NCBI RefSeq assembly: GCF_000633635.1
Contig: NZ_AYPQ01000007.1
Location: 50 to 64,049 of the forward strand
DNA length: 64,000 bases
Direction: 5' to 3'
Origin: Enterococcus crotali
GTDB taxonomy: Bacteria; Bacillota; Bacilli; Lactobacillales; Enterococcaceae
Positions within the stretch are counted from its first letter, which is position 1; each line of letters opens with the position of its first letter. Positions 1 to 64,000 of the stretch are shown one piece after another. A model generated the notes under the pieces. It ran no database searches, was not told the DNA's origin, and saw only the letters and a program-made list of their open reading frames with translations. The translations under genes were made by a program, and so were the position numbers.

Positions 1-540
1 TGGTTTTTCTGAGATACGATAAGAAAGAATTTCACTATTATACATATCCATAAAAGGATCTAAGTATAACTTCTTTGACGAATGATCTTTGGGATCACAG
101 TAAAAATACTTTAATTCTGTTGTATCTGTCGTCATTTTTTGATGACAAACACTCGTGTAAAAGCGACGTCGGATTCGGTTCTTGGCAATCGTTCCAACTT
201 TTCCACGATACGAGCTATAGCGACGGGATTTCCGTGTATAAGAGCGGACTTCAATCCTTAGCTTTCGAATCAAGCGTTGAACTTCTTTTTATTCACATGG
301 AATCCTCGGTTCCTTAGTTCGTTCGTCATTCGTAAACAGCCGTAATCTTTATGCTTTTGACGAATATGAAGCATCTCTGTTTCAATTTCCTGATTTGGAT
401 TTTTTCGGTCAAACCGTTTTTGCCAATACATAAAGGTTGATTTAGAAAATTCAATGCTTTAAGAAGCTCAACTAATTTGAACTGTCCTCGGAGGCTTGCG
501 ATGATTCGCGCGATTGATTCACTCGTCGTTGGTGAGCTCC
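1..540 (-). pseudogene. IS3-family transposase OrfB (DDE integrase), frameshifted and partial
   Basis: Minus-strand translation gives typical IS3 OrfB segments in three successive frames: IIASLRGQFKLVELLKALNF, then SKSTFMYWQKRFDRKNPNQE through DYGCLRMTNELRNRG, then VQRLIRKLRIEVRSY onward into the start of the rve catalytic domain (TTDTTELKYFYCDPK). The joins need one extra base near 446-449 (an A/T run of four) and one near 283-290 (a T run). The catalytic DDE residues mostly lie beyond base 1. Frame changes in short homopolymers may be assembly errors or genuine decay of a dead IS copy. Confidence 0.8.
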
Positions 541-1047
541 CTGTTTTCGCAGCTTCCTCAGTTCTTTTAAAAAGGAATTTTCAATTTGAAGAGTACGAAC
601 CTGCTTTTCTAATTCTTTGATGCGGTTCTGCTCTTCTAGCGTTTCTTTAATTGAATGGTTCTTTGTCTTTTCTTCTTTTTTTGGCATGGCAGATAGACGC
701 CCTTTCTCTTTTGAGAGCCCATCGATTCCTTCTTTTCGGAATTTTCGCATCCAATTGGCAATAAGAGTTGGATTATTCATTTCAAGAATATTGGCAACTT
801 CACGATAGGAGAACTCACTTGTTTGATATAACTCTATCGCATTTAGCTTGAATTGAACAGAATAATTCTGATTTTGGCGTTTTCGTAAAAGACCTTCTTC
901 ACCGAATTCTTGATAAGCATTGATCCACCTATGCACTTGTTCCATTGTTTTAACCCCATGCTTATTTGCTAAAGCTTGTATTCCTCCTTTCCCTACCAGA
1001 TATTCTTGAACAATTTTTAGTTTAAGTTCAAAGTTATATTTAGACAT
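472..1047 (-). CDS. IS3-family transposase OrfA (helix-turn-helix)
   Basis: This 191-residue basic protein has two consecutive helix-turn-helix units (roughly residues 1-55 and 60-110, the first with the motif KLKIVQEYLVGKGGI) and a C-terminal leucine-zipper-like coiled coil near residues 130-165 (EEQNRIKELEKQVRTLQIE). Both are typical of IS3-family OrfA, which binds the element ends. I chose the ATG at 1047 because GGAGG lies about 10 bases upstream; a longer reading from 1065 would put that Shine-Dalgarno inside the gene. OrfB follows in the -1 frame, consistent with programmed frameshifting. Confidence 0.85.
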   Translation of the reverse strand: MSKYNFELKLKIVQEYLVGKGGIQALANKHGVKTMEQVHRWINAYQEFGEEGLLRKRQNQNYSVQFKLNAIELYQTSEFSYREVANILEMNNPTLIANWMRKFRKEGIDGLSKEKGRLSAMPKKEEKTKNHSIKETLEEQNRIKELEKQVRTLQIENSFLKELRKLRKQGAHQRRVNQSRESSQASEDSSN

Positions 1048-1079
1048 AAAAATACCGACCTCCAAAAAATTAGATTTTT

Positions 1080-1104
1080 GGTCTAACTTTTTGGGGTCGG
1101 TTCA
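1080..1104 (-). repeat. Terminal inverted repeat of the IS3-family element
   Basis: On the minus strand the outer end reads TGAACCGACCCCAAAAAG, the typical TGAACCGACCCC start of IS3-family ends. It lies 33 bases upstream of the OrfA start. The partner repeat is outside the window. Confidence 0.7.
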
Positions 1105-1144
1105 TTTTTGCCTTATCTCTTTCATTATATATTTAATTGACCAG

Positions 1145-1756
1145 TTATTCTGGTTTTTCACCGATCACTGTAGGTTCAGCTGCTTCTTCGGAGCTTTCTT
1201 CAGTCGCTGCTTTGGCTTCTGTGACTGCTACGATTTGTTCTTCACTATCAGTAATGATGTCATAATCTTTATTTTTTGGTAAATCAGCAACAGTTAATGC
1301 GTCACCGATTGCAAGTTTTGTAATATCAACTTCTACACGTTCTGGTAATTTATCTGGTGTAGCTGAAACTAAAACATTGTATAAGTTTTGTGTTAGTTCA
1401 CCACCGGATTTCACACCTTCAGATTCACCCACAAGAACAATTTCAGCTTCTACTTCAGTTGTTTCTTTCATGTTTACAGCTAAAAATTCAACGTGTTTCA
1501 TTTGGCTTGTAAAAGTGTCCAATTGTGCTTTAAACAGCAATGTATTGATTTTTTTACCACCAATAGTCATTGTGATTACAGCGTTGGCACCATTGTCTCG
1601 TAAAACTTTCGTTAATTCTTTTTGATCAACTGAGATAGGCGTACTTTCAATTTCATATCCATAAACGACGGCGGGAACTTGACCTGTGTGACGTAGTTGA
1701 TTTCTTAGGGAACGTGGACGGACAGCTCTTTCTTTAACTTCTAACGATACTGACAT
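1145..1756 (-). CDS. rplY: 50S ribosomal protein L25 / general stress protein Ctc
   Basis: This 203-residue protein begins MSVSLEVKERAVRPRSLRNQ. It has the N-terminal L25 5S-rRNA-binding domain (about residues 1-90), the C-terminal TL5/Ctc beta domain (about 95-180) and an acidic tail. The long form is usual in Firmicutes, where it is called Ctc. It binds 5S rRNA in the large subunit and is often stress-induced. I chose the ATG at 1756 because AAGGAGG sits 9 bases upstream; an in-frame TTG two codons earlier is less likely. An IS3-family element begins about 40 bases beyond its stop. Confidence 0.93.
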   Translation of the reverse strand: MSVSLEVKERAVRPRSLRNQLRHTGQVPAVVYGYEIESTPISVDQKELTKVLRDNGANAVITMTIGGKKINTLLFKAQLDTFTSQMKHVEFLAVNMKETTEVEAEIVLVGESEGVKSGGELTQNLYNVLVSATPDKLPERVEVDITKLAIGDALTVADLPKNKDYDIITDSEEQIVAVTEAKAATEESSEEAAEPTVIGEKPE

Positions 1757-1762
1757 AACCAA

Positions 1763-2331
1763 AATCCTCCTTAAATTTAAAGCGTAGTGGGTTCATTTCA
1801 TTCTGATAGAAAAATAGAGAAACATGGTTGTGATATTTTTTGTCACAGGCATATTTTATCTTTTTCTCCGAAGAACTATTCCACATCGCTTGATAAATCA
1901 AAATGAATTTATATTTGGTTATCTACAAAAAGCAAAATAATGTAAAAAAGGAGTTTCACTGACGCTTCGTATAAACTTGTAAAAGCCGTTAACTTAGCTA
2001 AAGTTCTCCTGTTCATTTGTTAAACGAACAAGTTGCTTCTACAAAAAAAGGACAGCAAAGACAAAAAATCCCGAATAATTGTGCACAATTATCCAGGGGA
2101 AAATTCCATATGATACTTTATTCTCTCCCAGGTCATTACGCTGTTTTTGAGAAACCTTATTCACTTTCTATATCAACCATAACGCGAATCTAAAGTTAAG
2201 TCAAGGGAAGTGAAGTCTTTTAATTTTTACTTAAAGATTGCTCTAGCAAAAAAATCAACGACTTTATTATCTTGATTGCTTTTCATTCGACGGCGTTTAT
2301 ACTAAACTATTAATTGAAATGAGGAAAAAAA
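1763..2331. other. Intergenic region with two palindromes
   Basis: No convincing gene is visible on either strand. The region holds a hairpin at 2010-2030 (TGTTCATTTGTT / AACGAACA type) and a perfect 18-bp palindrome ATAATTGTGCACAATTAT at 2075-2092, flanked by CCC and GGG so that it can extend into a longer stem. L25 reads leftward and the pseudouridine synthase rightward, so promoters for both must lie here. A TATACT box near 2298 could serve the right-hand gene but lacks a clear -35. Confidence 0.6.
2075..2092. promoter_or_regulatory. Perfect 18-bp palindrome, possible operator
   Basis: ATAATTGTGCACAATTAT is perfectly self-complementary. It lies in the divergent region between the L25 gene and the RsuA-type gene. 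The flanking CCCGA and CCAGGGG allow a longer imperfect stem, but there is no T-run, so a repressor site is at least as likely as a terminator. No regulator is identified. Confidence 0.35.
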
Positions 2332-3087
2332 ATGCGTTTAGATAAACTATTAGAACAAGAAAAAATTGGATCTAGAAGAAAAGTCAAAGCTCTTATCCGC
2401 AGCAAACAAGTGACCGTTGATGGGCAAATCATTCTGAGTGAAAGCTTAAATGTAGATGCAGCATTGCAAGATATTTTTGTTGGTGATAAAAAAATTCAGC
2501 AAAAAACACATGTCTATTACATGCTGAATAAACCTCAAGGTGTCGTGACTGCGGTCAAAGATACCCAACACACAACAGTTATTGATTTAATCAGTGCAAG
2601 TGACCAAAGATCGGGCTTATATCCTGTCGGTCGATTAGACCGTGATACAGAAGGATTGTTGCTGTTAACAGATAATGGCCAGTTGGGCTATCAATTATTA
2701 TTACCCCATAAAAAAGTCTCAAAGCGTTATGAAGTCATCGTGAATGAGCCATTAACGATAGTTGATTGTAAGGCGTTTTCTGAAGGTGTCGTGTTTGCTG
2801 ATGGAAAAAAATGTAAGCCCGCAGAGCTGATGATTTTATCGTCAGAGATTAATGAAAGCCGTGCCTATTTAGATATCACCGAAGGAAAATTTCATCAGGT
2901 CAAAAAAATGTTTTTAGCTGTAGGGAAAAAAGTGATTTACTTAAAACGGTTATCGATGGGACCGATCCAACTAGATCCAACACTGAGCTTAGGGGAGTAC
3001 CGCCCTTTAAATCAAGAAGAATTACAAGCTTTATTACCTTATTTTACTATTCATAAAAAAGAAAAGAGTGTGGAATATGAAATTTAA
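2332..3087 (+). CDS. rsuA: 16S rRNA pseudouridine synthase, RsuA family
   Basis: The 251-residue protein has an N-terminal S4 RNA-binding domain (about residues 1-60, MRLDKLLEQEKIGSRRKV) followed by the RsuA/RluB/E/F catalytic domain. The signature GRLDRDTEGLLLL starts at residue 100, which makes Asp103 the catalytic aspartate. RsuA-type enzymes isomerise a single uridine in 16S rRNA; the exact target here is not provable. The ATG follows GAGGAAAAAA. The 3' end overlaps the start of the HAD phosphatase gene, which indicates a two-gene transcription unit. Confidence 0.92.
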   Translation: MRLDKLLEQEKIGSRRKVKALIRSKQVTVDGQIILSESLNVDAALQDIFVGDKKIQQKTHVYYMLNKPQGVVTAVKDTQHTTVIDLISASDQRSGLYPVGRLDRDTEGLLLLTDNGQLGYQLLLPHKKVSKRYEVIVNEPLTIVDCKAFSEGVVFADGKKCKPAELMILSSEINESRAYLDITEGKFHQVKKMFLAVGKKVIYLKRLSMGPIQLDPTLSLGEYRPLNQEELQALLPYFTIHKKEKSVEYEI

Positions 3088-3762
3088 AACCTTATTATTT
3101 GATGTTGATGATACGTTGTTAGATTTTCAATTAACAGAAAAAAAAGCTTTACAGGCCCTTTTTCAAGAAGAAGGACTTTTCTTAACGGATGAAATAGAAG
3201 CAACCTATAAAAAAATCAACAGTCAGTTGTGGCGTGAATTTGAGCAAGGCAAAACAGATAAAAAAACAGTGACAGATACTCGTTTTAGCTTGTTATTTGC
3301 TCAGTTCAATAAAAATGTTGATGGGAAAAAATGGGGGAGCAATATCGCTATCATTTAAGTCAAGGTCATGATTTATTAGGGAACAGTAAAGAAATTATCG
3401 AACGACTTCAACCGGATTATGACTTATATATTGTGACAAATGGTGTCGCAAAAACGCAATATCAGCGGTTGAATGATTCAAAAATGACCGCATTTTTCAA
3501 TGATATTTTTGTTTCAGAAGAAGTAGGTTATCAAAAGCCGATGAAGGAATACTTTGATTATGTTTTTGAGCGAATTCCTAGCTTTGAGCGGGAAAAAACG
3601 CTGATCATTGGCGATTCACTTGCTTCTGATATTCAAGGTGGAAACGTATCAAATATTCAAACGCTTTGGTTAAATCCATCGAAGCAACCAGCGCTGACGG
3701 ATATTCAGCCCACTTATGAAATCAGTCAGCTAGATGAGATTTTTAAGGTATTAGAACAATAA
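3077..3762 (+). pseudogene. HAD-family hydrolase (YjjG-like nucleotidase), single-base frameshift
   Basis: The first frame gives MKFKTLLFDVDDTLLDF with HAD motif I (DVDDT) and runs to about 3325. The second frame continues GEQYRYHLSQGHDLL and includes the motif II region (LYIVTNG), the motif III lysine (YQKP) and motif IV (IIGDSLASDIQGG). Adding one A to the run of six at 3324-3331 restores a protein of about 228 residues, the usual length for the YjjG/YfnB group of phosphatases acting on nucleotides and sugar phosphates. The gene starts inside the end of the rsuA gene. As sequenced it is broken; a sequencing error in the homopolymer is a strong alternative. Confidence 0.85.
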
Positions 3763-3768
3763 AAAAAA

Positions 3769-3813
3769 CAGCGATTACGAATCTTGAAAACCTCTCGTAG
3801 TCGCTATCTTTTG
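3769..3813. terminator. Bidirectional terminator between HAD and GNAT genes
   Basis: AGCGATTACGA at 3770-3780 pairs with TCGTAGTCGCT at 3795-3805, with one G-U type mismatch. A-rich sequence precedes it and T-rich sequence follows it, as expected between two convergent genes. Confidence 0.75.
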
Positions 3814-3814
3814 T

Positions 3815-4267
3815 TTATAGATCGATACTTAATCGAATCATGTCTTTTAAAACAAGCTTATTTTCGATGATTTCTTCCTTATAATGACGAAGGAAAAAGT
3901 CGCGATCGATACTTGTTAGACGAAACCCACATTTTTGATAAAGATACAATTGTCCGAAGCTAGTACTGCCAGTGCCGATTTCTACGGTCTTGTAATGATT
4001 ATTTGTGGCATAAGCTAAAGCAAACTGGAGCAATTTTTCACCAAGCCCTTGACCTTGAACATTTTCAGCTACAGCAATATTGACGATTTCCAGTGTTTCT
4101 GGTCTAGTCGGAAGTAAGACTAAAATACCAGCTATGGTTTTATTAAAAACGAGGTCAAAACACAGGCCGCGCTTTACATAGTCATCAACTAAATGATTAT
4201 CTGGATCAGCCGATAATAATAAGTCATAATGAATTGTTTGCAGAGTCTGAATTTCTTTAATTGTCAT
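3815..4267 (-). CDS. GNAT-family N-acetyltransferase
   Basis: The 150-residue protein carries the GNAT acetyl-CoA pyrophosphate loop VAENVQGQGLGEKLL (about residues 67-81) and a following helix with FGQLYLYQKCGFR, the usual beta-alpha pair before the C-terminal strands. GNAT enzymes move an acetyl group from acetyl-CoA to an amine; the substrate here is unknown. The ATG at 4267 is preceded by AAAGGA at a good distance and is preferred to an upstream in-frame start at 4291. It is convergent with the HAD gene and divergent from udk. Confidence 0.85.
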   Translation of the reverse strand: MTIKEIQTLQTIHYDLLLSADPDNHLVDDYVKRGLCFDLVFNKTIAGILVLLPTRPETLEIVNIAVAENVQGQGLGEKLLQFALAYATNNHYKTVEIGTGSTSFGQLYLYQKCGFRLTSIDRDFFLRHYKEEIIENKLVLKDMIRLSIDL

Positions 4268-4412
4268 GCTATATTTTCCTTTCTGATACACCGATTCAAT
4301 AAATGAAAAAGTTTAAAAAATAAATAGATAAAACTGTAGCTTTCTGGCTCGTTTCTATTATAATAGAAAAAGGTTATTATGACTATTACAGATAAGAGAG
4401 AGGTTTCGTTGA

Positions 4413-5036
4413 ATGAAAAATACTCAACCAATCGTGATTGGTGTTACTGGTGGTTCAGGTAGTGGGAAAACCAGTGTCAGTCGGGCGATTTTCAATCATT
4501 TCCCAAATCATTCGATCATGATGCTGGAACAAGATTCCTACTATAAAGATCAAAGCCATCTGAGTTTTGAAGAAAGATTAACGACTAATTATGATCACCC
4601 GTTTGCTTTTGATACGGATTTACTGATCGAACATTTACAACAACTGATAAACTATCAGTCAATTGAAAAACCAGTGTATGATTATGTTGCTCATACGCGA
4701 AGTTCGGATATTATTATTCAAGAACCAAAAGAAGTGATTATTTTAGAAGGGATTCTGATTTTGGAAGATGTCCGTTTAAGAGAGTTGATGGATATTAAAC
4801 TGTATGTGGATACAGATGACGATATCCGTATTATCCGCAGAATCAAACGTGATATGGAAGAGCGAGGCAGAACCTTAGATTCTGTTATTGAACAATATTT
4901 GACTGTGGTAAAACCAATGTACCATCAATTTATCGAACCAACGAAACGTTATGCAGATGTGATTGTTCCAGAAGGTGGAGAAAATCATGTAGCGATTGAT
5001 TTGATCACGACAAAGGTAGCCAGTATTTTAAATTGA
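4413..5036 (+). CDS. udk: Uridine kinase
   Basis: The 207-residue cytosolic kinase starts [20 protein letters not shown]; the P-loop GGSGSGKT spans residues 13-20. EQDSYYKD, the YDHPFAFD segment and [12 protein letters not shown] (lid region) match uridine/cytidine kinases, which phosphorylate uridine and cytidine to UMP and CMP in pyrimidine salvage. The length is normal for the family. The start follows AGAGAGG in an A/T-rich leader, with a TATAAT-like box at about 4358. A strong terminator follows, so the gene is probably monocistronic. Confidence 0.94.
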
Positions 5037-5060
5037 GTTATCAGTAGAAAAAGAGTGAAT

Positions 5061-5112
5061 AAGCAGCCATTGTATTTGGATTTATCAAATACAATGGCTG
5101 CTTATTTGTTAT
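5061..5112 (+). terminator. Strong intrinsic terminator after udk
   Basis: A perfect 18-bp stem (AAGCAGCCATTGTATTTG at 5061-5078 with its complement at 5086-5103) encloses a 7-base loop and is followed by a T-rich stretch. Confidence 0.9.
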
Positions 5113-5218
5113 TTTATTTTGATTTAAAAAAATGAATCATAGACAAATCATTCTTAGATATAGTATCTTATGAGATAACTATGAGCACAGGGCAGTTATT
5201 TTGAAAGGAACGAATTAG

Positions 5219-5887
5219 ATGAGAATTTTAATTATTGAAGACAATCGTGAATTAGCGTTATCTGTACAAAAAGGATTAGAACGGGAAAAATTTTCGGTAG
5301 ATCTCGCTTTTTCTGGTGTGGATGGTGAAGAGAAAGCGTATGTCAATACATATGATGTTATTTTATTAGACTTGAATTTACCTGATAAAGATGGGTTATC
5401 GATCTTAAACTTTTTAAGAGAATCGAATATAGATAGTCCAATTATTATTACTACAGCTAGAGACGAAATTGAAGAACGGGCAAAAGGGCTTGATTTTGGA
5501 GCAGATGATTATTTAGTAAAACCGTTTGAATTATTAGAATTAGTCGCACGTATTCGTGCCGTTGTTCGACGTTTCCATGGACGAACTTCGCCCCATATCA
5601 AGATCGGACTGTTAATGATCGATCCAGTGAAGCGCTTTGTTTGCTATGAAAATTCAGAAGTTATATTAAAGCCAAAAGAATTTGATATTTTATTGTGCAT
5701 TGCTCAAAAGCATCCAGCAGTTGTTTCGACCGAAGAGATAGCCGAACACGTTTATGATGAAAATTTTGATCCATTTTCCTCCGTTTTACGAGTTCATCTT
5801 GCTCGTTTAAAAAAGCAACTTGCTCAAGCGTCTGGAAAAGACTTACTAAAAACGATTAGAGCGAAAGGATATCAATTATGCGAGTAA
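5219..5887 (+). CDS. OmpR-family response regulator
   Basis: The 222-residue protein has an N-terminal receiver domain (about 1-115) with the acidic pair E7/D8, phosphoacceptor Asp51 in VILLDLNLPD, a conserved Thr (IITTARD) and Lys (LVKPF). A C-terminal winged helix domain (about 130-220) ends ...LLKTIRAKGYQL. The histidine kinase gene starts inside its last codons, so the two form a pair. The downstream ABC and PASTA genes, in the same direction with short gaps, are probable targets. An imperfect palindrome (ATAGTATCT TATG AGATAACTAT) at about 5159-5182 could be an operator or autoregulatory site. Homologous systems respond to cell-envelope stress or peptide antibiotics; the signal here is unknown. 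Confidence 0.93.
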   Translation: MRILIIEDNRELALSVQKGLEREKFSVDLAFSGVDGEEKAYVNTYDVILLDLNLPDKDGLSILNFLRESNIDSPIIITTARDEIEERAKGLDFGADDYLVKPFELLELVARIRAVVRRFHGRTSPHIKIGLLMIDPVKRFVCYENSEVILKPKEFDILLCIAQKHPAVVSTEEIAEHVYDENFDPFSSVLRVHLARLKKQLAQASGKDLLKTIRAKGYQLCE

Positions 5888-6960
5888 ATTTAAAAATCAG
5901 TTTAACTGTTTTGAGCTTTGCCTTTTTTATTATTTTGATTATCAGTGGTGGTTTTTTTGCAATCAAAAGTAACTGGCATTCACTAAATATAGGTCAGTCG
6001 ATCGGTTCCGCTGTGTATGTGGTCAATGAAACAATGGCTCAACCGACGGCAACAATTGAACTTAAGGCCTCTGAATTAGTCAGTACACAAGCACTGGATG
6101 ATATTTATTTAAATAGTTTATTAAAGTATTTGCCGATGATCATTCTAGTGGTCTGTTCAGCTATTTTAGTTTTGACTATGACCTTGTGGGTTGTTTTACG
6201 AAGGATTTATACAAAGCAAATGGTTTCGATCATTCATGATTTACAGTTTTTAGAAAAGTTTTCAGAGGAAAAAGTCGAAGATAAATCTGTTGCCGAAGCC
6301 TTCAAACAATTAAAAGATAAAGTTGATGGAAATTTAAATGATTATAAAAGGCTTAGCAGTTATCTGACTCATGAACAAAAAAATGCCATTGCAATTTTAA
6401 GAGCGAATCTAGAGTTGCAGCAAAATGATACAGGTAATCTACATATTTTGGATCGGTTAACTGATAGTATCGATGATATCTTGACGCTTTCAAACAGTAC
6501 GGAAGAAACCATGAGTGAATCTGTCGATGTTTCTATGATCTGTGCAGAGGTTTGCGACACATACCGTAAAAGCTATCCTATGCTGACATTTTCTTTTGAT
6601 GAGATCGATTCAACGCTGATTTTAGGGAAGAACCGCTGGATTTACCGAGCAGTCTCAAATTTAGTGGATAATGCAATCAAATATGGGGACAACAAACCGA
6701 TTGAAGTATCTGTCAATAACCGAAAAGGTAGTATTATCGTTGAGATCAAAGATCATGGCAAAGGAATCGATCCGGCAGTCCATGCGACTATTTTTAATCA
6801 TAATTATCGAATCAATGGCTTAAAACAAGATGGCTATGGTATTGGTTTGTCAGTGGTTTCCCATGTATGTGACTTATGTCGAGGGTTTGTTTACGTTGAA
6901 AGTGAAAAAGATCAAGGGTCCACTTTTTATCTATCATTTCCACAAATTTCTGAAAGTTAA
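5878..6960 (+). CDS. Membrane sensor histidine kinase
   Basis: This 360-residue kinase has two membrane segments (about 8-28 and 83-107) around a short extracellular loop of roughly 55 residues. The phosphoacceptor helix has LSSYLTHEQKNAIAILRA with His165, a variant of the usual SHELRTPL box. The HATPase domain shows the N box (NLVDNAIKYGD), G1 (DHGKGIDP) and G2 (GYGIGLSVV). The small sensor loop resembles kinases that sense through a partner transporter (inference), and ABC permease genes follow. The start overlaps the response regulator stop by 10 bases. Confidence 0.92.
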   Translation: MRVNLKISLTVLSFAFFIILIISGGFFAIKSNWHSLNIGQSIGSAVYVVNETMAQPTATIELKASELVSTQALDDIYLNSLLKYLPMIILVVCSAILVLTMTLWVVLRRIYTKQMVSIIHDLQFLEKFSEEKVEDKSVAEAFKQLKDKVDGNLNDYKRLSSYLTHEQKNAIAILRANLELQQNDTGNLHILDRLTDSIDDILTLSNSTEETMSESVDVSMICAEVCDTYRKSYPMLTFSFDEIDSTLILGKNRWIYRAVSNLVDNAIKYGDNKPIEVSVNNRKGSIIVEIKDHGKGIDPAVHATIFNHNYRINGLKQDGYGIGLSVVSHVCDLCRGFVYVESEKDQGSTFYLSFPQISES

Positions 6961-7017
6961 CATTCAGTTAACAATTGATTTGGTATTGTAGGAACAAGGA
7001 AGGGGGAGAGTAAGAAC

Positions 7018-8358
7018 ATGTTCGTCTTTAAACATGCTTTCTTAAATCTTAAAAGAAACACTTGGAATTATATACTAGTCGGCATCATTTTATTTCTTTT
7101 GATTTTAAGTTCAATGGTGACAAACACCATGTATACATCTGCTAAATTATTTGCAAAAAATTACAGTAAGCAGTTTACGATGCTAGTAACGATTCTTGAA
7201 TCAGGTTTAAGTAATTTAACGCATGAAGAAAAACTAACAAAAGAACAGTATCTCAAATTTGGAGAATCGGCGTATGTAAATAACATACAAATGACAGCAA
7301 GTGTTCCAGTATCTTTTGAAACCTTAAAGACAGTTGCAACTGCAAGTCCAGTTCGGAGGGTAGAAGATGATGTATTGACACAAACTTCTTATCAAACCGC
7401 AGCTAATTGGTTTGGTGCTGGAGCAACAGAGCTTACAAAACATCTCTCAGAAAGCGGTATGGAAATCAGTGCAGGAAGCACCAATCTAAAAAGGAATGAA
7501 TGCTTGATCAGTGAAGCGTTAGCGCAGATGAATCAGCTTAAGATAGGTGATTCGATTCAAGTGACGGTAACAGGAAATGAGCAGGTAGAGAAGCAAACGT
7601 TGGTAATCGCTGGGATGTATCGTCCTAAAAAACAGACCCAATCAAATGGAGCCAGTGAATGGATGAACATTCAGGAAAATGATGTTTTTACGAACTGGGA
7701 AACGTTGCATGCAATAAAAAATTTTAACCGTTTCGGATACAGCAGCGTGTCCTATGAATTAAAAAAAACGGATGATTTTGATGCATTTCTTAAAGAAATC
7801 CAAGCCAAAGGTCTACCTAGTGAGTATCAGGTCATGACCAATGAGGCGAATATGCAGATGCTCTTAAGTCCAGTTAATGGCTTAGGAACATTGGCTGGAA
7901 CGATTTTATTAGGGTTATTACTATTTGGCAACTTTAGTGTGGCATTATTTTCCATTCGGACGTTTAAACAAAAGCAAACAGAAATTTGTGTGATGCGTAA
8001 TATAGGAATCACACAAAAGCAACTGATCAGTAGTCGACTAATCGAATTGATAGTTGTTACAGTGTTTAGCTTCAGCTTCGCATTATTGATTGCTAAATGG
8101 ATCGTACAACCGATTGCCGATTGGCAATTGAAAAATCAAAAACTGGTGATGGGAAATGTTGACCAGTTGTTTAGTGTTATGGGGAGCGGGGAAACCAAAG
8201 CTATCACATCGATTCCTATGGTAATCAACAATGATGCTATTCTCATGATGATCGGAATTGCATGTTTCTTTTTGATTACGATCATTTCTGTCGAAAGTTA
8301 TAAGATTTTCAAATTTGAACCTATTGATTTTTTGTTAGAAAGGAACATAAATGAATAA
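7018..8358 (+). CDS. FtsX/MacB-like ABC transporter permease (first)
   Basis: The 446-residue protein has one N-terminal membrane helix (about 17-38), a large extracytoplasmic domain (about 40-285) and three C-terminal helices (about 286-312, 340-363 and 405-430), which is the FtsX/MacB topology. LGTLAGTILLGLLLFGNFSV and the RTFKQKQTEICVMRNIGI segment are typical of this family. It follows the histidine kinase by 57 bases with a GGGGGAG ribosome site, and its stop overlaps the start of an ATPase gene (TAATG). MacB-like permeases act as mechanotransmission devices or lipid/peptide exporters; the substrate is unknown. Confidence 0.87.
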   Translation: MFVFKHAFLNLKRNTWNYILVGIILFLLILSSMVTNTMYTSAKLFAKNYSKQFTMLVTILESGLSNLTHEEKLTKEQYLKFGESAYVNNIQMTASVPVSFETLKTVATASPVRRVEDDVLTQTSYQTAANWFGAGATELTKHLSESGMEISAGSTNLKRNECLISEALAQMNQLKIGDSIQVTVTGNEQVEKQTLVIAGMYRPKKQTQSNGASEWMNIQENDVFTNWETLHAIKNFNRFGYSSVSYELKKTDDFDAFLKEIQAKGLPSEYQVMTNEANMQMLLSPVNGLGTLAGTILLGLLLFGNFSVALFSIRTFKQKQTEICVMRNIGITQKQLISSRLIELIVVTVFSFSFALLIAKWIVQPIADWQLKNQKLVMGNVDQLFSVMGSGETKAITSIPMVINNDAILMMIGIACFFLITIISVESYKIFKFEPIDFLLERNINE

Positions 8359-9035
8359 TGATTCTCTCTCTTAAAAATATAGTATATACGCATAAAAAAA
8401 ACAAAGTGACTGTATTGGATGATGTGACGATCGATTTTTTACCGGGGAAGGTTTATGGCATTTTGGGGAAAAGAGGAGTAGGAAAAACGGCATTACTTGC
8501 ATTGATCGCAGGAATAGATACAGTTGATTCGGGTACGATCCTTTTCAACAATCAAAGCCTTGAAAAAATCGATCGAGATCACTACCGCCAGCAGGAAATT
8601 GGCACAGTTTTTCAACAGTATAATCTACTCCCAAATGAAACAGCTTTGACAACTCTTAAATTGTGTACGCTTAATTCTTGTATACAAGGAAATGATCCGT
8701 TGTATGAAGCTTTAAAAAAAGTCGGGATCGATAAAAAGTTGGCAAATCAAAAAATAAAAAAATTATCTGTTTCCAATCAACAACGCGTTTATTTGACTAA
8801 AGCAATAATCAATGATCCTGAAATTGTCTTGATCGACGAACCTGTTGTGTCATTAAGTGAACTGCCATTAGAAATGGTCATGGAGTACATACGTATATAC
8901 GCGAAAAATGAAAACAAGTGTATCATCATCAGCTCGCGATCAAAAGCAATTGCAGCATATGTTGATGAGCTGTGGGGATTGAATGGTGGGAAACTATCAT
9001 TTATCAAGGATAATGTAGAAAATAAAAAACTTTAG
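8358..9035 (+). CDS. ABC transporter ATPase-like protein with degenerate catalytic motifs
   Basis: The 225-residue protein has a good Walker A (GKRGVGKT, residues 37-44), a Q-loop (FQQYNLLP) and a Walker B with its glutamate (IVLIDEP). The ABC signature LSGGQ is replaced by LSVSN, the D-loop is not recognisable, and the switch histidine is lost: IIISSRSK stands where VTHS appears in the neighbouring ATPase. It should bind ATP but may hydrolyse it poorly, perhaps acting as the non-catalytic half of a heterodimer with the intact ATPase at 10623 (inference). Its start overlaps the stop of the first permease, implying coupled translation. No frameshift is seen, so it is not simply decaying. Confidence 0.85.
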   Translation: MILSLKNIVYTHKKNKVTVLDDVTIDFLPGKVYGILGKRGVGKTALLALIAGIDTVDSGTILFNNQSLEKIDRDHYRQQEIGTVFQQYNLLPNETALTTLKLCTLNSCIQGNDPLYEALKKVGIDKKLANQKIKKLSVSNQQRVYLTKAIINDPEIVLIDEPVVSLSELPLEMVMEYIRIYAKNENKCIIISSRSKAIAAYVDELWGLNGGKLSFIKDNVENKKL

Positions 9036-9128
9036 AGTAGATCAAGGTTGTTGTGAGCTTGGTGAAATAGTGTAATGATAGCTACTTGAGTGATTTCTAC
9101 ATTGTTTTTAAGTAGGAAGGAAGAGTAT

Positions 9129-10610
9129 ATGAACTATTGGAATCGAGCATTGTGTAGTGTGACAAGGAGAAAAGGAAAATCACTTATTTTATTTGCAGTT
9201 ATTTTTATATTAGGTAATGTTATTGCCGGATCGATCGCGATTCAGCAATCTACTGCAAATGTTGAAAAGAAAATCAAGCATGATTTAGGTGCTACTGTAA
9301 CTGTTGAGTTAGATTATGAAAAGTTGATGGATGAAGGTCAATCCTTTTCGCCTGAAGCTTTAACGGTCGGAGATATCAAAAAAATAGGGTCGTCGTCCTA
9401 TGTTAAAGAATTTGACTACAATGTGAAAACCAGTCTAATGGTAAAAAAAGTCAAAAGTTATGAAATGGAAAATGGTACAGCAGCAGTTAACATGCCAAAA
9501 GTATTGAATCTTAAAGGGAACAACTTAGTAGAACCAATGGATTTTAAAGATAAAAAAGTAAACTTAGTTGAGGGACGTACATTTAAGCAAGATGAGATCA
9601 ACAGCGGGAAAGATGTTGCAATCCTCTCAAAAAAAGTAGCAGAGGCAAATGGGTTTAATGTAGGAGATAAAGTTGTGCTGGATAGTTCCATCGTTGATTA
9701 TAAAGATGATGGTTCATTGGAAGAGCTAGGCAGCCAAGATCATCCAGTAGAAATTATTGGTCTGTTTGAACCGACAAGTGTTGAAAAGAAAAAATCAGAT
9801 GGCAAAGATAAAAAAGGGATGGACGAGCAATTTATGGAAACAGAGCAGTTCAATACTGTTTATATGCCAAATGAGGCTGTGATGAATATCAACAAAGCTG
9901 AATTTGAAAAAGGGAAATCATTGATACCAGATCGGTATAAAAAAGCTGACGGTACAGATGTGACAGAAGAAGAGATGAATCAAATCACGCCTGTATATGT
10001 TCTAAAATCACCAGAGGATGTGGAAGTCTTTAAGGAAGAAGCAAAATCGTTGATTCCAGAAGGCTTCAAGTTGAATGCTTCGACTGATCAATATGATCAA
10101 GTAGGTGGGACATTCAAAAAAATGTCACAAATTTCCGGTTATGTAGTGCTTTTAGCTATCGGTGCAACTTTGCTGATCATTTCACTAGTAGTCATTCTCT
10201 TCTTGCGTGACCGTAAACATGAATTAGGTATCTATCTATCTTTAGGTGAAACAAGAGTTAAAGTAATGCAACAGATTTTGATTGAATTGTTACTGATTAG
10301 TCTTGTTGCTATGTGTCTTTCTTTAGTTACAGGGAATATTCTTGGGAAAATGGTCTCAGAATCTTTGATTGCCAGTGATGCATTTTCACAAACTGGAGAT
10401 GCAGCAAGTAATGGTGGAATGATGATGGTCGGTGGAGGCTCTAGTTTGCCAACGTTAACAACCGAAGATGTCTCTAGTGCCTATGAAGTGAAGTTCTCAA
10501 TTAGCTATATCGTGACGTTCTTGATTGCAGGATTAAGTACAGTTTTACTGTCTGCGGTTTTACCTCTGACGTATGTTTTGCGCTTGAATCCAAAGAAAAT
10601 CATGATGTAG
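9129..10610 (+). CDS. FtsX/MacB-like ABC transporter permease (second)
   Basis: The 493-residue protein begins MNYWNRALCSVTRRKGKS. It has one N-terminal helix (about 19-40), a large external domain rich in Lys, Asp and Glu (about 45-340) and three C-terminal helices, the first near 345-370 and the last at the C-terminus (VTFLIAGLSTVLLSAVLPL). It has FtsX/MacB architecture with a glycine/methionine-rich loop (NGGMMMVGGGSS) before the last helix. I chose the ATG at 9129 because AGGAAGG sits 9 bases upstream; an in-frame start at 9090 has none. The cognate ATPase follows after 12 bases. About 90 bases separate it from the preceding ATPase, so a second promoter is possible. Confidence 0.88.
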   Translation: MNYWNRALCSVTRRKGKSLILFAVIFILGNVIAGSIAIQQSTANVEKKIKHDLGATVTVELDYEKLMDEGQSFSPEALTVGDIKKIGSSSYVKEFDYNVKTSLMVKKVKSYEMENGTAAVNMPKVLNLKGNNLVEPMDFKDKKVNLVEGRTFKQDEINSGKDVAILSKKVAEANGFNVGDKVVLDSSIVDYKDDGSLEELGSQDHPVEIIGLFEPTSVEKKKSDGKDKKGMDEQFMETEQFNTVYMPNEAVMNINKAEFEKGKSLIPDRYKKADGTDVTEEEMNQITPVYVLKSPEDVEVFKEEAKSLIPEGFKLNASTDQYDQVGGTFKKMSQISGYVVLLAIGATLLIISLVVILFLRDRKHELGIYLSLGETRVKVMQQILIELLLISLVAMCLSLVTGNILGKMVSESLIASDAFSQTGDAASNGGMMMVGGGSSLPTLTTEDVSSAYEVKFSISYIVTFLIAGLSTVLLSAVLPLTYVLRLNPKKIMM

Positions 10611-10622
10611 GAGGAAAACAAT

Positions 10623-11297
10623 ATGACAATTTTACAAACAAAAAACGTGAGCTATTTTTATCAAGACGGAGACAAACGTCGAATGATTTTACAAGATACA
10701 TCGATCAATTTTGAACAAGGACGATTTTACACGATTCTAGGCCAGTCTGGTTCAGGAAAAACAACCTTTCTTTCGTTGATCAGTGCATTGGATGAACCGA
10801 AATCTGGTGAGGTTTTATACAAAGGTCAAAATATCAAAACCATTGGACTAGAAAAGTATCGTAGAGATGATATCAGTATTATTTTTCAAAGTTACAATTT
10901 AGTCCCATATTTAACAGCGTTAGAAAATGTTTTAGTAGCAATGTCGATCACAGATAACGATATGCCTAAAGATAACCGTGAAGTAGCGTATAATTTATTG
11001 GATTATATCGGCATCAATAAAGCCAAAGCAGATCGTTTAGTCGGGCAATTATCAGGTGGAGAACAACAACGTGTGGCAATTGCTAGAGCGTTGGCGACCA
11101 ATGTCGATATTATACTAGCCGATGAGCCAACAGGAAATTTAGACGAAGGCATGGAACAAGAAATCGTGGATATCTTTAAAGATTTGGCTGAAACACATAA
11201 TAAATGTGTGATCGTTGTTACCCACTCCAATGAAATAGCAAAACAATCAGATAAAACCTATTTTCTTAAGCAAGGTGAGTTGATGTTGAATGAGTGA
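10623..11297 (+). CDS. ABC transporter ATP-binding protein (MacB/LolD type)
   Basis: The 224-residue ATPase has all catalytic motifs: Walker A GQSGSGKTT, Q-loop FQSYNLVPYLTA, signature LSGGEQQRVAIARALA, Walker B IILADEPTGNLD and the switch His in VVTHS. The pattern SGGEQQRVAIARAL with DEPTGNLD is typical of the MacB/LolD/FtsE group that drives FtsX-like permeases. AGGAGG precedes the ATG. The gene ends inside the start of the PASTA gene. It is the only fully competent ATPase of the operon and may power both permeases. Confidence 0.93.
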   Translation: MTILQTKNVSYFYQDGDKRRMILQDTSINFEQGRFYTILGQSGSGKTTFLSLISALDEPKSGEVLYKGQNIKTIGLEKYRRDDISIIFQSYNLVPYLTALENVLVAMSITDNDMPKDNREVAYNLLDYIGINKAKADRLVGQLSGGEQQRVAIARALATNVDIILADEPTGNLDEGMEQEIVDIFKDLAETHNKCVIVVTHSNEIAKQSDKTYFLKQGELMLNE

Positions 11298-12774
11298 TTT
11301 TCTATCTAATTTCAATAAATCAAATTATGATAGTACAAAGGAAAAAAAGCTGCAGGAAGGCTCTGAAAAAGAAGAAGCAACAAAACAGGAAGCAACGGCT
11401 TCTTCATCAAATGAACCTCAAACAAGGATCGGACCAGTCAATATGGCTGACCGAAAAGTTGATAGCTTCTCTGCTTCTTCTGAAGCGGAACAACCAACGA
11501 CTTCACAGACAAGAAGAAGTCAGTCAGAAGATGAAACAGAAATAGATCCTACGTATCATAAGAAAAGAAAACAAAAAATTTTACTGATCAGTATAGGTAG
11601 CTTTGCGGCACTTTGTATCCTGTATTTTGGTTATTATCAAATGACGCATGTGGAACTCCCTGACTTTGCAGGAAAAGATTTAGCGGAAGCACGTACATGG
11701 GCGACTGACAATAAAGTGAAATTAAAAGTGGATCAAACATATAGTGACAAGGTAGAAGCGAACAAAATAATTTCACAAAAAGTAAAAAAAGGCAGTAAAA
11801 TCAAAAAAGGAGCGGAATTAACAGTCGAAGCAAGCACCGGTGCTGATCCAGAAGAAAAATTGACGTTGCCTGACTTTATGGCGATGAAAAAATCAGAAGC
11901 TGAAAAATGGATCAAGGACAATAAAGCAGAGAACATATCGCTCATAGATGAATATAGTGATACCTTGGAAAAAGGCAAAGCTGCGCGCTTTGAAATTGTT
12001 AATAAAGAAGTCACGAAGGAAAATTACAAACGCAAAGACAAAGCCAATATGTATTATTCTAAAGGCAAAGAAACTTATGAAAAAAATATTTCTGTTCCTG
12101 ATTTCACGAAAAAAATGAAGACGGAAGTTGAAAGCTGGGCCAAAACAAATGATATCAAAGTGACCTATGAAGAGGCCAGCTCAGCAGAAATACCTGTAGA
12201 AAGCATTATTTCTCAAAGTATTGCTAAAGATCAAAAAGTTGCTAAGAAAGATAGCTTAACTGTCACCGTATCGCTTGGTAAAGGATTTATTGTACCGAAT
12301 TTTGCAGACTATACACAAGAAGAAGCAGGAAGTGCTGTAGAAGGATTGACCATTCAAGCCAAAAGTGTATTTACGAACAATGTGCCTTATGGACAATTGA
12401 TTTCCCAAAGTGTTGAAGCCGGAACTCAGTTAACAAGTAAGGATGACTTGAAAGTGAAAGTCTACTATTCAGCAGGTCAACCGTACCTTAAAGATTTAAG
12501 AGGAAATACCTTAGAAGGTGATTTACAAAAACAATTTTATGAGGAATTTCAATCAAAAGGTGCAAATATTCAGTATACGGTCAGGTATGTTGACTCGGCA
12601 GAACCTAAAGGAACAGTTGTTGGAATGAGTGCGTATAATCTGTATGTCCCACTAGACTATACAGTCGCTTTGGATATCAGCTTAGGGAATTTAGAGGGAG
12701 CAGAAAATCAATCACCTAAAGCTTCTGGTAATGATTCTGCCAAGGAACCAGATTCGAAAGAAAAGTCACACTAG
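11290..12774 (+). CDS. Single-pass membrane protein with PASTA domains, no kinase domain
   Basis: The 494-residue protein has a hydrophilic cytoplasmic N-terminus rich in Ser, Glu and Gln (about 1-92), one membrane helix near 97-117 (ILLISIGSFAALCILYFGYY) and an extracellular part of repeated PASTA-like units. Each unit opens with a Pro-[DN]-Phe element (ELPDFAGK, TLPDFMAM, SVPDFTKK, IVPNFADY) and ends with a beta strand such as LTVEAS or LTVTVS. PASTA domains bind peptidoglycan fragments or beta-lactams and normally sit on Ser/Thr kinases or PBPs. Here there is no kinase. Overlap with the ABC ATPase gene places it in the transporter operon, possibly as a wall-sensing partner (inference). Confidence 0.85.
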   Translation: MSDFLSNFNKSNYDSTKEKKLQEGSEKEEATKQEATASSSNEPQTRIGPVNMADRKVDSFSASSEAEQPTTSQTRRSQSEDETEIDPTYHKKRKQKILLISIGSFAALCILYFGYYQMTHVELPDFAGKDLAEARTWATDNKVKLKVDQTYSDKVEANKIISQKVKKGSKIKKGAELTVEASTGADPEEKLTLPDFMAMKKSEAEKWIKDNKAENISLIDEYSDTLEKGKAARFEIVNKEVTKENYKRKDKANMYYSKGKETYEKNISVPDFTKKMKTEVESWAKTNDIKVTYEEASSAEIPVESIISQSIAKDQKVAKKDSLTVTVSLGKGFIVPNFADYTQEEAGSAVEGLTIQAKSVFTNNVPYGQLISQSVEAGTQLTSKDDLKVKVYYSAGQPYLKDLRGNTLEGDLQKQFYEEFQSKGANIQYTVRYVDSAEPKGTVVGMSAYNLYVPLDYTVALDISLGNLEGAENQSPKASGNDSAKEPDSKEKSH

Positions 12775-12796
12775 CATATAAATAGAATCGTAAAGT

Positions 12797-12834
12797 AAGA
12801 AATCAGGTGTTGTTTTCATCTGGTTTCTTTTTTT
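12797..12834 (+). terminator. Intrinsic terminator closing the TCS-ABC-PASTA operon
   Basis: AGAAATCAGGTG at 12798-12809 pairs with CATCTGGTTTCT at 12817-12828 with two G-U type mismatches. It is followed by seven T. Confidence 0.85.
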
Positions 12835-12835
12835 A

Positions 12836-13297
12836 GTACAAAGCAATTGTTCACCTGAAAAATAAGAATTCAATGAGAAGGGTTTTCCTGTGTTAGATGT
12901 CAGGAAAATGGAGCAGTTTTTTTAATTAGTTTATTTAAATGTAAATTGTATTTTTACTAAGAATAAAAAAATAAAAGGATTGGTTTTGAGTGGTTTTATT
13001 TTCTACTTAAATAAAGTTATGGAGCGCTTTAGTTTATTTATTGGTCTTTTTTTATTTTTTATATTTGGAATTATAGTGTCTATTTGAATTTTTAAAGTTT
13101 TTAAAAGCAGAAAAATACTTATTTTTTTTGTTTTTTAGATAAAATGGATTTTGCTTATTTTCTCATGAAATCCTCCTTTTTATAGAGATTATCAAAGTTT
13201 TCAGAGGTTAGTATAAAATATTGAAAAATTTTACTATAAAAGCATGATATAATTTACACAGAAGAAGTTTTTGTTAGATTAGAGGTGATAAACTATT
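12836..13297. other. AT-rich intergenic region
   Basis: This 460-bp stretch is very AT-rich with long T runs and no convincing gene. A 22-codon hydrophobic reading frame (13019-13087, starting MERFSLFIGLFLF) lacks a ribosome site. A TATAAT box near 13250 probably belongs to the MazF-like gene downstream. The base composition differs from the neighbours and may mark an old insertion or deletion point. Confidence 0.4.
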
Positions 13298-13639
13298 ATG
13301 ATGCGAAGGGGAGAAATCTTTTATGCGAACCTCTCGCCTGTTGTTGGTTCAGAGCAAGGAGGGATTAGGCCAGTATTGATTATTCAAAATAACAAGGGGA
13401 ACTTATTTAGTCCAACGTTGATCGTTGCACCAATCACTAGAAATGTAAATAAAAAAATGCAGCCGACACAGGTCAAGGTGGATATACCTCATGACGATCG
13501 AATGACACCGTCGTTGGTATTACTGGAACAGATCCGAACATTGGATAAAGAACGAATCCTTCACAAAATTTGTCAGTTACAAGAAGACGATATGTTGAAG
13601 GTCAACCAAGCACTGAAAATAAGTATTGGTATTCGTTGA
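13298..13639 (+). CDS. MazF/PemK-family endoribonuclease toxin, solitary
   Basis: The protein of about 113 residues reads RRGEIFYANLSPVVGSEQGG and then IRPVLIIQNN, the MazF/PemK fold. The catalytic Arg (GGIRPV) and Thr (SPTLIVAPIT) are both present. MazF enzymes cut mRNA at short single-stranded motifs and are normally blocked by a MazE antitoxin encoded just upstream. No antitoxin gene is seen: the upstream 460 bases are non-coding. AGAGGTG precedes two adjacent ATG codons (13298 and 13301). It is about 55-60% identical by eye to the second MazF of this window (35542), with a shorter C-terminus. Confidence 0.88.
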   Translation: MMRRGEIFYANLSPVVGSEQGGIRPVLIIQNNKGNLFSPTLIVAPITRNVNKKMQPTQVKVDIPHDDRMTPSLVLLEQIRTLDKERILHKICQLQEDDMLKVNQALKISIGIR

Positions 13640-13963
13640 ATAAGGAGTAGTACATAGGTAAAGATATACATAAATATTCGTAAACAAAGGATTGAAATAA
13701 TTAGGGTAATAAGTAGACCGAGCAATTCGCGAATATGCTTTTTGGATAATCAAAATGGACGAGCTAGGCTGAGATGAGGGTGTTTTTCACCGTTTGTCTC
13801 AGTCTATTTCAGTGTATAGAAATTAGACTGAGTGAGAAGAGGTACGGAACGATTTTTAGTTATCTGCTGTTGTATTATTTAGATATAGTGAGAGTTATGG
13901 TAAGAGAGTTTTTTGAATTTTTTAGAATTTATCGTTATAGTATAAAGGAAGGAGACGATATGG
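13640..13963. other. Intergenic region with an imperfect hairpin
   Basis: No gene is supported here. An imperfect hairpin at about 13765-13806 (GGCTGAGA...GGTG, loop TTTTT, CACC...TCTCAGTC) could terminate the MazF transcript although it has no T-run. An 88-codon frame overlapping the start of the oxidoreductase has no ribosome site or protein-like composition. Confidence 0.4.
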
Positions 13964-14935
13964 ATGAAGACGATTCGGTATGGTATTTTAAGTACAGCGC
14001 AAATCGTGCCTCGCTTTGTGGCTGGAATCAAGCAAAGTAAAGTAGGAGAAGCTACGGCGATTGCTTCACGAAGTTTGGAAAAAGCAGAGCGAATGGCAAA
14101 GGAATTGGGGATTTCCAAAGCATATGGCAGTTATGAGGCATTGTGTAAAGATGAAGCTATAGATATTATCTATGTGGCTACCTATAACAAGGGACACTAT
14201 GAAGCGGCGAAAATGGCTTTAACACATCAGAAACATGTTTTAGTTGAAAAGCCTTTTACTTTAGAAGTTTCACAAGCAGAAGAACTGTTTGAATTGGCAG
14301 AAAAAAAGGGTTGTTTCTTAATGGAAGCACAAAAATCTGTTTTTTTACCGATCAGCGAACAAGTAAAACATATCCTCCAGCAAAATAAAATCGGCGAGGT
14401 TCGTTGGATGCAATCGACGACCTCTTATCCAAATGTAGAGCATATCAGTTGGTTTCATTCATTAGAAGCAGGCGGGGGCACTTTGCGTGGTTCTGGCAGT
14501 TATCCAATTCAGTATATGCAATTTATGTTGGGCCATTCTATTGAAGAGTATAGTGGTAGCGTAACGAGAAACAAAGGTACAACAGATGATCAAGTGACTT
14601 TGGCTCTAAAGTTTCAAAATCAAGTGTTGGGGAATATTTTTATTTCCGTAAAAGTAGATATTCCAAGTAAAATGACGATTTATGGTGAGAAAGGCCGCAT
14701 CGAAATTCCTTATTTTTGGAAAGCTAAGCAGGCGGTTGTTTACTATGCAGATGGTAGTCAAGAGGAGTTGCTGGGTGAATTTGCAAGTGAGTTTGTTTTT
14801 GAAGTGGATCATGTGAATGACTGTCTACAAGAACAGTTGATTGAAAGTCCGATTATGACAAAACAGATGACGCTAGACACTGTCCGCTTGGTAGAACAAC
14901 TTTATACAAAATGGCTCAAAGCAGATAATATATAG
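13964..14935 (+). CDS. Gfo/Idh/MocA-family NAD(P)-dependent oxidoreductase
   Basis: The 323-residue protein opens with a Rossmann fold (YGILSTAQIVPRFVAGI, in place of GxGxxG) and has the family EKP motif (HVLVEKPFTLE, about residues 90-100). A C-terminal alpha/beta domain follows (SFHSLEAGGGTLRGSG-type segment near 165-180). This group includes dihydrodiol and sugar dehydrogenases; the substrate is unknown. AAGGAGG lies about 10 bases before the ATG at 13964. It stands alone, followed by a promoter and a terminator that appear to delimit an RNA gene. Confidence 0.88.
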   Translation: MKTIRYGILSTAQIVPRFVAGIKQSKVGEATAIASRSLEKAERMAKELGISKAYGSYEALCKDEAIDIIYVATYNKGHYEAAKMALTHQKHVLVEKPFTLEVSQAEELFELAEKKGCFLMEAQKSVFLPISEQVKHILQQNKIGEVRWMQSTTSYPNVEHISWFHSLEAGGGTLRGSGSYPIQYMQFMLGHSIEEYSGSVTRNKGTTDDQVTLALKFQNQVLGNIFISVKVDIPSKMTIYGEKGRIEIPYFWKAKQAVVYYADGSQEELLGEFASEFVFEVDHVNDCLQEQLIESPIMTKQMTLDTVRLVEQLYTKWLKADNI

Positions 14936-14941
14936 AAGCAG

Positions 14942-14970
14942 TTGCAATCATAGGTTATCTGTGTTAAAGT
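14942..14970 (+). promoter_or_regulatory. Sigma-A type promoter for the ncRNA candidate
   Basis: TTGCAA (14942-14947), a 17-base spacer and TAAAGT (14965-14970) form a plausible sigma-A promoter. It points into the structured RNA region that ends at a strong terminator. Confidence 0.55.
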
Positions 14971-14976
14971 AATTCT

Positions 14977-15175
14977 CATGCGACGAGTTGACTTAATCAG
15001 ACAGCTTAGGCTGTTCCGTTTTGACGGCTAGTGATTAACAAAACAACAGAGGCACATATGTTAAATCATACCTACCGGATGTAGGCGTGTCGGATAAATA
15101 TTTTTGTGGAGAAGATGTTATCTATTTATTTTTATAAATACTGTGGTAAAAAAGAAGACTTCGGTCTTCTTTTTT
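14977..15175 (+). ncRNA. Candidate structured RNA of about 200 nt
   Basis: The region between a promoter-like sequence and a strong terminator has no gene but much secondary structure. TTAATCA (about 14993) pairs with TGATTAA (about 15034), enclosing hairpins CAGC-TTAG-GCTG and CCGT-TTTG-ACGG, which gives a three-way junction. A further hairpin CCTAC-CGGAT-GTAGG follows near 15090. The terminator is GAAGAC-TTCG-GTCTTC with flanking A and T runs (15150-15175). I cannot assign it to a known RNA or riboswitch family. It could be a trans-acting small RNA. Confidence 0.5.
15148..15175 (+). terminator. Intrinsic terminator with UUCG tetraloop
   Basis: GAAGAC (15154-15159), loop TTCG and GTCTTC (15164-15169) are extended by A and T runs on the two sides and end in TTTTT. 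A C(UUCG)G tetraloop is exceptionally stable. Confidence 0.9.
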
Positions 15176-15340
15176 GCTGTGACAAGAGTTGGTGCAAAAA
15201 CTATTTAATAATAGATAAATTTTGTTGCACTAAAAAAATCACTTGAAAACCCAGCATCTACGCATGGAAAATTTGGATGAAGCATTATAAAATAACGAAT
15301 AAAGAAATTTAAATCGTTGAATAAAAATAGTATACTAAGA

Positions 15341-15371
15341 AAGTTGCACTTGTGTAAGTGCAACTTTTTTG
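15341..15371 (+). promoter_or_regulatory. GTTGCACTT inverted repeat upstream of the PRD regulator gene
   Basis: A nearly perfect inverted repeat with half-sites AAGTTGCACTT (15341-15351) and AAGTGCAACTT lies 4 bases after a TATACT box (15331-15336), runs into a T6 tract and ends 64 bases before the PRD regulator start. It may be an operator at the transcription start, an early terminator/attenuator, or both. The same GTTGCACT core occurs at 15224-15231 and at 20082-20089 before the EIIC gene. Confidence 0.5.
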
Positions 15372-15434
15372 TGTTGTTATGCAATAAAAATCAAGCTATA
15401 GTTCAAGTGTAAGGGAAAGAAAGTTGGTGAGTTT

Positions 15435-17312
15435 ATGTCACTGCACTTATCAAAACGAGAAATAAAAATCTTGTTATTGCTTTTAGATTTAGAAGAAAGT
15501 GTTACTACAAAAGAATTGGCAGAAACGTTTCAAGTCAGCGTAAGAACGATCAAATATGATTTGGAGAATGTTCGTGATTGGTTTAAAGAACAGAATGTTT
15601 TACTGCAGACGCGCCGTAATAAAGGTATTTGGCTGGAACTACCTGATTCAGAACGATTGACCTTGAAAAATGAAATTATCGAGGTGGAGCGCTTTGAAAC
15701 CTATCCTGATCAGGAGTTACGAGTAAATCAATTGATTTTCCGTTTATTGCTGGCACCTGATTGTTTAACTTCTCAGGAGTTGGCAGATGAAATCCAAGTT
15801 AGCAGAAATACAATTGTCAGTGATTTAGATCGTGTACAAGAGTTGATCCAGACGTATGGTCTTGTACTGAACAGGCAAAGTCGTCAAGGATTTTCAATCA
15901 TAGGAGAAGAAAGTAAAATCCGCTTGTTGATGGAATACATCACACAAAAAGAAATAACAGAGTATGATATTTATCAAATTATGAGCTATTTTGTTCAATC
16001 TGGGCAACAGAAAAAAATGCAGGAAGTTCATGTTGGCGTCAATACGATCTTTCAAAAAATTTATCAAGTTGCGTTAAAAGAAATGACAAACCTTTTAGAT
16101 CCTTCTTTATTTGATCAGTTTAATTATGCAGAAATTCTGTCGATCACATTACGAGTAGCGATCGCAACTTCTAGAATGCAGCTACACCATACTGTTGGTG
16201 GTTATAAAATGTTGACGAATCAAAATGTACTCCAGCAAAAACAAGAATTGCCCTTTCTATTGATGAAAAAGGTTTTCGACTTTTATGAGTTGCCACTTTT
16301 AGCAGATGAGTATTTCTATATTTATAGTGATGTGTTTGTAGCCAATAATCAGCAGGATATTGTTAGTTTGACTGAAGAGCTGATCAAGGACGTGTCAGAA
16401 GAACTCAAGTTTCCTTTTTACCGTGATCGGCAATTGTTTACCAATCTTTTTGCTCATTTATCTTTGCGATTAACAAAGAAACATCTTTTTATAAATGAAT
16501 ATAATCCGTTTGTTGATGACATCAAGGCCAAGTACCCACAATTATTTTCTGCAATCCAACTTGCTAGTCAAAGCGACATTGTAGGTTCGGCATTGTTGAT
16601 TAACGATTCATTTATTGCTTATATTGCGCTGCACTTTTTAGTGGCTTACGAAAAAAATCAGCATGAAGTCAATGTAGTTCGGATCGTTTATGTATGTTCA
16701 ACAGGGTTGGGTGTAACCAGCCTGATTGAACAGAAAATTCTAGAGGAAGTCGCTAATGTTGAGATTGCAGGTTTTGCTTCTGTTTTAAATGCGGTGGATA
16801 CAATAGAGGAAAAGAATCCAGATTTGGTCTTAAGTATTTTTCCAATTGAAATCGTAAATCGACCGTTCGTAAAAGTGAATCCATTACCAACGGAATCTGA
16901 TATTCATAGCATCCAAGAAGAAGTCAATAAAATTTTGACACATGCAAAAACTGGCAAGGGACCACGTTTGATCCCACGTCAGCAAATTAAAGAAAAACAA
17001 GGAATCGAAGTGGAAAGCCGAGATATTCTCGTACGAGCTTATGTGATTTATGAAGAATTGCTAAAGGCATTTGCCGAAAAATTGACACAAGAATATAAAG
17101 AAGCATTTTTGCTTCATGTGATGTTGATGGTCCATCGGATCACGTTTGATAGTCAATACGAAAATGAGGGAAATGTAGTCAAAGAAACCTTGTTGGCACA
17201 GCAAGAATTAGTGGAACAAATTGAACGGATTTTTGCTAAAAATGATTTAATGGTTAATCAAGCAGAAATTACTGCTTTATTGAATTATATAAGAGAGGAG
17301 GAGCACGCATGA
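15435..17312 (+). CDS. PRD-containing transcriptional regulator (MtlR/LicR type)
   Basis: The 625-residue regulator has an N-terminal HTH (KREIKILLLLLDLEESVTTK), a second HTH with an Mga-like segment (about 80-140) and PRD-type helical domains (about 190-400). A PTS EIIB-like domain follows with Cys421 in VYVCSTGLGVTS, then a C-terminal PRD-like segment with LLHVMLMVHR. Such proteins activate catabolic operons and are controlled by PTS phosphorylation of PRD histidines and the EIIB-like cysteine. It corresponds to the regulator heading the EF_0829-EF_0839 type operon. A start at 15435 fits the HTH boundary although the ribosome site is weak. It overlaps the next gene (ATGA). Confidence 0.9.
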   Translation: MSLHLSKREIKILLLLLDLEESVTTKELAETFQVSVRTIKYDLENVRDWFKEQNVLLQTRRNKGIWLELPDSERLTLKNEIIEVERFETYPDQELRVNQLIFRLLLAPDCLTSQELADEIQVSRNTIVSDLDRVQELIQTYGLVLNRQSRQGFSIIGEESKIRLLMEYITQKEITEYDIYQIMSYFVQSGQQKKMQEVHVGVNTIFQKIYQVALKEMTNLLDPSLFDQFNYAEILSITLRVAIATSRMQLHHTVGGYKMLTNQNVLQQKQELPFLLMKKVFDFYELPLLADEYFYIYSDVFVANNQQDIVSLTEELIKDVSEELKFPFYRDRQLFTNLFAHLSLRLTKKHLFINEYNPFVDDIKAKYPQLFSAIQLASQSDIVGSALLINDSFIAYIALHFLVAYEKNQHEVNVVRIVYVCSTGLGVTSLIEQKILEEVANVEIAGFASVLNAVDTIEEKNPDLVLSIFPIEIVNRPFVKVNPLPTESDIHSIQEEVNKILTHAKTGKGPRLIPRQQIKEKQGIEVESRDILVRAYVIYEELLKAFAEKLTQEYKEAFLLHVMLMVHRITFDSQYENEGNVVKETLLAQQELVEQIERIFAKNDLMVNQAEITALLNYIREEEHA

Positions 17313-17647
17313 AGTTGAATGACGATGCTCAAAAAATCATTGATGAAAGTTCAAATCAAGTTGAGTTGGAAGCATCACTGGAAAAAATCAGCACATTGTT
17401 AGTAGAACAGATGATTCAACCGACTGAGTTGCAATGGACGATTTTGATCAATCATGTCAATGAAATGATCAAACGCTCAATTGCTGGAGAAAAAATGTCA
17501 GGTGTTGATCCAATAATGTTTGAAGAAGTGTCTAAAGAGGCCTTAACAATTGCGGATCAAGTGGTTCAGCATATTGGTAATTTGCCGCAAGATGAAATGT
17601 ATGTATTATCGATTCATTTTGAAGCGGCAAGACAAAACGAAGAATAA
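17309..17647 (+). CDS. Stand-alone PRD domain protein (EF_0829/AHA_3910 family)
   Basis: The 112-residue protein is a single PRD-like helical domain with candidate phosphorylatable histidines His49 (LINHVNEM) and one near residue 102 (LSIHFEAA). It has no DNA-binding domain. The start overlaps the stop of the large PRD regulator, after GGAGGAG, so the two are probably translated together. It may titrate or modulate the large regulator, or carry a phosphoryl group between PTS components (inference). From memory, TIGRFAMs describes this family as linked to the SFCGS/DUF4310-4312 genes that follow here. Confidence 0.82.
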   Translation: MKLNDDAQKIIDESSNQVELEASLEKISTLLVEQMIQPTELQWTILINHVNEMIKRSIAGEKMSGVDPIMFEEVSKEALTIADQVVQHIGNLPQDEMYVLSIHFEAARQNEE

Positions 17648-17690
17648 GCGAGAACAGCTAAATGAGCCTGTTCAGCTTTAAAAATTGGAG
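17646..17690 (+). repeat. Partial copy (3' end) of the dispersed intergenic repeat
   Basis: TGAGCCTGTTCAGCTTTAAA followed by AATTGGAGG matches the end of the full copies at 18062 and 29155. It also forms a small hairpin GAACAG/CTGTTC. The repeat ends directly at the ribosome binding site of the SFCGS gene. Confidence 0.5.
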
Positions 17691-17695
17691 GAATT

Positions 17696-18052
17696 ATGAT
17701 GATAACAGTAGTAATCGCAGATCGTTTAGGAAAAGGACAAAATGTAGCAAAAGGAGTAGAAGCAGCGGGCGGCAAGGCTGTCGTTGTACCGGGAATGGGA
17801 GCAGATATGCGTTTAGGTGATGTGATGCAGCAAGAAAACGCAGACTTAGGCATTTCATTTTGTGGAAGTGGTGGAGCTGGGGCTTTAACAGCAGCAACAA
17901 AATATGGCTATCCAGAACGTCATGGTATGCGTTCGATCGATGAAGGAGTGACCGCTATCAATGATGGTAAAACAGTTTTAGGATTTGGGTTTATGGATCA
18001 AGAGGAACTAGGTAAGCGTATTGTTGAAGCGTATATGAAAAAGAACGGCTAA
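17696..18052 (+). CDS. SFCGS-family glycine-rich protein (EF_0830/AHA_3911 family)
   Basis: The 118-residue soluble protein has the diagnostic SFCGS motif at residues 54-58 (Cys56), followed by GGAGALTAATKYGYPERHGMR. It has an alternating beta-alpha pattern (MITVVIADRLGKGQN, KAVVVPGMGAD). The function is unknown. The small size, single conserved Cys in a glycine-rich loop, and position before DUF4312 and two multi-membrane proteins recall a PTS EIIB subunit, but there is no proof of phosphotransfer. GGAGGAATT precedes ATGATG; the second ATG (17699) is an alternative start. Confidence 0.88.
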   Translation: MMITVVIADRLGKGQNVAKGVEAAGGKAVVVPGMGADMRLGDVMQQENADLGISFCGSGGAGALTAATKYGYPERHGMRSIDEGVTAINDGKTVLGFGFMDQEELGKRIVEAYMKKNG

Positions 18053-18061
18053 TCATTGGAA

Positions 18062-18213
18062 CTAGCTAGCTTTATAAGACTAGCACTACGCACTTAGGTG
18101 CTGGTCTTTGGGGAAAAGATAAAACAGGATGAGTTAACAAGTATCTCAATCGTTTTTCTTCTTTTCCAGTCAAAGCGGAATAAGCCTGTTCAGTTTTTTT
18201 AAAATAGGAAGGG
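18062..18213 (+). repeat. Dispersed intergenic repeat, full copy
   Basis: This roughly 150-bp element starts CTAGCTAGCTTTATAAGAC and has the shared core GGGGAAAAGATAAAAC, an internal stem (GATGAG...CTCAATC), TTCTTTTCCAGTCAAAG and the end CCTGTTCAGTTTTTTTAAAA. It aligns with copies at 25986-26225 (opposite strand) and 29155-29275. An extra hairpin (CACTACGCACTTAGGTGCTGG region) makes it longer. It fills the whole gap between the SFCGS and DUF4312 genes and ends just before the AGGAAGGGG ribosome site. Confidence 0.65.
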
Positions 18214-18221
18214 GAAAACCA

Positions 18222-18596
18222 ATGGAACAAGTAACCACTAAAAAACGTCAGATCATTCAAGTTGAAGGAACAGGGAAAGAGAAAAATCTGGCTTTTGCGA
18301 ATGCGCTGAATCAAATTCATAATCGAGTATTAAAGGAAAAAGACGATGTGATCGTCCGGATCGAACCGTTGGATATTCAGATCGTAAAGGCTGAACAAGA
18401 AACCTATACTGAACGTTTTTTCTTTTTCTTTTTACCGCGTACGCGTGTGGATTATCGAGTATTGTTAGGCGTCGAAGTAGAAATTACCTTGATCGAGATG
18501 GAAACAATCCCGTTTGTAGAGAAAAAAGTTGCTGATCCAAATGGTCTTCCCATCCCTTTCGGAAAGAAAAAAAGAATGCATAAGGAGGTAAATTAA
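18222..18596 (+). CDS. DUF4312 family protein (EF_0831/AHA_3912 family)
   Basis: The 124-residue protein begins MEQVTTKKRQIIQVEGTGK. It has no signal peptide, but a striking run of five phenylalanines in ERFFFFFLPRTRVDYRVLLG (about residues 65-84), then a beta-rich segment VEVEITLIEME and a basic C-terminus (FGKKKRMHKEVN). The phenylalanine run plus flanking charges could be a membrane-surface anchor or docking loop (inference). The function is unknown. It always neighbours DUF4311 and DUF4310 as far as I know, and here the next start codon follows its stop directly. Confidence 0.87.
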   Translation: MEQVTTKKRQIIQVEGTGKEKNLAFANALNQIHNRVLKEKDDVIVRIEPLDIQIVKAEQETYTERFFFFFLPRTRVDYRVLLGVEVEITLIEMETIPFVEKKVADPNGLPIPFGKKKRMHKEVN

Positions 18597-19379
18597 ATGG
18601 ATGTTTTAGTCGTTTTACTCAAGTCGTTACTGATTGGGGGATTAGTTGGGTTTGCAGCAGGAGCAGGAGCAGCGAGAATGTTTCATGCACCAAGTACACA
18701 AGGGTTAGGTGCTTTTAGAACCTTAGGGGAAATGAATGCTTGTGAAGGAGATGCGGCCAGTCACTTTTCATTTGGATTAGGTTTCTTCTTTAATGCTTGG
18801 GCTTCAACTGTTGGAGCTGGGGCATTTACACAAGATGTGGATCATCGAGTTATTCCCAACTGGGCTGCTGCAGCATTATTAGTAAAAAATAAAAATGTTG
18901 CTGAAACAATGCACAATCCTAAGAAAATGGGGATTTCAGGGGCTATTGTCGGAATGCTGGTCGTGGCTTTCTTGAATACAACAGCGTCCGCCATTCCAGA
19001 GTCATTACAAGTAACCGCAATCGCTGTTTTAGTGCCGGCTGCAAATTTATTAATCAATACAGTAATGCCGGTATTATTTTGGTTGGCGGCGATCGATGCT
19101 GGCAAGCGTTCTGGACTTTGGGCAACAATTTTCGGCGGTCTTGCAACGATGATCATGGGTAATGCTGTTCCCGGTGTTGTTTTAGGGATTTTGATTGGTA
19201 AAGGTGTCGATGAAATCGGTTGGAATAAAGTGACGAAAAGTATGATGGCTGCAATCATTTTATTATTTGTATTCAGTGCCTTTTTCCGTGGTTTCGATTT
19301 ACAAATGATTGAAAGTTTCCGTTTACAAATTCCAGGTTGGCTGCAAAGTATGCATGATGTATTCAGTATTGGTAAATAA
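18597..19379 (+). CDS. DUF4311 family integral membrane protein (EF_0832/AHA_3913 family)
   Basis: The 260-residue hydrophobic protein has about six membrane helices (near 4-26, 60-85, 110-132, 140-170, 180-205 and 215-235). Small-residue-rich stretches such as GGLVGFAAGAGAARMF, with Gly/Ala packing, are usual for transporters. AAGGAGG sits at the end of the preceding gene and the ATG follows its stop with no gap. With DUF4310 it gives a pair of membrane subunits of 260 and 221 residues, similar in size to EIIC/EIID of mannose-type PTS permeases but without recognisable sequence motifs (inference). Confidence 0.87.
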   Translation: MDVLVVLLKSLLIGGLVGFAAGAGAARMFHAPSTQGLGAFRTLGEMNACEGDAASHFSFGLGFFFNAWASTVGAGAFTQDVDHRVIPNWAAAALLVKNKNVAETMHNPKKMGISGAIVGMLVVAFLNTTASAIPESLQVTAIAVLVPAANLLINTVMPVLFWLAAIDAGKRSGLWATIFGGLATMIMGNAVPGVVLGILIGKGVDEIGWNKVTKSMMAAIILLFVFSAFFRGFDLQMIESFRLQIPGWLQSMHDVFSIGK

Positions 19380-19404
19380 TTGAAAAGAAAGCGAGGAAAC
19401 TGCA

Positions 19405-20070
19405 ATGGAAGAAACATTAGACTTACAAGAAAAAAAGAGTTTTTGGTTTGCTGACTGGTCATTTCCAATTTTAGTTGGTTTATTGTCGGCAGGAGTGTTT
19501 GCTGGAACACATATGTATATGGAGCATGGCGTGGGAGCCTTTAATGAAGTAGCAATCGTTGCCATGCTGAAGGCTGGGATGGACGGCGGCTCTTATGGTG
19601 CGGCCGCGGCATTTGGGGCAAGTTTCTTATTTGCTCGTATTTTAGAAGGCTCATTAGTCGGCATTCTAGATATTGGCGGCGCAATCTTAACGGGAGTAGG
19701 GATCGGAGTTCCAGCGATTCTTTTGAGTATGGGGATCTCAGCACCAGTTGAAAACTTCGGCCTTTCTTTATTAACTGGAATGGTTCTTGGGTTGATCATT
19801 GGCGGCATTATCATTATGATTCGTAAATTTACTATTAATCAGTCTAATTCTACATTTGGTGCAGACGTCATGATGGGAGCAGGTAACGCTTCTGGTCGTT
19901 TCTTAGGTCCGTTAATTATTATCAGTGCATGTGGAGCCTCTGCACCAATTGGGATCGGTTCAGTTATCGGTGCCGTGATTTTCTATGTGTGGAAAAAACC
20001 GATTGCTGGTGGTGCGATTTTAGGCGCAATGATCTTTGGTGCAATATTCCCGGTTGATTTACCTAGTTAA
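19405..20070 (+). CDS. DUF4310 family integral membrane protein (EF_0833/AHA_3914 family)
   Basis: The 221-residue protein has a short charged N-terminus (EETLDLQEKKSFWFADWS) and about six membrane helices full of Gly, Ala and Ile (for example GLSLLTGMVLGLIIGGIIIM and SACGASAPIGIGSVIGAVIF). A GAD-MGAGNASGRFLGP loop lies near residues 152-172 and may be functional because it is polar and glycine-rich. It follows DUF4311 by 25 bases. It is the last of the four SFCGS-cluster genes. About 120 bases with a promoter-like sequence follow before the EIIC gene. Confidence 0.87.
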   Translation: MEETLDLQEKKSFWFADWSFPILVGLLSAGVFAGTHMYMEHGVGAFNEVAIVAMLKAGMDGGSYGAAAAFGASFLFARILEGSLVGILDIGGAILTGVGIGVPAILLSMGISAPVENFGLSLLTGMVLGLIIGGIIIMIRKFTINQSNSTFGADVMMGAGNASGRFLGPLIIISACGASAPIGIGSVIGAVIFYVWKKPIAGGAILGAMIFGAIFPVDLPS

Positions 20071-20193
20071 AATTCAATGAAGTTGCACTTTTCTTTTGAA
20101 AACCGTTTACATTATAATGTTACCATGTTATTATGAATGGGAAATAATTTGATTTTTTATTCATACTAATTTTTTGAACGGAGGACAATAGGA
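20071..20193 (+). promoter_or_regulatory. Intra-operon regulatory gap with GTTGCACT motif
   Basis: The gap before the EIIC gene contains AGTTGCACTT (20081-20090), matching the half-site of the inverted repeat before the PRD regulator gene, then TTGAAAACCGTTTACA and a TATAAT box at about 20114. This suggests a second, regulator-controlled promoter for the EIIC-MupG part. The sequence TGAAAACCGTTTACA is one base longer than a CcpA cre consensus and is only a weak match. Confidence 0.45.
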
Positions 20194-21513
20194 ATGAATG
20201 GTTTTGTGCAATGGATGGAAGTAAAATTGATGCCGATTGCCAATAAATTTGGCTCTCAAAGACATATGACAGCGATTAGAAAGGGTCTTATCGCGACGAT
20301 GCCTTTGACAATTGTGGGTGCTTTCTTTACAGTATTTCAGAATATCCCGATCGATGCTTATATGAAATTTATTGAGCCGTATCAAGCGGTGTTGGATATT
20401 CCGTCACGCTATACGATGGGGATTTTAGCTTTATATGCAACGTTTGGGATCGCTTCTTCTTTAGCGACAAGTTATAAGTTGGATTCACTGACTTGCGGGA
20501 TCTTAGCTGTTATGGCATTTTTAGTCACAGCAGCACCGCCTACAAGAGTGTTTGAAGATGTGAAAGATGTGATTGGGGCAGGTCGTTACATCAATTTAGC
20601 AAACATTGGCTCAGCATCACTCTTTGGTGCAATCGTTACGGCGCTTGTTTCTGTAGAAATTTATCGTTTCTTTATTCAAAAAGATATTACGATCAAAATG
20701 CCTGATGGTGTTCCACCTGAAGTGTCTAATTCATTTATCGCATTGATTCCAGGCGCAGTGATTTTATTACTATTTTGGGTGATTCGTCACGTTATTGGCT
20801 TTGATTTAAATGGGTTCTTAAGTACATTATTGATGCCGTTGAAAGATACCTTGGCAGGAAATAGCTTATTTGGCGGACTGCTTACAGTCTTCTTGATTTG
20901 TTTCTTCTGGGTCTTAGGAATTCACGGACCAGCAATCATGGGTCCTGTTATCAGACCGTTTTGGGATATGTCGATTGCAGAAAATACACTTGCCTTTCAA
21001 GAAGGTGCGTCTGTTCATAATTTGCCAAATATTTTTACGGAACAATTTTTACAATGGTTTATCTGGATCGGCGGTGCCGGTACTACTTTAGCTTTAGTCG
21101 TTTTAATGATGTTTTCTAAATCAACATATCTGAAAAGTTTAGGCCGTTTGTCTTTCTTACCAGGATTATTCAATATCAATGAGCCAGTGATTTTTGGTAC
21201 ACCGATCGTAATGAACCCGATTTTAGGGATTCCATTTATCGTGGCACCTTTGATCACGACAACTTTTTCTTATTTCTTAACTGTCACAAATGTGATTCCG
21301 ATGATGGCAGCGCGTTTACCATTTGCCATACCTGCGCCGATTGCGGCTTGGATGAGTACCAACTGGAGTGTTCCGGCAGCGTTATTGGTCTGTGTCAATT
21401 TCGCGATTACTTTGGCGATTTACTACCCGTTCTTCAAAGTATATGAAAAACAACAATTGGACAAAGAAGCAGAAGAATTAGCAGCTGAACAAAAAGCAAA
21501 CGCTGCGGCTTAA
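20194..21513 (+). CDS. PTS EIIC component, lactose/cellobiose family
   Basis: The 439-residue membrane protein resembles CelB-type EIIC: the N-terminal amphipathic MNGFVQWMEVKLMPIANKFG, about ten helices, and the substrate loop region LGIHGPAIMGPVIRPFW (about 250) and FNINEPVIFGTPIVMNP (about 328-345), where the NEP[VI]xFG motif is the family signature. EIIC carries and phosphorylates a disaccharide or glucoside with separate EIIA and EIIB. Neither is encoded in the window, so the partners must come from elsewhere. GGAGG precedes the ATG. The MupG-like gene downstream suggests an amino-sugar conjugate as substrate (inference). Confidence 0.9.
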   Translation: MNGFVQWMEVKLMPIANKFGSQRHMTAIRKGLIATMPLTIVGAFFTVFQNIPIDAYMKFIEPYQAVLDIPSRYTMGILALYATFGIASSLATSYKLDSLTCGILAVMAFLVTAAPPTRVFEDVKDVIGAGRYINLANIGSASLFGAIVTALVSVEIYRFFIQKDITIKMPDGVPPEVSNSFIALIPGAVILLLFWVIRHVIGFDLNGFLSTLLMPLKDTLAGNSLFGGLLTVFLICFFWVLGIHGPAIMGPVIRPFWDMSIAENTLAFQEGASVHNLPNIFTEQFLQWFIWIGGAGTTLALVVLMMFSKSTYLKSLGRLSFLPGLFNINEPVIFGTPIVMNPILGIPFIVAPLITTTFSYFLTVTNVIPMMAARLPFAIPAPIAAWMSTNWSVPAALLVCVNFAITLAIYYPFFKVYEKQQLDKEAEELAAEQKANAAA

Positions 21514-21534
21514 TCGAGAAAAGAAAGGGAGAGA

Positions 21535-21656
21535 GGAGAGGATGGGACAAAACAAAAAACAGTTTTGCACCATCCTTTGTTGACTAAGTGCTAGAAGCAC
21601 TAAGAGTTGAAGGCTTCGAAAATAAGAGGACTTTGATGCTTTTGTCCCAACCTCTC
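21535..21656. repeat. Long inverted repeat between EIIC and the small membrane protein
   Basis: GAGAGGATGGGACAAAA at 21535-21551 pairs with TTTTGTCCCAACCTCTC at 21640-21656 with one mismatch, enclosing a smaller hairpin GTGC-TAGAA-GCAC. GAGGnTGGGACAAAA stems are familiar intergenic elements of lactic acid bacteria. A terminator/mRNA-processing role or a repeat family member is possible. There is no gene inside. Confidence 0.6.
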
Positions 21657-21663
21657 TTTGGTG

Positions 21664-21924
21664 ATGAAGGTCATGATCATTTGGTTCATCGTATTTTTTA
21701 TTCTTAGTCAGGTAATGATTGAAAGAAAATGGCTGCCTACAAAATTTACGGATTTAAGATTGTTGCATCTATGTGTTACTTCGATCGGTTTGATTTTCTT
21801 ATCGATCGTAATTGGAATTTTAGTTAGACAACCTTTATTCATAGTAGGAACTGTCACTATATTGTGCAGTTCAGTCATTTCTTGGAAGTACAGACATAAA
21901 TTCGACCATATAAAGCGAGGGTAA
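21664..21924 (+). CDS. Small membrane protein, unknown function
   Basis: The protein of about 86 residues has two or three membrane helices (IIWFIVFFILSQVMI, LLHLCVTSIGLIFLSIVIGILV and PLFIVGTVTILCSSVISW) and a basic C-terminus. No family is recognised. It lies between EIIC and the MupG-like gene, 5 bases before the latter, so it is co-transcribed and could be an accessory of the PTS. The start is uncertain: ATG at 21664 or 21673, with a weak ribosome site at the edge of the long inverted repeat. Confidence 0.6.
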   Translation: MKVMIIWFIVFFILSQVMIERKWLPTKFTDLRLLHLCVTSIGLIFLSIVIGILVRQPLFIVGTVTILCSSVISWKYRHKFDHIKRG

Positions 21925-21929
21925 TAGGA

Positions 21930-23018
21930 ATGAAAAGAGCATTAGGTGTATCTGTTTATCCAGATCATAGTGATATAGAAAAAGATAAAGCTTATTTAAA
22001 AAAAGCTAGTGAATGTGGATTTTCACGAATCTTTATGAGTATGCTAGAAGTAACAGAAGGCAAAGAAGTTGTAAAAGAGCGGTTCAAATCATTGATCTCA
22101 TATGCAAAAAGCTTAGGCTATGAAACAATTTTGGATGTAGCACCAAATATTTTTGATGAGTTACAAATTTCATATGATGATTTGACCTTCTTTTATGAAA
22201 CGGGTGCTGATGGAATTCGTTTAGATGTTGGGTTTGATGGCAATAAAGAAGCAAAATTAACGTTTAATCCATTTGATTTAGCAATCGAATTGAACATGAG
22301 TAATGATGTGGCTTATTTGGATAATATTTTAACTTATGAGGCCAATGTTCCGTTTCTTTATGGCTGTCATAATTTTTATCCACAAGAGGGGACGGCACTG
22401 CCGTATGATTTCTTTGAGCGTTGTAGCGTTCGTTTTAAAAAACATGGGATTCGGACAGCTGCTTTCATTAATTCTCAGACAGGCAAGATTGGTCCTTGGG
22501 ACGTGAATGATGGATTGCCGACATTAGAAATGCATCGACATTTACCAGTGGATATCCAAACGAAGCATTTGTTTGCGACAGGTCTGATCGATGATGTGAT
22601 CATTGGAAATGCTTATGCGTCAGATGAAGAATTAGAATTACTAGGGAACTTAAATCGTTATCAATTAGAATTTGCCGTTGAATTTACGAAAAACGCTAGT
22701 GAAGTTGAAAAGGCAATTACATTGACGGAGCAACACTTCCGCCGTGGCGATATCACAGATCAAGTTGTTCGTTCAACTGAAGTTCGTAAGAAGTATAAAG
22801 ATGAAGAGAATCCAGCACATGACAATACACAAGAGTTTCAAATCGGTGATATTGTGATCGGCAATGATTCCTTTGGAAAATACAAAAATGAACTGCAAAT
22901 TGTTTTACAGCCACATTCAGATGCCCGTAAAAATAAAGTGGGCCAAATAACAGAGAAAGAATTGTTGTTGTTGGATTTTGTAAAACCCTGGACGAAATTT
23001 AGATTTAAAGAAAAGTAG
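21930..23018 (+). CDS. MupG-like TIM-barrel protein (DUF871)
   Basis: The 362-residue protein has an N-terminal TIM barrel (about 1-235: LGVSVYPDHSDIEKDKAYL, FSRIFMSMLEV, DGIRLDVGFDG, FLYGCHNFYPQ) and a C-terminal beta domain (about 245-362). This is the DUF871 family, whose S. aureus member MupG is a 6-phospho-N-acetylmuramidase. HNFYPQ and GIRLDVG are conserved blocks. With a PTS EIIC next to it, it probably cleaves an imported phosphorylated sugar conjugate. No murQ etherase or murR regulator is nearby, so the substrate need not be MurNAc-GlcNAc. A ribosome site lies 6-10 bases before the ATG. Confidence 0.88.
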   Translation: MKRALGVSVYPDHSDIEKDKAYLKKASECGFSRIFMSMLEVTEGKEVVKERFKSLISYAKSLGYETILDVAPNIFDELQISYDDLTFFYETGADGIRLDVGFDGNKEAKLTFNPFDLAIELNMSNDVAYLDNILTYEANVPFLYGCHNFYPQEGTALPYDFFERCSVRFKKHGIRTAAFINSQTGKIGPWDVNDGLPTLEMHRHLPVDIQTKHLFATGLIDDVIIGNAYASDEELELLGNLNRYQLEFAVEFTKNASEVEKAITLTEQHFRRGDITDQVVRSTEVRKKYKDEENPAHDNTQEFQIGDIVIGNDSFGKYKNELQIVLQPHSDARKNKVGQITEKELLLLDFVKPWTKFRFKEK

Positions 23019-23026
23019 GGGATAAA

Positions 23027-24136
23027 ATGAGTTACGACTTAATCATAAAAAATGGCAAAACCATTGAAGGTAAACCAATAGAAATAGCGATCAACGCTGG
23101 GAAAATAGCAAAAGTTGCAGATAAAATCGAAGCAGATAGTAAAGAGTTGATTGAACTAGCTGAGGATACCTATGTATCGGCTGGTTGGATTGATGATCAT
23201 GTTCATTGCTTTGAAAAAATGACTTTATACTATGATTTTCCAGATGAAATTGGTGTCAAAAAAGGCGTAACAACAGTAATCGATGCAGGTACGACAGGTG
23301 CTGAAAACATCCATGAATTTTACGACCTAGCAAAACAAGCAAAAACCAACGTCTATGCGTTAGTGAATATTTCAAAATGGGGGATCGTTGAGCAAGACGA
23401 GCTGGCTGATTTAAGTAAGGTGAAAGAAGAGTTAGTTCACAAAGCGTTGACTGAACTACCTGATTTTGTCGTAGGAATCAAAGCGCGGATGAGTAAAACA
23501 GTGATCGGAGACAATGGGATCACTCCATTAACCATGGCTAAGAAAATTCAAAAAGAAAATCATGATTTACCTCTAATGGTACACATTGGTTCTGCGCCTC
23601 CAAAGCTAGATGAAATCCTAGCGCATATGACAAAGGGAGATGTTTTGACTCATTGTTTCAATGGAAAACCTAATGGTATTTTGGATCAATCAACAAATAA
23701 AATTAAAGAGTTTGCTTGGGCCGCATATAACAAAGGCGTTGTATTTGATATTGGTCATGGGACAGATAGCTTTAACTTTGATGTTGCTGAGACAGCTTTA
23801 GCAGAAGGAATGAAAGCAACGTCGATCAGTACAGATATTTATATCCGTAACCGTGAAAAAGGTCCCGTCCATGATTTAGCCACTACCATGGAAAAATTGC
23901 GTGTGGTAGGCTATAAGTGGTCTGAAATTATTGAAAAAGTAACCGCGGCACCTGCTGAAAATTTCCATTTTGAGACAAAAGGTCATTTAAAAGAAGGTTA
24001 CGACGGAGACATCACGATCTTTACGATCCAAGCAGGTCAAAAGACATTGACTGATTCTAACGGATTTACCAGAGAAGCAACAGAATTGATCAAACCTGTA
24101 AAAACCATTATAGGAGGAACAGTTTATGACAATTAG
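23027..24136 (+). CDS. Amidohydrolase/deacetylase family metallohydrolase (EF_0837/AHA_3915 family)
   Basis: The 369-residue protein has the dihydroorotase-like fold. Metal-binding His58 and His60 lie in IDDHVHCF, a likely carbamylated Lys in VGIKARMS, a His in MVHIGSAP and in LTHCFNG, and an Asp/His region DIGHGTDSFN. The C-terminus ends with the usual beta sandwich (GDITIFTI). These enzymes remove N-acyl groups or open cyclic amides. In this operon it probably deacylates an N-acetylated amino-sugar acid before the ammonia lyase acts (inference). It overlaps the DgaE gene by 11 bases, implying coupled translation. Confidence 0.9.
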   Translation: MSYDLIIKNGKTIEGKPIEIAINAGKIAKVADKIEADSKELIELAEDTYVSAGWIDDHVHCFEKMTLYYDFPDEIGVKKGVTTVIDAGTTGAENIHEFYDLAKQAKTNVYALVNISKWGIVEQDELADLSKVKEELVHKALTELPDFVVGIKARMSKTVIGDNGITPLTMAKKIQKENHDLPLMVHIGSAPPKLDEILAHMTKGDVLTHCFNGKPNGILDQSTNKIKEFAWAAYNKGVVFDIGHGTDSFNFDVAETALAEGMKATSISTDIYIRNREKGPVHDLATTMEKLRVVGYKWSEIIEKVTAAPAENFHFETKGHLKEGYDGDITIFTIQAGQKTLTDSNGFTREATELIKPVKTIIGGTVYDN

Positions 24137-25220
24137 TTATGAAAAATTCAATCTAAAAGAAGTCATCAATGCCTCAGGACGGATGACAATTTTAGGTGTT
24201 TCCAAGGTATCAGAAAATGTTTTAGCTGCTCAAAAATTTGGCGGTGAACATTTTTTTGAAATGAGTGAACTAAGTATTCAAACGGGCGCTTATTTAGCAA
24301 AATTATTAAATGTTGAAGATGCTCAAATCGTCTCATCTGCATCGGCTGGAATTGCCCAAAGTGTGGCAGCTTTGATCGGTGAAGGTTCGGTATATCATGC
24401 TTATCATCCGTATACAGATAAGATTAGCAAACGTGAAATCATTTTACCCAAAGGACATAATGTCGATTATGGCACACCAGTGGAAGTCATGGTGGAACAA
24501 GGCGGTGGTCATGTTGTAGAAGCAGGATATGCGAATATGTGCTCACCAGAACATATCGAAATGATGATCACAGACCAAACTGCCGCTATTTTGTACATCA
24601 AGAGTCATCATACGGTTCAAAAAAGTATGTTAAGTGTAGACGAGGCCGCAACTATAGCTCAAAAACACAAGCTACCATTGATTGTTGATGCTGCAGCAGA
24701 GGAAGATCTATTCAAGTACATCGAAGCAGGTGCAGATTTAGTGATTTATAGTGGTGCAAAGGCCATTGAAGGCCCTAGTGCAGGACTTGTGATTGGGAAA
24801 AAAGAGTACATTGAATGGATTCGTCTACAAGGAAAAGGCATTGGTCGTGCCATGAAAATCGGCAAGGACAACATTCTAGGCTTCACCCAAGCTGTAGAAG
24901 ATTATGTGAGAAACGGCAGTGAAGCAGGCGATTCGATGCAAGCACGCTTAGCACCGTTTATTGAACGTTTGAATCAGATCCCAAACATCGAAGCTAAAAT
25001 CGTGCAAGATGGAGCTGGAAGAGATATTTACCGCGCTAGTATCAACGTTAGTGGGAAAAAATCAGCTAAAGAAGTGATCCAAGAACTGAAAGCTGAAAGC
25101 CCCGCGATCTATACGCGTGAATACCAAGCAAACAACGGCATCATCGAATTCGATATCCGTTCTGTCAACGAAGAAGAAATGAATAAAATCGTGATTCGTT
25201 TAACCGAAATCATGAACTAA
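24126..25220 (+). CDS. dgaE: DgaE-family PLP-dependent ammonia lyase
   Basis: The 364-residue protein is of the SelA-like fold type I PLP family. The presumed PLP Lys212 lies in VIYSGAKAIEGPSAG, after a DAAAEED segment that would hold the cofactor Asp. The Salmonella homologue DgaE removes ammonia from D-glucosaminate-6-phosphate to give KDGP. The next gene is KDGP aldolase, which fits. AGGAGG at the end of the previous gene provides the ribosome site. A selenocysteine synthase is an unlikely alternative because the sequence and context match the sugar-acid operon and no selenium genes are nearby. Confidence 0.9.
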   Translation: MTISYEKFNLKEVINASGRMTILGVSKVSENVLAAQKFGGEHFFEMSELSIQTGAYLAKLLNVEDAQIVSSASAGIAQSVAALIGEGSVYHAYHPYTDKISKREIILPKGHNVDYGTPVEVMVEQGGGHVVEAGYANMCSPEHIEMMITDQTAAILYIKSHHTVQKSMLSVDEAATIAQKHKLPLIVDAAAEEDLFKYIEAGADLVIYSGAKAIEGPSAGLVIGKKEYIEWIRLQGKGIGRAMKIGKDNILGFTQAVEDYVRNGSEAGDSMQARLAPFIERLNQIPNIEAKIVQDGAGRDIYRASINVSGKKSAKEVIQELKAESPAIYTREYQANNGIIEFDIRSVNEEEMNKIVIRLTEIMN

Positions 25221-25247
25221 AAAACTAAAAGCAGGAGTGAATCAATC

Positions 25248-25991
25248 ATGACATTAACACCAAATTATTTAGAAGACCGTATTTGCCTAAACGTCTTGGC
25301 CAACTCAGTAGAAAATGCGAAAGACTGTTATGAAGCAGCCGAAGGTCATATCGTTTTAGGTGTTTTATCTAAAAACTACTCAACCGATGAAGCGGCAATC
25401 GAAGATATGAAAAAATATGCAGCAGAAACCAACAATGCGTTATCTGTGGGCTTAGGTGCAGGTGATCCAAATCAAAGTCAAATGGTATCAAGAATTTCAA
25501 AAGAGTTGCAACCTCAACATGTCAACCAAGTTTTTACAGGTGTAGGCACCTCTCGTGCATTACTAGGTCAAGATGAAACGATCGTCAATGGTTTAGTCTC
25601 ACCAACTGGTAAAGTCGGCATCGTCAATATTGCGACAGGTCCGTTAAGCTCACAAACACCAGCAGGCGAAGTGACGATCGAAACAGCCATTCGTTTATTA
25701 CAAGACATGGGCGGCAGCTCGATAAAGTTCTTCCCAATGAAAGGCTTAGCACACATTGAAGAATACAAAGCAGTCGCTGAAGCTTGTGCTAAATATGATT
25801 TTTATCTAGAACCAACTGGCGGTATCGATTTAGAAAACTTTGAAGAAATCGTGCAAATTGCTGTGGATGCAGGCGTTAAAAAGATTATCCCTCATGTGTA
25901 CAGTTCAATCATCGATTCTGAAACAGGCGATACAAGACCAGCAGATGTGAAAACACTACTTGGTATGATGAAAAATACATTGAAAAAATAA
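25248..25991 (+). CDS. dgaF: KDGP aldolase family protein, DagF/DgaF type (EF_0839/AHA_3917 family)
   Basis: The 247-residue protein is the class I aldolase partner of DgaE: it should cleave 2-keto-3-deoxy-6-phosphogluconate to pyruvate and glyceraldehyde-3-phosphate. Visible blocks are YEAAEGHIVLGVLSKNYST, VFTGVGTSRALLGQ and MGGSSIKFFPMKGL, where the Lys in SIKFFPMKG is a likely Schiff-base lysine, then PTGGIDLENFEEIV. AGCAGGAGTG precedes the ATG. It follows DgaE by 27 bases. The tandem 120-bp repeat begins at its stop codon. Confidence 0.9.
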   Translation: MTLTPNYLEDRICLNVLANSVENAKDCYEAAEGHIVLGVLSKNYSTDEAAIEDMKKYAAETNNALSVGLGAGDPNQSQMVSRISKELQPQHVNQVFTGVGTSRALLGQDETIVNGLVSPTGKVGIVNIATGPLSSQTPAGEVTIETAIRLLQDMGGSSIKFFPMKGLAHIEEYKAVAEACAKYDFYLEPTGGIDLENFEEIVQIAVDAGVKKIIPHVYSSIIDSETGDTRPADVKTLLGMMKNTLKK

Positions 25992-26105
25992 AAGCTGAGC
26001 GAACTCGCCCAGAGCTGACAGAAAAATAGGAAAATATGATTAAGGCGCTTTATGCCTTACTCAAGTTTTATCTTTTTTCCGAAGAGATAGTTCGTGAAGC
26101 TAGAC
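25986..26105 (-). repeat. Dispersed intergenic repeat, tandem copy 1
   Basis: This is the first of two directly adjacent 120-bp units. Read on the minus strand it starts TCTAGCTTCACGAACTATC, contains TTCGGAAAAAAGATAAAAC, a hairpin GAGTAAGGC/GCCTTA, ATTTTCCTATTTTTCTGTCA and ends GAGTTCGCTCAGCTTTT. The ends are partly complementary (AGCTGAGCGAACT and AGTTCGTGAAGCT), so the unit folds into a hairpin. It begins inside the aldolase stop region. Confidence 0.8.
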
Positions 26106-26225
26106 AAATAAAAGCTGAGCGAACTCGTCCAGAGCTGACAGAAAAATAGGAAAATATGACTAAGGCGCTTTATGCCTTACTCATGTTTTATCTTTTTTCC
26201 GAAGGGTTAGTTCGTGAAGCTAGAT
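26106..26225 (-). repeat. Dispersed intergenic repeat, tandem copy 2
   Basis: This is the second unit, in register with the first at a period of exactly 120 bases and with only about six differences (for example CGCCCAG/CGTCCAG and GAGAT/GGGTT). Both arms of the hairpin are kept. It ends 14 bases before the KDG kinase start codon. Confidence 0.8.
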
Positions 26226-26239
26226 AATAGGTAGGGATC

Positions 26240-27253
26240 ATGATGAAAATTGCAGCTTTTGGTGAAATAATGATGCGTTTAACGCCACCGGAATATCTAA
26301 TGTTGGAACAAACAAAGGAATTACGGTTAGATTTTACAGGTACAGGTGTAAATATTTTAAGTAATTTAGCTCATTTTGGCTGTCAAACAAGCTTAATCAC
26401 GAATGTGCCGGATAATCGACTAGGCGAAGCTGCCAAAGCAAGCATTCGTCAGTTGGGGATTCAAGATCATTGGATTGGGAACGCTGGGGATCATATCGGC
26501 TCTTATTTCGCTGAAATGGGTTTTGGCCCAAGACCAACACAAGTAACGTACCAAAATCGCCGTAATAGCTCATTTGGTGTGAGTGATGCTAATAGCTATG
26601 ATTTCGATGCATTTTTAGCTGAAACGGATTTAGTGCATATCTGTGGGATTTCATTGAGCTTAACTCAAGAAACACGAGATGCAGCATTTACTTTAGCTAA
26701 AAAAGCACATGCTATGGGAAAAAAAGTTTGCTTTGATTTTAATTTTCGCCCTAGTTTAAATGAAGCTAATGGTGTTTCGTTTATGAAAGAACAATATGAA
26801 AAAATGCTTCCATATTGTGATTTAGTGTTTGGTAGTCAGCGTGATTTAACGGATCTATTAGGAATGGTGCTTGATAGCGCATTGGATTCTTCTAAACAAT
26901 TTGAAGAATTAGTTCATCGCTTTATGAAGCAATACCAAATCGAAGAATTCGCTGGAACGATTCGCCAAGGTGAAGGAGACAAACATTATTTGACGGGTTT
27001 TCTTTTTGATAAGGAAAATAGTGTAAAAGCAGCACCGCGGGAAATCGTTAATTTAGATCGAATCGGTGCAGGAGATGGCTATGCCGCTGGAATATTGCTT
27101 GGTTATAGCGAAGCTTGGTCGCTGCTGGAGACAGTTGAATTTGCCACAGCTAATGGTGTTTTGGCGCATACAATTCAAGGGGATGTGCCGCTTACAACAC
27201 GCAAGCAAGTCAGACATATCATGGAGCAGCCGACAGTTGATTTGATTCGCTAA
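26240..27253 (+). CDS. kdgK: PfkB-family sugar kinase, probable 2-keto-3-deoxygluconate kinase
   Basis: The 337-residue kinase has the PfkB N-terminal substrate region (FGEIMMRLTPPEYLMLEQ; TGTGVNILSNLAHFG) and the C-terminal signature DRIGAGDGYAAGILLG with catalytic Asp279. KDG kinases phosphorylate 2-keto-3-deoxygluconate to KDGP, which feeds the aldolase just upstream. GGTAGGGATC precedes ATGATG. A strong terminator follows, so this is the last gene of the sugar-acid operon, separated from the aldolase only by the two repeat units. Confidence 0.88.
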   Translation: MMKIAAFGEIMMRLTPPEYLMLEQTKELRLDFTGTGVNILSNLAHFGCQTSLITNVPDNRLGEAAKASIRQLGIQDHWIGNAGDHIGSYFAEMGFGPRPTQVTYQNRRNSSFGVSDANSYDFDAFLAETDLVHICGISLSLTQETRDAAFTLAKKAHAMGKKVCFDFNFRPSLNEANGVSFMKEQYEKMLPYCDLVFGSQRDLTDLLGMVLDSALDSSKQFEELVHRFMKQYQIEEFAGTIRQGEGDKHYLTGFLFDKENSVKAAPREIVNLDRIGAGDGYAAGILLGYSEAWSLLETVEFATANGVLAHTIQGDVPLTTRKQVRHIMEQPTVDLIR

Positions 27254-27257
27254 ATGA

Positions 27258-27316
27258 AAGATTAGAATGAAAAAGTATAAATGCGTTTATACTACTTTCG
27301 TTCTAGTCTTTTTTTC
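27258..27316 (+). terminator. Intrinsic terminator after the KDG kinase
   Basis: A long stem runs from GATTAGAA...AGTATAAA (27260-27281) through loop TGCG to TTTATACTA...TTCTAGTC, then seven T. It closes the 15435-27253 operon. Confidence 0.9.
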
Positions 27317-27450
27317 ATTATAATGAGTATAGGTAAGGAATTTAGCGTAACCATTTACGTGGCTCAGATTAATTGGTATGCTTAGGAAGTATCAGCTAGC
27401 ATTTACATGTTATTTTATAGATAAAAGTCTGTTTACAGGAGGAGATCAAC

Positions 27451-28460
27451 GTGACCGATGAAAATATTTGGAAAGCACTAGATGATGATGTTTTGAAAGA
27501 TAGTATTCGAAAACGGCCAGGTATGTACATTGGTGGGATTGGTCCTACTGGTTTAGAAAGCATGCTACTACAAGTGCTAGACCATTTATTGCAGTTAGCA
27601 GTTGATCTAAAGCAGGCAGAACTATCAATCGAATTATCAGAAAAGCAATTTATTTTTTCCTTTTTCAGTAAAAAAGGATTTCTCTTAGATAAAAGTCCGG
27701 AAGAACAGTACACTCCCCCTTATCTTTTTCTTTCTGTCGTCAATGCTTTATCAGAGCAGTTGGGTTTTGGAGTAGAAAAATTAGGCAAGCGGACCATTCA
27801 GATCTATCAGAATGGTCAGTTGAACAAAAAAGCCTTGATTCCTTCAGAAGATGAAGGACAAAGAATTGAATTGGCCTTTACGCCAGATGAAACATTATTC
27901 GGCAATAAGCATTATCATACTTTATTTTATTTAACCGTTGTCAGGAATTGGCGCTGTTGAACAGCGGGTTGACGATTTCGCTGACAGATGGGAAAAAACA
28001 GAAAAATTATTTTCACTACGAGCAAGGACTGGTTGAATACATTTTCCAAAAAGATGATAGCATCACGCGAAACGGCCAGCCGTTAATCATTAATACAGTT
28101 AGTGAAGGCGTTACGATTCAAGCGGTGATTTCAAAAAATGGCTCTACTAGCATCAAAGATAGCTTTGTCAATGGACATTTACCAGCAGACGGCGGGACAC
28201 ATCTCGATGGGTTTATTCAAGGAACAGTCGATGCGATCAATCAGTTTTTAGAGGAAACAAACCGATTAAAATATCTAACGACCGATAATTTTTCTGAACG
28301 TTTTGACGTTGTTCTATCAATTAAAGTCAAACGCCCAAGGTACACTGGCGCTGTCAAAAAGAAAATCAGAAATCCTGAGCTGTATAAAATCGTTAAAGAA
28401 GCTGTATTTACTGATGTATCGATCTTTTTGAAACGACATCCGGCTTGGTATTTAAGCTAA
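27451..28460 (+). pseudogene. GyrB/ParE-like GHKL protein without TOPRIM, frameshifted
   Basis: The joined product of about 337 residues resembles the N-terminal ATPase and transducer domains of type II topoisomerase B subunits: IRKRPGMYIGGIGPTGLE near residue 15, then ELALLNSGLTISLTDG, and a transducer-like LPADGGTHLDGFIQGTVDAI. The TOPRIM domain is absent. The Mg/ATP motif E-VDNSID-A is replaced by LDHLLQLAVDL and no DNGRGIP motif is seen, so ATPase activity is doubtful. The two frames join near 27940-27950, where one base is missing (VVR then ELALLN). GTG at 27451 follows GGAGGAG. Function unknown. Confidence 0.78.
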
Positions 28461-28485
28461 GTATGCAGTGCTGAAAGGAAAAAAC

Positions 28486-28932
28486 ATGAAAATTTTTATT
28501 GATGGTGATGGTTCACCAGTTAAAGATAGTGCAATTGAAATCGCCCTTATGTATTCAATCGATGTTGTGATTGTCACAAGTATTGATCATTATTCGTTGA
28601 AAGAATATCCTGAACTGGTTTCTTTTGTTTATGTAGATAAAGGGGCTGACGCGGCTGATTATAAAATTGTTCAATTGATTAAAAACAATGACATTTTAGT
28701 GACGCAAGATTATGGATTAGCGTCCTTGGTTCTGCCAAAGGGTGTTCGAGTTTTGCATCAACTAGGTTATGAATATACAGGTGAAAATATGGACGGTTTG
28801 TTGGAGCAACGTTATTTTAGTGCAAAGGTTCGAAAAAGTGGCGGACGCACAAAAGGGCCAAAAGCCTTTACACAAGCAGATCGAGAAAAGTTTAAAGTAA
28901 AACTTGTTGAATTGATCGAAGCAACACGTTAG
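28486..28932 (+). CDS. YaiI/YqxD family DUF188 protein
   Basis: The 148-residue protein matches the DUF188 family, which has a PIN-like/NYN-like fold: MKIFIDGDGSPVKDSAIEIA with an acidic cluster at the start, VDKGADAADYKIVQLIKNND and VTQDYGLASLVLPKG in the middle, and a basic RKSGGRTKGPKAFTQADR segment near the end. A nuclease activity is conceivable but unproven. AAAGGAAAAAAC precedes the ATG at 28486, preferred to the in-frame GTG at 28468. A terminator follows. Confidence 0.87.
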   Translation: MKIFIDGDGSPVKDSAIEIALMYSIDVVIVTSIDHYSLKEYPELVSFVYVDKGADAADYKIVQLIKNNDILVTQDYGLASLVLPKGVRVLHQLGYEYTGENMDGLLEQRYFSAKVRKSGGRTKGPKAFTQADREKFKVKLVELIEATR

Positions 28933-28958
28933 CCAATCTGTATCAATGATCGTTCTAT

Positions 28959-28992
28959 AATAAGACATCCTTACTTGAATGTCTTATTTTTG
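28959..28992 (+). terminator. Intrinsic terminator after the DUF188 gene
   Basis: AATAAGACAT (28959-28968) pairs with ATGTCTTATT (28979-28988) and is followed by a T run. Confidence 0.85.
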
Positions 28993-29154
28993 TATTCAGC
29001 TGAGTAAATAAAAATAGTCATCAAGTTGGCTAGAATAGCATTACTAAAATTTTTTACCTTATTTCGTGATTTGTTTCTATTCGGACTAACGCTTTTATGC
29101 TAAAATATGAAAGAGCTATTTTGAATATCCCTGTTGGAGGCAATCATAAAAATT

Positions 29155-29275
29155 ATCTAGCTTCAAGAGCTAACCTTTCGGGAAAAAGATAAATCCTGAA
29201 TGTGAAAAGGGCATCACAGTCATGATTTCCTATTTTCCAGTCAAGGTTAAATGAGCTCTTTCAGCTTTAAAAATT
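29155..29275 (+). repeat. Dispersed intergenic repeat, full copy before ddl
   Basis: The element begins TCTAGCTTCAAGAGCTAACC, has TTTCGGGAAAAAGATAAATC, GTCATGATTTCCTATTTTCC with AGTCAAG, and ends GAGCTCTTTCAGCTTTAAAA. It is the same family as the minus-strand units at 25986-26225. It lies in the 5' leader of ddl and stops immediately before the AGGAGG ribosome site, as at 17690 and 18213. Confidence 0.75.
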
Positions 29276-29289
29276 AGGAGGAAAAGCAT

Positions 29290-30366
29290 TTGAAGATTAT
29301 TTTGCTATATGGTGGGAGAAGTGAAGAACATGATGTTTCTATATTATCTGCCTATTCCGTTTTAAATGCGATTTATTATAATTACTATCAAGTCCAGCTG
29401 GTCTTTATTAGTAAAGAAGGACAATGGGTCAAAGGCCCGATTTTGTCAGAGAAACCTGAAAGTAAGGACATTCTTAAGCTAACTTGGTCTGATGATGGGG
29501 AAATAGATAAATGGGGCGAATTTACTGGTAAATTGATCCAACCTTGTGATATTCAAGAAGAAGAAGCTATCGTTTTTCCGGTCTTACATGGGCCTAACGG
29601 TGAAGATGGCACGATCCAAGGCTTTTTAGAAACTATCGGGATGCCTTATGTGGGAGCCGGTGTCTTGGCAAGTGCTAATGCAATGGACAAGATCATGACA
29701 AAATATCTATTACAAACAGCAGGTATTCCTCAAGTGCCATTTGTACCAGTCTTAAAAAGTGATTGGAAAGAAAATCCTAAGAAAGTATTTGAGCAATGTG
29801 AAGGTTCATTGATTTATCCAGTCTTTGTCAAACCAGCTAATATGGGTTCTAGTGTTGGAATCAGCAAAGCTGAAAATCGTGAAGAGCTGCAACACGCTTT
29901 AGAAGAAGCCTACCGCTATGATTCTAGAGCGATCGTTGAACAAGGGATCGAAGCACGTGAAATCGAAGTAGCGATTTTAGGTAATGAGGACGTCAGAACA
30001 ACATTACCAGGTGAGATTGTTAAAGATGTTGAATTTTATGATTACAATTCAAAATATATCGATAATCAAATTACGATGAAAATTCCAGCGGAAGTGCCGG
30101 AAGAAGTGCATCAAAAGGCACAGGAATTTGCTAAAAAAGCTTATACTATTTTAGATGGCAGTGGTTTAAGTCGTTGCGATTTCTTCTTAACTAGTAAAAA
30201 TGAGTTGTTCTTAAATGAGCTAAATACAATGCCTGGTTTTACAGAATTTAGCATGTATCCATTATTATGGGAAAATATGGGCTTGAAATACAGCGATTTG
30301 ATTGAAGAATTGATCCAATTAGCTTTAAATCGTTTCAAACAAAGACAAAGTTTTTACGAAAGATAA
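29290..30366 (+). CDS. ddl: D-alanine--D-alanine ligase
   Basis: The 358-residue ATP-grasp ligase joins two D-alanines for peptidoglycan precursors. It starts MKIILLYGGRSEEHDVS (TTG start at 29290 after AGGAGG), has the signature HGPNGEDGTIQGFLE, KPANMGSSVGISKA (ATP grasp), EFYDYNSKYID (omega loop with the Tyr/Lys-Tyr pattern of D-Ala-D-Ala ligases rather than D-Ala-D-Lac enzymes) and FLNELNTMPGFTEFSMYP. The length is about ten residues above the usual because of a basic tail (FKQRQSFYER). murF follows after a terminator-like hairpin. Confidence 0.95.
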   Translation: MKIILLYGGRSEEHDVSILSAYSVLNAIYYNYYQVQLVFISKEGQWVKGPILSEKPESKDILKLTWSDDGEIDKWGEFTGKLIQPCDIQEEEAIVFPVLHGPNGEDGTIQGFLETIGMPYVGAGVLASANAMDKIMTKYLLQTAGIPQVPFVPVLKSDWKENPKKVFEQCEGSLIYPVFVKPANMGSSVGISKAENREELQHALEEAYRYDSRAIVEQGIEAREIEVAILGNEDVRTTLPGEIVKDVEFYDYNSKYIDNQITMKIPAEVPEEVHQKAQEFAKKAYTILDGSGLSRCDFFLTSKNELFLNELNTMPGFTEFSMYPLLWENMGLKYSDLIEELIQLALNRFKQRQSFYER

Positions 30367-30372
30367 AACACT

Positions 30373-30420
30373 AAAAGGGAGGAGACAAAACGTAGCTGGT
30401 TTTGTTTCAGCCCTTTTATA
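30373..30420 (+). terminator. Hairpin between ddl and murF
   Basis: AAAAGGG plus GACAAAAC pairs with GTTTTGTTTC and CCCTTTT around loop GTAGCTG, with a short internal mismatch. The trailing sequence is T/A-rich rather than a pure T tract, so it may be a partial terminator. Confidence 0.65.
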
Positions 30421-30477
30421 TATGATCTGTTGTTTAAAAGAGCTATAAGTTTAAAGCAAATTTAAGGAGAGAGACTG

Positions 30478-31845
30478 ATGAAACTAACTTTTTGGGAAGT
30501 AGCCAAAGCAGTACAAGCCACAAATGATTGGAAACAGTGGACAGATTTTGAATTGACAGGTATCGAATTTGATAGCCGATTGATTACACCAAGGAATCTT
30601 TTTGTTCCGTTAAAAGGTGAAAATGATGGCCATTCGTTTATCAAAAGTGCCGTAGATAAAGGGGCACAAGCTGCGTTTTGGAGCTCAAAAAATGCGGCTC
30701 CCGAACAACTACCAATCTTACAAGTAGCGGATACGTTGAAAGCGATGCAAGACTTGGCTGTCTATTATCTAAAGAAAATGCAGCCAACAGTGATCGCAAT
30801 TACTGGAAGCAATGGTAAAACAACAACGAAGGATATGACCGAAGCCGTTTTAGCTCAACAGTTTAAAACGTATAAAACCCAAGGAAATTACAATAACGAC
30901 ATTGGCTTGCCGTATACTATTTTACATATGCCAAATGATACAGAAAAGCTGATTTTAGAAATGGGGATGGATCATGCTGATGAGATTGATTTTTTATCGA
31001 AATTGGCTCAGCCAGAGGTAGCTGCAATTACAATGATCGGTGAGGCTCATATAGAAAATCTCGGATCAAGAGCAGGAATTGCACAAGCAAAGATGGAAAT
31101 CACTTCAGGACTCACTGAAAATGGTTTGCTGATCATTCCAGCAGACGAACCTTTGCTCTTGCCTTTAATTAAGGAAGTGCCGCAAACAATCAAAACATTC
31201 GGCTTAGATCACGCGGACTGTAAAGCTACGATCATTGAAGCACAAAAAGAATATACAACATTTAAAATCAGTGGATCAGATACGTTGTTTACGATCCCAG
31301 TTCCAGGTAAATACAATGTTGGCAACGCCTTGATTGCAATTACTATTGGTCAATGGTTTAATCTTACGGAAGAAAAAATCCAAGCCGGGTTAGCTGATTT
31401 TCAATTAACTAAAAATCGGACTGAATGGCTAAGAACTAGCTCAGAGATCGAGCTTCTAAGTGATGTCTATAATGCCAATCCAACGGCAATGAATCTAGTA
31501 CTGGATAGCTTCAGCCAGATGCCTACCCAAGGAAAACGAGTAGCGGTTTTAGGGGATATGCTTGAATTAGGTCCAGATTCAGCTAAGATGCATGCCTCTG
31601 TCAGTGAGCATTTAAACCCCTCTGAGGTCATAGAAGTTGTATTGTATGGAGAGCAGATGCAGGCTTTGTATGATGCACTAACGAAAAAATATCAAGAAAG
31701 TCATATTCACTACTTTAAAAAAGAAGAGAAAGAAAGCTTGATCCATACCATACAATCGATTCTAAAACCTAAAGATATGGTTGTTTTAAAAGCAAGTAAT
31801 GGCATGGGTTTAAATGAAGTTGTTACGAAACTTCTCGAAATGTAG
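30478..31845 (+). CDS. murF: UDP-N-acetylmuramoyl-tripeptide--D-alanyl-D-alanine ligase
   Basis: The 455-residue Mur ligase adds the D-Ala-D-Ala made by Ddl to UDP-MurNAc-tripeptide. It shows the N-terminal substrate domain (FDSRLITPRNLFVPLKGENDG), the P-loop TGSNGKTTTKDM (about residue 109), the Mur ligase LEMGMDHADEI and YNVGNALIAI blocks and the C-terminal domain with YNANPTAMNLVLDSF and LGDMLELG. The length is normal. AAGGAGAG precedes the ATG. It is in the same direction as ddl and cshA. Confidence 0.95.
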   Translation: MKLTFWEVAKAVQATNDWKQWTDFELTGIEFDSRLITPRNLFVPLKGENDGHSFIKSAVDKGAQAAFWSSKNAAPEQLPILQVADTLKAMQDLAVYYLKKMQPTVIAITGSNGKTTTKDMTEAVLAQQFKTYKTQGNYNNDIGLPYTILHMPNDTEKLILEMGMDHADEIDFLSKLAQPEVAAITMIGEAHIENLGSRAGIAQAKMEITSGLTENGLLIIPADEPLLLPLIKEVPQTIKTFGLDHADCKATIIEAQKEYTTFKISGSDTLFTIPVPGKYNVGNALIAITIGQWFNLTEEKIQAGLADFQLTKNRTEWLRTSSEIELLSDVYNANPTAMNLVLDSFSQMPTQGKRVAVLGDMLELGPDSAKMHASVSEHLNPSEVIEVVLYGEQMQALYDALTKKYQESHIHYFKKEEKESLIHTIQSILKPKDMVVLKASNGMGLNEVVTKLLEM

Positions 31846-31861
31846 CGAGCTTTCATAAAAC

Positions 31862-31890
31862 TTGCTGAAAATATAAAACTATGCTAAAAT
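31862..31890 (+). promoter_or_regulatory. Promoter of cshA with long leader
   Basis: TTGCTG (31862-31867), a 17-base spacer and TAAAAT (31885-31890), with a TG one base before the -10 (extended -10), make a convincing sigma-A promoter about 290 bases upstream of the cshA start codon. Confidence 0.65.
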
Positions 31891-31896
31891 AACCTA

Positions 31897-32181
31897 TTGC
31901 CGGAAGATCGAAGTAGATAAATCGAAAGTACCTATTGAAGATACTTTTCTATCATATAAAGATTAAAAAAGCTGAACGAACTCGTTTGGCTTTTCTAGTG
32001 CCTGTAGCTTCATAAGGTGGATTTTTCGGTAACACTAATGAGAAAATAAGCAAAACCTATGTTGAAAGGTTACTGATTCCATGAACATTTTCGAAGTTAG
32101 TGAAAGTCAAATCACCTGTAACATCATTTTTAGAAGAAAAAAATTTTCTTCTGCAACAAACACTATTTAGGAGGATATCAT
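31897..32181 (+). promoter_or_regulatory. Long structured 5' leader of cshA
   Basis: About 285 bases separate the predicted start of transcription from the cshA TTG codon. They include hairpins at about 31927-31947 (AAGTA...TACTT) and 31975-31999 (AAAAGC...CGAACTCGTT...GCTTTT, terminator-like). The second also matches one end of the dispersed repeat (AAAGCTGAACGAACTCG). Long leaders are common in cold-induced RNA helicase genes. Regulation is inferred, not shown. Confidence 0.5.
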
Positions 32182-33729
32182 TTGAAATTTAAAGAACTAG
32201 GCTTAGAACCAGACTTATTGGCATCGATCGAGCGCTCAGGATTTGAAGAAGCAACACCAATCCAGGAGGAAACAATCCCTCTAGCATTACAAGGAAAAGA
32301 CGTAATTGGACAAGCACAAACAGGAACTGGTAAAACAGCTGCTTTTGGTCTTCCAATGTTACAAAAAATCGATACATCAAAACGTATGTTACAAGGGATC
32401 GTTATTGCTCCAACTCGTGAGTTAGCAATCCAAACGCAAGAAGAATTATACCGTTTAGGCCGCGATAAAAAAATTCGTGTGCAAGCAGTATACGGCGGAG
32501 CAGACATTAGTCGCCAAATCCGTGGACTAAAAGAAAATCCACATGTGGTTGTCGGAACACCTGGACGTTTATTAGATCATATCAATCGTCGTACACTAAA
32601 ACTAGATACAATTGAAACGTTAGTTTTAGATGAAGCAGATGAAATGTTGAACATGGGATTCTTAGAAGATATCGAAAAAATCATCTCTAAAATTCCGTCA
32701 ACTCGTCAAACATTGCTATTTTCAGCAACAATGCCGCCAGCAATCAAAAACATTGGCGTGAAATTCATGAAAGAACCAGAACACGTGAAAATCAAAGCGA
32801 AAGAAATGACAGCTGATTTGATCGATCAATACTACGTACGCTCAAAAGATTTCGAAAAATTCGATATCATGACTCGTTTACTTGACGTTCAAACACCGGA
32901 GCTAACAATTGTTTTTGGTCGTACTAAACGTCGTGTAGATGAATTAGCACGCGGCCTAGAAGCACGCGGATACAAAGCTGAAGGAATTCATGGTGATTTA
33001 TCACAGCAAAAACGTATGAGCGTTTTACGTTCATTCAAGAGCGGTAACTTAGATATTTTAGTTGCAACAGACGTAGCAGCTCGTGGACTAGATATTTCAG
33101 GTGTTACACACGTATATAACTACGATATCCCACAAGATCCAGAAAGCTATGTTCACCGTATCGGCCGTACTGGTCGTGCTGGTAAAGGCGGAATGTCAGT
33201 GACTTTCGTTACACCAAACGAAATGGGCTACTTGCATGTCATCGAAGAATTAACGAAAAAACGCATGACACCATTACGTCCACCAAGTGAACAAGAAGCG
33301 TTCAAAGGACAATTAGGAGCAGCGCTTGAAACGGTTGAAGAAAAATTAGCAGAAAATGGTCTAGAAAATTACTTACCTTCTGCTGAAAGTCTTTTAGAAA
33401 AATATTCTGCTGAAGATTTAGCAGCATTATTACTAAAAACAATTTCCAAAGACCCATCAGATGCTGTACCAGTGAAAATTACACCGGAACGTCCATTACC
33501 ATCAAATAAAAAAGGCTTCAATAAAAATAATCGCAGCGGTGGCGGTGGAAATAGCCGTAACCGTAATAAAAACGGTGGCGGCGGTTACCGTGGCAACAAA
33601 AATAACAAAGGTACTGGAGCTGGCGGCAGTGGAAACGGCGGCGGTTACAATAAGAGCAAAGACAATCGTTCAGCAAAACGTCACAACGATAAAAAACGTA
33701 GCTTTGTTATTAGAGACAACTCAAATTAA
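32182..33729 (+). CDS. cshA: DEAD-box RNA helicase CshA
   Basis: The 515-residue helicase has all core motifs: Q motif ([16 protein letters not shown]), motif I AQTGTGKT, Ia [28 protein letters not shown] region [25 protein letters not shown] and [12 protein letters not shown]. After about residue 360 comes the CshA C-terminal region, ending in a Gly/Asn/Arg-rich tail typical of RNA-binding extensions. It unwinds RNA in ribosome assembly and mRNA decay, especially in the cold. It uses a TTG start at 32182 after GGAGG. Confidence 0.95.
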
Positions 33730-33794
33730 TAAATCTATAGATAGTAGCAATGAAAAGTAATTGGTTTTCGTTTTACTAATAATTGGATTTTAAG

Positions 33795-33836
33795 AGGGGA
33801 AACAAAGCTTTTATGCTTTGTTTTCCCTTCTTTTAT
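33795..33836 (+). terminator. Intrinsic terminator after cshA
   Basis: GGGGAAACAAAGC (33796-33808) pairs with GCTTTGTTTTCCC (33815-33827) and is followed by a pyrimidine-rich TTCTTTT. Confidence 0.88.
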
Positions 33837-33921
33837 TAATTTTTACATTATTATGTGGAAAAATTGTTAAAATTTGATAGAATAAGAGTAATTTATAAAA
33901 TAAAGGAGAGGGCTTGAAAGA

Positions 33922-34275
33922 ATGATCAAAGGAATTGGTATAGACATGGTAGAACTTTTAAGAATCGAAAAAATTATCAACAATAAGCCTTCTTTTATCC
34001 AACGGGTTCTCACCAATGATGAATATGTCCTTTTTCAACAATTACCGCATAAACGTCAAGTTGAGTTTTTAGCCGGACGTTTTGCTTGTAAGGAAGCATT
34101 CTCTAAGGCATGGGGCACTGGAATCGGCAGTGTGGGATTACAGGATATCGAAATCCTAAAAGAAGCCAGCGGAGCGCCTAAGGTGACAAAATCTCCACAT
34201 GAAGGCACGGTATTTGTTTCAATTTCACACACGGATACTTTTGCAGTTGCACAAATTATTTTAGAAGTTGATTAA
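33922..34275 (+). CDS. acpS: Holo-[acyl-carrier-protein] synthase
   Basis: The 117-residue enzyme transfers 4'-phosphopantetheine from CoA to a serine of acyl carrier protein. Both motifs are present: GIGIDMVEL (Asp8 for Mg) and GRFACKEAFSKAWGTG with the catalytic Glu. SISHTDTFAVAQIILE closes the fold. The length is normal. AAGGAGAGGG lies upstream of the ATG. It is followed by alr, as in many Firmicutes. Confidence 0.95.
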   Translation: MIKGIGIDMVELLRIEKIINNKPSFIQRVLTNDEYVLFQQLPHKRQVEFLAGRFACKEAFSKAWGTGIGSVGLQDIEILKEASGAPKVTKSPHEGTVFVSISHTDTFAVAQIILEVD

Positions 34276-34296
34276 AAAGCTATGGAATAAAGGTTG

Positions 34297-34381
34297 AAAC
34301 GAAAGCTGTCGTTCAGCGTTTACTAGAATTTATACGATGTGAAAGGTAAACTTCGATAGCAAAATTATTTCCGTTTCGATC
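34297..34381. repeat. Imperfect inverted repeat between acpS and alr
   Basis: Outer arms GAAACG...CGTTTC and inner arms GCTGTCGTTCAGCGTTTAC...GTAAACTTCGATAGC give a long interrupted stem of about 85 bases. There is no T tract, so it may act in mRNA processing between acpS and alr rather than as a terminator. Confidence 0.45.
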
Positions 34382-34407
34382 ATAAAAGAAAGAAGGACAC
34401 AATACAT

Positions 34408-35526
34408 ATGGCAGTAGGATGGCATCGTCCCACAAAATTAGTGATCGATACACAGGCGATTAAAGAGAATGTTTACAATGAGGTCAAACGAATGCCGCAA
34501 GGGACAGAATTATTTGCGGTAGTCAAAGCGAATGGATATGGACATGGAGCTGTTCAAACGGCTAAGGCGGCCATTCAGGGAGGTGCTACTGGCTTTTGTG
34601 TAGCAATCTTAGATGAAGCAATAGAACTACGTGAAGCCGGCATTACAGAGCCGATACTCATTTTGAGTGTTGTAGATGTTTCTTACATAGATTTGCTGCT
34701 GAAATACGATTTATCCGTCACAGTAGCAACACAGGAATGGCTGGAACAAGCAATCGAGCAGATGAAGCATATAGAGATACAAACACCATTGAAAATACAT
34801 ATAAAAGTCGATACAGGTATGGGACGCATTGGTTTTACTACACCGATGGCTGTAAAACAAATCGTTGAATTGGTACAATCAACCGAATCACTTTTTTGGG
34901 AAGGCTTATTCACTCATTTTGCTACAGCTGATGAAAAAGATACAAGCTATTTTGAAAAACAAGCACAGCGTTTTAAGGAAGTCTTAGCAGTACTTTTTGA
35001 GTTGCCAAAATATGTTCACGTCAGCAATAGTGCAACAGCGCTTTGGCATCCTGAAAATGTGGGGAATATGATTCGATTTGGTATAGCAATGTATGGATTA
35101 AATCCATCGGGACAAGTATTGCCTGAGGTGTATCCGTTAAAACCTGCACTTAGCCTAGTATCTGAATTGATTCAGGTCAAAGAACTTTCAGCTGGTGAAG
35201 GAATTGGTTATGGAAATACGTATACGACAGGTAGAAATGAATGGGTCGGCACTGTACCAATTGGTTATGCAGATGGCTGGTTGCGGCATTTACAAGGTTT
35301 TTCAGTCTTAGTAAATGGTAAGAAATGCGAAATTATCGGGAGAATCTGTATGGATCAATGCATGATTCGCTTACCGGAACAAATGACAATAGGAACACGC
35401 GTCACACTGATCGGACAGGATCATGGGGAAAATATCACAATGCAGATGGTGGCAGATAAATTAGAGACGATCCACTATGAAGTAGCATGTACGTTTTCTG
35501 AACGTATGCCAAGGGAATACAAATAG
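34408..35526 (+). CDS. alr: Alanine racemase
   Basis: The 372-residue PLP enzyme interconverts L- and D-alanine and supplies Ddl. The PLP lysine is Lys40 in FAVVKANGYGHG. HIKVDTGMGRIGF, HVSNSATAL and RFGIAMYGLNPSG are conserved blocks, and the second catalytic Tyr is in GIGYGNTYTT. The C-terminal beta domain includes GRICMDQCMI. The length is normal. AGAAAGAAGGAC precedes the ATG. The stop is 15 bases before a MazF gene. Confidence 0.95.
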   Translation: MAVGWHRPTKLVIDTQAIKENVYNEVKRMPQGTELFAVVKANGYGHGAVQTAKAAIQGGATGFCVAILDEAIELREAGITEPILILSVVDVSYIDLLLKYDLSVTVATQEWLEQAIEQMKHIEIQTPLKIHIKVDTGMGRIGFTTPMAVKQIVELVQSTESLFWEGLFTHFATADEKDTSYFEKQAQRFKEVLAVLFELPKYVHVSNSATALWHPENVGNMIRFGIAMYGLNPSGQVLPEVYPLKPALSLVSELIQVKELSAGEGIGYGNTYTTGRNEWVGTVPIGYADGWLRHLQGFSVLVNGKKCEIIGRICMDQCMIRLPEQMTIGTRVTLIGQDHGENITMQMVADKLETIHYEVACTFSERMPREYK

Positions 35527-35541
35527 AATAGGAGGTTTCAA

Positions 35542-35922
35542 ATGGTCAAAAGGGGTGACATATATTTTGCAGACTTATCCCCTGTTGTAGGATCAGAACA
35601 AGGGGGAGTACGTCCAGTACTAGTCATACAAAATAATTTAGGAAATCATTTTAGTCCGACGATCATCGTAGCGGCGATTACAGCAAAAATGGCTAAGCCA
35701 AAATTACCGACACACATAGGAATTAATTCCGAAGAAACTGGGATCGAACGTGACTCAGTCATTTTATTAGAACAGATCCGCACCATTGATAAAATACGAT
35801 TAAAAGAAAAAGTTTGTCATTTAGGAATAGAAATCATGGATTCTGTTGACCGAGCTTTGGGAGTCAGCGTAGGAATTCATGAAACAGAACTAGAAGAAGA
35901 AAATCTTGGTACATATCGTTGA
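35542..35922 (+). CDS. mazF: MazF-family endoribonuclease toxin downstream of alr
   Basis: The 126-residue protein matches EndoA/NdoA of Bacillus: RGDIYFADLSPVVGSEQGG with catalytic Arg24, and SPTIIVAAIT with Thr47, then LLEQIRTIDKIRL. EndoA cuts mRNA at U-rich sites. In Bacillus and Listeria a mazE gene lies between alr and mazF; here there are only 15 bases between them, containing the AGGAGG ribosome site, so no antitoxin is encoded at the usual place. A C-terminal tail (ETELEEENLGTYR) extends beyond the usual end. Confidence 0.92.
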   Translation: MVKRGDIYFADLSPVVGSEQGGVRPVLVIQNNLGNHFSPTIIVAAITAKMAKPKLPTHIGINSEETGIERDSVILLEQIRTIDKIRLKEKVCHLGIEIMDSVDRALGVSVGIHETELEEENLGTYR

Positions 35923-36334
35923 AAGTATCGGGTATTAGTGAAAGAACATAAGACATAGTCGATTTTTGTCAGCAACGCAAAAAAAGATGCCTGAGACAAT
36001 GAAATTATCCTTGTAGTCACATTGTTACTTACTTATATTGTTATTTTTCATTCTTTAGTAAATAGTCGCCAAAATACTGATACCTACTACAAACATAAGG
36101 GAAACAGCTGAAATATAAATGACTTTATTCGATTCCAATAATAAAAAAATACTAAAATTTATCAAGTGAGCGGCTATTTTTATTGACTTTTTCATGCGTT
36201 TATAAAAAAAAGTTGGCAATAGCTCAACGTAATGTTACAATAAACTATGTATAATTGGGTGGAAAGTGGATAACTTTCAAAAAAATAGATATATTTAGTG
36301 TTTTTTTATTAAGGGATAAAGGAGTTTATATTTG
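35923..36334. other. Intergenic region holding a possible small gene on the minus strand
   Basis: No terminator is obvious after mazF. The only coding candidate is the 46-codon minus-strand frame at 36055-36195, described separately. The start of the next plus-strand transcription unit (36335) must lie in the last 150 bases. Confidence 0.5.
36055..36195 (-). CDS. Candidate small membrane protein, 46 residues
   Basis: The frame begins MKKSIKIAAHLINFSIFLLL and ends VVGISILATIY. A basic N-terminus is followed by two hydrophobic segments around a polar ESNK turn, as in two-helix mini-proteins. A promoter-like TTGAGC-N17-TATAAA lies just upstream on the minus strand, but no Shine-Dalgarno is visible, so a leaderless message would be needed. 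AT-rich DNA can give hydrophobic frames by chance, so this is tentative. Confidence 0.35.
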   Translation of the reverse strand: MKKSIKIAAHLINFSIFLLLESNKVIYISAVSLMFVVGISILATIY

Positions 36335-37036
36335 ATGACGATTTTCATGTTCGTGTTAGTAGTATTGCTGTTTCTTTTTTTCTGCTATCAGCTTTATGTT
36401 CGATTCCAATTGGAGAGCTTGGATTCTGATAGTCCAAAGATGAAACGTAAAATTAACTTTTATAAGTACCAAGAGAACAACCGATCAATATTATTTTTGA
36501 TGATTGCTGCAATTATTTTTTGCTTAATATTGTTTGGGATATTGTATAATCAAGATGCTTTAAGAAAAGATAATAAAGACTTAGAATTGAAGATAGGAGA
36601 AATCAAGGAGGCCAGAGGCGGAGCTTCTGGCGCTGAGATTGAGAGTTACAAAGAAAACACCTTGAAACTGGCCGAATTTCCTTGGAAAAAAGTTGTCGAA
36701 AGCCGAGATGCACAAAGTTTAGATAACTACGAACTTTCATTTGTAAGAGATTGGCAGCCCTTTTTTGGTGAAGCAAATGTAACGATCCTGATTAGTCAAA
36801 AAACGGAGACATTGACAATTTCAGTCTTTCCAACAGCTTTGACATTTAGTGATTTCCAAACGGCTGAAAAAAATATCGAGCCATTTATCAAAGAATTACA
36901 GCCAGTGAAAGAAATCAAAATGATGGATTTTAACTTTACATATCGAGATAAATCAAACAAACTATCTAAAAAATCGATCGTTTACACAAGAGAATTAAAA
37001 GACAGTAACTTAGAAAAAGTAGAACTGAACAAATAG
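36335..37036 (+). CDS. Bitopic/polytopic membrane protein, unknown function
   Basis: This protein of about 233 residues has two membrane helices (about 2-21 and 50-72) separated by a short basic loop (PKMKRKINFYKYQENNR). A short charged helix (LRKDNKDLELKIGEIKEARG) follows, then a globular domain of about 140 residues (FPWKKVVESRDAQSLDNYEL...) that should lie outside the cell. No family is recognised. AAAGGAG precedes the ATG at 36335. The coiled-coil and LysM genes follow closely in the same direction, which suggests an envelope or division role. Confidence 0.7.
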   Translation: MTIFMFVLVVLLFLFFCYQLYVRFQLESLDSDSPKMKRKINFYKYQENNRSILFLMIAAIIFCLILFGILYNQDALRKDNKDLELKIGEIKEARGGASGAEIESYKENTLKLAEFPWKKVVESRDAQSLDNYELSFVRDWQPFFGEANVTILISQKTETLTISVFPTALTFSDFQTAEKNIEPFIKELQPVKEIKMMDFNFTYRDKSNKLSKKSIVYTRELKDSNLEKVELNK

Positions 37037-37071
37037 AGTAAGAAAGAACAAAAAGACGGGGTGTAAAAGGC

Positions 37072-38427
37072 ATGGCAAAGAGACGGCTAATAAAAAAAAT
37101 AAATGAAGTTTCCGAAGAAGAATTAACACAAGATGTAGATTTCAATTCAGATAATGAACAACCGCCTGTTAGTGTAACAACTACAAATAATAGCAACCTA
37201 CTGGCTGAACAAGAACAAGAGATTACGCGCTTAAGAGAATTGATCAAAGAATACAGAATGCAGGAATCTGAATTTGAACAAAACAAAGAAGAAAATTTCC
37301 GTTTATCTCAACAAAATAAACAATTAGTAATCAAGGTTGAAAGCAATCAAGATGAACTTGAATTATTGAAAGAGAAGAACGATGAACTAGCAACACAGCT
37401 TAATCAAAAAGAAACAGAAATTTTTGAACTGGAAGAAGCAACTGAAGCAGCTGATTCTTCAGAAGAAATCACTCGCTTGAAGGCACAAATCGAAGAACTG
37501 AAAAAAGAAAACGTGAGTGGCCAAGAACAGATTGCTTATCTAGAAACGGCACTTATTGAAAAAGATAAAGCATTGGAAACACAAATTCTTGAAAAAGAAA
37601 AAGAAATACAGCAGTTAAAAGCTGATTTAGCAGCCCGAGGAACAATCGGAGAAAAACAAGAAGCATTGGAGACGGTGAAGATGGAATTAGAATCATTGAA
37701 TGAAAAACTTCAAACTACTGATAAAGAAAATCAAGAATTAACACAAAAACTTGCTGATCTTCAAGAACAAATGCGTCGTTTACAACAAGAAAATCAAGAA
37801 TTGAAAGATAAAGAAATCACTTTATCAACAAATAGTGATGTTTCGGTTGATAACAGCCGCGTTGAAGAATTGAAAAAAGAATTAGAAACAGTTCTAACAG
37901 AAAAAAGCGAATTGGAAACAAACCTAGGACGTATCCAAGGCTTAAACGATAAATATTCTATTCAAAAAAATGTGTTTGAATCTGAATTAGCTGGCTTAAG
38001 AAGCATCTATAAAGAAAAAGAAGAAGAACTAGAAAACTTAAATGCTGAACTTGAAACAATGCGCAGCATGTCTGCAACAGGCGAAGCTACAGGAAATCAA
38101 TTAGCTGAACTGTTACAAGCGAAACAACAAATCAACGACCTATTGTTGAAAAATCAATCTTTACAAGAAGAAGCATTGAAATCACAACAAGAGATCGGTG
38201 AAGTAATGGTTTCTGCTAAGAAAGAAGCCAATCGTATCATCAGTGAAGCACAAGTTGAAGCAAAACACATGGTCAATTCAGCCGAACTTGAAATGCTGAA
38301 CATTGGCAATCGTGCGAAAAATATTTCTAATGAAGTAGAAGAGTCTAAAAATGAAGTAATGACGATTTACCGTGAACTAGAAGAACGTTTAAGTAAATTA
38401 TCACGCTTAGATAAAACTGGAAACTAA
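37072..38427 (+). CDS. Long coiled-coil protein with DivIVA-like C-terminus
   Basis: The 451-residue protein is almost entirely heptad-repeat coiled coil (about 40-385), very rich in Glu, Lys, Gln and Leu. A short N-terminal segment starts AKRRLIKKINEVSEEEL. The C-terminal 70 residues (SAKKEANRIISEAQVEAKHM, NIGNRAKNISNEVEESKN) resemble the C-terminal helices of DivIVA/GpsB relatives. It has no signal peptide or membrane helix, so it is cytoplasmic. Located between a membrane protein and a LysM protein, it could organise cell-wall synthesis from inside (inference). GGGGTG precedes the ATG. Confidence 0.7.
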   Translation: MAKRRLIKKINEVSEEELTQDVDFNSDNEQPPVSVTTTNNSNLLAEQEQEITRLRELIKEYRMQESEFEQNKEENFRLSQQNKQLVIKVESNQDELELLKEKNDELATQLNQKETEIFELEEATEAADSSEEITRLKAQIEELKKENVSGQEQIAYLETALIEKDKALETQILEKEKEIQQLKADLAARGTIGEKQEALETVKMELESLNEKLQTTDKENQELTQKLADLQEQMRRLQQENQELKDKEITLSTNSDVSVDNSRVEELKKELETVLTEKSELETNLGRIQGLNDKYSIQKNVFESELAGLRSIYKEKEEELENLNAELETMRSMSATGEATGNQLAELLQAKQQINDLLLKNQSLQEEALKSQQEIGEVMVSAKKEANRIISEAQVEAKHMVNSAELEMLNIGNRAKNISNEVEESKNEVMTIYRELEERLSKLSRLDKTGN

Positions 38428-38459
38428 ACGATCATAAAACAAATGAAGGGAAGAACAAT

Positions 38460-38858
38460 ATGAAAAAACGAATCAAAAAAAAACATCTGATACCGTTGGT
38501 TTTTTCTATAATATTGTTTAGTACTGCGGGCTATTTCATGTCTGATTCATTAGTATTAGGGGCATCAGTAGGCGGTGAGGCTGGAACTGCACCGGTAGCA
38601 GACACAACGACAGTCGCACCTGAATCGGCTCCAGTAGCTCCGGAAGTAGAACAATCTACGGGGGAAACAACCGAAAATAGTGCTACTACCCAAAGCAAAG
38701 CAAAAGAAGTTCCTAAAGAAGTCTACGTTGTAAAAGATGGTCAGACGTTATGGGAGATTGCTCAAGATTCTGGCTTATCAGTTCAAACATTAATGAATAA
38801 AAATCAGCTTAGTAGTAGCGTCATCGTTGAAGGACAAGAATTAGTATTCGATCGTTAG
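38460..38858 (+). CDS. Membrane-anchored or secreted LysM-domain protein
   Basis: The 132-residue protein has a basic N-terminus and hydrophobic signal/anchor (about 10-36), a Pro/Ala/Thr/Glu-rich linker (about 38-82) and a C-terminal LysM domain (about 87-131: VYVVKDGQTLWEIAQDSGLS... LVFDR) that binds GlcNAc-containing glycan strands in peptidoglycan. GAAGGGAAGAAC precedes the ATG and a terminator follows. It shares the transcription unit with the coiled-coil gene. Confidence 0.87.
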   Translation: MKKRIKKKHLIPLVFSIILFSTAGYFMSDSLVLGASVGGEAGTAPVADTTTVAPESAPVAPEVEQSTGETTENSATTQSKAKEVPKEVYVVKDGQTLWEIAQDSGLSVQTLMNKNQLSSSVIVEGQELVFDR

Positions 38859-38882
38859 TGAGAAGTTACAGAGCGGATTTTA

Positions 38883-38930
38883 GGTGAGCAAAGCAAAACA
38901 ATAAATGTTTTGCTTTGCTCACTTTTTCAA
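38883..38930 (+). terminator. Strong intrinsic terminator after the LysM gene
   Basis: A perfect 17-bp stem (GTGAGCAAAGCAAAACA at 38884-38900 with its complement at 38906-38922) with a 5-base loop is followed by TTTTT. Confidence 0.93.
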
Positions 38931-39061
38931 TATAAGAGAAGTCTGTGGAAACTAAGAGGTAGAATTTTCTTCTAGTGAGTTGATTTTTCTTTTGTATGGA
39001 AAAATATACAGCAGTCTGTTATTCTTAATGGAGAGTATTAATCGGTATAATGAGGTGTATT

Positions 39062-39909
39062 ATGGATGAAATAATAGAGCGTTTTGAAAGATTAAAACGA
39101 CAATTAAAAAGGAAATTCAGTAAAAATAATAAATCAAAAAATAAACGTACAAATACGAATAGAAAACGCCCCCAATCAGGAGTCAAAAAGAAACGGCCTC
39201 AACCAAGAGAGCGAATTGAACCAACTAGAGAAGAACCAAGAAATAGACCAAGACCAAAAGAAGAACAGATCAGAAACGCAACACCAACGAATAAAAAGCG
39301 AAAAAAGAAGAAATTAACGAAGGAAGAGTTTGAGAAAAGAAAAAGAAAAAAAGAAAAGAAAGTATTGTCGAAATCGTTAAATTTATGCTGCCAGTTGTAT
39401 TGTTTGCCATTTTTGTTTTTTTCTTTATCCTAAATACTTCCCCTCATATGGTTGATGGCGATTCAATGAAGCCAACACTTTTAAATGGTGATCGGGTCAT
39501 TGTCCGTCGTACGAAGGAACCAAAAAGATATGAGATCATCACATTTAAGCCGCCTGTAAAAAGTGATTTTCAATATGTAAAACGAATTATCGGGATGCCC
39601 GGGGACTTAGTTTGGACTGAAGGCAGCGACTTATTCATCAATCATCAAGCTGAAGCTTTGCCAAAAGCCTCAGAATTATCTGCTGCAAATGAATTGCCCG
39701 ATGGAACGATCAAAGTAAATATCTCTGAGGATAGTTTGGCTCAAATGTCACAATTAAAAAAAATTCCTAAAGGGTATTATTTTGTTTTAGGAGACAACAG
39801 AAATAATTCCAGCGACAGTAGAGCTTTTGGTTTAGTCGATGGCCAGGCGATCGAAGGAGTTGTTTCATTCCGATTTGCTCCATTTAACAATATTGGTTGG
39901 ATTAAATAA
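39062..39909 (+). pseudogene. lepB: Signal peptidase I with long basic N-terminus, single-base frameshift
   Basis: The second part (after about 39361) is a complete type I signal peptidase: one membrane helix (FMLPVVLFAIFVFFFIL), the catalytic Ser in VDGDSMKPTL, Lys in YVKRIIGMPGD and the GDNRNNSSDSRAFG box. It removes signal peptides from secreted proteins. The first part is an unusual cytoplasmic extension of about 100 residues made largely of Lys, Arg, Asn and Pro. The frames join if one A is added to the A-rich stretch at 39354-39361, giving ...KKEKKSIVEIVKFMLP. GAGGTG lies before the ATG at 39062. A homopolymer error is likely. Confidence 0.85.
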
Positions 39910-39940
39910 AAACGATAATTTTTTATCGTTTTTTTATTTA
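39907..39940 (+). terminator. Intrinsic terminator after signal peptidase
   Basis: AAAAACGATAA (from 39908) pairs with TTATCGTTTTTTT. It lies right at the stop codon, between convergent genes. Confidence 0.8.
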
Positions 39941-40133
39941 TAATTAATTATTATAAATGATAAAAAGAGCATAAAAAAATCATTATCATTTTATTATTAT
40001 CATAATTACTATTCTCATTAAATTTACTAGACGCAAAGAAAACAGAGAACATCAAGAGGGAGTTCTCTGTTATAATTTCAGATAGTAGCACAAATCATAA
40101 ATGCTAGTTATTTTGTATCGATCAACTGAATAA

Positions 40134-41588
40134 TCAGTTTTCGACCTCAGCCATATCATAGCTATTGCCAATGTCGGAAAAAATATAAACTAGTTCTTGT
40201 TTTTCAGAAATCAACTCACTGTAAATATTGGAAAGTAAGATATCATAATGACTGTCTTCTTTGAACGCTTCTGCTTTGATTGGGTATTTATGCCCTAAAA
40301 CATTCGTTAAATGTTGGATAACTAATTCACCGATAGAAGGATTTAGTGAATGATAAACACCGATTGCAATTTTTTCTTCATTTAATTCAGCAATATGATT
40401 TAAGATGATCGTATAGTGAATCTCAGTAAATTTATTTTTATAGCTCCCCTTATCGCCATCTTGATCAAACTTTTTAGTAGCGATATCCATTAATTCAAAC
40501 ACTTCATTACCCGAAAATGGATGGCGATGTGCATTAACAATAGATCTTATGGTCCAACTGTCAAAAGGCAGGATGAAACCATCGAAATAATAGAGTTGTG
40601 AATGAAGCTGGAACAACAGGTTTTCGATGTAAAGCAATCTAGCTGATGAAGCGTAACTCGAGAGATAGCCTTGTTGCTTTAGGTACTTTAAGATAACTTT
40701 ATTCATATAATTTAAGTAAGAACTTTCTCTACGTTGTTTTTCAGCCAATCTAAAAGCAAAAGATGAGTTAGGTGAAAAATTATGCATAGAACAAAAAAAG
40801 TCATAAAACATGTAAGCTTCATAAATAGTGTATGGACGGTCGATTTTTTTCATATATGTATGTAAGGCTAAATTGATTTCTTCAAATAAAGGACGATCTG
40901 GATAATCATAGTTAGGGCTGATGACTGGATTGTATTCACTAGTCAGTCGCCGGAAGGATATTTTCATCCATAATTTTATCTGCAATACCTCAGTTGGATC
41001 AAAAACCAAATTAAGAGAATCTTTTAAAATATCCACAAAGCCAAGATATTGATTCGCAGTTTCTTTTTCCAAACTGGTTTTATCTTCAAAAAGAAACCAA
41101 AAGAAACTAAAGAAAAAATAGCGGATCTGTTTTTCTTCTCCAAGAAGTTTTCCACGTTTGATTTGTAGGCGAAACTCTTTTAGCAGGTCATTAAGTTCAG
41201 TTATTTTGCGATAATAAGTCGCAGAACTGATTGCATAATTCAACTGGAAATAATCGCAAGTCAATTCACCTTTAGTAAATAATTGATTGACCATCTGGAA
41301 TTTGATTGATTTTTCTAGAAAAAGGACCACAACTTTCTTTAATGGAAAAGTCGGTTGTTTTTTCAAAGAGATATTTTCACCTTGCAGGGTTATTTTTACT
41401 TGTTCATTTACATGGTTTTCTTCAAGAAAACTTTGTAAGAAAGACAAATATTCATTTAATGTTGGCAAGCTAATTTGAAATTCACTGACTAGCTCGTTTT
41501 TTGTCGCATTGCCTTGATTGTTGTATAAAAATAATAGTATATCATTCATATAATCGAAGGGCTTTTCTAAAAAATCTCGTTTTAGCAT
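40134..41588 (-). CDS. Mga-like helix-turn-helix regulator
   Basis: The protein of about 484 residues starts MLKRDFLEKPFDYMNDILLF. It has an N-terminal HTH (ATKNELVSEFQISLPTLNEY) and a second HTH (about 95-125: CDYFQLNYAISSATYYRKI), then a long helical region and a C-terminal EIIB-like fold (about 395-480), as in Mga and AtxA-type regulators. These control virulence or metabolic genes in response to sugars. GAGGTG precedes the ATG at 41588. It is divergent from a flavoprotein gene with 190 bases between the starts, a likely target. Confidence 0.82.
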   Translation of the reverse strand: MLKRDFLEKPFDYMNDILLFLYNNQGNATKNELVSEFQISLPTLNEYLSFLQSFLEENHVNEQVKITLQGENISLKKQPTFPLKKVVVLFLEKSIKFQMVNQLFTKGELTCDYFQLNYAISSATYYRKITELNDLLKEFRLQIKRGKLLGEEKQIRYFFFSFFWFLFEDKTSLEKETANQYLGFVDILKDSLNLVFDPTEVLQIKLWMKISFRRLTSEYNPVISPNYDYPDRPLFEEINLALHTYMKKIDRPYTIYEAYMFYDFFCSMHNFSPNSSFAFRLAEKQRRESSYLNYMNKVILKYLKQQGYLSSYASSARLLYIENLLFQLHSQLYYFDGFILPFDSWTIRSIVNAHRHPFSGNEVFELMDIATKKFDQDGDKGSYKNKFTEIHYTIILNHIAELNEEKIAIGVYHSLNPSIGELVIQHLTNVLGHKYPIKAEAFKEDSHYDILLSNIYSELISEKQELVYIFSDIGNSYDMAEVEN

Positions 41589-41780
41589 AATAGACACCTC
41601 ACTTTAAGGATACTTGATTCACATGAAAATGGCAATACGCAACTTATAAAAAGAAATTTACTAGTTATTATTATTTAAAAAAAGCGAAATTTTATATATA
41701 ATGGAATGGAATGTTATTTTTATTTTGTGTTTATATAATTATAACGATGCTCTAGTTGAGTGAAGGGAGAACGAACCTTA

Positions 41781-43124
41781 GTGAAAGTAGTCATTATCGG
41801 AGCCTCACATGGTGGGCTTCATGCCGCATTAACATTAAAAAAATTAAATTCTCAGACTGAGGTAGTGCTAATTGAAAAAAGAAGTGAAATTAGCTTCGTT
41901 TCAAGTGGGATCGTTTTGAAAATGAATCAATTAGTCAATGAGTTGGACGAAGTGAGATATCTTACCGTAGAAGAATTGGCTAATAAAGGTGTAGAGGTTT
42001 TACTGAATACAGAAGTTACCACCATCAATCCAGATCAAAAGACAATTATCTATGAAGGAGCTTCCCAAACAAAAGGGGAAGTAAATTATGATAAATTGAT
42101 TCTTGCAACAGGTTCAAATCAATTTTCAACAAATCTGACATTGCCAAGTGAAGAGAAGGTGAAGGTTTTTAAAAGTTATCCCAGTTCCCTAGAAGTATTG
42201 GAAAAATTGGAAAAAGCGCAAGCCATTTCAATTATTGGCGGTGGATATATTGGGGTAGAGTTGTGTGATGCGTTAAAAGGACTAGGGAAGGAAGTCCATC
42301 TAATCGAAAGTGCGGACTCTGTTCTTTTCCGTTATCTAGATGATGAAATTTCTTCACTGATCAAACAAAAAATTGTAGATTCTGGAGTGAAACTTCATTT
42401 AGGCGAAAGTGTGATTGGTTTTTCAGAAATAGAGGAAGAGCTATTTATTACAAAAACAACAAATGAAGAGATCAGAAATGATTGCGTGATCATCGCTGTG
42501 AATGCTCGACCAGATACATCTTTAGTCAAAGAATTTTTAGATTTGAATACCAATGGAACGGTTCGTGTCAATGAATATATGCAAACAAGTGATGCTAATA
42601 TTTATGCTTTAGGAGATGTGATTTCCTATCCTGTGCGTAACAGCTACCGCAAGTCATTTATTCCGTTAGTGAACAATGTGGTAAGAAGTGCTACGGTCGC
42701 TGCGATGAACGTCTTAGGTCATACGATGAAATACAATATGACACAAAAAACAACAGCTACTAAAATCTTCAATAACTATGTTGCTAGTACGGGCTTGACG
42801 GCAGTCGAAGCAAAATTTGAAGGGCTTGAAGTTGAAAGCATCTTTTTAACGTTACCATGTCAATTACCTTATCTTGAACTTCAAGAAGAAGTACATATTA
42901 AAATGGTTTTCGAAAAAGGAACGCACAAATTGATCGGCGGTCAATTGATGTCAGAAAAAGATATCACACAATCAATCAACACGTTATCTTTAGCGATCGA
43001 TAAAGAGACAACATTAGAAGAATTAGTCACGATGGATTTTTATTTTAATCCAGGAATCAATCAGCCGATGGGCATCATTAGTCGAGCAGCCTATGAATTT
43101 CTGATTGGAAAATATAAAGCATAA
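41781..43124 (+). CDS. NADH oxidase/CoA-disulfide reductase family flavoprotein lacking the redox Cys
   Basis: The protein of about 447 residues has two Rossmann sites (VVIIGASHGGLHAAL near the N-terminus for FAD; SIIGGGYIGVELCDAL near 153-168 for NADH), the FAD site ANIYALGDVI and a C-terminal dimerisation domain. In this family (Nox, Npx, CoADR) a Cys at position 42 in SF-SCG is the redox centre; here the segment is EISFVSSGIV with Ser42. I chose the GTG at 41781 because AAGGGAG lies just upstream, and this numbering gives Ser exactly position 42. Without that Cys, water-forming oxidase chemistry is doubtful. Confidence 0.85.
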   Translation: MKVVIIGASHGGLHAALTLKKLNSQTEVVLIEKRSEISFVSSGIVLKMNQLVNELDEVRYLTVEELANKGVEVLLNTEVTTINPDQKTIIYEGASQTKGEVNYDKLILATGSNQFSTNLTLPSEEKVKVFKSYPSSLEVLEKLEKAQAISIIGGGYIGVELCDALKGLGKEVHLIESADSVLFRYLDDEISSLIKQKIVDSGVKLHLGESVIGFSEIEEELFITKTTNEEIRNDCVIIAVNARPDTSLVKEFLDLNTNGTVRVNEYMQTSDANIYALGDVISYPVRNSYRKSFIPLVNNVVRSATVAAMNVLGHTMKYNMTQKTTATKIFNNYVASTGLTAVEAKFEGLEVESIFLTLPCQLPYLELQEEVHIKMVFEKGTHKLIGGQLMSEKDITQSINTLSLAIDKETTLEELVTMDFYFNPGINQPMGIISRAAYEFLIGKYKA

Positions 43125-43218
43125 CAGAAGATGAGCTTTGACATAAGGTTGCGCAAAGATCTTTTAGTTTAAGAAAATACGACATATAGTGTACCTGAAG
43201 AAGGTTTAATTAGAAATA

Positions 43219-43259
43219 AAAACAGTGAAACGAAGTCTTTTTTGTTTTACTGTTTTTTA
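43219..43259 (+). terminator. Intrinsic terminator after the flavoprotein gene
   Basis: AAAACAGTGAAAC (43219-43231) pairs with GTTTTACTGTTTT (from 43244) and is followed by T residues. Confidence 0.8.
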
Positions 43260-43351
43260 TATAGATATTCATTTTTGGAATAAAAAGCAAAATACTACAA
43301 CTTATTGTTATTTAAGCTTATAATAGAATAAAATTCTAGGAGGCATCGCTG

Positions 43352-43579
43352 ATGAAAGCAGAAGAAAAGAAATTTTATGACTTTATAATGGACCGAACAA
43401 AATCGGATCATCAAGAAGACATGAAACATTTGCTAGCAGAATTGATGGAAAGAAAATCAACGGATAAACTTGATAAGATGTATCTTATGAGTGTGGTTCC
43501 TAGAGCGCTTTCTTATTTAGATCCTGATTCAGTAAATGAAGTAAAAAAAGTCGTATCAGAGTTTTCAGCAAAACTATAA
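43352..43579 (+). CDS. Small cytosolic protein, unknown function
   Basis: The 75-residue charged helical protein begins MKAEEKKFYDFIMDRTKSDH. It has no signal peptide or membrane helix. GGAGGCATC precedes the ATG, and the codon composition looks like a real gene. It stands alone between two terminators. I do not recognise the family. Confidence 0.75.
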   Translation: MKAEEKKFYDFIMDRTKSDHQEDMKHLLAELMERKSTDKLDKMYLMSVVPRALSYLDPDSVNEVKKVVSEFSAKL

Positions 43580-43590
43580 GCAAAAAAATC

Positions 43591-43631
43591 AAGACAAGCT
43601 GATTCAATCGGATGAGTTTGTCTTTTTTTAG
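43591..43631 (+). terminator. Intrinsic terminator after the 75-residue gene
   Basis: AAGACAAGCT (43591-43600) pairs with AGTTTGTCTT (43615-43624), allowing a G-U type mismatch, and is followed by a T run. Confidence 0.85.
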
Positions 43632-43703
43632 GTGCTGGAAAGTAGCGAATTAAAAGTGGAAAAAATCAGTTAGCCAGTTAGTTAATAAAACCAAAAGGAA
43701 ATC

Positions 43704-43733
43704 TCTACGACAGTTTAAGAAACCTGTCGTAGA
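43704..43733. promoter_or_regulatory. Stable hairpin/operator-like inverted repeat upstream of the YhgE gene
   Basis: TCTACGACAG (43704-43713) is perfectly repeated in inverted form as CTGTCGTAGA (43724-43733), and GTTT/AAAC extend the stem inward. No T tract follows. A promoter candidate lies about 30 bases downstream (TTGATA-N17-TATATC, about 43766-43794), so this may be a regulator site. Confidence 0.45.
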
Positions 43734-43820
43734 AATAGACACAAAAAGCATTTTTCATTTGTTATTGATAAAAAAATTATGCTAAAGTATATCAGTCATT
43801 AAAAAGAGTGGGTGAGCAGG

Positions 43821-46520
43821 ATGAAACATATAAAAAATACATTGAAGTTATTTAAATTAGATTGGCAACGCATTTTTAAAAACCCAATCGCAACATTTTT
43901 GATTATTGCACTGATGATTATTCCATCACTTTATGCATGGTTCAATATCAAAGCTTTGTGGGATCCATATGCGAATACAGGAGAGCTGCCGATCGCAGTA
44001 TATAGCGATGATCAAGCAGCGACTTTCAAAGACAAAAAAGTTAACATCGGAGAGGAAGTCCTGAAAAATCTCCATGAGAATAAGCAATTGGGCTGGCGCT
44101 TTGTCGACTCTAAACAGGAATTAGACAAAGGGGTAAAATCAGGTAAATATTATGCAGGTATTTATTTGCCTAAGGATTTCTCTAAAGACTTATTAAGCTT
44201 TACAACAGGAGAGATCACCAAACCTAAAATAGACTATTCCATCAATGAGAAAATCAACGCGATCGCACCAAAAATCGCTGAAAAAGGCGCATCTTCTTTA
44301 CAAGCGCAAATCACAGACGAATTTACTAAGACAGCAAGTAGCACTCTCGTTGGTGTTTTCAATGACATTGGCTATAATTTAGATTCTAATTTAGTTAGTA
44401 TCACTAAAGTAAAAGACATGATTCTTTCAACCGATGAGAATATTGACCAAATCGATAAGTATACGCAAGAAGTTGTTGCGCTACACGGCAAAATGCCAGA
44501 ATTGAAAACGAAATTGGCCAAGGCTAATGAATTTGTCGATTATTTACCCCAAGTCGATGCTTTGGGTGCAAAACTAGTCGATTTAAATGATAAGATGCCG
44601 ACGATCAAGGAACAAGCAAAAGTTATTTTAACCTTGCAAGAGAAAATTCCAGAAATTCAAAATGCCGGAAAACAATTAGCAATGATCGATGAAGATTTTG
44701 CATCAGTCGAACAAACGATGACTGAAGGAATCAATGAAGCCAAACAAGGTTTAACGATTATTCAGCAAGTTCAAACAGCATTACCAGACATTGAAAAACT
44801 TGGCAACCAAGCAGATCAATTAGCGACTGCAACGAACGAAGGTGCAGTAAAACTACAAGAAGCACTACCAAGTATTACAAGTAGTATCAAAGTAACTTTA
44901 GAGTCTGTTCAAACAATCGGTTCAAATGTATCAGCTATAGCAGGACAAATCGATCAATTGTTAGCAGACAACGAATTGACACCAGAAGAACGTGCAGCAT
45001 TAAAACAACTGCTGCAGCAATTTAGCGACAGCCTAGGGAAGCAACAAGCAGCGATCGACCAGTTAGCCGTGATGTTGACAGATATTCAAAATTCATCAGG
45101 AAATCAAGAGCTTCAACCGATCATTGATAACCTAAATAATCTTAGTACCTTGATTAGTGGCTTAAAAGCTCGAGTAGATAGTATCGATGCAGACTCGATC
45201 TCTGTTGATCAGCTAAGAGCTGTTTTAGGTGAAATTGAAAGTATGGCCAGTAACATTGCTTCAATAGCAGGCAGTATCAATGTCGATGCAGTTGCAACGG
45301 ATGTAAAGGATATTTTGACTAAACTGATCAATACGATATCAACAGCGCAAGGACTACTCAATCAAGCGAAACAAATCGATTTTACTTCTCTACTAAGTTC
45401 CACAGAGGCAACTGTGTCTAATGCAATCGGCATCTTAGAAAAATACCAAGCAGAATTACCAGCGATCAAACAAGAAGTTCATGATGCAAATGTATTACTG
45501 AACGGTCATATGGAGACGATTGTGAATGGTATTAACAAAGGGGCAGAACTCTATAATAATGAATTACCTATTATAGATGAAAAACTCGGCTTAGCAGCAG
45601 ATTTTATTAAAAATGATTATCCAGGAATCAAAGAAAATATCACAGGGACTTTAAAAACGGTCAATGAAAAAATGCCGGATTTAGAAGATGCTTTAAACAA
45701 AGCGAATGATTTAGTTCAAAACGATTGGCCTAATATCAAAATAGGGCTTCATAAAGCGGCTGAAGCGATCCGCAAAGGCGAAAAGGATGTTGATCTTGGG
45801 CAAGTGATAAAATTGCTTAAATTAGACGCAAATGCGGAAAGTGACTTCTTTGCTAAACCAGTTGAAGTTTCTGAAAATAAAATTTATCCAATTGCCAACA
45901 ATGGGTCAGCAAGTACCCCATTTTATACAGCACTTTGTCTGTGGGTCGGGGCAGTATTATTTTCAAGTGTGGCGACGACCGATTTCTATTTAGATGAAAA
46001 AGACCGTGGAAAATACTCTAAACGAGAACAATTTTCAGCAAGAATGTTAACATTCTTAGTTATGGGACTAGCTCAAGGATTGATCGTTACTCTAGGAAAC
46101 TATTTTTTATTAGGCGTAGATGTAAGACAACCATTTTATAGTGTCTTGTTCGCATTGTTGATCGCTTTTGCCTTTATGATGATGGTCTATGTGCTCGTAG
46201 CATTGTTTGGGAATGTCGGAAAAGGTGCGGCGATCATTATCCTAGTCTTGTCTATTTCCGGCGGTGGAGGAAATTATCCGATCCAAGTCTCTGGTAAATT
46301 CTTCCAGCTTATCAATCCGTTTTTACCGTTCACACATGCGGTGAATTTACTGCGGGAATCAGCTGGCGGGATTTATTGGCCGAACGCTTGGAAGGCGATC
46401 ATCATCTTGACATGTATTTCGATTGTTTTCTGTGTACTAGGGATTCTTTTGTATCCTTATATCGAAGAAAAAACGAAAAAATTAGCGAAGGTTTCACATG
46501 AGAGCCATATTTTCCATTAA
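43821..46520 (+). CDS. YhgE/Pip domain membrane protein
   Basis: The protein of about 899 residues has one N-terminal membrane helix (about 20-42, then [20 protein letters not shown], the YhgE signature). A long extracellular region (about 45-690) with heptad-like helical repeats follows, then about five C-terminal helices. This is the topology of YhgE/Pip (phage infection protein) and of EsaA-like proteins. Pip is a phage receptor in lactococci, and others assist type VII secretion; no T7SS genes are nearby. ATG at 43821 is preferred to GTG at 43812 because of a GGGTGAG site. Confidence 0.88.
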
Positions 46521-46539
46521 AAAATAATAAGATGAACAA

Positions 46540-46585
46540 GAAAGCTGGGATACGACTCATAGAGTTATGTTCCAGCTTTGTTTTT
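46540..46585 (+). terminator. Intrinsic terminator after the YhgE gene
   Basis: AAAGCTGG (about 46540) pairs with CCAGCTTT (about 46572-46579) with further pairing inside (ACTC/GAGT), followed by GTTTTTG. Confidence 0.82.
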
Positions 46586-46770
46586 GCGTCTATTTCTGAA
46601 GGGGAGTCACTTCAAGGTATCCCTAACAAAAAAACAAATGAGTCCAATCAATCAACTTGGGTCTTTCTAAACAATAAAAAGTCACTAAAAAAAGCACTAT
46701 TTTACTATACAAATCCGTGAAATCATTTTATAGTCTTAAGATATGCTAAAAAACGAGGTAGGGATTACAG

Positions 46771-47934
46771 ATGATAAATTTTTTAATAAATCGTTTTGAA
46801 AAAAGACAACAAAAAAATTCGGATATTCGGACAGGATTTGGGATTTTTGCTGGAATTGTTGGCTTAATATCCAATCTACTGCTTTTTGTCAGTAAACTAT
46901 TGATTGGATTGATTTCTGGTAGTGTGTCGATCATGGCAGATGCAATGAATAATTTGTCAGATACAGTGTCGTCGGTTTTGACCTTGGTTGGTTTTTACAT
47001 TTCTGGGAAACCAGCAGATAAAGAACATCCATATGGACATGAGCGTTTTGAATATATTAGTGGTATGTTGGTTTCATTATTGATCACATTTGTCGGCTTT
47101 CAATTTTTTATGACATCGATCGAACGAATCAAAGATCCGCAAAGTATTAAGGTAACGCCTGTCATCTTGATCGTGTTGTTATTATCTATCTTAATCAAAG
47201 TCTGGCAAAGTGTTTTTTATCAGCGTGTTGCCAAAAAGATCGATTCTAATACGCTTATTGCTACAGCCAAGGACAGCTTAAATGATGTGTTTACAACCAT
47301 TGCTGTTTTAGTATCGGCAACGGTTGAAGGAATGACTGGATTAAAAATTGATGGAATTGTCGGCTTGCTGATAGCATGTTACATTATTTTCAGCGGCTTA
47401 CAGTTGATCCGAGAATTTGTAAATGAGTTGATGGGGCTAAGACCAGATCAAGCTGCTATTGATGAGATGAAGCTATATTTATCATCGGTTTCAGAGATTA
47501 TCGGTTACCACGATCTGTTGATCCATCAGTATGGTCCAAATAAAACCTTTGCTTCTGTGCATATTGAAATTGACGACCGCTGGGATTTAACACAAGCGCA
47601 TGAAACGATCGACGGGATTGAAAAGAGTTTTAAAGAGAAATTAGGTGTGGATCTGGTTTGCCATATTGATCCTGTGAACTTGCATGACCAAAGACAGCAA
47701 TTTATTCATCAAGAGCTTAAAAAAATCATTAAGGGAATCAACGGTGAATTAAGAGGACACGATATTCGCCTAGTGGACCATGGTGAGAAGCCCCGTATTT
47801 TATTTGATTTGGTTGTTCCTAACCATTTTAAAGCAACAGATCAAGAATTAAAGATTCGCATTCAAGAGCAAGTCTATAGAAAAATTGGGGATTACATGGT
47901 GGACATCGTTTTTGATCACAATTATCTTCTTTAA
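46771..47934 (+). CDS. Cation diffusion facilitator (CDF) family metal transporter
   Basis: The 387-residue protein has the CDF fold: six membrane helices in the first 210 residues, metal-site helices with SIMADAMNNLSDTVSS and a second acidic site in TAKDSLNDVFTT, and the loop KEHPYGHERFEYISGM. A cytoplasmic ferredoxin-like domain follows, with an extended C-terminus (about 300-387). CDF proteins exchange Zn, Mn, Fe or Co for protons. The second site with two Asp/Asn residues may indicate Mn or broader specificity (inference). GGTAGGGA precedes the ATG. Confidence 0.9.
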   Translation: MINFLINRFEKRQQKNSDIRTGFGIFAGIVGLISNLLLFVSKLLIGLISGSVSIMADAMNNLSDTVSSVLTLVGFYISGKPADKEHPYGHERFEYISGMLVSLLITFVGFQFFMTSIERIKDPQSIKVTPVILIVLLLSILIKVWQSVFYQRVAKKIDSNTLIATAKDSLNDVFTTIAVLVSATVEGMTGLKIDGIVGLLIACYIIFSGLQLIREFVNELMGLRPDQAAIDEMKLYLSSVSEIIGYHDLLIHQYGPNKTFASVHIEIDDRWDLTQAHETIDGIEKSFKEKLGVDLVCHIDPVNLHDQRQQFIHQELKKIIKGINGELRGHDIRLVDHGEKPRILFDLVVPNHFKATDQELKIRIQEQVYRKIGDYMVDIVFDHNYLL

Positions 47935-48082
47935 ATATATGCAAATAAAGATAGAAAAAACATATTAACCAAAAATTTTCTCAAAAAAATGTATAAAACT
48001 AGCTGTTTTAACTAAAAAGATGAAAAAATATAGCTCTCTAACGTGGTAACATAGGTATTGAATGTTAGGGGGAGTTAAAAGG

Positions 48083-48409
48083 ATGGATGAAAACTTACTG
48101 CTTGTTTTATATTTTTTTGTTGTGATTATCGTTGTTTTAACATTAGTTATAGTCAGAGATAAACAGTTTTTGCGAAGTCTACTGAACAAAAAAGATTCAC
48201 AGCAAGAAGAAATCACGGAGCTGATGTTAGAAAAAGTCCGTTTGAAACATATAATCAAGATGCAAGATGAAACGATTGCGCATATGCTGAGCACAACTAC
48301 ACGGATCGGGATCAATTATTCAGAAAAGAATATGCAAGAAGAGCCAATCGTACAGGAGTGGGATCTAGACCAGTATGAGAGCATGAATCGAGAGTATTAC
48401 CATTCATAA
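48083..48409 (+). CDS. Small single-pass membrane protein, unknown function
   Basis: The 108-residue protein has one N-terminal membrane helix (about 5-24, LLLVLYFFVVIIVVLTLVIV). A coiled-coil-like helix (about 32-70) and an acidic tail follow. I chose the ATG at 48083 because GGGGGAG lies about 10 bases upstream. The family is not recognised. It is transcribed alone and followed by a terminator. Confidence 0.72.
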   Translation: MDENLLLVLYFFVVIIVVLTLVIVRDKQFLRSLLNKKDSQQEEITELMLEKVRLKHIIKMQDETIAHMLSTTTRIGINYSEKNMQEEPIVQEWDLDQYESMNREYYHS

Positions 48410-48432
48410 AAAAGAATCAATAATCAAAACCA

Positions 48433-48480
48433 AAGTGATTGAAAGAGTGCGTGATAGTTCTCTTTCAGTTACTTTTTTGT
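48433..48480 (+). terminator. Intrinsic terminator before the MutS-like gene
   Basis: AAGTGATTGAAAGAG (48433-48447) pairs with CTCTTTCAGTTACTT (48460-48474) with one mismatch and is followed by a T run. Confidence 0.88.
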
Positions 48481-48568
48481 TTTCAAAGTGAAAGCCCGTC
48501 GTTCGCTAATTTCTTCTTGAATGTGGAGCGATAAAACCATATACTAAAACTGAAAAGAGGGATGCTAT

Positions 48569-50230
48569 GTGGAAGCTCAATTGATTGTACTTGGCTTTGT
48601 TGGACTGATTACTTTGATTATCACAGCAATGGAGATTTACAACCGCTTAAAATTAAGAGCGATGGTCAAAAGTAAGTGGGGTGCTTTTCCTAGTGCTCGT
48701 TTTTTTGATAAAGAAAAAAGTTTAAAAGAAGCGTGGAAGCAGGCTAAAGAATATCGAACGTATGATAGTGAGATTGATGATATTACTTGGTATGATTTAG
48801 ATGGGTTTGCTTTGTTTGAACGAATCAATGCAACCTATTCAAGTGTAGGTTCAGAGGCGTTGTATCAGCGGCTACGAAATTTCAATTTCTCTGAAAAAAG
48901 CCATGAGCGTTTGGAGCTATTGATTGAGTATTATCAGCAAAATCCTGCTATCAGGGAAAACATCCAATTTCAATTTGCTTGTTTAGGCAAAAAAGATAGC
49001 AATCATGTGGAAAGCTATTTGAGTGAAACAAGAAGTCAAAAATTGCCGAATACTAAATTGTATTTATGTTTAGGCTTGTTACCGCTCGTTGCATTGGTTT
49101 TGTTCGTGCTATTTCCATCCACACTGCCGATTTTACTATTGTTAGGATCGATTTTATTCAATGTTGTTTATTATATGGTAAAAAAGGAAAAACTGCAGCG
49201 TGAATTGGCTTCAATGGGGTATTTGGTCCAATCGGTAGCTTGTGCAAAGAAATTAGCGAAAATAAATACCCCCTTTCAAGAAGAGCTGACGAAAAATCTC
49301 AAGCCGCTTGCTTCAATGACAAAATTCGGTATTTCTTTTAGAATGAAGTCTAACAGTGATGCTGAGTTGATGTTTGATTATTTAGCTATGATTTTTATGC
49401 TGCCGTTTATTTCGTATAATTTTGTTTTGGCAAAATTAAAAAACTACGAGAATCAGGCCAAAGAGATGTGGCGTTTGCTTGGTGAATTGGAAGTGGCTGC
49501 TGCTGTGTTGAATTTTAGAACAGTGATGCCTGATACCAGCCAGCCCATTTTTTCTGAGGATATTCAAGTACTAGGAGAAGAAGTGTATCATCCCTTATTG
49601 GCAACACCAGTGCCAAATGATGTGAATTGGGTCAAAAACACCCTTGTAACAGGTTCTAATGCCTCAGGCAAGTCAACCTATGTCAAGAGTGTAGCAATCA
49701 GCTGTATCCTATCTGAAACGATCCATACAGCTTTAGCAACCAAGTTTCAACTGCCGTTTGGACATGTGTTAACTTCGATGGCGGTCGAAGACGATATTTT
49801 TGAAGGAGATAGCTATTTTGTTGCAGAAACGAAATCGGTCAAACGGGTGCTGGACTTCGTCGAAACAGGCGTGCCGTGCTTATGTTTTATTGATGAAATC
49901 CTAAAAGGGACAAATACAATTGAACGAATAGCAGCATCGTCCAGTATAGTTGATTGGCTAAAGTCCTATCCATCACTAGCTTTTGTTGCAACACATGATA
50001 TCGAGTTGACAGAAATTTTAAAAGAATCATGCTCAAATGTTCATTTTGAAGAACAAGTGACCGAAGAACAAGGAGTGACGTTTGATTATTATTTGAGGGA
50101 AGGGCCTTCTACTACTAGAAATGCAATTCAACTGTTACATGTATTGAATTATCCTAAAATGGTCGTTGAGCAAGCGAAAAAAGAAGCTGATTATTTTGAT
50201 GAACATCGTACTTGGCAAACACTAGAATAA
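48569..50230 (+). CDS. Membrane-associated MutS-family ATPase
   Basis: The 553-residue protein has an N-terminal membrane helix (about 5-22) and two more near 162-198 (LYLCLGLLPLVALVLFVLF; PILLLLGSILFNVVYYMV). MutS-like helical domains and a C-terminal MutS ATPase domain follow: Walker A GSNASGKST from residue 362, Walker B LCFIDEILKGTNTIER and the switch VATHDIEL. It lacks the mismatch-recognition and connector domains, so it is not a classical MutS. The role is unknown; membrane-bound MutS relatives are widespread in Firmicutes. GTG start at 48569 after AGAGGG. Confidence 0.87.
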   Translation: MEAQLIVLGFVGLITLIITAMEIYNRLKLRAMVKSKWGAFPSARFFDKEKSLKEAWKQAKEYRTYDSEIDDITWYDLDGFALFERINATYSSVGSEALYQRLRNFNFSEKSHERLELLIEYYQQNPAIRENIQFQFACLGKKDSNHVESYLSETRSQKLPNTKLYLCLGLLPLVALVLFVLFPSTLPILLLLGSILFNVVYYMVKKEKLQRELASMGYLVQSVACAKKLAKINTPFQEELTKNLKPLASMTKFGISFRMKSNSDAELMFDYLAMIFMLPFISYNFVLAKLKNYENQAKEMWRLLGELEVAAAVLNFRTVMPDTSQPIFSEDIQVLGEEVYHPLLATPVPNDVNWVKNTLVTGSNASGKSTYVKSVAISCILSETIHTALATKFQLPFGHVLTSMAVEDDIFEGDSYFVAETKSVKRVLDFVETGVPCLCFIDEILKGTNTIERIAASSSIVDWLKSYPSLAFVATHDIELTEILKESCSNVHFEEQVTEEQGVTFDYYLREGPSTTRNAIQLLHVLNYPKMVVEQAKKEADYFDEHRTWQTLE

Positions 50231-50292
50231 TTAAAAGACAAGGCTAGACATAGATAGAAGTTGTTTCTATTTCTATTGTATATATGAATTCC

Positions 50293-50342
50293 AGGTGATC
50301 AGGGGATGACTCGAAGAGTTATGAGCTGATCACCTCTTTTTG
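50293..50342 (+). terminator. Intrinsic terminator after the MutS-like gene
   Basis: AGGTGATCAG (50293-50302) pairs with CTGATCACCT (50326-50335) and is followed by CTTTTT. Confidence 0.9.
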
Positions 50343-50584
50343 GTTGGGAAACTAAGGTAGGACGAAATATTTTTTTTGACAACATAATCTTGCTAAAATG
50401 GAGAAAAGTTACAGTCTAAGAGTTTCTTTAATAGATAAAGAGGAGGGAATAAATAGTTGAATAGTTTAACAGGTAAATAATTGACAAACGTAATTTAGAA
50501 GCGTAGCATATGTGATTGTTTGCGAAAAAAACATACTTTTTCTGAAAATGAAGCAGAAAAAAATAGAGAAAGGGAGAGTAAAAA

Positions 50585-52408
50585 GTGGACTATTTAAAAC
50601 GACTGTTTATCGGAAAACCGTTAAAATCTACTGAAAATGATGAGCATAAGCTGAGTCGATTTGCAGCGCTGGCGTTATTATCATCCGATGCATTATCTTC
50701 AATTGCTTATGGTACAGAACAAATCGTAGTTGTACTTGTTACACTATCCGCGGCTGCCATCTGGTATTCGTTACCGATTGCTGCTTTTGTTATTATTTTG
50801 CTTATTTCATTAACCTTATCTTATCGGCAAATTATTCATGCGTATCCTCATGGCGGCGGAGCCTATGTTGTCAGTAGTGAGAATCTAGGGAAGAATGCAG
50901 GGTTAGTAGCTGGTGGCTCGTTGTTGGTTGATTATATGTTGACCGTTGCTGTTTCAGTTTCAGCCGGAGCTGAGGCGATTATTTCAGCAGTACCTGCTTT
51001 GTACGGTCACCAGGTGGCGATTTCGATCGTTATTGTTTTATTGATCATGCTGATGAATTTGCGGGGATTAAGAGAGTCTGCTAGCTTTTTGATGTTTCCT
51101 GTCTATAGTTTTATTGCAGTCATTACATTATTGATCGCAACAGGTTTATTTAAGATCGTTACGGGTGCCGTACCATTACATGCAACGGCAATACCCGGGA
51201 CAGTTGTGCCCGGCATTACAATTGCCTTGATTTTACGAGCATTTTCTTCTGGTTCGTCTTCATTGACAGGGGTGGAAGCCATCAGTAATGCGGTGCCTTT
51301 TTTCAAAAAGCCTAGGGCAAAAAATGCTGCTGGGACATTGACCTGGATGGCTGGAATATTAGGCTTTTTCTTTGTTGGGATCACGTTCATAAACTATTGG
51401 TATGGAATCGTTCCTCAAACAGAGGTGACTGTGTTAGCTCAGATTGGAAAGGCAGTCTTTGGACAGAATATCCTTTATTATGTTCTGCAATTCGCAACAG
51501 CCTTGATTTTAGCTGTTGCTGCTAATACAGGATTTTCAGCTTTTCCTGTGCTAGCCTATAATTTAGCAAAAGATAAATTTATGCCGCATATGTATATGGA
51601 TCGTGGAGATCGTTTGGGGTATTCAAATGGGATCTTGACATTGGCTGCTGGGTCTGTAGTGTTGTTATTGATCTTTCAAGGCTCGACTGAACGCTTGATT
51701 CCGCTTTACTCGATTGGTGTATTTATTCCATTTGCGTTATCTCAAACAGGAATGGTCATTAAATGGCGGAAAGAGACTGAAAAGTGGTTGTCAAAATCGA
51801 TAGCTAACATTGTGGGAGCATTCATTTCTTATGCGATCATCGTTATTTTATTCATGTATCGTTTAGGGGATATCTGGCCGTTCTTCATTATTATGCCTGT
51901 GTTGATTTTTGTTTTTTACAGTATTCATGCTCATTATCAAAATGTTGCAGAACAACTGCGCTTAGAAGAAACTGTTAAGCAGCAGGAATTTTATGGGAAC
52001 ACAGTCATCGTTCTAGTAGGTAATGCAACTCAAGCGAATGTGGGAGCGGTCAATTATGCTCGCTCAATTGGCGATTACGTGGTTGCGATGCATGTGTCAT
52101 TAGATGAAAATGTCAAAAAAGAAAAGGAAATCGAAGCGGAATTTAAACAACATTTTCCCGATATTCGTTTTTCAGTCGTTCATTCGTCTTATCGGTCGAT
52201 CACGAATCCAATTCTCCGTTATGTCGATTTGGTGAGTAAGAATTCAGCAAAACGAAATTATACAACGACGGTCTTGATTCCCCAGTTTGTCCCTAATCGC
52301 CGCTGGCAAAATATCTTGCATAATCAAACGAGTTTGCGTTTACGTCTACGATTATCTTGGCGAGAGAATATTGTTGTGGCAACGTATAGTTATCATTTGA
52401 AGAAGTGA
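50585..52408 (+). CDS. kimA: APC-superfamily potassium importer, KimA-like
   Basis: The 607-residue protein has about 12 membrane helices in the first 450 residues, with the conserved start LSRFAALALLSSDALSSIAYGTEQ and the loop HGGGAYVVSSENLG. A cytoplasmic alpha/beta domain of about 150 residues follows (NTVIVLVGNATQANVGAVNYARSI). The length and both domains match B. subtilis KimA (YdaO), a proton-coupled K+ importer inhibited by c-di-AMP. GTG start after AAAGGGAGAG. The leader of about 240 bases has no recognisable ydaO-type riboswitch. It is convergent with opuC. Confidence 0.88.
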   Translation: MDYLKRLFIGKPLKSTENDEHKLSRFAALALLSSDALSSIAYGTEQIVVVLVTLSAAAIWYSLPIAAFVIILLISLTLSYRQIIHAYPHGGGAYVVSSENLGKNAGLVAGGSLLVDYMLTVAVSVSAGAEAIISAVPALYGHQVAISIVIVLLIMLMNLRGLRESASFLMFPVYSFIAVITLLIATGLFKIVTGAVPLHATAIPGTVVPGITIALILRAFSSGSSSLTGVEAISNAVPFFKKPRAKNAAGTLTWMAGILGFFFVGITFINYWYGIVPQTEVTVLAQIGKAVFGQNILYYVLQFATALILAVAANTGFSAFPVLAYNLAKDKFMPHMYMDRGDRLGYSNGILTLAAGSVVLLLIFQGSTERLIPLYSIGVFIPFALSQTGMVIKWRKETEKWLSKSIANIVGAFISYAIIVILFMYRLGDIWPFFIIMPVLIFVFYSIHAHYQNVAEQLRLEETVKQQEFYGNTVIVLVGNATQANVGAVNYARSIGDYVVAMHVSLDENVKKEKEIEAEFKQHFPDIRFSVVHSSYRSITNPILRYVDLVSKNSAKRNYTTTVLIPQFVPNRRWQNILHNQTSLRLRLRLSWRENIVVATYSYHLKK

Positions 52409-52496
52409 TAGAAAAAGCTGTGTAATCAACGATTAAAACTGAAGAATTATTTGGTAATAAGGAAAGACAAATAATTGAAAGCTATAACTTAATAAA

Positions 52497-52552
52497 ACGA
52501 CCTTCACGACTATTTTGCAGTTAGTTTGCAGAAAAGTCGTGAAGGTCGTTCT
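52497..52552. terminator. Bidirectional terminator between kimA and opuC
   Basis: AACGACCTTCACGACT (52497-52512) and AGTCGTGAAGGTCGTT (52535-52550) form a perfect 16-bp stem, with TTTGCAG-type inner pairing. It stands between convergent transcription units and can serve both. Confidence 0.92.
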
Positions 52553-52626
52553 TTAATTATCTAATTTACTTACAAAACAAGGAATGCTTTCTGGTTAAAA
52601 AGACAAAAGAGTAAGCTGTCTAAATA

Positions 52627-53300
52627 TCAATTTGCTGAATGTTTACTCGCTGGATCTAAGCGGCGTTCGATCATGCCTAATACCCAGTCTGTAATGATCG
52701 CCATCAAGCAGTCGGTAAAGCACCAACAAGAATAATCGCTGTACCGTCTGTTGCATTGGTTCCGCGAATAATGATATCACCAAGACCGCCAGCACCAACA
52801 AAAGCACCGATCGCTGTGATTCCGATCGCCACAACTAAGGCATTGCGAATCCCAGCCATGATTACAGAAACGGATAGCGGCAATTCCACCATATAAAGAC
52901 GTTGCCATTTCGTCATACCCATTCCTTTACCTACATCTAAAATATTTCGGTCGACTTGGATCATGCCAGTGTAGGTATTTTTGATGATCGGTAAAAGAGA
53001 ATAGAGAAAGACTGTAACAATCACAGTATTAACTCCAAGACCAAGGCCCAGCATCAAGATCGAAAGCATAGCAAGGGATGGAACAGTTTGGATCAGGTTA
53101 GCAATACTAACGACCCAACCAGCCATCTTTCTTCTGCGAGCGATGAAAATACCAATTGGAATGCCGATGATTGCAGCAAATAATACACCGTAAATGGAAA
53201 TTAGAAAATGCCGAACAAACTGACTTAATACATAACTGCCGTTTTGCTCAAAATAATAGAAAAACTGCTGCAGTAAATTCATATCTTGTAAATTCTGCAT
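52627..53300 (-). pseudogene. opuCD: Osmolyte ABC transporter permease OpuCD, single-base frameshift
   Basis: The protein is a BPD-type permease with about five helices and the EAA-like loop MTKWQRLYMVELPLSVSVIM. The first frame ends after ...TAIILVGALPTA. Adding one T at the run near 52705-52707 continues the protein as LMAIITDWVLGMIERRLDPA and stops at 52627, giving about 225 residues, normal for OpuCD/OpuCB. Its start overlaps the opuCC stop (TAATG) after GGAGGTGG. As sequenced, the last helix is lost; a homopolymer error is a strong alternative. Confidence 0.87.
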
Positions 53301-54232
53301 TATTTTCCACCTCCTTCAGATTCGAAGAAATGGTGTTCTTTTAAGAAATTATCAGCAACAGTTGCAGGTTCCATTAAATCGTTGTCCGCTTGATAATTTA
53401 GTTTTTGCATGGTTTCTGTTGAAATTTTTCCTGATAGCTTAGCAAGGACATCCTTCAATTCAGGATGTTTCTTTAAGACTTCATCTGTTGCAACAGCACA
53501 GGCATCGTAAGGTGGGAAGAAGTGCAGATCATCTTCTAAAATAACCAGATCATAGCTGCCGATTCGACCATCTGTTGAATAACCTAAAACAACATCCATC
53601 TTGTTAGCCGCAACAGCATCATAAACTAAACCGATCTGCATCGGAAAAACACGTTTAAAGTCAAAACCATAAGTTTCAGTAAAGCCCTTATAGCCATCTC
53701 CTTTGCGGTCGATCCAAGAAGTATCCACACCTGCAGTTAATTGATCACCAACTTTTTTTAGATCACTGATGGTTTTCAAATTATATTTTTTAGCGGTTTC
53801 TTGAGTAACCATGAAGGCATACGTATTGGCAAATCCATAAGAATTGAACCATTTTTGCTGAAATCTTTTTTGAAATTCAGATTGTACAACATCAAAGGCT
53901 TTTTTTGGTTCCTTGATCGGCTCTAGATTCAACGTAGTAGTCAAATCAGTTCCGGTATAGCGAGCAGCTGAAATTTGCGCATCGCCATTCATCATCGCTT
54001 GATGGTTGATTGTAGTTGTAGCTAAGTTGTTGATAATCGTAGTTTTTTCATCGGTATAATGTTCGATCATTCCAGCAACTAAACTCGCTAATATTTGCGC
54101 TTCAGAGGTAATTCCTCCAGTAATGGAAATGGTCGAGTCATCTGAGTTAGAAGCTAGTCCAGGCAAAGAACAGCCTGATAATAACAAGACACTACAAAAT
54201 GCGATAAAGAACAATTTTAATTTTTGCTTCAT
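53300..54232 (-). CDS. opuCC: Osmolyte ABC transporter substrate-binding lipoprotein OpuCC
   Basis: The 310-residue protein has a lipoprotein signal peptide with lipobox LLSG-Cys21. The OpuAC/ProX-like binding fold follows (SITGGITSEAQILASLVAGM, then QISAARYTGTDLTTTLNLEP, GYSTDGRIGSYDL and LEDDLHFFPPYDACAVAT). It captures glycine betaine, carnitine or choline-type solutes outside the membrane. AGGCGGAATAAGC precedes the ATG. The gene lies between two permease genes in the standard opuCABCD order. Confidence 0.92.
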   Translation of the reverse strand: MKQKLKLFFIAFCSVLLLSGCSLPGLASNSDDSTISITGGITSEAQILASLVAGMIEHYTDEKTTIINNLATTTINHQAMMNGDAQISAARYTGTDLTTTLNLEPIKEPKKAFDVVQSEFQKRFQQKWFNSYGFANTYAFMVTQETAKKYNLKTISDLKKVGDQLTAGVDTSWIDRKGDGYKGFTETYGFDFKRVFPMQIGLVYDAVAANKMDVVLGYSTDGRIGSYDLVILEDDLHFFPPYDACAVATDEVLKKHPELKDVLAKLSGKISTETMQKLNYQADNDLMEPATVADNFLKEHHFFESEGGGK

Positions 54233-54234
54233 GC

Positions 54235-54870
54235 TTATTCCGCCTCCCTTAATGCTTTAGGCGTTAATTTTTTCTCCAACAGGCCTAATAATAAGTCCGC
54301 TGCTAAAGCCAAAATAGTAACAGGGATCGTTCCAGCGAAAATTAGATCTGGCTGATAATTGTTTAACCCGCTGAAAATAAAATCTCCAAGCCCGCCGGCA
54401 CCGATATAAGAGGCTAACGTTGCCCAAGCGATAACATATACAGCTGCTAATCGAATCCCTGCCATGATGGTCGGCATTGCAATTGGTAGTTCTACCATGA
54501 AAATCGACTGTACATTGGTCATGCCCATGCCTTTGGCTGCATCTTTATAGTTAGGATCGACTTCTTTGATCCCGATATACGTATTTCGTAAAATAGGTAA
54601 CAAGGAGTAAATAAACAATGCGATGATCGCTGGAATTTTTCCAACGCCAAAAATTGGAATCATTAGGGCGAGCAAAGCTAGAGAAGGTACGGTTTGTAGC
54701 GCACTGGTTAAACCGATGACGATTGCTGCCGTTCTTTTGGTTCTTGTCAATAAAATCCCGATCGGGACTGCAAACAAAATGCCTAAAATGAGTGCTACAC
54801 TAGAGATAAAAATATGTTCTCCGATTTTAGTAACAAGTTCATTTCCTCTTTCTAAAAGAAACTGATTCAT
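54235..54870 (-). CDS. opuCB: Osmolyte ABC transporter permease OpuCB
   Basis: The 211-residue permease starts [19 protein letters not shown] and has about five helices and the loop [20 protein letters not shown], paired with OpuCD. I chose the ATG at 54870 because GGGGGTG lies 8 bases upstream. It begins 4 bases after the end of opuCA; an apparent longer reading into opuCA is a shadow. With OpuCD it forms the membrane channel. Confidence 0.92.
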
Positions 54871-54874
54871 TTTC

Positions 54875-56071
54875 TTACACCCCCGCTTGAGGTTGTGGCG
54901 CATCTGTTGCTTCTGTTTCACTTGGAGCGTCTTCTGGTGTTTCTTCTTCACCCCAGATAACGTCGTAAACAATATCTACTAAAGAAGCACGAGTTAAAAT
55001 ACCAACGACTTTTTGTTGATCATCCACAACAGGGACATATTTTAAACCACGTTTTAAAATTCGTTGTAACGTGTCGCGTAATAAAGAAGATTTCTTTACA
55101 AAGAATACTTTTGGATTCATGATATCACTGACACTTGTAGCAGCTTTTCTGCGACGGTCAAGCGTTTCAACATCGATAAAACCTTTTAATACACCTGTTC
55201 CATCGACAACTAGCAGTGTATCAACACGTTTTTCTCTCATTAGTTTGATCGCTTCTGATAATGATTTTTCTGGTGTGATCGTGATCGCGTTATTTAGCAT
55301 CACTTCACCAACTGTTGTGATATCTGGTTTCGCTTGAATCAAGCGGTCTTCTCCGATCAACTCTTCAACAAACTCATTGACTGGATGACGTAAAATATTA
55401 TCTGGTGTATCAAACTGAATAACTTTTCCTTCACTCATAATAGCAATTCGATTAGCTAATTTTAATGCTTCATCCATATCATGTGTAACGAAAACAATAG
55501 TTTTCCCTAAACGTTCCTGCAAATCTTTTACTAAATCTTGTAAAGAGTCTCTGGTGATCGGATCAAGCGCCCCGAAAGGTTCATCCATCAAAATAATATC
55601 TTGATTTGCTGCAAGAGCTCGAACAACTCCGATTCGTTGTTGTTGACCACCGGAAAGTTCATTTGGATAACGATCCAACATTTCTCTTGGTAATTCAACT
55701 AGATCGATCATTTTTTCAGCAATTTTATTCCGTTCTTCTACATCAACTTTTAATAACTTTGGTACTAATACGATATTTTCTCTGATGGTCATATGCGGCA
55801 TCAAGCCAATACTTTGAATAACATAACCAATTTTTCGGCGTAATTCGACTGGATTGATGGTTTGAATATCTTCCCCATTGATCAAGATTTTTCCTTTTGA
55901 TGGATCAGTCATTCGATTAATCATCCGCATAGAAGTTGTTTTACCACTACCACTGGTTCCGATAAAGCAGATAAATTCACCTTTATCAAAAGACAGATTG
56001 ATGTCATCTACAGCGATTTTGCCGCCTTTGTAAATTTTTGAAACATGTTGAAATTCGATCAACTTTCTCAC
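54875..56071 (-). CDS. opuCA: Osmolyte ABC transporter ATP-binding protein OpuCA with CBS domains
   Basis: The 398-residue protein has a full ABC ATPase (Walker [10 protein letters not shown], signature [16 protein letters not shown], Walker [12 protein letters not shown], switch VTHD). Two CBS domains follow (about 255-370), then an acidic Thr/Glu/Ala tail. CBS domains of OpuCA in Listeria bind c-di-AMP and shut the transporter, so similar control is likely. It is the first gene of the opuC operon. Its upstream region shares the TAGTAG-AAAC motif with the divergent glycosyltransferase promoter. Confidence 0.94.
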
Positions 56072-56115
56072 CCCAAATTCTTTTTTCTGTGTCTCATTTT
56101 CTAACCGATTTTAGT

Positions 56116-56330
56116 GTTTCCTACTAAATGTTTCTACTACTAGTATGCTACAAAACAATGATTTCGACAAATCAGATGTTTTTTTTCGTTTTTTAAGGTC
56201 AAAAATAATAAAGGGATAGTAACGGTTTCATAATAAAAACACTGAAAAAGTCGGACAAGATCTTCGAAATAACTATTATTCTATTGACAATAGTAGGAAA
56301 CCTTAGTATATTGTTGACTAGTTGCTACTA
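56116..56330. promoter_or_regulatory. Four copies of TAGTAGnAAAC motif between opuCA and the glycosyltransferase gene
   Basis: TAGTAGGAAAC occurs at 56116-56126 (minus) and 56291-56301 (plus), TAGTAGAAAC at 56130-56139 (minus) and TAGTAGCAAC at 56321-56330 (minus). The plus copy lies inside the spacer of the glycosyltransferase promoter, and another lies just after its -10 box. Repetition at both divergent promoters suggests a shared regulator binding site. Confidence 0.5.
56284..56312 (+). promoter_or_regulatory. Consensus sigma-A promoter of the glycosyltransferase operon
   Basis: TTGACA at 56284-56289, a 17-base spacer and TATATT at 56307-56312. The spacer contains one copy of the TAGTAGGAAAC motif, so a bound protein would block or remodel the promoter. 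Confidence 0.8.
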
Positions 56331-56365
56331 TTTTATGAATAATAGGGAGTGAAAAGGAGAACGAA

Positions 56366-58354
56366 ATGGAAAAAATTGGGTTAGGATATTTGGTATTTAG
56401 TTTAAGTTATTTATTTTTGTTTTATCTTATTTCAAAGAAAATGGAACGTTATCGAAAATTTGTATTGACGGGTTTTGTGGTGATCCAGTTTGTTTACTTG
56501 ATTTGGCGATTTTTTTATACGATTCCTACTGAAAATGTTGCCGAGCTGATTGCAGGAAGTTTATTGTATTTGGCAGAATTTATGGGATTTGTTCAGGCTT
56601 TTACTTTGGTCGTCTTATTTTGGAAACCATATAAACGGACTGAAAAATCACTGGATGAATTAGAGAATTTGCCTACAGTTGATATTTTAATCGCTACATA
56701 TAATGAAAATATTGAGATTTTAGAAAGAACAGTTGTTGGTTGTTTATCGATTGATTATCCGAAAGAATTACTGAACATTTATCTTTGTGACGATGGTGAC
56801 CGCTCGATGGTACGAAAGCTAGCTGAAAAACATCATATACAAGTTATTGCTCGTCCTACACATGAGCATGCTAAAGCAGGCAATCTGAATTATGCCTTAA
56901 CTAAAACGAATGGAGAAATCATCGTAACGCAAGATGCGGATATGGTACCTAAACGAGAATTTCTGCAACGAACGCTGGGCTATTTTGCGAAGGAGAACGT
57001 AGGGTTTATCCAAACACCACAAACATTTTTTAATTCGGATATCTTTCAGCATAATCTATATTTAGATAGTGAAATCAATAATGAGCAAGACTTTTTTATG
57101 CGTAGTTTAGAAGAAGGCAAAGATCAATTCAATGCCGTTCTTTATGTAGGAAGCAATGCCTTGTTTAAACGTGAAGCATTAGATTCGATCGGTGGCTTCA
57201 CGACGGGTGTGATCACAGAAGATATGGCTACTGGTTTATTGCTGCAAAACAATGGCTGGCAAGGTGTATTCGTTAATGAAGCCCTGGCTTCAGGTCTTTC
57301 GCCAGAAACGTTAGCCGATTATGTAAAGCAGCGGGACCGATGGGGACGCGGCAATGTGCAAGTTGCTAAAAAGTATACGTTGAAAACGTTGAAGAATTTA
57401 ACCTTTATTCAAAAATGGTTTTATCTGGATGGTGTGATGTATTGGTATTCGGGTATGTATAAACTGATTTATTTACTTTGCCCATTTTTATATTTAGTTT
57501 TTAATATTTCAAGCTTGAAGACGACACTGCCACATCTAGTGGTGTTCTGGTTACCGGCCTTTTTATCAGGTAGTTTGATGTATAAATCAGTTGCCAGAAA
57601 AAAATACAATTCATTTATCAGTAATATTTATGAATTAGTGACTGCACCTCAAGTTTCCTGGGCTGTTTGGAAAGAGACACTGTTTAGTCCTAAAAAGAAT
57701 AAAAAGTTCCATGTAACGATCAAAGGAATCCAGGGGGAAAAAGGCTATTTTGATTGGCGCAATTGTAAAGTTCAGATCTTATTATTGAGCGCAAATTGTT
57801 TTGCCTTGATTTATTATATCGTGCAATTAGATTTTGCTCATCTGCAGTGGTGGAATATTTTTTCTATCAATATTTATTGGCTACTCTACAATATTGTTAG
57901 CTTGACTGTTGCAGTAAGTGTGGCATATGAACGTCCACGTTTACCAATGATCATACCAGTTGACTACGATGGGAAACTAGTCAAAGAGGATCAAGTGATC
58001 CCTGTTAAAATCAATTACCTAGGTGAACGAAGTGTAACGATCATAGCCGATCAAAACGATCCATTTTTAAGTATATTGCTGAATCAAGAAGAGGGATTTC
58101 TTTCTTTTCAAAAAATAAAAAATGTAAAAATGGTTCGTTCGCGTATAATTAATTTAACTGGGAAAGTTGAAATTACCTTCAAAACCCAGAAGTTTTCACG
58201 TAAAAATCACTACCGTTGGTTAGGGTTGATTTATTCAGATCCAAAATATGGTGTGGGGGATATCCATTCCATCAGAGTTAAGTTTTACACGATTTTCAAG
58301 TATATCTTCAAAAATAGAAAAGATGCACAAAAAAATCAACAGTTATTGTCATAA
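56366..58354 (+). CDS. BcsA-like membrane glycosyltransferase family 2
   Basis: The 662-residue protein has N-terminal helices (about 5-95) and a GT2 domain (about 105-340) with VDILIATYNEN, the UDP-sugar Asp in LCDDGDR, DADMVPKREF and the processive motif QRDRWGRG. Further helices and a PilZ-like C-terminal beta domain (about 525-600: RPRLPMIIPVDYDGK) follow. It resembles cellulose synthase catalytic subunits, which polymerise and export a beta-glycan. The usual PilZ RxxxR c-di-GMP motif is not obvious. AAAGGAG precedes the ATG. A lipoprotein and a secreted protein follow in the same operon. Confidence 0.88.
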   Translation: MEKIGLGYLVFSLSYLFLFYLISKKMERYRKFVLTGFVVIQFVYLIWRFFYTIPTENVAELIAGSLLYLAEFMGFVQAFTLVVLFWKPYKRTEKSLDELENLPTVDILIATYNENIEILERTVVGCLSIDYPKELLNIYLCDDGDRSMVRKLAEKHHIQVIARPTHEHAKAGNLNYALTKTNGEIIVTQDADMVPKREFLQRTLGYFAKENVGFIQTPQTFFNSDIFQHNLYLDSEINNEQDFFMRSLEEGKDQFNAVLYVGSNALFKREALDSIGGFTTGVITEDMATGLLLQNNGWQGVFVNEALASGLSPETLADYVKQRDRWGRGNVQVAKKYTLKTLKNLTFIQKWFYLDGVMYWYSGMYKLIYLLCPFLYLVFNISSLKTTLPHLVVFWLPAFLSGSLMYKSVARKKYNSFISNIYELVTAPQVSWAVWKETLFSPKKNKKFHVTIKGIQGEKGYFDWRNCKVQILLLSANCFALIYYIVQLDFAHLQWWNIFSINIYWLLYNIVSLTVAVSVAYERPRLPMIIPVDYDGKLVKEDQVIPVKINYLGERSVTIIADQNDPFLSILLNQEEGFLSFQKIKNVKMVRSRIINLTGKVEITFKTQKFSRKNHYRWLGLIYSDPKYGVGDIHSIRVKFYTIFKYIFKNRKDAQKNQQLLS

Positions 58355-58372
58355 AAGGAGCCAATTAGACGT

Positions 58373-59062
58373 ATGAAAAATAAGAGAATAATTATCATGT
58401 TAGCTTTTATAGTTGTTGTTTTTACAGGATGCGCAAAGAACGCTGATCCTAAAGAAGTTGCTACAGCTTTCATCAATAATGTAATTTACGAGCGAGATAA
58501 AGAAGAAGCAGAAAAATATTTTTATCAATTAGATGCACCAAGTCAGGAGGATTTAATTCAAGATTTCTCTGAGCTGTTCGAGCTTTCAAAAGAGCAAGCA
58601 AAGGAAGTAGTAACGATCTATCAGGAAAGACTAGAAAAAGAAACCAGTTTTACAGTAAAGATGAAAGATAGTCAGGCAAAAAAGCAAGAAGCTGAGGTTG
58701 CGGTCATTGGATTGGATCAAACTAAATTCGATCAAATCATTGATCAAAAAACCGATGAAGAACTGGTACAATGGTTAAAGAATAAAGGCTATGATACCAT
58801 CAAAAAGCTAGATGATATTGATAAAATCACTGATGAAAAGCAATTAAACGGGATTTTAAAAGAATTAAATGCATTAACAGACAAAGACCTTAATCAAATT
58901 CAATTTGAAGCACTAAAGAAGACATTTAAAGAGTTGAAAGCGGCGAAAGAACCGAGAATAATTCATTTAGAATTGGAGCCGGATAAAAAAGAGAAAAAAT
59001 ATTGGATCATTGTAGACGAGGAAAAACGGTTTAATGAATTGCTAGATGCTTTTCAAGGATAA
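58373..59062 (+). CDS. Lipoprotein, unknown function
   Basis: The 229-residue protein has a signal peptide ending VVVFTG-Cys20 (lipobox), then a helical, Lys/Glu-rich domain starting NADPKEVATAFINNVIYERD, similar in style to proteins that follow a DUF4878-like N-terminal pattern. No catalytic motif is seen. It begins 19 bases after the glycosyltransferase stop with AAAGGAG, so it is co-expressed and anchored outside the membrane, perhaps assisting polymer export or attachment (inference). Confidence 0.78.
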   Translation: MKNKRIIIMLAFIVVVFTGCAKNADPKEVATAFINNVIYERDKEEAEKYFYQLDAPSQEDLIQDFSELFELSKEQAKEVVTIYQERLEKETSFTVKMKDSQAKKQEAEVAVIGLDQTKFDQIIDQKTDEELVQWLKNKGYDTIKKLDDIDKITDEKQLNGILKELNALTDKDLNQIQFEALKKTFKELKAAKEPRIIHLELEPDKKEKKYWIIVDEEKRFNELLDAFQG

Positions 59063-59101
59063 CCAATAGAAAAGAAATATGTTGATTAAGGAGAAGTTAG
59101 A

Positions 59102-59662
59102 ATGAAAAAATTTATAGTATTTTGCATAGCTTTTTTAATGATCGGTATTGGGACGACTCAGACAATAAATACTGCAGATGCGGCATTTTCTAAAGATGAA
59201 GCTGTTAGAGAACGTTTTGCATTAAAAAGAGAACGATTGGCTGAGGTCGTATCAAAAAAGATCGCTCATGTTGAAAACTCAATCAAGAAAAAACTAAAAG
59301 ACCAAGAAAAAAAGAAAGTCCAAAAACAAGAAGCAGAGAAAAGTCAAAAAGAAGTTGCTAAAAAAGCCGAAGCAGAAACGACAGCAAGTCAGGCAGTAGC
59401 TCAAGAAGCTCAAGCGGCTGAAGAAGCCCAAGCAGTAGTAGCAGAGCAAGCGGCAGTTCAACCACCGGTAGAAGGACAAGCACCTCAGACACCAGAAAAT
59501 GCGGCTGCCCCTGAGGTTGTTTCGGGAGCTTCTGCTAATGGTCAGGAAAGAGGTCAAAAAAATCGCGAATGGGGGGAGCAATTGGGAGATCCTAATTTGA
59601 CACCGGAAGAGCGTCAAGGTATCATTCAAGAGAAAAAGAATTACAACCGAAATAACCACTAA
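59102..59662 (+). CDS. Secreted Ala/Glu/Gln-rich protein, unknown function
   Basis: The 186-residue protein has a signal peptide (KKFIVFCIAFLMIGIGTTQ, cleaved near AADAAF-type sequence around residue 28) and a basic helical segment (about 35-85, many KK and QK pairs). An Ala/Gln/Glu/Val-rich stretch (about 88-125), a Pro-rich part and a charged C-terminal end (LTPEERQGIIQEKKNYN) follow. There is no anchor motif. It follows the lipoprotein gene by 40 bases with AAGGAGAAG. It may bind or space an extracellular polymer (inference). Confidence 0.72.
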   Translation: MKKFIVFCIAFLMIGIGTTQTINTADAAFSKDEAVRERFALKRERLAEVVSKKIAHVENSIKKKLKDQEKKKVQKQEAEKSQKEVAKKAEAETTASQAVAQEAQAAEEAQAVVAEQAAVQPPVEGQAPQTPENAAAPEVVSGASANGQERGQKNREWGEQLGDPNLTPEERQGIIQEKKNYNRNNH

Positions 59663-59788
59663 TAAAAGACGAAACAATATTTTATTGTAAAGCATAAAGT
59701 ACTTCTGTACGTGGCTGATTTTGCATGCACTAAAAACAGATTTTTAAGGTTACAGTAAAGTAGTCTGTTTCAGACGGGCAGCATAGAG

Positions 59789-59917
59789 ATGAACTTGGTC
59801 ATAATTGCTCTTTTCATCGTCATTTTATTTCAGTGGACATTTATAAAAACGGTGGGTAATTTGTCAATCAAAACTGTGATAAGGGGATTGAGCAATGAGG
59901 GCTTCCAGCCAATTTAA
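59789..59917 (+). CDS. Candidate 42-residue membrane peptide overlapping padR
   Basis: The frame starts MNLVIIALFIVILFQWTFIK with a hydrophobic N-terminal half and a polar C-terminal half. It overlaps the padR start by 23 bases. The ribosome site is weak (CATAGAG). It could be a translated leader of the padR operon or a chance frame. Confidence 0.22.
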   Translation: MNLVIIALFIVILFQWTFIKTVGNLSIKTVIRGLSNEGFQPI

Positions 59918-60212
59918 AAAAGGTGCTTTAGAAATGTGTGTACTTCATTTTATAGAAAAAGAAGATCGATATGGTTATGAGTTAACACAGCGAGTGAATC
60001 AGTTTATACCAATTACCGAAGGGGCGCTTTACCCAGTTTTGCGTCGATTAGTTAAAGAAGAATATTGTGTGATCTACACAAAAGAATCGCCTGATGGTCC
60101 TTCCAGAAAGTATTACCAAATGACAGATAAAGGAAAAGAATATTTGGAACTTTTAGAGCATGATTGGGATGAATTCGTTGAACAAGTACGTAAACTGAGG
60201 GAGGCAGATTAG
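59895..60212 (+). CDS. PadR-family transcriptional regulator
   Basis: The 105-residue winged-helix protein has YGYELTQRVNQF and EGALYPVLRRLVKEEYCV, the PadR recognition region, and a short C-terminal dimerisation helix. AAGGGGATTGAG precedes the ATG. Its stop overlaps the start of the HAAS/DUF4097 gene (1 base), the standard PadR-HAAS pair in Firmicutes, where PadR controls its own operon and the neighbour is an envelope protein. Confidence 0.9.
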   Translation: MRASSQFKKGALEMCVLHFIEKEDRYGYELTQRVNQFIPITEGALYPVLRRLVKEEYCVIYTKESPDGPSRKYYQMTDKGKEYLELLEHDWDEFVEQVRKLREAD

Positions 60213-61768
60213 TGAACACGATGGAAGAATATTTAAACCGACTAAAGGCTGCTTTTGCGGAAGAGGATATAGAAGATTTTAATGAGTTGAAAGAATACTT
60301 GTTGGAGCAGCTAGATATCTGTTTGGAAGAAGGACAGACAGAAGCTGAAGTCGTTGCCGGGCTTGCCCCGCCAGAAGAGGTGGCAGCAGATTATTATGCA
60401 GACTTAAGCTTAGATGCTGCGATCAATGCCAAAACCTCTGTTGTTCCCAGAGAAGAAATTAAAGAGGTATTCATTCAATCCCAGAAAAAGAGAATGCAGA
60501 AGCTTCTAAAAGCAACGCTTAAAGTATTGAAACCGTTACTACTTTTGTTATTAGTAGCGTCGTTTGCTTTTTTCTTGATCTATACGGTTAAAGAATTGAA
60601 TGAAGAACGAAATTTAGCTGGGATTCCAACGATTTTATGTTTCTTATCGCTAGCACTTATTTTGCAAGTCATAAAAGGCTGGGTCTTTGAAAAAAGGAAA
60701 TTGATCAATGGTTTATCGCTTGGCTTACTGCTAATAGGAACTATGATGCTATTGTTTTTTTCTGTCACAGGTCAATTAATGTATACGGGCAGACAATATT
60801 ATAAAGAAATCAGTCTTTCTTCTAACGATCATGCTGCATTTAGCTTTGATTCAGATGCAGATGTTGAAATCACGACTGTAGAAGTATCTAGTGCAGATAA
60901 ACCAAGTTTGATGGTCAAAGGCAGATTTAAAGAGAGTGATATTAAGAAAATTGAAGAAGGTCTGTATGATAACAAGGTCAACTTGAGTTTAGATGAAGAA
61001 AATCTTTTTGATACATTCACTCGAACAGGACGTTCAGAAGTGATTTTCTTTATACCAAAAGGAACGATCTTGGATGATTTCCACTTAGGGCTAAGTCGGG
61101 GAGATTTGCGGCTGTTGGATATTCAAACAAAGAATTTCGATTTAGATTTGATTTCAGGTGATGTTTATGCGAAAAATATTATCGCAGATGAAGGGAAGAT
61201 CAGAAGTGATTATGGTGATGTAATCATAGAGGAATCTGCTATGAACTTAGATGTTAAGAGTACTTCTGGAAAAACGGTTATCACCGGAATGTTAGGAGAC
61301 CTGACAATTGAGGGGGATCAAGGTCTCTCTATTTTAAAATTCTTGCGTTCAGATAATGTCGTATTAAATAATCATTCGGGGCGGATGATTTTAGAAGATT
61401 CTGAAACAAAAAAACTTACAGCGACTGCAACAAACGGTCAAGTAATTGTCAAACGAACAAATGGCGACCTCTCATTAGTCAATGATAGTGGGAAGATTGT
61501 CTCAGAAGAAAATAAAGGAACGTTAGAGTTGAAAAATGGTTCCGGTCCAACAATCGCTGTCCAAAGCAGCAAATTAAATGCACGTGTCTCTAGTCAATCA
61601 GGTTTCATCAAATGGCTGCAAGATCCTAGCCAACTAGTTAAAGTTACTGTAAATACAGAGACGGGTGAATTGAAAAATGATTTCTCTGATGTATCAGGGA
61701 ACGAAAAATATAGCATTGACGTAAAATCAAAATCGGGAGATGTCAAGATTCTAAAGAAAGTTGAATAA
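60212..61768 (+). CDS. HAAS-domain membrane protein with DUF4097 beta-helix (LiaG-like)
   Basis: The 518-residue protein has an N-terminal HAAS/DUF1700 helical domain (about 1-80: YLNRLKAAFAEEDIEDFNEL). Membrane helices near 108-128, 135-155 and 168-188 follow, then an extracellular DUF4097 beta-helix (about 210-515) with repeats such as SGDVYAKNI, SGKTVITG and SGDVKILK. It resembles LiaG and related envelope-stress proteins. The HAAS domain probably contacts the adjacent PadR. Translation is coupled to padR by a GTG start overlapping its stop. Confidence 0.85.
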   Translation: MNTMEEYLNRLKAAFAEEDIEDFNELKEYLLEQLDICLEEGQTEAEVVAGLAPPEEVAADYYADLSLDAAINAKTSVVPREEIKEVFIQSQKKRMQKLLKATLKVLKPLLLLLLVASFAFFLIYTVKELNEERNLAGIPTILCFLSLALILQVIKGWVFEKRKLINGLSLGLLLIGTMMLLFFSVTGQLMYTGRQYYKEISLSSNDHAAFSFDSDADVEITTVEVSSADKPSLMVKGRFKESDIKKIEEGLYDNKVNLSLDEENLFDTFTRTGRSEVIFFIPKGTILDDFHLGLSRGDLRLLDIQTKNFDLDLISGDVYAKNIIADEGKIRSDYGDVIIEESAMNLDVKSTSGKTVITGMLGDLTIEGDQGLSILKFLRSDNVVLNNHSGRMILEDSETKKLTATATNGQVIVKRTNGDLSLVNDSGKIVSEENKGTLELKNGSGPTIAVQSSKLNARVSSQSGFIKWLQDPSQLVKVTVNTETGELKNDFSDVSGNEKYSIDVKSKSGDVKILKKVE

Positions 61769-61952
61769 AATCAATCGAAGATAATATTTAGAGCGATGCT
61801 GGTAAATGTTGCGTTGATTTGAATTATTCAAAAGGAGAGTTGGGCGAAACGCTACAAGTTTTGTCTAGCTCTCCTTAAAAATGAAATGATTGAGTAGGAA
61901 GAGGGACGTTGGCTCACTACTTTCTAGAAAAAAGGTTTTTAAAGGAGAAAAA

Positions 61953-62465
61953 ATGTTTAAAAAAAGGAAAATAAAAAAATGGTTTGAACATGCTCAGCAA
62001 GCTTTGAATGAAAATCAGCTGCAGCAAGCTGTCTACTTTTTCAAATTGGTTATTGAAACAAGCATCAAAAATGGTGGTATCCAATTAAATGAATGTTTTA
62101 GTTCGTTTGTTTTATTGGGAGATATTTATAACGAGGAACAATGCGTTGAAGAAGCAGACCAACTGTATCGAATGGCTGCAGGAATGGATTTCTCAGCAAA
62201 ATTTGTTTTACTAAAAAAAGAGCTATTTCATGATGATTCAAGCTATGAAATAGACAGAAAAGAATGGCTGAAAAAAAATATGATCGATTCCACAGATATT
62301 ATCCAAGCGAGTGACAGCAAAAATTGGACATTCCTCATCGAAGAAGGAGAAATCAATTATCTAAGAAGGACCTCTTCTAAAGAAATAAATAAGGCAACAG
62401 TAGAGGAATTTGATGTGGAGTCTTTGTGGATGTATGAAGAGTATTTAGATTCACCTAGTATGTAA
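61953..62465 (+). CDS. Small helical (TPR-like) protein, unknown function
   Basis: The protein of about 170 residues begins MFKKRKIKKWFEHAQQALNE. It has helical pairs resembling tetratricopeptide units (WFEHAQQALNENQLQQAVYF, LGDIYNEEQCVEEADQLYRM), and an acidic C-terminus. AAAGGAG lies 6 bases before the ATG at 61953; a longer reading from 61890 has none. It has no signal peptide. It is about 185 bases downstream of the HAAS gene and may share its transcript. Confidence 0.68.
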   Translation: MFKKRKIKKWFEHAQQALNENQLQQAVYFFKLVIETSIKNGGIQLNECFSSFVLLGDIYNEEQCVEEADQLYRMAAGMDFSAKFVLLKKELFHDDSSYEIDRKEWLKKNMIDSTDIIQASDSKNWTFLIEEGEINYLRRTSSKEINKATVEEFDVESLWMYEEYLDSPSM

Positions 62466-62643
62466 ATAGTACAACCAAAGGGAATAAAACGCAGGGTTTG
62501 AAAATCGATTTTCTCGAATTTCGCTCTGTTTTTTGCTTCAATGGACAAACAACAAAATTTTTAGTTAAGCTACAAAAAAGTTAGAAAACGTTATTGTATT
62601 TTCACAATAAAACCAGATAAACAAAAAAGATTCTGACACTTTG

Positions 62644-62672
62644 TTGACTATGAAATTGTTTTTCTTTAAAAT
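62644..62672 (+). promoter_or_regulatory. Sigma-A promoter of the second ncRNA candidate
   Basis: TTGACT (62644-62649), a 17-base spacer and TAAAAT (62667-62672) are close to consensus. No annotated gene lies downstream before a strong terminator. Confidence 0.75.
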
Positions 62673-62678
62673 GAGTAA

Positions 62679-62930
62679 TAGATAGAAACGAATAGAATAA
62701 AAAAAGGCACTTCACAGATCAGTTGGCGCTGATCCATGAAGCCCTGAGAAGTCAGAGAATGCTGACCAATCAAGTTGCCCGTGTCAATGCGTAACATCGA
62801 CATATTCCATTTTACTCAATTTTGGGAGAAATATCTAGAACTTTCTTTGTCAGAGTTGAAGATGGATAATGTGATGTCTATTTGTTGAACATGCAATGGT
62901 GTTGGTGTACTTTGCCAACACCATTTTTTA
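62679..62930 (+). ncRNA. Candidate RNA gene of about 250 nt, possibly encoding a 33-residue peptide
   Basis: A near-consensus promoter, a strong hairpin at 62710-62741 (CTTCACAGATCAG, loop TTGGCG, CTGATCCATGAAG) and a perfect 11-bp terminator at 62895-62925 delimit an independent transcript. It has no long gene. A 33-codon frame at 62787-62888 (MRNIDIFHFTQFWEKYLELS...) lacks a Shine-Dalgarno but is amphipathic, so a dual-function RNA is possible. It matches no riboswitch motif that I know. Confidence 0.55.
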
Positions 62931-62931
62931 T
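62895..62931 (+). terminator. Strong intrinsic terminator of the ncRNA candidate
   Basis: AATGGTGTTGG (62895-62905) and CCAACACCATT (62915-62925) form a perfect 11-bp stem followed by a T run. Confidence 0.92.
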
Positions 62932-63348
62932 TTTGTTTCTATCTGAAGGTAAAGATTTGTATGAGCTGCTGGCTGATGAATGAAGCCGACATGCTTTAGC
63001 TAGCTAGTAAATAGGAACTTTGCCAGACTGAAGAGCCAAAGACCTACAAATACTTATAGAATCGTTAAGGTGGTAATGTTCTGTTTAGTAAAAAGTAGTC
63101 TTTGGTGGTTCAAAGGATACAAACGGGAGTGAGAGCATAGAGAAATTGATGAATTCTAGACAAGTCAATTTATTTTAGCTTGAGCGCCTGTTTGTATTTT
63201 TAGTTGGGAACAGTTCATCTGTGAACCGTTGAGTGAGAATAATTAAATGAAAGATATAGAGAAGCTGAACTAAGAGCGTTGATGCAAAGGAAGACCCCCT
63301 TTGATAGTATATCATCGTTTTTAATTCAGCTTTTAATTGTTGGATAAG
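62932..63348. other. Intergenic region with an operator-like palindrome and a long hairpin
   Basis: No gene is visible. An inverted repeat at 63209-63230 (AACAGTTCA, spacer TCTG, TGAACCGTT) could be a regulator site. A long imperfect hairpin at 63261-63334 (GAAGCTGAA...GTTGATG / CATCG...TTCAGCTTTT) lies just after the minus-strand VOC gene and may be a terminator. The stretch EGKDLYELLADE at about 62946-62984 looks coding-like but ends at once; it may be a remnant. Confidence 0.45.
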
Positions 63349-64000
63349 TTATGTTTCTTTATAGATAGTTGCTTCGATTTCAGAACGTTTTTCTTCTAAA
63401 AATGGCGGTAAGGCAAGGTGCTCGCCTAAGGAGCTTAATGGTTCATCAATCGTAAATCCAGGTGTCAAGGTTGCAAACTCAACTCGAGTGCCTCCTGGTT
63501 CTCTGATGTAGAGACTTTTAAAATAACCGCGATGGACGATTTTTTCAATGTCCCATCCTTGTTCTTTCGCTTTTTCATATAGTTCATCCAATTTTTTTTC
63601 ATCTTGAACTGAAAAAGCAACATGATCCATACTTCCTCGGCCCATTCGTGTTTTATCTGCTGTTGCGGTTGGCAGAAGTTGAATATGATCCGTTTTATTG
63701 AGTTGGATTTTTCCTTGTTCGCTTTTCCAGCCTACTAGTTGATAAAAGAAATCAGCCGTTTTTTTAGGATCGGCAACGTGAAATTCAGTAGATAAAAGCC
63801 CTAGAATTTGTTTGTCGCCTGGAATAGCATTATCCACCTGCAGCTCTTGTGGTAGTGGTTCTTGCTCAACTTCAACCAAATGGATCTTTACTTGATCCTT
63901 ATCTGTAAAATGAAGTCTATTTTGTTTTTTAGTAAATTCAATCTGAGCATCAGTTAAGTGTTGTTCCCAAAAAAGCAGACTACCTTTAGGGATTTTTAAT
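63349..64000 (-). CDS. VOC-family ring-cleaving dioxygenase-like protein, 5' end outside the window
   Basis: At least 216 residues of the C-terminal part are present; the frame stays open to the right edge (IPKGSLLFWEQHLTDAQIEF), so the start is missing. The second glyoxalase-fold module shows metal ligands in MDHVAFSV (His) and GTRVEFAT (Glu), with LLSTEFHVADPKKTADFF at its start. This matches the MhqO/MhqA/YkcA group, linked to quinone or catechol detoxification. The full gene should be about 310 residues. It is transcribed toward the ncRNA region. Confidence 0.85.
   Translation of the reverse strand, partial: LKIPKGSLLFWEQHLTDAQIEFTKKQNRLHFTDKDQVKIHLVEVEQEPLPQELQVDNAIPGDKQILGLLSTEFHVADPKKTADFFYQLVGWKSEQGKIQLNKTDHIQLLPTATADKTRMGRGSMDHVAFSVQDEKKLDELYEKAKEQGWDIEKIVHRGYFKSLYIREPGGTRVEFATLTPGFTIDEPLSSLGEHLALPPFLEEKRSEIEATIYKET

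Follow-up and report, generated by a model that had tools for sequence, protein, structure and literature searches.

In Salmonella, D-glucosaminate is reported to enter the cell via the phosphotransferase system (PTS) through DgaABCD, and its 6-phosphate is formed (PMC9529869). This mannose-family system, DgaABCDEF, resembles the Enterococcus crotali locus considered below in its type of downstream enzymes, in its four genes assigned to transport and in its link to the PTS (PMC9529869). The two differ in that no sequence relation to mannose EIIC or EIID was found for the E. crotali proteins, and in that an amidohydrolase, a stand-alone PRD protein and an SFCGS protein are added. The Salmonella system is not known to have counterparts of these three. 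Another point of comparison is the E. coli yhf operon (YhfY, a PRD protein; YhfU, DUF2620; and YhfT), which likewise combines a stand-alone PRD, a protein with a C-x-[ST]-G cysteine and a polytopic membrane protein, but which has one membrane protein rather than two, carries other enzymes and showed no DUF4312. SFCGS also recalls the RpiB/LacAB isomerases, to which its profile is weakly similar and with which it has the motif G-x-x-x-C-G-[ST]-G in common, whereas it is shorter and has Arg in place of the His after the first Asp (presumably His10 of RpiB), and the relation is unproven. Lastly, ptsP of Caballeronia grimmiae, which encodes an HPr-Enzyme I fusion, lies beside ptsG, its cognate EII; in Bartonella a PTS energiser gene of this type again adjoins a putative transporter, but there it stands next to the SFCGS module, and the annotation shows no EII.

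In the window (the whole 64,000-nucleotide stretch of E. crotali DNA that was analysed), all genes of the locus lie on the plus strand. It begins with a PRD-type regulator of 625 residues (15435..17312; HTH_11-Mga-PRD), whose EIIB-like stretch (residues 416-473) is recognised by Pfam at an E-value of only 0.15. There follow a stand-alone PRD protein of the EF_0829 family (17309..17647; TIGR03582, 130.7 bits against a cut-off of 69.35), the SFCGS protein (118 residues, 17696..18052; TIGR03577/PF14272), the soluble DUF4312 protein (124 residues, 18222..18596; TIGR03578/PF14189) and two all-helical membrane proteins, DUF4311 (260 residues, 18597..19379; TIGR03580/PF14188) and DUF4310 (221 residues, 19405..20070; TIGR03579/PF14187). 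The earlier note had given this gene order at these positions and had placed the last four proteins in the EF_0829-EF_0833 families, and both statements hold, all five small proteins passing the curated TIGR cut-offs (TIGR03577-03580 and TIGR03582); its description of the genes as packed without gaps is inexact, since the coordinates leave 169 bp between SFCGS and DUF4312 (18053..18221). After DUF4310 and on the same strand come a lactose/cellobiose-type PTS EIIC (20194..21513, by family profile), a small ORF starting at 21658, a MupG/DUF871-like predicted 6-phospho-glycosidase (21930..23018, by Pfam), the amidohydrolase/deacetylase EF_0837 (AmidoH; 23027..24136, by family profile), a PLP ammonia lyase of the DgaE family (24126..25220; TIGR01437), the 2-dehydro-3-deoxy-phosphogluconate aldolase DgaF (25248..25991; NF047796) and a PfkB kinase that is KDG-kinase-like, below equivalog cut-offs (26240..27253).

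At least 490 stretches carrying the module were confirmed among GTDB species genomes, and 80 named loci were kept as the survey set. DUF4311 adjoins DUF4310 in all 80, SFCGS is present in 78 and DUF4312 in 77, and the association of these genes is therefore not due to chance. Natural fusions join PRD to SFCGS in one genome, and regulator-PRD fusions also occur. The conserved SFCGS cysteine pointed out earlier, Cys56, is invariant in 76/76 aligned rows, and in the stand-alone PRD both His49 and His103 are invariant (73/73 rows). The EIIC, DUF871-like and kinase genes are accessory (15, 15 and 14 of the 80 loci, respectively), while the catabolic enzymes are close to constant: AmidoH is found in 76 loci, DgaE in 75 and DgaF in 71, with several loci cut by contig ends. 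All three are missing from four loci, one of which (L045) ends at a contig edge; in each of the other three genomes (L022, L031 and L032) DgaF is encoded elsewhere. Homologues regularly lacking the sugar-acid enzymes, which had been named beforehand as grounds for giving up the proposed function, were thus not encountered. Genome-wide searches found DgaF in all 11 distinct module genomes examined (six listed and six of six hand-picked, one strain very likely appearing twice), and in one module genome, G384, it lies inside the locus.

The identity of these enzymes bears on the form in which the substrate arrives. DgaF of the window satisfies the equivalog model NF047796 (394.2 bits, cut-off 300), and DgaE belongs to the subfamily TIGR01437, scoring below the glucosaminate-6-phosphate equivalog NF047797 (358.7 against 600). 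To look for a kinase we considered the 43 operons in which SFCGS, DUF4311, DUF4310, AmidoH, DgaE and DgaF are all present, EIIC and DUF871 are absent and no locus end is reached. Within none of these operons is there a KDG-type kinase: 24 consist of labelled genes only, by the filter used, and in the remaining 19 Pfam recognises no sugar kinase among 30 additional ORFs, eight of which have no match; the one other transporter set among the 30 is of ECF type (L052). Because DgaF is a phospho-aldolase, yet the kinase is absent from 43/43 operons, the sugar acid is probably delivered as a 6-phosphate, although a kinase may be encoded elsewhere in these genomes.

Genomic context supports an amino-sugar acid uptake system coupled to the PTS, and so supports that part of the earlier proposal, whose mannose-type resemblance is taken up below. 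The gene content and linkage, the invariant residues, the natural fusions and the joint carriage with Enzyme I and HPr are observed; from them we infer transport itself, each phosphoryl step including transfer to the substrate, and the identity of the substrate. Our tentative reading, to which we give slightly less than an even chance, is that the module and the PRD make up a PTS-coupled importer whose substrate is an amino-sugar acid in N-acylated form, such as N-acetyl-D-glucosaminate. DUF4311 and DUF4310 would form its membrane channel and SFCGS and DUF4312 its cytoplasmic subunits, with the stand-alone PRD tying the importer to the PTS. Phosphate would pass from phosphoenolpyruvate to Enzyme I and HPr, the PRD would be phosphorylated by HPr, and phosphate, most likely via Cys56 of SFCGS, would power uptake and give the sugar-acid 6-phosphate. 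The acyl group would then be taken off by the amidohydrolase, DgaE would eliminate ammonia to give KDG-6-phosphate, and DgaF would cleave this product to pyruvate and glyceraldehyde-3-phosphate. Also in favour of this reading are the invariant PRD histidines and SFCGS cysteine, the fusion of these two proteins in one genome, the Salmonella precedent, and the yhf operons, where a PRD, a small Cys protein and a membrane protein again occur together.

A link to the PTS is suggested by two Bartonella plasmids, which carry the series PRD-SFCGS-DUF4312-DUF4311-DUF4310-AmidoH-DgaE-DgaF-regulator-ptsP, where ptsP encodes an HPr-Enzyme I fusion. Neither cassette has an annotated sugar kinase, and on the HY761 plasmid as a whole no EII and no sugar kinase is annotated; the Enzyme I could, however, serve PRD regulators only. 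In a further genome (G159), HPr and Enzyme I genes follow DgaF and a HAD phosphatase on the same strand, although this pair may be general, because the genome has two further Enzyme I-like genes, one of which lies some 10 kb off and adjoins a fructose-type EIIBC. The ptsHI genes adjacent to the module in E. ratti are housekeeping-like, with an Enzyme I 88% identical to that of E. crotali, and Enzyme I is present in 12/12 hand-chosen module genomes. If the proposed importer is real, the Bartonella plasmid cassette offers a ready natural experiment, and a testable role would be at hand for five widespread hypothetical families and for the E. coli yhf operon, which is likewise uncharacterised.

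Pfam, scanned up to an E-value of 1, returned no EII family for SFCGS, DUF4312, DUF4311 or DUF4310, and hhalign of DUF4311/DUF4310 against mannose EIIC/EIID gave E-values of 0.058-0.14, one of the 16 EIID profile rows being a stray ORF. Membership of the module among the mannose-family PTS permeases, as defined by the EIIC and EIID sequence families, is accordingly not supported. Nor did the soluble proteins show the conserved phosphorylatable His of EIIA/EIIB subunits: in the 77 rows of DUF4312 neither His nor Cys exceeds 50% at any position, and the best His column of SFCGS, at position 76, reaches 52/76. Together with the YhfU-like character of SFCGS described below, these results leave unsupported the resemblance to a mannose-type permease that had been suggested for the locus. 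AlphaFold models of DUF4311 and DUF4310 are of modest quality (pLDDT 73.9 and 69.8), with no PDB match in Foldseek better than an E-value of 1.5; comparison of both with the EIIC/EIID fold yielded no match at 0.001 or better, at a pLDDT of only 70-74.

Such results leave room for a PTS-regulated secondary transporter, a possible but rather unlikely alternative, in which DUF4311/DUF4310 would import the substrate on an ion gradient, SFCGS and DUF4312 would act as a gate, the PRDs would do no more than sense the state of the PTS, and phosphate would come from a kinase elsewhere or the enzymes would be loose in specificity. PRDs are known regulatory domains and usually have that role, the EII fold was not found in the low-quality models, and kinases accompany the same enzymes where the module is absent: at seven DgaF loci without the module at that place, five have a PfkB-like and one an FGGY-like kinase, as read from N-terminal sequence. 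Against this stand the 43 operons without a sugar kinase and the two Bartonella cassettes in which none is annotated.

PTS coupling could also take a more specific form, which we regard as doubtful, namely an evolutionarily independent PTS permease in which the single-domain PRD protein would be the phosphocarrier in the EIIA role, SFCGS would pass the phosphate on in the EIIB role, DUF4311/DUF4310 would translocate the sugar acid, and YhfY/YhfU/YhfT would represent another branch of this type. No PRD is known to act as a phosphocarrier; if true, PRDs would serve beyond regulation and there would be a PTS transporter none of whose proteins belongs to a known EII family. A yhf operon with a PRD, a small Cys protein and a membrane protein occurs both in E. 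coli and in the E. crotali genome, and the PRD/YhfU/YhfT trio is present in 7/7 yhf loci, consecutive in that order in five. SFCGS is, by its sequence, a relative of YhfU/DUF2620: hhalign aligns them over the whole length (E 9e-6, 120 columns), and a YhfU model scores above 10 bits on 67/76 SFCGS proteins and on none of 228 shuffled sequences. Taken by itself, the Pfam scan gives weak evidence of this (17/34, best E 0.0048), PF10941 (DUF2620) proper giving 15 bits against a gathering score of 25. Between YhfT and DUF4311/DUF4310, profile comparison including hhalign detected no similarity.

A weaker similarity, perhaps reflecting relationship, connects SFCGS to RpiB/LacAB, and it is conceivable, if improbable, that SFCGS is an isomerase or epimerase of this kind acting on the imported sugar, with transport left to DUF4311/DUF4310 only. 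Cys56 lies mid-chain in the RpiB-like motif and could be a catalytic base; in lactose-type EIIB the cysteine is near the N-terminus. One SFCGS protein (G055) matches PF02502 at 23.7 bits (E 7.1e-5), below the gathering score of 24.7. An RpiB model exceeds 10 bits on 21/76 SFCGS proteins and 0/228 shuffled ones, and the SFCGS model, in the reverse comparison, does so on 3/24 RpiB proteins (best 19.5) and 0/72 shuffled RpiB, but also on 1/228 shuffled SFCGS. The Pfam-scan matches to RpiB (15/34, best E 0.0024) are, however, hardly better than those to the chance families Cecropin (14/34, 0.013) and DUF1521 (10/34, 0.0038), the fusion to a PRD fits a regulatory or relay role, and the YhfU operon has different catabolic enzymes, yet again a membrane protein and a PRD.

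It is very improbable that transport falls to the EIIC at 20194 and that the four-gene module does something else, for instance sensing. This EIIC gene comes after DUF4310 in the window, and EIIC is found in 15/80 loci, but EIIC and DUF871 are both absent from 64/80, no transporter candidate other than the module was identified in 42/43 operons, and G244 carries the module at a different locus from its EIIC-DUF871-AmidoH-DgaE-DgaF-kinase block. Alongside the proposed importer, the EIIC, the MupG-like hydrolase and the sugar kinase of E. crotali may provide another way in, perhaps taken by a disaccharide from which the acid moiety would be freed unphosphorylated. One Enterococcus clade makes up most of the DUF871 loci, so that the kinase loci are not independent; a KDG-type kinase is present in 12/15 loci with DUF871 and in 2/65 without it.

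The gene coordinates proposed in the earlier note are borne out by the open reading frames and family assignments in the window, and its description of genes packed without gaps requires the only correction, a 169-bp gap at 18053-18221. DUF4310 is followed on the same strand by EIIC, a small ORF, a MupG-like protein (DUF871), the amidohydrolase EF_0837, DgaE, DgaF and a PfkB kinase; two copies of one 19-bp inverted repeat (26041-26059 and 26161-26179) separate DgaF from the kinase. The closest named relatives of the window DUF4311 among the matches listed, at 98%, are from Enterococcus caccae, E. ureilyticus and E. moraviensis. For the SFCGS-DUF4312-DUF4311-DUF4310 module, the role with the best support is uptake coupled to the PTS, most likely by group translocation via the stand-alone PRD protein and SFCGS, with a putative phosphoryl transfer.

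At least 490 confirmed DUF4311 relatives occur in named genomes, and the best 80 were retained, so this set is biased towards near relatives; its genes were labelled by blastp matches to the window proteins, and several loci are cut by contig ends. The 80 loci contain the module genes DUF4310 (80), SFCGS (78) and DUF4312 (77), the regulatory genes for the stand-alone PRD protein (75) and the larger regulator (71), and the catabolic genes for the amidohydrolase (76), DgaE (75) and DgaF (71), which together form the cassette; accessory genes are EIIC (15), DUF871 (15) and a KDG-type kinase (14). All three catabolic genes are absent from four loci, one of which (L045) is cut by a contig end, while the genomes of the other three (L022, L031 and L032) have DgaF elsewhere. 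DUF4311 scores above the cut-off in 7 of 398 sampled genomes of the window's phylum, six of them listed with DgaF and the seventh (G384) having DgaF in its locus, and in 12 of 384 genomes of Leminorella's phylum, where the order of the cassette genes is the same in the 11 loci retrieved, with the regulator at a variable distance (the twelfth is L042). DgaF also exists without the module, as 6 of the 12 DgaF genomes in the window-phylum sample have no DUF4311 match.

Individual loci show further variation. Lactococcus raffinolactis (L053:8442-10001) retains DUF4311 and DUF4310 with a short regulator frame, and a search of this locus for PRD, SFCGS and DUF4312 found none. One in-frame TAG lies within the DUF4311 frame of genome G274 (L007), and the Companilactobacillus tucceti gene for the stand-alone PRD protein (L028:8919-9260) contains an in-frame stop. 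Two records from a plasmid collection (L196 and L197; 747 kb and 550 kb) have core chromosomal genes flanking the cassette, and it is doubtful that they are plasmids.

DgaF scores above the equivalog cut-off for 2-dehydro-3-deoxy-phosphogluconate aldolase, and therefore phosphate must be added at some step. We delimited runs of same-strand genes around DUF4311 (gaps below 300 bp; ORFs of at least 90 aa or labelled) and selected 43 that contain SFCGS, DUF4311, DUF4310, the amidohydrolase, DgaE and DgaF but neither EIIC nor DUF871, and that reach no locus end. None of the 43 contains the KDG-type kinase. By the run filter, 24 consist of labelled genes only; the other 19 contain 30 unlabelled ORFs, among which Pfam detected no sugar kinase (8 ORFs had no match) and instead a sensor histidine kinase (L033), Enzyme I (L040), a lactonase (L080), a set of ECF-type transporter genes upstream of the regulator (L052), regulators and unrelated genes. 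Among seven further runs that touch a locus end, judged on labelled genes only, two have the kinase (L060 and L091). In a simple interpretation, the module would supply the substrate in phosphorylated form.

A KDG-type kinase does accompany the cassette where DUF871 is present (12 of 15 loci, versus 2 of 65 without it), but these loci are not independent because most belong to one Enterococcus clade; the Lactococcus loci L053 and L062 have the genes in a different order. On the same interpretation, the EIIC/MupG route, whose substrate may be a disaccharide, would free the acid half unphosphorylated, hence the need for a kinase. Seven DgaF loci without an adjoining module (L176-L182) have, from N-terminal sequence, a PfkB-like kinase in five cases and an FGGY-like kinase in one.

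All 12 module genomes chosen encode Enzyme I, but these groups mostly possess a PTS anyway, and the informative cases are the outliers. Bartonellae are not known to have a sugar PTS. The full cassette is present on two Bartonella plasmids and is followed, 64 bp past the regulator, by ptsP, which Pfam resolves as an HPr-Enzyme I fusion; the plasmids, being near copies of each other, count as one event. As far as the incomplete PLSDB gene tables go, the annotation shows neither an EII nor a sugar kinase on the HY761 plasmid or within a 12-kb stretch of the HY406 plasmid. On the former (L194), the cassette is flanked by paired inverted repA/parA blocks on one side and a type VI secretion cluster on the other. 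In G159, a distant Firmicute whose DUF4311 is 60% identical, HPr and Enzyme I follow DgaF and a HAD phosphatase on the same strand, although the pair may be general since the genome has two more Enzyme I-like genes. The ptsHI pair adjoining the cassette in E. ratti is housekeeping-like, and tblastn found neither HPr nor Enzyme I in the operon at the remaining module loci compared. All five distant Firmicute loci (L106-L110) have a HAD phosphatase downstream of DgaF. In G1037 (L224:893-6354) the cassette is convergent to a cluster, named by eye, of NPr-rapZ-ptsN-hpf-rpoN, which includes the nitrogen-PTS HPr.

Among length-filtered, non-identical sequences, two histidines of the stand-alone PRD protein (73/73) and Cys56 of SFCGS (76/76) are invariant, and no His or Cys column of DUF4312 exceeds half (77 rows). 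The stand-alone PRD protein and SFCGS are fused in G274 (249 aa), and regulator and PRD are fused in Vagococcus allomyrinae (736 aa). An EIIA_2 domain is present in the regulators of five proteobacterial loci and absent from those of five Firmicute loci examined, and is thus not a universal part. Profile comparison makes SFCGS a relative of YhfU (hhalign E 9e-6, 120 columns), and the YhfU model exceeds 10 bits on 67 of 76 SFCGS sequences versus none of 228 shuffled controls. When 34 SFCGS proteins were scanned with Pfam, 17 matched DUF2620, the YhfU family (best E 0.0048), and 15 matched RpiB/LacAB (0.0024), barely above nonsense families such as Cecropin (14; 0.013) and DUF1521 (10; 0.0038). 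For this reason kinship with RpiB is only suggestive, with one SFCGS reaching 7.1e-5 and the RpiB model matching 21 of 76 versus 0 of 228 shuffles.

The window genome also has, on contig C1 (L100:7844-15240), a complete yhf-type operon in an Enterococcus, comprising YhfU, YhfT, Php, YhfS, YhfZ, YhfY, YhfX and YhfW. In all seven yhf loci located via YhfT, the PRD protein YhfY occurs together with YhfU and YhfT, consecutively in that order in five. YhfY matches the EF_0829 model at 1.6e-6, below the cut-off, and its alignment with the family reaches 1.1e-9; YhfT does not detectably resemble DUF4311 or DUF4310. The two operons thus share a PRD protein, a Cys protein and a membrane protein while their enzymes differ, which favours a transport role for SFCGS over a catabolic one.

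In Salmonella, D-glucosaminate is reported to be taken up by the DgaABCD PTS as the 6-phosphate and then acted on by an ammonia lyase (PMC9529869). Here the module stands in place of the mannose-family genes, and the additional amidohydrolase suggests that the substrate is an N-acylated acid; the window DgaE falls below the glucosaminate-6-phosphate equivalog cut-off. In E. faecalis, dgaF is reported in all urinary isolates of one study, and the terms DUF43 and PRD are absent from its main text (PMC10746210). Some enterobacterial cassettes have a 7-bladed lactonase gene between DgaF and the regulator (L080:14500-15636; L197:11504-12658), which would fit an aldonic acid substrate.
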